This document shows, piece after piece, positions 1 to 13,108 of a DNA stretch of 13,108 bases (the first letter of the stretch is position 1; each line of letters opens with the position of its first letter). The notes under the pieces are model-generated. The model was given only the letters and a program-made list of their open reading frames with translations, did no database searches and was not told the origin of the DNA. The DNA is from Acidobacteriota bacterium (GTDB lineage Bacteria > Acidobacteriota > Terriglobia > Terriglobales > Acidobacteriaceae): positions 1 through 13,108 of the forward strand of contig JAJXZK010000452.1 of assembly GCA_021780095.1 (NCBI GenBank), given 5' to 3'. Made by a program: the position numbers and the translations under genes.

Positions 1-1080
1 CAACATATGCCATGTGTGAATGATCTCGTTGCCGAAGTAGTTAATGAGGAGCTCAGAGCTGACCACGATTTGGTAGTTGTGAATCCCGATGGTTTCCAAG
101 GGGACGAAAGGGATGTCATTTTGTATTCGCTTTCGTACGACGCAAGCGGAATGGATCGAGCTCAACTTTCTGCTCGCCAGCAAGACCGACCTCACATTCA
201 GGGGATGCTCAATGTCGCCTTCACGCGGGCGCGGGATGAAATGCACATCTTTCACTCCGCTGATATAGCTGAATACGGCATGAGTTCCGGAGGCGGATCA
301 ATCAAGGAGTGGTTGAACTATTGTTCATCGTGTCAGCAAGCGACGCCTTCAAATCTGAAGGAGCTGGACACACAGCTCGCGAAGGCCCAGTCCGGGTTTG
401 AGCAGCAAGTGTTATCTGCGCTTGCAGCCAAGCAGATTGAAGTGATCGCCCAGTTTCCATCTTGCGGCTACTTCATCGATATTGTGGCGCAGAATAGCAG
501 CGCCCGAATTGCAGTGGAATGTGACGGAGAAATATGGCACCAGGACGCGCATGGCGAGTTGAAGATAGAGGACATCGGACGCCAGGAAGTGTTGGAGCGA
601 GCAGGTTGGAGAGTTGTCAGAATCCCCTATCGAAGCTGGCGTGAAAATTCTGAGGAGCAGGTGCAGCGGATATTGATGGAGCTCGAGAAAGATACCGAAT
701 TGGGCGATCATCACGAAGACATTGGCGCACACCTCACATTTGCGGAGCTTCCAGTGTCGAATCCACCAATTCCTGTAAACAATCATGAGAAGGCTATTGT
801 CGATGCACTGCGGGATGGGGCTAGATCACGCGGAAACGTCTATAGGATGGCACGGGAGGCTTTAGGTTATGGAGGTGTCGGGAGCGTCATCCGCAAGCTC
901 CTGGATGATTCGGTGAGCAAGTTGGAAAGCATTGGCGCTATTTCTGTAGAAGAGGACGAGCTCTTCTTTCGGAGTGAGGAAACGAGAGATGCCGACTACA
1001 AAGTTTCGCTCCCTCCCCCAGAGCGCCCCGAGAAACCGCGCCAAAGATTCAATCGCCACTGGCCGGCGCGTCGTCGATGA
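1..1080 (+). CDS. SF1 helicase-nuclease, C-terminal part (partial, cut by left window edge)
   Basis: The reading frame is open to base 1, so this is the 3' end of a longer gene and the ATG at base 7 is probably internal. Seen: a motif V-like stretch GFQGDERDVILYS (bases 94-132) and a motif VI-like stretch LNVAFTRARDEMHIF (208-252), typical of the second RecA domain of UvrD/Dna2-type (AAA_12) superfamily 1 helicases. Then comes a Vsr/DUF559-like endonuclease fold: a conserved F-E pair near 397, YFIDIV (about 469-486) with the catalytic-type Asp, IAVECDGEIWH (511-540) and the closing LERAGWRVVRIPYRSW (592-639). The last 100 residues contain a winged-helix-like segment (781-960), perhaps DUF3320, then a basic Pro/Arg-rich tail. 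Known for the family: such large fusions process DNA and are often found in defence islands. No other defence gene is visible here. The family call is firm; the biological role is inferred. Confidence 0.85.
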   Translation, partial: QHMPCVNDLVAEVVNEELRADHDLVVVNPDGFQGDERDVILYSLSYDASGMDRAQLSARQQDRPHIQGMLNVAFTRARDEMHIFHSADIAEYGMSSGGGSIKEWLNYCSSCQQATPSNLKELDTQLAKAQSGFEQQVLSALAAKQIEVIAQFPSCGYFIDIVAQNSSARIAVECDGEIWHQDAHGELKIEDIGRQEVLERAGWRVVRIPYRSWRENSEEQVQRILMELEKDTELGDHHEDIGAHLTFAELPVSNPPIPVNNHEKAIVDALRDGARSRGNVYRMAREALGYGGVGSVIRKLLDDSVSKLESIGAISVEEDELFFRSEETRDADYKVSLPPPERPEKPRQRFNRHWPARRR

Positions 1081-1107
1081 CAATCGTTTGTGCACACTGC
1101 AGCCGAT

Positions 1108-1329
1108 TCAGGACTCCTTATTAGCCGATGGCTTTTGCGAGGCCCTCCGAAAAACCTTGTAGAAGATTTCTTGCGCTACCTCAATCGATTCATCGATTGC
1201 CTTGATCGTAGGAATCACACGCACGTGTACCTGCGATTCTCTCGCCAGACGGATGCCAGCGATCATGCACGCGCCCAGGTAAATGAGTGCGCGATTCGGC
1301 CGGGGAATGTGCGCGTCGGGGTCAAACAT
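1108..1329 (-). CDS. Small hypothetical protein, 73 aa
   Basis: I do not recognise a named family. The product starts MFDPDAHIPRPNRALIYL and is mostly helical, with a short apolar stretch (ALIYLGACMIAGIRLA, about residues 14-29) that looks more like a buried helix than a true membrane segment, and a C-terminal half with alternating charged and apolar residues. The ATG is preceded by GGTGAG with 5 bases spacing. This site overlaps the stop codon of the next gene upstream (1336-1542), only 6 bases away, so the two are probably translationally coupled. The gene converges on the helicase, leaving 27 bases between the stops. The + strand reading of the same DNA (1090-1593) gives a less protein-like, Arg/Cys/Ser-rich product, which is why I prefer this strand. 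Confidence 0.55.
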   Translation of the reverse strand: MFDPDAHIPRPNRALIYLGACMIAGIRLARESQVHVRVIPTIKAIDESIEVAQEIFYKVFRRASQKPSANKES

Positions 1330-1335
1330 GGCTGC

Positions 1336-1542
1336 TCACCAGTAGCGTACCGAGCGACTCGGCCTTTTCTTGAAGAGGTAGGAAGGATGGCCGTGGAATG
1401 CCTCTGCGGGAAGGTATCGCCTACGTTCACCGCAGCGAGGGCAAGTGCGGATGATGTGAGCGGTCGGGATGACGCCAATAGGTATCGCCGCCCTGCATGC
1501 CTTCGAGGTGAGAACTGGCTGAGATTGGGTTCGCAGATCCAT
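1336..1542 (-). CDS. Small CPxCG zinc-binding-type protein, 68 aa (start uncertain)
   Basis: The C-terminal half is the convincing part: HIIRTCPRCGERRRYLPAEA followed by a basic tail ending in RYW. A single CPRCG knuckle (Cys34, Cys37 counted from the ATG at 1542), surrounded by Arg, resembles half of a zinc ribbon. One knuckle cannot hold zinc with four Cys, so His residues or dimerisation would be needed. The first 27 residues are low in character and the ATG at 1542 has no good ribosome binding site. A TTG at 1581 and a GTG at 1545 are alternatives, and an upstream frameshift is possible because another frame carries an ATG preceded by GAAGGC near 1500. The stop lies 6 bases before the 73-aa gene, suggesting a two-gene unit. 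Function unknown. Confidence 0.45.
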   Translation of the reverse strand: MDLRTQSQPVLTSKACRAAIPIGVIPTAHIIRTCPRCGERRRYLPAEAFHGHPSYLFKKRPSRSVRYW

Positions 1543-1774
1543 CACGAAAGAAAGTCTAGGCGAATAAATTACGAATATCAATGGTACGGCTAAGTCGCTG
1601 ATAAATCGGGGAAACCTCGGATCAATGCGGAAGTTGATTGCGGTGGAACAATGACAACAATGCGGCTACAGCCTGGTTCATGCACCTGAATGGGTAATGG
1701 CGGGAACGATCTTTTTCCACTGAATCTCTGAAGCTTGGGCGTATGCTTGCGTACCAAGACAGGGGAAACTAACA

Positions 1775-2188
1775 ATGCAAAAACCGTTTGCGGCTACGCT
1801 TCTGCTCTGCCCAACCGGAGGCCGGAAATGGGCCGTGATGCTGTCATGCCTGATTATGTGCACGCTGCCCGCTGCCGCTCACAAGCTAGTCCCGCTGCAA
1901 TCTGCTAAGGTCATCTCCCAGAATATCGGCGCTTCCAACGGCGGGGCTGTGGCAATGCCCATCGGAACCATGCTTGTGGCTGTGCCGATCACGCGCCAAT
2001 CGAATATCGTGGTGGTTGAAACATCGCATAACCGACTTACATGGTCAGAGGTCGGAAAGCACATGCTGGTTCTTCCGGTAAACGAAACGATCCAGTTCTA
2101 TCAGGATGGAAATTGGTTCGTAGTGCTGGACTCAAAACACAAGAAGCATAAATTCGCGTTGATTCACGAGGAATCTCTTCCGGAGTAG
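1775..2188 (+). CDS. Small exported hypothetical protein, 137 aa
   Basis: No recognised family. The N-terminus is a probable signal peptide: basic n-region GGRKW (15-19), hydrophobic core AVMLSCLIMCTLP (20-32), and an AAA-H type cleavage site near residues 33-36. The mature part (about 100 residues) is rich in short beta-type strands (VAMPIGTMLVAVPI, NIVVVET, HMLVLPV, WFVVLDS) and ends acidic, suggesting a small periplasmic beta-sheet protein. The ATG at 1775 has AGGGG at 1761-1765, a 9-base spacing. A second in-frame ATG at 1838 (residue 22) would give a shorter peptide with a more compact signal, so the start is not certain. It stands alone on the + strand, flanked by divergent small genes on the left and the convergent kinase operon on the right. 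Confidence 0.7.
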   Translation: MQKPFAATLLLCPTGGRKWAVMLSCLIMCTLPAAAHKLVPLQSAKVISQNIGASNGGAVAMPIGTMLVAVPITRQSNIVVVETSHNRLTWSEVGKHMLVLPVNETIQFYQDGNWFVVLDSKHKKHKFALIHEESLPE

Positions 2189-2592
2189 ACAGCAATTTCA
2201 TCGGGCCGAGCAAGGCAAGACAGCTGAGGGTAGCGGGTTTCAGATCGTGGTAAGAAACCGTAGTAGAAAATAAATAGAAGAATTGCAAGCTGTTGAATCT
2301 AGGCGAGTAAAAGGCCGAATGTGAGTGACGCCTCGCCCACCATGAATTCGCTACGCTCATTCACTCCGTGGACTTATCTTGATTCAAAACGTCCGATTCA
2401 GCCTTCAATCCCCGGCCAAAGGTCGTGAAAATTCGTTCCGGGTTGTCGCCCTCGTGACTCTTTCCGGCAACCGGTATTCGGCCTCTCGATTGATTTCGGA
2501 GAATCTTGAAGCGCACAGGGAGCGGCGATCTTGAATGAATGGAACGGGATGGACTATCCCCTCTGTCGCTCTACTACGCCGATTCCCATGGC
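2189..2592. other. Gene-free convergent intergenic region, about 400 bp
   Basis: This lies between the 3' ends of the exported-protein gene and the kinase operon. No convincing ORF, tRNA or repeat is visible. Two weak hairpins exist: GGTTTC/GAAACC (2236-2241 with 2254-2259, 12-base loop) and GGGAT/ATCCC (2546-2550 with 2556-2560, 5-base loop). The second could help end the kinase transcript, but neither is followed by a clear U-run, so I do not call a terminator. Confidence 0.5.
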
Positions 2593-4614
2593 CTAAACAG
2601 GCTTCTGGCTTACGGCTTCAACTTCAGGCGAGACGTTCTGTTTTGTCTTCCGCAAGAGCAATGAGGTGGGTATGAAAACAGAAAAGCAGGTGATCTTTTC
2701 ACCCCGAAAAGTCACACTGCGAAAACGAATCGTGCCCTCGTGCTTTTGAACGATGCCTCTGCTTATCCAAAGGCCCAATCCGGTGCCTTTGGTGGACTTG
2801 GTGCTGAAGAACGGTTCAAAGAGCTTTTCCGCATCTTCGGGATTGATGCCGCCTCCGGTGTCCGATATGGAAACCCGCACCCCGGCAGGTTGCAGATGCA
2901 CGGCGGAAGTCTCTCCCACATGGATACGCAGCCGGCCACCATCCTGCATTGCCTCAATAGCATTGGAGATAAGATTCAGAAAGACCTGCTTGAGTTCTCC
3001 TGGAAAACCCTGTACGACTCCGTCGCTTCTGTATCTTCGATCCACAGCGATGCCGTTCATTTGCAATTGGCGGGATTGGAATTCCAAAACGTCGTCCAAA
3101 AGAGCTGAAAGCGACACCGGGATCGCCTGTGCCGACTCCCGATAAAAGCCGAGCGTTTGCCTGGTAATGTGAGTGACGCGAGCCAATTCCTCTTCGGCCA
3201 TGCGAGCGTAATTCCTGGCTTCTACATCCAACGAAGGATGTTCTCGCAAGAGATAGAAGATGTTGGTGATGGATCCGAGAGGATTATTGATCTCGTGGGC
3301 GACGATCCCGGCCATCCTTCCCATCGCCGCCAATTTTTCCGATCTACGCAAGGCTTCTTCAGCCTGAATCTGCGCGGTGATATCGCGACATATCTCCAAC
3401 ACCGCACCGGAATTTGTTCCATCGCATCGATGATTCTTGCGGCACGCGGTAACGATCTCGCGCCCATCCTTCGTAAACTGGATCAGATTTCCTTCCCACC
3501 GCTTGCCTTGCAGGAGCATCTCTTCCATTTCTTCCAGCGAAGTTGGGAAGGTGGTCCGCAACAACTGGTGCAGATTTTTGCCGATCGCTTCTTCGGAAGT
3601 CCAGCCATACATATCGGTGGCGCCAGAATTCCAAAAGCGAACAATCCCGTCGACGTCGCGCACCATAATCGCTTCCGTAGCAAGTTCCAGGAGATCCGCG
3701 CGTTCCCGCAACGTTTGTTCCATGCGTTTGCGTTCCGTGATGTCGATCAAGGCTCCGACTGCGCCGCGGACATTGCCGGAATCGTCGAACAACGGATTGG
3801 CGCTCGCCAGCGCCTGCGTGACCCTGCCGCTCTTGTGGTGAATCTCCAATTCAACACTGGCCACGGCTTTGCCCGTGACGGCGGCTAACTCGACAGGCAA
3901 TTCGTCGATCGCGAGCCGTCCATCCTGGCGATAGATCTCGACCGCGGGCTTCTCCTCTGGAAACGCGCTCAAAGACAGGTTTGTCTCGGGAGGCAGTTCC
4001 AGCAACTGATACATAGCCGCGTTTCCGGTGATGACGCGGCAGTCGGGGTCATGGGCGACCGAGATGCCGACCGGCAACACCTTCATGATGCTCTCGAGTT
4101 CGGCGATTCTTTGCTGCAATTGGGCATTCAGGCTTCGAATCTGCTCTGCGCTTTCCCTCAGCTCTTCCGTTCGAGCGATGACTCTTTGTTCCAGTTCGCT
4201 ATTTAGCAGCTCCAATTCCCGCGTCTTGCGGTAAAGGTCGGCGAACAGGCTCACCTTGGCCCGTAGCAACTCGGGTACGACAGGGACTGAGATGTAATCC
4301 ATCGCGCCCCGCTGGTACCCCTGGATACGGTCGAGGTCTGTCAGATGAACAGCGGAGATGAAGATGATTGCGATCTTTTCGAAACGAGGATGCTGATGAA
4401 TCATGTCCGCCAGTTCAAACCCGTTGAGTTCGGGCATGCTAACGTCCATGAGGATGATCGCGATTTCGTTCTTGAGAAGGAGATCTAGCGCCTCTTTTGC
4501 CGTGGTGGCCGAGATTAGATTTTCGCCAAGATCGTCCAGTATGGCTCGATAGCTGAGCAGTTTGCCGGGCTGATCGTCGATCATCAGGATGTTCAATTTC
4601 TGGTTTGTAATCAT
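2593..4614 (-). CDS. Receiver-first sensor histidine kinase (REC-PAS-PAS-HisKA-HATPase), 673 aa
   Basis: Cytoplasmic phosphorelay kinase. Domains in order: REC about 7-125 (acidic pair D13/D14, acceptor D57 in LMDVSMP, Ser87 in FISA); a coiled linker about 127-177; a PAS-like region about 175-297 ending in IDITERKR; a PAS domain about 305-417 (FWNSGATDMYGWTSEEAIG) with an ICRDIT PAC end; HisKA with His440 in AHEINNPLGS; HATPase_c with N box NLISNAIEAM (547-556), DTGGG (585-589) and GTGLGL (610-615). All catalytic motifs are intact. There are no membrane segments. In REC the usual K-P switch region reads ISVPVVPE, so the conserved Lys is Val110. It starts 47 bases after the giant kinase on the same strand, so the two are almost surely co-transcribed. 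Its receiver is a plausible phosphoryl acceptor within that relay (inference). The start ATG has a GAAAG-type weak ribosome site. Confidence 0.93.
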   Translation of the reverse strand: MITNQKLNILMIDDQPGKLLSYRAILDDLGENLISATTAKEALDLLLKNEIAIILMDVSMPELNGFELADMIHQHPRFEKIAIIFISAVHLTDLDRIQGYQRGAMDYISVPVVPELLRAKVSLFADLYRKTRELELLNSELEQRVIARTEELRESAEQIRSLNAQLQQRIAELESIMKVLPVGISVAHDPDCRVITGNAAMYQLLELPPETNLSLSAFPEEKPAVEIYRQDGRLAIDELPVELAAVTGKAVASVELEIHHKSGRVTQALASANPLFDDSGNVRGAVGALIDITERKRMEQTLRERADLLELATEAIMVRDVDGIVRFWNSGATDMYGWTSEEAIGKNLHQLLRTTFPTSLEEMEEMLLQGKRWEGNLIQFTKDGREIVTACRKNHRCDGTNSGAVLEICRDITAQIQAEEALRRSEKLAAMGRMAGIVAHEINNPLGSITNIFYLLREHPSLDVEARNYARMAEEELARVTHITRQTLGFYRESAQAIPVSLSALLDDVLEFQSRQLQMNGIAVDRRYRSDGVVQGFPGELKQVFLNLISNAIEAMQDGGRLRIHVGETSAVHLQPAGVRVSISDTGGGINPEDAEKLFEPFFSTKSTKGTGLGLWISRGIVQKHEGTIRFRSVTFRGEKITCFSVFIPTSLLLRKTKQNVSPEVEAVSQKPV

Positions 4615-4661
4615 CGGCTGCTTTCAGCTTTATAAAAATAAAAAGCCGTCATGGATTTGAA

Positions 4662-7600
4662 TCACCGGTGAAGCCACATGCGTAACGTTGAGAGCAACTG
4701 TTCAGTATTGACCGGCTTGGCAAGATACTCCGATGCGCCAGCTTCGAGGGTTTTTTCGCGATCTCCCTTCATGGCCTTGGCTGTAAGCGCGACGATCGGC
4801 AGACGACGGAAAGAAGGATTTTGGCGAATCACGCGCATGGTCTCGTAACCATCCATGTCCGGCATCATGATATCCATCAAAACAATCGCAACGTCCGGCG
4901 TCGAGTCCAGTATGGCAATGGCTCGCTTGCCTGTGTCGGCAGTCAGTACAGTCATTCCGCGACGTTCGAGCACGCTGCTAAGAGCAAATATGTTCCGCAC
5001 ATCGTCATCCACGACAAGCACTTTTCTTCCTGCCAGGGCGTCATCGGAACGGTGTAGCCGATCCAGCATATTCTGTTTCTCTTTCGGAAGATTGGCAACC
5101 ACACGATGGAGGAACAGGGCCGTTTCGTCCAGCAGCCTCTCCGGCGATTCGACCCCTTTCACCACCACCCTGCGAGCCAACATGTGCAAGCGAGTATCTT
5201 CCTCCAGAGACAATTCCTTCCCGGTAAACACCACAATCGGCAGATCGTTAGATTGAAGCGTATCGTGCAGACGATCCAGCACGTCGAACCCGGACATATC
5301 CGGTAGGCGAAGGTCGAGCACAACACAATCGAACGATTCTTCGTCAATCGCCTGGAGAGCTTTACTGCCGGAGTCGGCAACGGTAATGTCAATGTCCTCG
5401 CCGGCCAGCAACGCGCTAATACTTAATTGCTCCGCCGGGTTGTCCTCTACGACAAGCAAACGCTTGAGTGGAGTAGCGGAATACTTCTTGATCCGCTGCA
5501 GTGCGCTCTCCAGCTCTTGCGGAGTGACGGGTTTGGTGAGGAAGGCGAATGCGCCGCTCGCCAATCCATGCGCCTTGTCCTCATCCATTGTCAGTATCTG
5601 AACGGGGATGTGGCGGGTCGCGGCGTCCTGCTTCAGGTGATTCAGCACGGTCCAGCCGAGCATGTCGGGAAGAAAAACGTCCAGGGATAGGGCCGCCGGC
5701 TGAAACTCACGGGTCAAGGCAAGAGCGTCCGCGCCACGCGTGGCAAGCAGCACTTTGAACCCTTTATCGCGAGCAAGGTCGAATAAAATCCGGGTGTAGT
5801 GCGGGTCATCCTCGACTATCAGCAGCACTGTATCTCCCGGAAGAATGTTCTCACGATCATCCGGAATCTGCTCCGATGCAAAGTCTGCCAGCACAACGGG
5901 CGACATCTCTTTCTGTATTGAGAAGGTCGCATTTTTTGCTTCGAGAGGATGTGCAGCGACAGCGACGGGGCCGCTATAAACCTCCGGCAGATAAAGAATA
6001 AAGGTACTACCCTCTCCGGGAATGCTGCGCAACTGAATTTCCCCTCCGAGCAGACTCGCCAGTTCACGGCTGATGGCCAATCCAAGCCCGGTCCCGCCGT
6101 ACTTACGGCTGGTTCCAGCATCCGCCTGCTGAAAAGCCTCAAAAATGATTCGCTGCTTTTCCTGCGGAATTCCGATTCCGGTATCGGAGACCTCAAACGC
6201 GATTACGGATGAAACTCTACTTAGAATCGGGTGCTCGCTGGTCCAACCGCCATTTGCCACTGAGACCGCGAGTCGCACGCCGCCCTGGGCGGTGAATTTG
6301 AAGGCATTCGACAGCAGATTTTTCAGCACCTGTTGTAACCGTTTTGAGTCGGTGACAAAGCTTTGGCTGAGCCGAGGATCCGTATGCACGTCGAAGCTGA
6401 GTCGCCGGTTTTCCGCTTCGTGACGGAATGCACGTCCAATCGTATCGAGAAGGTTGGAGAAGGAGATTTCTTCGGCCTGCACGGATACGGTTCCGGATTC
6501 AATCTTCGACAGGTCGAGGATGTCGCTGATGAGGTTCAGCAAGTCCGTACCCGCTCCGTGGATAGTGCGGGCGAATTCGACCTGCTTGGCCGTCAAATTC
6601 TCGTCCGCATTTTCGCTCAACTGCTGACCCAAAACCAAAATGCTGTTCAGCGGCGTACGCAGTTCGTGAGACATATTGGCCAGGAATTCCGATTTGTATT
6701 TCGAGGTGAGGGCGAGCTCTTTCGCCTTGCCCTCAAGCTCACGTCGCGCCTGCTCAATCTCTTGGTTTTTTCGTTCTACTTCGGCGTTCTGTTCGGCAAG
6801 CTGCTGCGCCTTCTGCGCAAGCTGCTCGTTTTTCTGCTGCAGTTCCTTCTGCTGGGTTTGCAGTTCTGTCGCCAGTTGCTGCGATTGCTTCAGCAGGCCT
6901 TCGGTCTGCATGGTGGCTTCAATGCTGTTCAATACAATGCCGATGCTGGCCGTCAATTGTTCAAGGAACGCCAGATGGGAGGCCGTAAAGCTGCTCAATG
7001 AAGCGAGCTCAATTACGGCCTTGACGCGATCTTCAAAAAGGACCGGCAGAATAATGACATTGCGCGGAATGGCATCGAACAACCCGGAACGGATGGTGAC
7101 ATCGCTTTCCGGCAAATCGGAAATCAATATGCGGCGCTTCTCCGCCGCGCATTGCCCTAAGAGTCCCTCGCCGATGTTGACTCGCCGCAAGTGGCCGTCA
7201 GGTCCATCGCCGGCATAGGAGGAGAGCAGTACCAACTCCTGCTCCGCTTCCGTATCCATCTGATAGATGATGGCTTGCTGCGCATTTACGAGCGGAGCCA
7301 ATTCCGAAAGCAATGTCTTGCCGACCGTAGTCAGGTCGCGCTGCCCTTGCAGCATTCCGGTGAATCGAGCCAGATTCGTCTTAAGCCAATCCTGTTCCGT
7401 GTTGCGTTCGGTGGTGAGGCGGAGGTTGTTGATCATCGTATTGATGTTGTCTTTCAACTCCGCGACTTCACCCTTCGCCTCCACTTGAATGGAGCGGGTG
7501 AGGTCTCCCTTGGTCACCGCGGTAGCGACTTCGGCGATGGCGCGGACCTGGTTGGTCAGGTTATCTGCCAGAAGATTGACGTTGCCGGTCAGATCTTTCC

Positions 7601-10427
7601 ATGTTCCCGCCGCACCGGGCACGTTGGCCTGCCCTCCTAAACGCCCTTCGACGCCAACCTCTCGCGCAACGGTCGTGACCTGGTCGGCAAAGGTGGCCAG
7701 GGTATCGGTCATGTTGTTGATGGTTTCCGCCAACGCCGCCACTTCGCCTTTCGCGTTCACAGTCAACTTTTGCGTCAATGCGCCGTTGGCGACGGCGGTG
7801 ACGACCTTAACGATGCCGCGCACCTGCTCTGTCAGGTTGGCGGCCATCACGTTGACGTTGTCGGTGAGATCCTTCCATGTGCCGGCAACGCCCGAGACCT
7901 GCGCCTGCCCGCCCAATTTGCCGTCCGTGCCGACCTCGCGAGCGACGCGAGTGACCTCGGCGGCGAAGGCGTTCAGTTGATCCACCATGGTATTGATGGT
8001 GTTCTTTAGTTCAAGGATTTCTCCCTTCACATCGACGGTGATTTTGCGGGACAAATCGCCGCGAGCCACGGCAGTTGTAACCTCGGCAATATTGCGAACC
8101 TGGCCGGTCAGGTTGCCGGCCATCGAGTTCACGGAATCCGTGAGGTCTTTCCACGTTCCAGCGACCCCCGGAACACTGGCCTGTCCGCCCAGTTGGCCCT
8201 CCGATCCAACCTCGCGGGCTACACGAGTCACTTCGCCGGCAAACGCATTCAGCTGGTCCACCATGGTATTGATGGTTTCCTTGAGCAGCAGAATTTCGCC
8301 GCTCACGTTCACCGTGATTTTTTTCGAGAGATTGCCGTTCGCAATTGCGGTGGCGACTTCCGCAATGTTGCGCACCTGGCCGGTTAAGTTACTGGCCATG
8401 GAGTTGACGGAATCCGTAAGGTCTTTCCATGTGCCGCCCACGCCCGGAACTTGTGCCTGACCACCCAGCTTGCCGTCGGTGCCAACCTCTCTGGCTACGC
8501 GCGTCACCTCCGACGCGAAGGAGCGAAGCTGCTCCACCATCGTGTTGATGGTGTCTTTCAGCTCCAGAATTTCGCCTTTGACGTCCACGGTGATCTTGCG
8601 CGACAGGTCGCCGCGCGCCACGGCGGTTGCGACTTCGGCAATGTTGCGAACCTGACCAGTGAGATTGCTGGCCATGAAATTCACGTTGTCGGTCAGGTCC
8701 TTCCACGTTCCGGCAACGCCCGGTACCTGAGCCTGGCCGCCCAGTTTGCCGTCTGTTCCTACTTCGCGGGCCACACGCGTGACCTCACCGGCGAATCCGT
8801 TGAGTTGATCCACCATGGTGTTGATGGTGTTCTTCAGTTCCAGAATTTCGCCCTTGACATCCACGGTGATCTTGCGCGACAGGTCGCCGCGCGCCACGGC
8901 AGTCGTCACTTCGGCAATATTGCGGACCTGACCCGTCAAATTTCCGGCCATCGAGTTCACCGAATCCGTCAGGTCTTTCCAGGTGCCGGCGACACCGGGT
9001 ACATTCGCCTGACCGCCCAATCTGCCTTCCGATCCGACCTCGCGCGCCACACGGGTGACCTCGCCGGCGAATCGGTTCAGTTGGTCCACCATGGTGTTGA
9101 GGGTTTCCTTCAATTGCAGAATTTCTCCGCGGACATCGACTGTAATCTTGCGCGACAGGTCGCCGCTTGCGATGGCCGTCGCGACCTCGGCGATATTGCG
9201 GACCTGACCCGTCAAGTTGCTGGCCATAAAATTCACATTGTCGGTGAGGTCTTTCCAGGTGCCGCCCACGCCGGGTACCTGCGCCTGGCCACCCAGCTTA
9301 CCTTCGGTTCCTACCTCTTTTGCGACTCGAGTTACCTCACCAGCGAAGGCATTCAACTGGTCCACCATGGTGTTGATGGTGTCCTTCAGTTCCAGAATTT
9401 CTCCCTTCACATCGACGGTGATCTTGCGCGAAAGATCACCGCGGGCCACCGCAGTCGTGACTTCCGCAATATTGCGGACCTGAGCCGTCAAATTGCCTGC
9501 CATTGCGTTCACGGAGTCGGTGAGATCCTTCCAGGTACCGGCGACACCCAAAACCACCGCCTGTCCGCCCAGCTTGCCATCCGTGCCCACCTCCCGCGCC
9601 ACTCGGGTTACCTCTGAGGCGAACGATCGCAACTGATCGACCATGGTGTTGATGGCTTCTTTCAGTTGCAGAATTTCTCCTCGAACATCGACGGTGATCT
9701 TACGGGAAAGATCGCCGCTGGCCACAGCGGTCGCGACTTCGGCGATATTACGGACCTGGGCCGTCAAGTTGCCGGCCATTGAATTGACTGAATCGGTCAA
9801 ATCCTTCCATGTCCCAGCCACTCCGGGCACTTGAGCCTGGCCGCCCAGCTTGCCGTCTGTACCGACTTCGCGGGCGACGCGAGTCACCTCCGAGGTAAAC
9901 ACTCCAAGCTGCTGGATCATCGTATTCACGATTTTGGCGGAGCGCAGAAACTCGCCTTCCAGCGGCCGGCCGTCAACGTCCATGCGTACCGTCTGAGTGA
10001 GGTTGCCTTCGGCCACGGCAGCAATCGCGCGGGTCACTTCCGTAGTCGGCCGCAACAGATCCTCGACCAGCGTGTTGACCGAAACCTCCATTTCTCCCCA
10101 CGCGCCTCTGGACTCGTGAAACTTCGCCCGCTCGCGAGTCCGCCCCTCTTTGCCGACCACTTGACCGACGCGTTTCAGCTCCTTCGCGATTCCTTGATTT
10201 GTCTTCGCGATTTCATTGAAATCATCCGCTATTTTTCCGGCCAGTCCTGTCCATGACCCCGGCAGGCGAACAGAGAAGTCGCCGTCGCGCATGGCTTGCA
10301 TTCGTTCCAATATCAGAACGAATTCCGCAGAGCCGGGTTCCGTAAGCATTCCGATGCGACCATTGCCGCTCGGATCGGGTGGGGGAGCCTCTCCCTTTTC
10401 TGCTACCGCGGCTTTGCTTTTTCTCAT
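4662..10427 (-). CDS. Giant poly-HAMP hybrid histidine kinase with GAF and three receiver domains, 1921 aa
   Basis: Soluble hybrid kinase of the poly-HAMP type; fungal group III (Nik1/Os-1) osmosensing kinases are the best-known relatives by architecture. Domains: a Pro-rich N-terminus (1-30); about 21 HAMP-type modules (about 36-1002), of which most follow a 92-residue period pairing a canonical HAMP (RNIAEV...GEILxLKxxINTM) with a divergent one ([10 protein letters not shown]...GTWKDL); GAF about 1030-1170; a Gln/Glu-rich coiled coil 1175-1245; HisKA with His1254 in [10 protein letters not shown]; HATPase_c with NLLSNAFKF (1370-1378), DTGIG (1415-1419) and GGTGLGL (1444-1450); REC1 about 1532-1648 (D1583, K1632), REC2 about 1654-1775 (D1705), REC3 about 1801-1920 (D1852, T1882, K1904). 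No transmembrane segment is seen, so sensing is intracellular, through HAMP mechanics, GAF, or both. The ATG has GGAGAG at 10432-10437. First gene of the operon with the 673-aa kinase. Confidence 0.95.
7422..9890 (-). repeat. Tandem 276-bp coding repeat (92-aa double-HAMP unit)
   Basis: Inside the giant kinase, residues 180-1002 consist of a 92-residue unit repeated in exact register: GTWKDL occurs at residues 205, 297, 389, 481, 573, 665, 757, 849 and 941, with no insertion or deletion between copies. Each unit holds one canonical and one divergent HAMP module. Units beginning at residues 225 to 868 are nearly identical in protein; the next two (869 onward) and the N-terminal ones are more divergent. 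At DNA level the copies differ mainly at third positions, which argues for selection on the protein and against a very recent expansion. Confidence 0.95.
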
Positions 10428-10431
10428 AAGT

Positions 10432-10437
10432 CTCTCC
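10432..10437 (-). promoter_or_regulatory. Ribosome binding site of the giant kinase gene
   Basis: GGAGAG on the - strand, with the GGAG core 6 bases before the ATG at 10427. It supports this start rather than an internal one. Confidence 0.6.
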
Positions 10438-10477
10438 GGAATATCAAGCGAAAACTCCCTAATTCAGATCACAATCA

Positions 10478-10494
10478 CCTTGACGAAGTCAAGG
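10478..10494. promoter_or_regulatory. Perfect 7-3-7 inverted repeat upstream of the kinase operon
   Basis: CCTTGAC-GAA-GTCAAGG lies 50 bases before the kinase ATG. On the - strand it contains TTGACT, close to a -35 box, although I cannot find a good -10 at 17 bases. It could be an operator for a dimeric regulator or a 5'-UTR hairpin with a UUC loop. No U-run follows it, so it is not a terminator. Function inferred only from position and symmetry. Confidence 0.4.
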
Positions 10495-11012
10495 CGAGAG
10501 CGCGAGGTTGCCCAACGCGCTTCTTGTCGTTTCGTGGATCTCTTGAGGTACAGCGCTGCCGCCGTTGGATGTGGCCCACGCAATGCGGGTTGCTTGCCAA
10601 ATCGTGCGGGAGTTGCTGGCTCGCTCGCAGCCTCTTCAGTCTAGCTTGTTCCGCCACAACCTACTTACGTAGGGTGTCAAGGCTTCACAGAATGCAAGAG
10701 GGAACCTATCGTCGACTGCTGTGCCGAAAAGATATGACTGGTTGGACAAAGAGAACAGGTGACCTATGACCTAATAGAAATAACCGAGATATTTTTATTG
10801 GCCAAGATGTATCAATATTTCTAGGTTTCAGGTGGAATAGGCAGTGCGATTGATATCGACGCGTGCGCATTCACTCATCCGATACTTTTACAAGGCCTGA
10901 ACTCTACACGCGGCACATGGTGCGATTTTTTCGAAGCGTGAGGACCTGGCACAATTTGCGAATCCCCGAATGCCGCACTCCTGCTCATTTGATTGGCTTC
11001 CAGCCTCGGGTA

Positions 11013-11179
11013 TCAGTTCCAGGCCAGAAGCCATGACTCCGCACAGGTTTCAGCCGCATCTTTTTCTCTTGACGCTGCAGGAGCCTGACCTGATCCGCTG
11101 CCTGCAATAGCCATTGCGAACACTAAGCCAATGCCGACCCACACCAGCAGTCCATGCAGCGTGGTTCCGGAGGCATCAT
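11013..11179 (-). pseudogene. Probable small membrane-protein gene broken by one frameshift
   Basis: The cytochrome gene ends GGGGAAGAAATGATG, where an ATG overlaps its TGA stop and has a good ribosome site. This copies the coupling pattern between the barrel and cytochrome genes. The frame from this ATG gives only 18 residues (MMPPEPRCMDCWCGSALA). The -1 frame, open through the same DNA to 11013, encodes a clear membrane segment HGLLVWVGIGLVFAMAIAG followed by a polar tail ending LLAWN, but has no ATG of its own. A single base missing between about 11155 and 11175 would join them into a protein of about 55 residues with one membrane helix. It could be a true mutation, a sequencing error, or a separate gene starting at the GTG at 11144. 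Function unknown. Confidence 0.4.
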
Positions 11180-11577
11180 TTCTTCCCCTCCACGGATGAC
11201 GATGGTCCGAGGCTGCGCAGATACGCGATAATTTGCCAGCGCTCCTGCTCCGGCAGACCGCTCCAGCGCGGCATGCCGCGGTAAACGTCTCCATTCTTCA
11301 ACAGCCACGCCAGCTCACCGTCCGTCTCATTTCGTACCTCTTCAGTTCGGAGACTGGGGCGGGAGAATTTTCCGGCCGCGTCGTTGCCATGACATTGCGC
11401 GCAGTTGTTGTGGAACAGAATCGCGCCCGCTGCGACGGCGTCTGGTTTTCCCGCGTACGGGTTAACGCGGCTGCGTTCAGCCTGCGGGACCTTCTTCAGC
11501 CATTGATTCGTGGCCTTCGCAAAACATACCGCAGAGATTGTCAGCAGGATCGCCAGAATCCAATTTCTACCCTTCAT
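11176..11577 (-). CDS. Monohaem c-type cytochrome, 133 aa
   Basis: Periplasmic electron-transfer protein. It has a signal peptide (MKGRNWILAILLTISAVCFA, then probable cleavage near AKA at 20-22; Cys18 follows Val, so this is not a normal lipobox). The haem-binding motif CAQCH is at 59-63 and a probable axial Met at 102 in GDVYRGMPRW, the usual arrangement of small class I cytochromes (cytochrome CBB3-type/c550-like fold). QERWQIIAYLRSLG (111-124) is the typical C-terminal helix. The ATG overlaps the stop of the barrel gene by 4 bases (ATGA) and has GGAGGAAGAA directly before it, so translation is coupled. Its redox partner is not visible; coupling to an outer-membrane-type protein suggests a role at the cell envelope, but electron donor and acceptor are unknown. 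Confidence 0.92.
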   Translation of the reverse strand: MKGRNWILAILLTISAVCFAKATNQWLKKVPQAERSRVNPYAGKPDAVAAGAILFHNNCAQCHGNDAAGKFSRPSLRTEEVRNETDGELAWLLKNGDVYRGMPRWSGLPEQERWQIIAYLRSLGPSSSVEGKK

Positions 11578-12488
11578 TTCTTCCTCCGAAACCTGTCGCG
11601 AAATTGCTGGATTTCATACGACGTACCGAAGCGCCACAGCACGCCGACAGAGTTGTCGTTCAGGCCAAGCTCGGGAGAAAACTTGAAGGTCCATCCTAGC
11701 GGCGTGTTGAGCGCAATGGTGGGGGCGGCGTAATGTTGGGTGCGATTGAGGCCGAAGGTGTAGCGTGTTCCTAGCCCTCCAAACAGTTCCGCACCCGCGG
11801 CGATATTCTGTCCGCAAAGCACGCACAGCTTCGGACTTCCCGCCAAGGCCAGAGGTCGCGACGCTGCAAGCGCATAGCCAAATTCCCAGGGATTGTTTCC
11901 GTTCACGGCTTTTTCGGCGATCATGTTCTCCGAAAAATTCCATCCCCTGGCATAGCTGGAAAGAATCAGCTTGCCTTCGACCGTACGCGCAACCTCCTTG
12001 CGCGAGATCGCGTTAGGTACCTGCAGACTGGCAGCGGTGTCATTCCCGGTAATTTCAAGAAAGCTCTTGTCCGCACCATTGGTGTCTTCATATTCGACGT
12101 AGAGAACTGGATTGATCCAGTATTCACGGGGCAGCGGGCGAAAACGATTTTCAAAACGGAATCCGGTAAAGATCGCGGAGTCGTTTTGCGTTGCCTGCCC
12201 TTGCAGGTAGGCTTCCGCCGTCCACCACGCAGTCACGCCGTATTCGAACTCAATGGTCGGCGCGAAGAATTTGTTCGCATTCTTCGGCGCAGCCGCAATA
12301 TTCTGGTTCTCGAGTTCCAGATTACCCGGCTCTTCCAGGACGGAAGAATAAGTGACGAAATATGGTGGCTCCTGCTGCGCTTCGGCGCGTTGCACCCAGC
12401 CGAACATCAGAAATGCACAAATTACTTCGAGCCATGCGATCCGGTAACAAACACGCCTCCACCATCCGCTCAAGTCTTCCAACGTCAC
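11574..12488 (-). CDS. Exported beta-barrel-type protein of unknown function, 304 aa
   Basis: I choose the GTG at 12488 because GGAGG sits 6 bases before it; the longer frame would begin at a TTG (12536) or an ATG (12518) without a comparable site. The N-terminus then has a basic WWRRVCYR segment, a hydrophobic core (LEVICAFLMFGW) and an AEA cleavage site near residue 37. The mature protein alternates aromatic/polar strands (APTIEFEYGVTAWWTAEAYL, YWINPVLYVEYED, WEFGYALAASRPL, GWTFKFSPELGLN, VGVLWRFGTSYEI), the pattern of an outer-membrane beta-barrel, though it ends in a basic RRKK tail rather than a terminal Phe. A CVLC pair (Cys222, Cys225) is unusual in an outer-membrane barrel and could form a disulfide or bind metal. 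Its stop overlaps the cytochrome start. It looks like a barrel family met beside cytochromes c in Acidobacteriota (recollection, not checked). Confidence 0.75.
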   Translation of the reverse strand: MTLEDLSGWWRRVCYRIAWLEVICAFLMFGWVQRAEAQQEPPYFVTYSSVLEEPGNLELENQNIAAAPKNANKFFAPTIEFEYGVTAWWTAEAYLQGQATQNDSAIFTGFRFENRFRPLPREYWINPVLYVEYEDTNGADKSFLEITGNDTAASLQVPNAISRKEVARTVEGKLILSSYARGWNFSENMIAEKAVNGNNPWEFGYALAASRPLALAGSPKLCVLCGQNIAAGAELFGGLGTRYTFGLNRTQHYAAPTIALNTPLGWTFKFSPELGLNDNSVGVLWRFGTSYEIQQFRDRFRRKK

Positions 12489-12494
12489 GTGATA

Positions 12495-12499
12495 CCTCC
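12495..12499 (-). promoter_or_regulatory. Strong ribosome binding site that decides the GTG start
   Basis: GGAGG on the - strand, 6 bases before the GTG at 12488. It falls inside the longer in-frame reading that starts at 12536, and its spacing to the GTG is ideal. Confidence 0.65.
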
Positions 12500-12564
12500 A
12501 AAAGATCTTCGAATGCATCGGTTCCGGCAATATCAACGCAGCCCCGTGGTTTTGCTAACTGGCT

Positions 12565-12581
12565 GCACTGGCGACCAGTGC
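12565..12581. promoter_or_regulatory. Perfect 7-3-7 inverted repeat GCACTGG-CGA-CCAGTGC
   Basis: It lies 77 bases upstream of the barrel gene start, in the 284-base gap after the Fur-family gene. It may be an operator in the promoter of the barrel/cytochrome unit or an RNA hairpin. There is no U-run on either side, so a terminator is unlikely. Confidence 0.35.
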
Positions 12582-12606
12582 CTGGCTCGATGCTGCACAA
12601 TGCGCG

Positions 12607-12625
12607 TGTTGCTGCAACAGCAACA
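12607..12625. promoter_or_regulatory. Perfect 8-3-8 inverted repeat TGTTGCTG-CAA-CAGCAACA
   Basis: A 19-base palindrome 25 bases from the previous one, with the same 3-base centre length. Its length equals that of classic Fur-type boxes, but the sequence is GC-rich and unlike the known Fur consensus. It may be a site for a dimeric regulator. The rest of the 12489-12772 gap holds no gene I can support. Confidence 0.35.
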
Positions 12626-12772
12626 GTCGGGTTGGTCGGTGGAATGGTTGAAAGCAGTGGGGCGGGAGCCCTATAGTGAAGGAAGCCCGCAGTCATTCTG
12701 GCTGTGGTCGACCAGATCCGCGCGTACTCCGCCAAGAGTTAGCCGCGTGGGTCTGGTTCTTTTCGTGTCAAG

Positions 12773-13108
12773 TCATCCTGCCAACGCCTCTTTCTTAGCA
12801 GCACACTGTCCGCATAATCCTCCCACCTCTAAACGAATCACCTGAATGGAAAAATGATTTTTCTCGGCGATCTCGCGCTTCAGCTTCTCAAAGGTGGGAG
12901 TTGTAAATTCCTCGATCTTTCCGCATTCGAAACAGGCCAGATGCAGATGGTCTTTTTGCGTCTTCACTTCGTAATAATGCTTTTCACCGTTCAGGTGCAT
13001 CAGGTCGAGTTCATCAATCATGCCGCGGCGCTTCAGCAGTTCAAGCGTTCTATAGACGGTGGCGCGATCGATGTTGGCATCCCGCTTGCGCGCAAGCTCC
13101 AAGAGGCT
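12773..13108 (-). CDS. Fur-family metal-dependent regulator, C-terminal part (partial, cut by right window edge)
   Basis: The frame is open to the window edge, so the N-terminus is missing; the apparent TTG start at 13102 is internal. Seen: the end of the winged helix, ANIDRATVYRTLELLKRRG, with the recognition-helix signature ATVYRTL; the dimerisation and metal part KHYYEVKTQKDHLHLACFEC, carrying the family's H-x-H-x-x-C-x-x-C pattern; and a second pair CGQC near the C-terminus. Four Cys in two CxxC pairs match the structural zinc site of Fur, PerR and Zur proteins. Which metal or peroxide it senses cannot be told from the fragment. It lies 284 bases upstream of the barrel/cytochrome genes on the same strand, so it may share or control their transcription (inference). 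Confidence 0.9.
   Translation of the reverse strand, partial: SLLELARKRDANIDRATVYRTLELLKRRGMIDELDLMHLNGEKHYYEVKTQKDHLHLACFECGKIEEFTTPTFEKLKREIAEKNHFSIQVIRLEVGGLCGQCAAKKEALAG

Follow-up and report, generated by a model that had tools for sequence, protein, structure and literature searches.

The locus described here raises the question of whether a soluble histidine kinase with some 21 consecutive HAMP modules is exceptional, and how an array of this type could govern the output of the kinase to which it is joined. The protein is encoded in a 13,108-nucleotide stretch of DNA from an Acidobacteriota bacterium that was analysed in full and is referred to as the window.

Domain organization of the poly-HAMP kinase

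The 1921-residue protein is specified by a single minus-strand open reading frame with an ATG start (Table 1). A Pfam scan matched the HAMP and HAMP_2 models with E values of 2.4e-96 and 1.9e-83, respectively, and the array therefore is not a chance finding. On the C-terminal side of the array the scan placed GAF_2, HisKA, HATPase_c and three receiver domains in which the expected motifs are present. The maximum mean hydropathy over 19 residues was 1.56 for the whole kinase and 1.12 within residues 1–1010, values that make a membrane segment unlikely. Between the GAF and HisKA domains the AlphaFold model contains helices 229–290 and 300–352, which correspond to residues 1149–1210 and 1220–1272 and part of which have pLDDT <50. 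Matches of Pfam GatB_Yqey (29.6 bits with a cut-off of 27) and DUF1759 (below the cut-off) to the HAMP repeats at 7398–10328 were judged to be spurious. Collapse of the assembly at the array also is unlikely as the longest exact DNA repeat within it is 41 bp and the window contains no N. A promoter and terminator scan upstream of the kinase gene returned five terminator-like sites compared to 0.9 expected; four of these overlap as a single plus-strand site where the coding sequence begins. The tRNA and Rfam scans found nothing.

Elsewhere in the window, a plus-strand region near the edge (7–1080) resembles large DUF4011 anti-phage proteins over their C-terminal part, with a nuclease domain of the MTES_1575 type; the region matches positions 1461–1682 of the Hhe model and 1494–1711 of the ProA model, both far below the cut-off. 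On the minus strand, a small cytochrome c (11176–11577) directly follows, with a 4-base overlap, a 320-residue frame (11574–12536) that has no Pfam or NCBIfam match. A Fur-family regulator is located at 12773–13102 on the same strand, its N-terminus probably being cut by the window edge.

Table 1. Features of the poly-HAMP kinase gene and its neighbor in the window.
Feature	Position	Strand	Basis
Poly-HAMP hybrid histidine kinase, 1921 residues	4662..10427	-	Open frame; Pfam domains
Leading HAMP (residues 34–84)	10176..10328	-	Model helices; mean pairwise identity 0.40 in 39 sequences; covered by PDB 9trk by sequence
N-terminal unit, position-specific (residues 88–184), followed by the sole 97-residue spacing	9876..10166	-	Unit profile; unit comparison
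Seven core di-HAMP units, interchangeable and each 92 residues long (residues 185–828)	7944..9875	-	GTW register; unit comparison
Two C-terminal di-HAMP units, position-specific (residues 829–1012)	7392..7943	-	Unit comparison
GAF domain (residues 1030–1166)	6930..7340	-	GAF_2, E=7.9e-18; model
Long helix between GAF and HisKA, probable coiled coil (residues 1167–1241)	6705..6929	-	AlphaFold model
HisKA with MSHELR (start at residue 1252)	6492..6695	-	Pfam; motif
HATPase_c with DTGIGI and GTGLGL motifs	5982..6350	-	Pfam; motif
Receiver 1, with acidic pair, Asp, Thr and Lys	5493..5828	-	Pfam; motif
Receiver 2, with acidic pair, Asp, Thr and Lys	5118..5462	-	Pfam; motif
Receiver 3, with acidic residues, Asp, Thr and Lys	4680..5024	-	Pfam; motif
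Partner gene, receiver-PAS-PAS-HisKA-HATPase_c, 673 residues; 47 bp downstream of the poly-HAMP kinase	2593..4614	-	Open frame; Pfam

Twenty-one HAMP modules in a 92-residue register

The array spans residues 34–1010 and comprises a leading HAMP followed by ten di-HAMP units, that is, 2 × 10 + 1 = 21 modules. Nine of the units possess a GTW anchor that recurs exactly 92 residues apart from residue 205 to residue 941, and a profile built from these nine units detected one extra unit 97 residues upstream of the first. Two AlphaFold models, of the array start (mean pLDDT 60.6) and of the array end onward (mean pLDDT 69.2), show a rhythm of helices and connectors that fits this count at both ends of the array. 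Helices occupy residues 34–47, 61–93, 108–139 and 158–189 in the N-terminal model and residues 940–972 and 987–1026 in the C-terminal model; pLDDT falls below 50 in the core of the first model and in the initial part of the second, and a dimer is beyond the reach of such monomer predictions. The best structural matches of the model of the first HAMPs were with the poly-HAMP region of Aer2, with a probability of 1.00 but E values of 0.04–0.09.

The sequence-only reading of this DNA had described about 21 HAMP modules without a membrane segment, followed by a GAF domain, a kinase and three receivers, and the Pfam matches, GTW register, unit profile and hydropathy bear out this description with a count of 21. 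Its portrayal of a soluble array of alternating canonical and divergent HAMPs comparable with Nik1-type kinases and Aer2 agrees with the 92-residue HAMP pairs of CaNik1p and with the structural matches to Aer2. The reading had also proposed that a conserved register would lend it support, and the register was found to be strongly conserved. The unit spacings in 191 arrays, which are partly redundant as some protein matches may equal genome loci, comprised 191 of 97 residues, then 1960 of 92, nine of 91 and one of 57, the last across a masked stretch. The spacings in the genome sample described below were 92 residues in 460 instances and 91 in one. Inspection of three of the 91-residue spacings revealed that one residue was lost directly before the GTW anchor, a position that is taken to lie in the connector loop of a divergent HAMP.

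Distribution of the family and length of the array

The 1921-residue kinase belongs to a widespread bacterial family that is built like the fungal Nik1 kinases. The N-terminal region of the array was detected in 17 of 199 genomes in the phylum of Candidatus Sulfotelmatobacter (L001; limit of 1e-15, with all 17 best matches also <1e-30), in 15/146 in the phylum of Komarekiella (L031), in 10/140 in that of the Myxococcales locus (L074), and in 20/299 in that of Bradyrhizobium (L005). Matches at E 1e-100 were present in 241 plasmid records, 119 of which are from Rhizobium; in 147 of the 241, a single place spans 80% or more of the query. The relatives with the highest identity (81–83%) derive from records titled Acidobacteria, Acidobacteriaceae or Sulfotelmatobacter.

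A protein search retrieved at least 7999 relatives, all scored candidates being beyond E 1e-30. The best 120 of these are all longer than the kinase under study (2076–2657 residues), in a protein ranking that favors long arrays. The loci of the genome sample were picked via the N-terminal region of the array alone and hence without selection for length. Fifty-eight of 64 matched places were fetched, most of the six omitted lying close to a contig end or within a short open frame, and 48 of the 58 are complete arrays; L174, with 10 units, was lost only because its HisKA pattern was missed. Ten units, as found here, is one of the two commonest lengths in this set (14 arrays), alongside 12 units (15 arrays); there are also seven arrays with 13 units, three with 14, two with four and one each with 3, 5, 6, 7, 8, 9, and 11, although the 3–5-unit counts around the Myxococcales locus could conceal units too diverged for the profile. 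Thus, 14 of 48 arrays equal the present one in length, 26 exceed it and eight are shorter. When four seed genomes that had been taken from the 80-locus set were removed, the corresponding values were 14, 22, and 8 of 44. An exceptional length thereby is ruled out. The longest array observed has 18 units, equivalent to 37 HAMPs if the leading HAMP is present, and occurs in two of the 111 regular arrays among the best 120 protein matches. The total range is 3 to 18 units.

The 80 loci yielded 89 frames; the complete counts exclude frames interrupted by a stop or frameshift (L071, L073), those truncated at contig ends and those that start inside the array, and the lone 4-unit row among the 191 arrays derives from a fragment of L073. 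A near clade was defined by ≥70% identity in the N-terminal region and a minimum of eight units. Twelve units are present in 64 of its arrays, 14 in 13 and 11 in one, so that 77 of 78 near relatives possess 12 or 14 units, although these arrays are kin and not independent events. The proposal in the sequence-only reading that the array is at the long end therefore stands in comparison with fungal proteins, but not among bacterial relatives. The same reading had allowed that the array might prove to be common and always of this length in homologues: it is common, but its length is variable.

Eleven relatives were aligned. The arrays of eight of them, each of 12 units, are set off from the present array by a single clean step of 184 residues, which equals two units. 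Among the others, L042 differs by 92 residues, the 14-unit P0054 by 368, and the 18-unit P0046 at three places. An impression from the best 120 relatives that length alters only in steps of 184 residues was discarded as 7, 8, 9, 11, and 13 units also occur. Array length changes in whole 92-residue pairs.

Fixed end units and a highly conserved core

Unit positions were compared among four divergent arrays of 12 units. In all 12 ordered comparisons the N-terminal unit matched its own position, as did both of the last two units, whereas core units in the same arrays gave mixed positions, with between 0 and 6 of 12 matches at their own (ties assigned to the first). The N-terminal and last two units are position-specific and the core units interchangeable. 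Among 181 core units from 22 divergent arrays, 67 of the 92 positions are conserved at 90% or above and 37 at 98% or above, and 24 polar or glycine positions are conserved at 95% or above. The mean pairwise identity of the first core unit in 39 sequences was 0.83, compared to 0.40 for the leading HAMP which is the least conserved stretch measured in the kinase. Across 32 sequences the last unit gave 0.80, the HisKA region 0.78, the HATPase domain 0.66 and the GAF domain 0.54. HAMPs in general are far more variable than these core units.

Core units have a mean identity of 0.83 between divergent arrays and of 0.88 within one array. Where core units of the 1921-residue kinase encode the same amino acid, identity at the third codon position was 0.486 compared to 0.382 expected from codon usage, and the observed value exceeded expectation in 22 of 22 arrays, by ~5–45% of the way to identity. 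Recent homogenization by gene conversion was mostly rejected as third positions are nearer to codon-usage chance than to identity, but some shared recent history among the core units remains. The likeness of the core seems to be held mainly by selection on the protein, since third positions are only modestly above the codon-usage expectation, with some contribution from shared history. Units two apart were more alike than neighbors in 150 of 178 arrays, although these arrays are redundant. Among the 22 divergent arrays the best lag was 2 in 11, 1 in seven, 3 in three, and 4 in one, and it is 3 in the 1921-residue kinase. A universal super-repeat of four HAMPs was rejected as lag 2 was best in only half of these divergent arrays (11/22). 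The preference for lag 2 looks like the footprint of which block was duplicated.

A recurring partner kinase

The gene directly downstream of the poly-HAMP kinase encodes a second kinase (Table 1) whose receiver retains the Asp motif, but has Val in place of the usual Lys (around residue 110). In 92 partner-like frames with a readable motif, located anywhere in the loci, this position is Val in 47 and Lys in 42. Of the 77 loci in the 80-locus set that leave at least 900 nt of room after the kinase, 45 have a relative of the partner, aligned from its receiver, as the next gene (threshold of 100 bits). The same applies to 24 of the 47 complete arrays with >900 nt of room in the genome sample (threshold of E 1e-5). 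Correspondingly, such a relative is absent as the next gene in 32 and 23 cases, respectively. The pairing was most frequent around the Bradyrhizobium locus (15/19), followed by those of Candidatus Sulfotelmatobacter (5/11) and Myxococcales (2/7). As the partner is the next gene in only 2/10 cases around the cyanobacterium Komarekiella, it is not obligatory there.

On plasmid p42f of Rhizobium etli CFN 42, a 557-residue partner relative (274 bits) is located 10 bp downstream of the kinase and has receivers at both ends, HisKA and HATPase_c, and no PAS domain in Pfam. Thus, the receiver and kinase of the partner recur, but the PAS domains do not. The pair in R. etli is followed by the trehalose and glycogen genes treZ and malQ (L220:9645-13631), and a TreZ-like frame also is situated 2.3–2.4 kb downstream of the kinase in two Rhizobium leguminosarum loci (L039 and L056).

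Proposed signaling by the array and alternative readings

The protein probably is a cytosolic, presumably dimeric, bacterial group III (Nik1-like) poly-HAMP hybrid kinase that acts with a receiver-PAS-PAS-kinase partner and whose output is controlled by the array as a rod. As judged from sequence, it joins ten di-HAMP units and one HAMP in a 92-residue register to GAF, kinase and three receiver domains, with no membrane segment and with a recurring gene pairing. The array would form a continuous parallel rod whose modules alternate between two packing states, an alternation suggested by Aer2 chimeras in which neighboring HAMPs are described as giving opposite outputs (PMC3570549). The rod would hold the kinase in one output state; an inhibitory array fits the report that removal of all HAMPs from fungal CaNik1p causes constitutive pathway activation (PMC3848655). 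The trigger for a shift of state might act on the array or its variable leading end, on the GAF domain or on the partner kinase, and the change would be relayed by the last two units, which are position-specific, and by the long helix. Transfer of phosphate could follow, through the three receivers and to or from the receiver of the partner, with the partner serving as a co-sensor or phosphate partner. Gain or loss of whole di-HAMP pairs would preserve the sign of the signal so that length could drift in pairs. Alternatively, paired length change might simply mark the sites at which recombination is possible, since the two module types are too different to recombine.

The possibility, raised in the sequence-only reading, that osmotic, ionic or mechanical cues are sensed directly by the soluble array, with ionic strength or crowding altering the packing of the rod and thereby kinase output, is considered unlikely, and no feature of the sequence decides in its favor. 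Pfam detected no separate sensor domain before the array, as would suit such a sensor, but inputs could also enter through the GAF domain and through the PAS domains of the partner. Trehalose is an osmoprotectant, and the treZ gene after the pair in R. etli is a weak local hint in favor of osmosensing. However, a TreZ-like frame was found in only 2 of 80 loci (both R. leguminosarum, in flanks of up to 10 kb) and is absent from the window, and the trehalose link therefore is not general. Fungal group III arrays have been suggested to participate in osmosensing (PMC3848655) and the Ask kinases of Myxococcus xanthus in the glycerol response (PMC7643160), but AskC, and not AskA or AskB, is listed as binding ambruticin in vitro (PMC7643160, Table 1). 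As described in the same source, work on bacterial relatives points to a partner kinase and to small-molecule and glycerol responses.

A reading of the array as a spacer or scaffold, a stiff rod with a docking surface that places the kinase and its partners while the GAF domain is the only sensor, is rated as rather improbable. The GAF domain is situated between array and kinase, which leaves the array off the GAF-to-kinase path, and the 24 highly conserved polar or glycine core positions are as expected of a binding surface. Nevertheless, a precise ruler would not tolerate a length range of 3–18 units, and the effect of HAMP deletion on the output of CaNik1p (PMC3848655) argues against a purely structural role. 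It is similarly doubtful that the array, instead of being a passive rod, presents the same conserved interaction surface at many sites, whether to a common cytosolic ligand, to a partner or for lateral assembly, with copy number tuning gain in sign-preserving pairs, in this clade mostly two pairs at once. This proposal arises because the core unit is nearly invariant across phyla (0.83) though third codon positions are closer to chance than to identity. A reactive-cysteine sensor, as proposed for the fungal group III kinase Drk1 and methylglyoxal (PMC6433957), is very improbable, and cysteine sensing in the array was set aside, as the 1921-residue kinase has only two Cys residues, at 1093 (GAF) and 1701 (receiver 2), with none in the array, and any Cys occurs in just 24 of 585 core units in this kinase and the loci counted.

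Relation to known poly-HAMP proteins

The kinase is ordinary both in kind and in length. Long bacterial poly-HAMP hybrid kinases and a change in the tract length of AskB are already in print (PMC7643160, PMC4603909); searches of open-access papers showed no survey across the whole family of how many units occur, of the end units and of conservation in the core, although papers such as Dunin-Horkawicz and Lupas (2010) may include part of such a survey. What is gained is a picture of the family in which the end units are fixed, the core is exchangeable and highly conserved, length is quantized and a partner kinase recurs. Proteins that otherwise are ~80–86% identical to the 1921-residue kinase occur naturally with 10, 12 and 14 units and offer a direct test of whether HAMP number and parity set the output.

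Two structures, PDB 9trk and 9trj ('histidine kinase,Gcn4p'), match residues 33–314 and 33–222 by sequence with E values of 9.6e-115 and 6.8e-66, and cover about six and four HAMPs, respectively, by the module boundaries drawn here. The best structural matches in a fold library of entries up to 8 April 2026, which does not contain these two, are Aer2 (PDB 3lnr, 4i3m, 4i44), which shares soluble, concatenated, divergent HAMPs with the present array. Aer2 is described as having a PAS-haem domain and a chemoreceptor output (PMC3570549). Membership of the Aer2 family was rejected as the NCBIfam Vibrio Aer2 model scored 245 bits compared to a cut-off of 1200 and PAS and chemoreceptor domains are absent from the Pfam matches.

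The fungal group III kinase CaNik1p is described as containing four HAMP pairs of 92 residues each and one single HAMP (PMC3848655). The same ~92-residue HAMP-pair tract plus a single HAMP, the HisKA, HATPase_c and receiver domains after the array, and the lack of a membrane segment that is ascribed to group III kinases (PMC7643160) recur here. In contrast to CaNik1p, there are 21 HAMPs instead of nine, and a GAF domain and three receivers are present. As ten units and one HAMP are found in place of the five to six repeats of fungal group III proteins, the kinase is filed as a bacterial long-array form like Amb07, AskA and AskB of myxobacteria, which are reported as group III hybrid kinases with a poly-HAMP region longer than that of NIK1 (PMC7643160).

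Unrelated Pfam domains also land on the HAMP repeats of relatives: SpoIIID (residues 175–201) and HTH_6 (137–162) in the R. etli protein (L220:3410-9634) are misfires of this type. PF12116 and PF01418 are listed for many protein relatives. Comparable partial HTH matches are cited for AskA and AskB along with gel-shift data (PMC7643160). DNA binding inferred from such matches alone therefore is doubtful.

The closest parallel by published description is the Ask system, in which AskC is encoded immediately downstream of askB in M. xanthus (PMC7643160), just as the window has a receiver-bearing kinase gene 47 bp directly downstream of a long poly-HAMP hybrid kinase gene. Physical interactions among the Ask proteins are reported, including a two-hybrid contact between receiver 3 of AskA and the receiver of AskC, and roles in development and in ambruticin and glycerol responses are ascribed to the three kinases (PMC7643160). 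The poly-HAMP tract of MXAN_6735 (AskB) is reported to be expanded or contracted between two Myxococcus species (PMC4603909). The two systems thus share a long bacterial poly-HAMP hybrid kinase, as in AskA, AskB and Amb07, and a further receiver-bearing kinase encoded directly after it, but differ in host and in downstream pathway.
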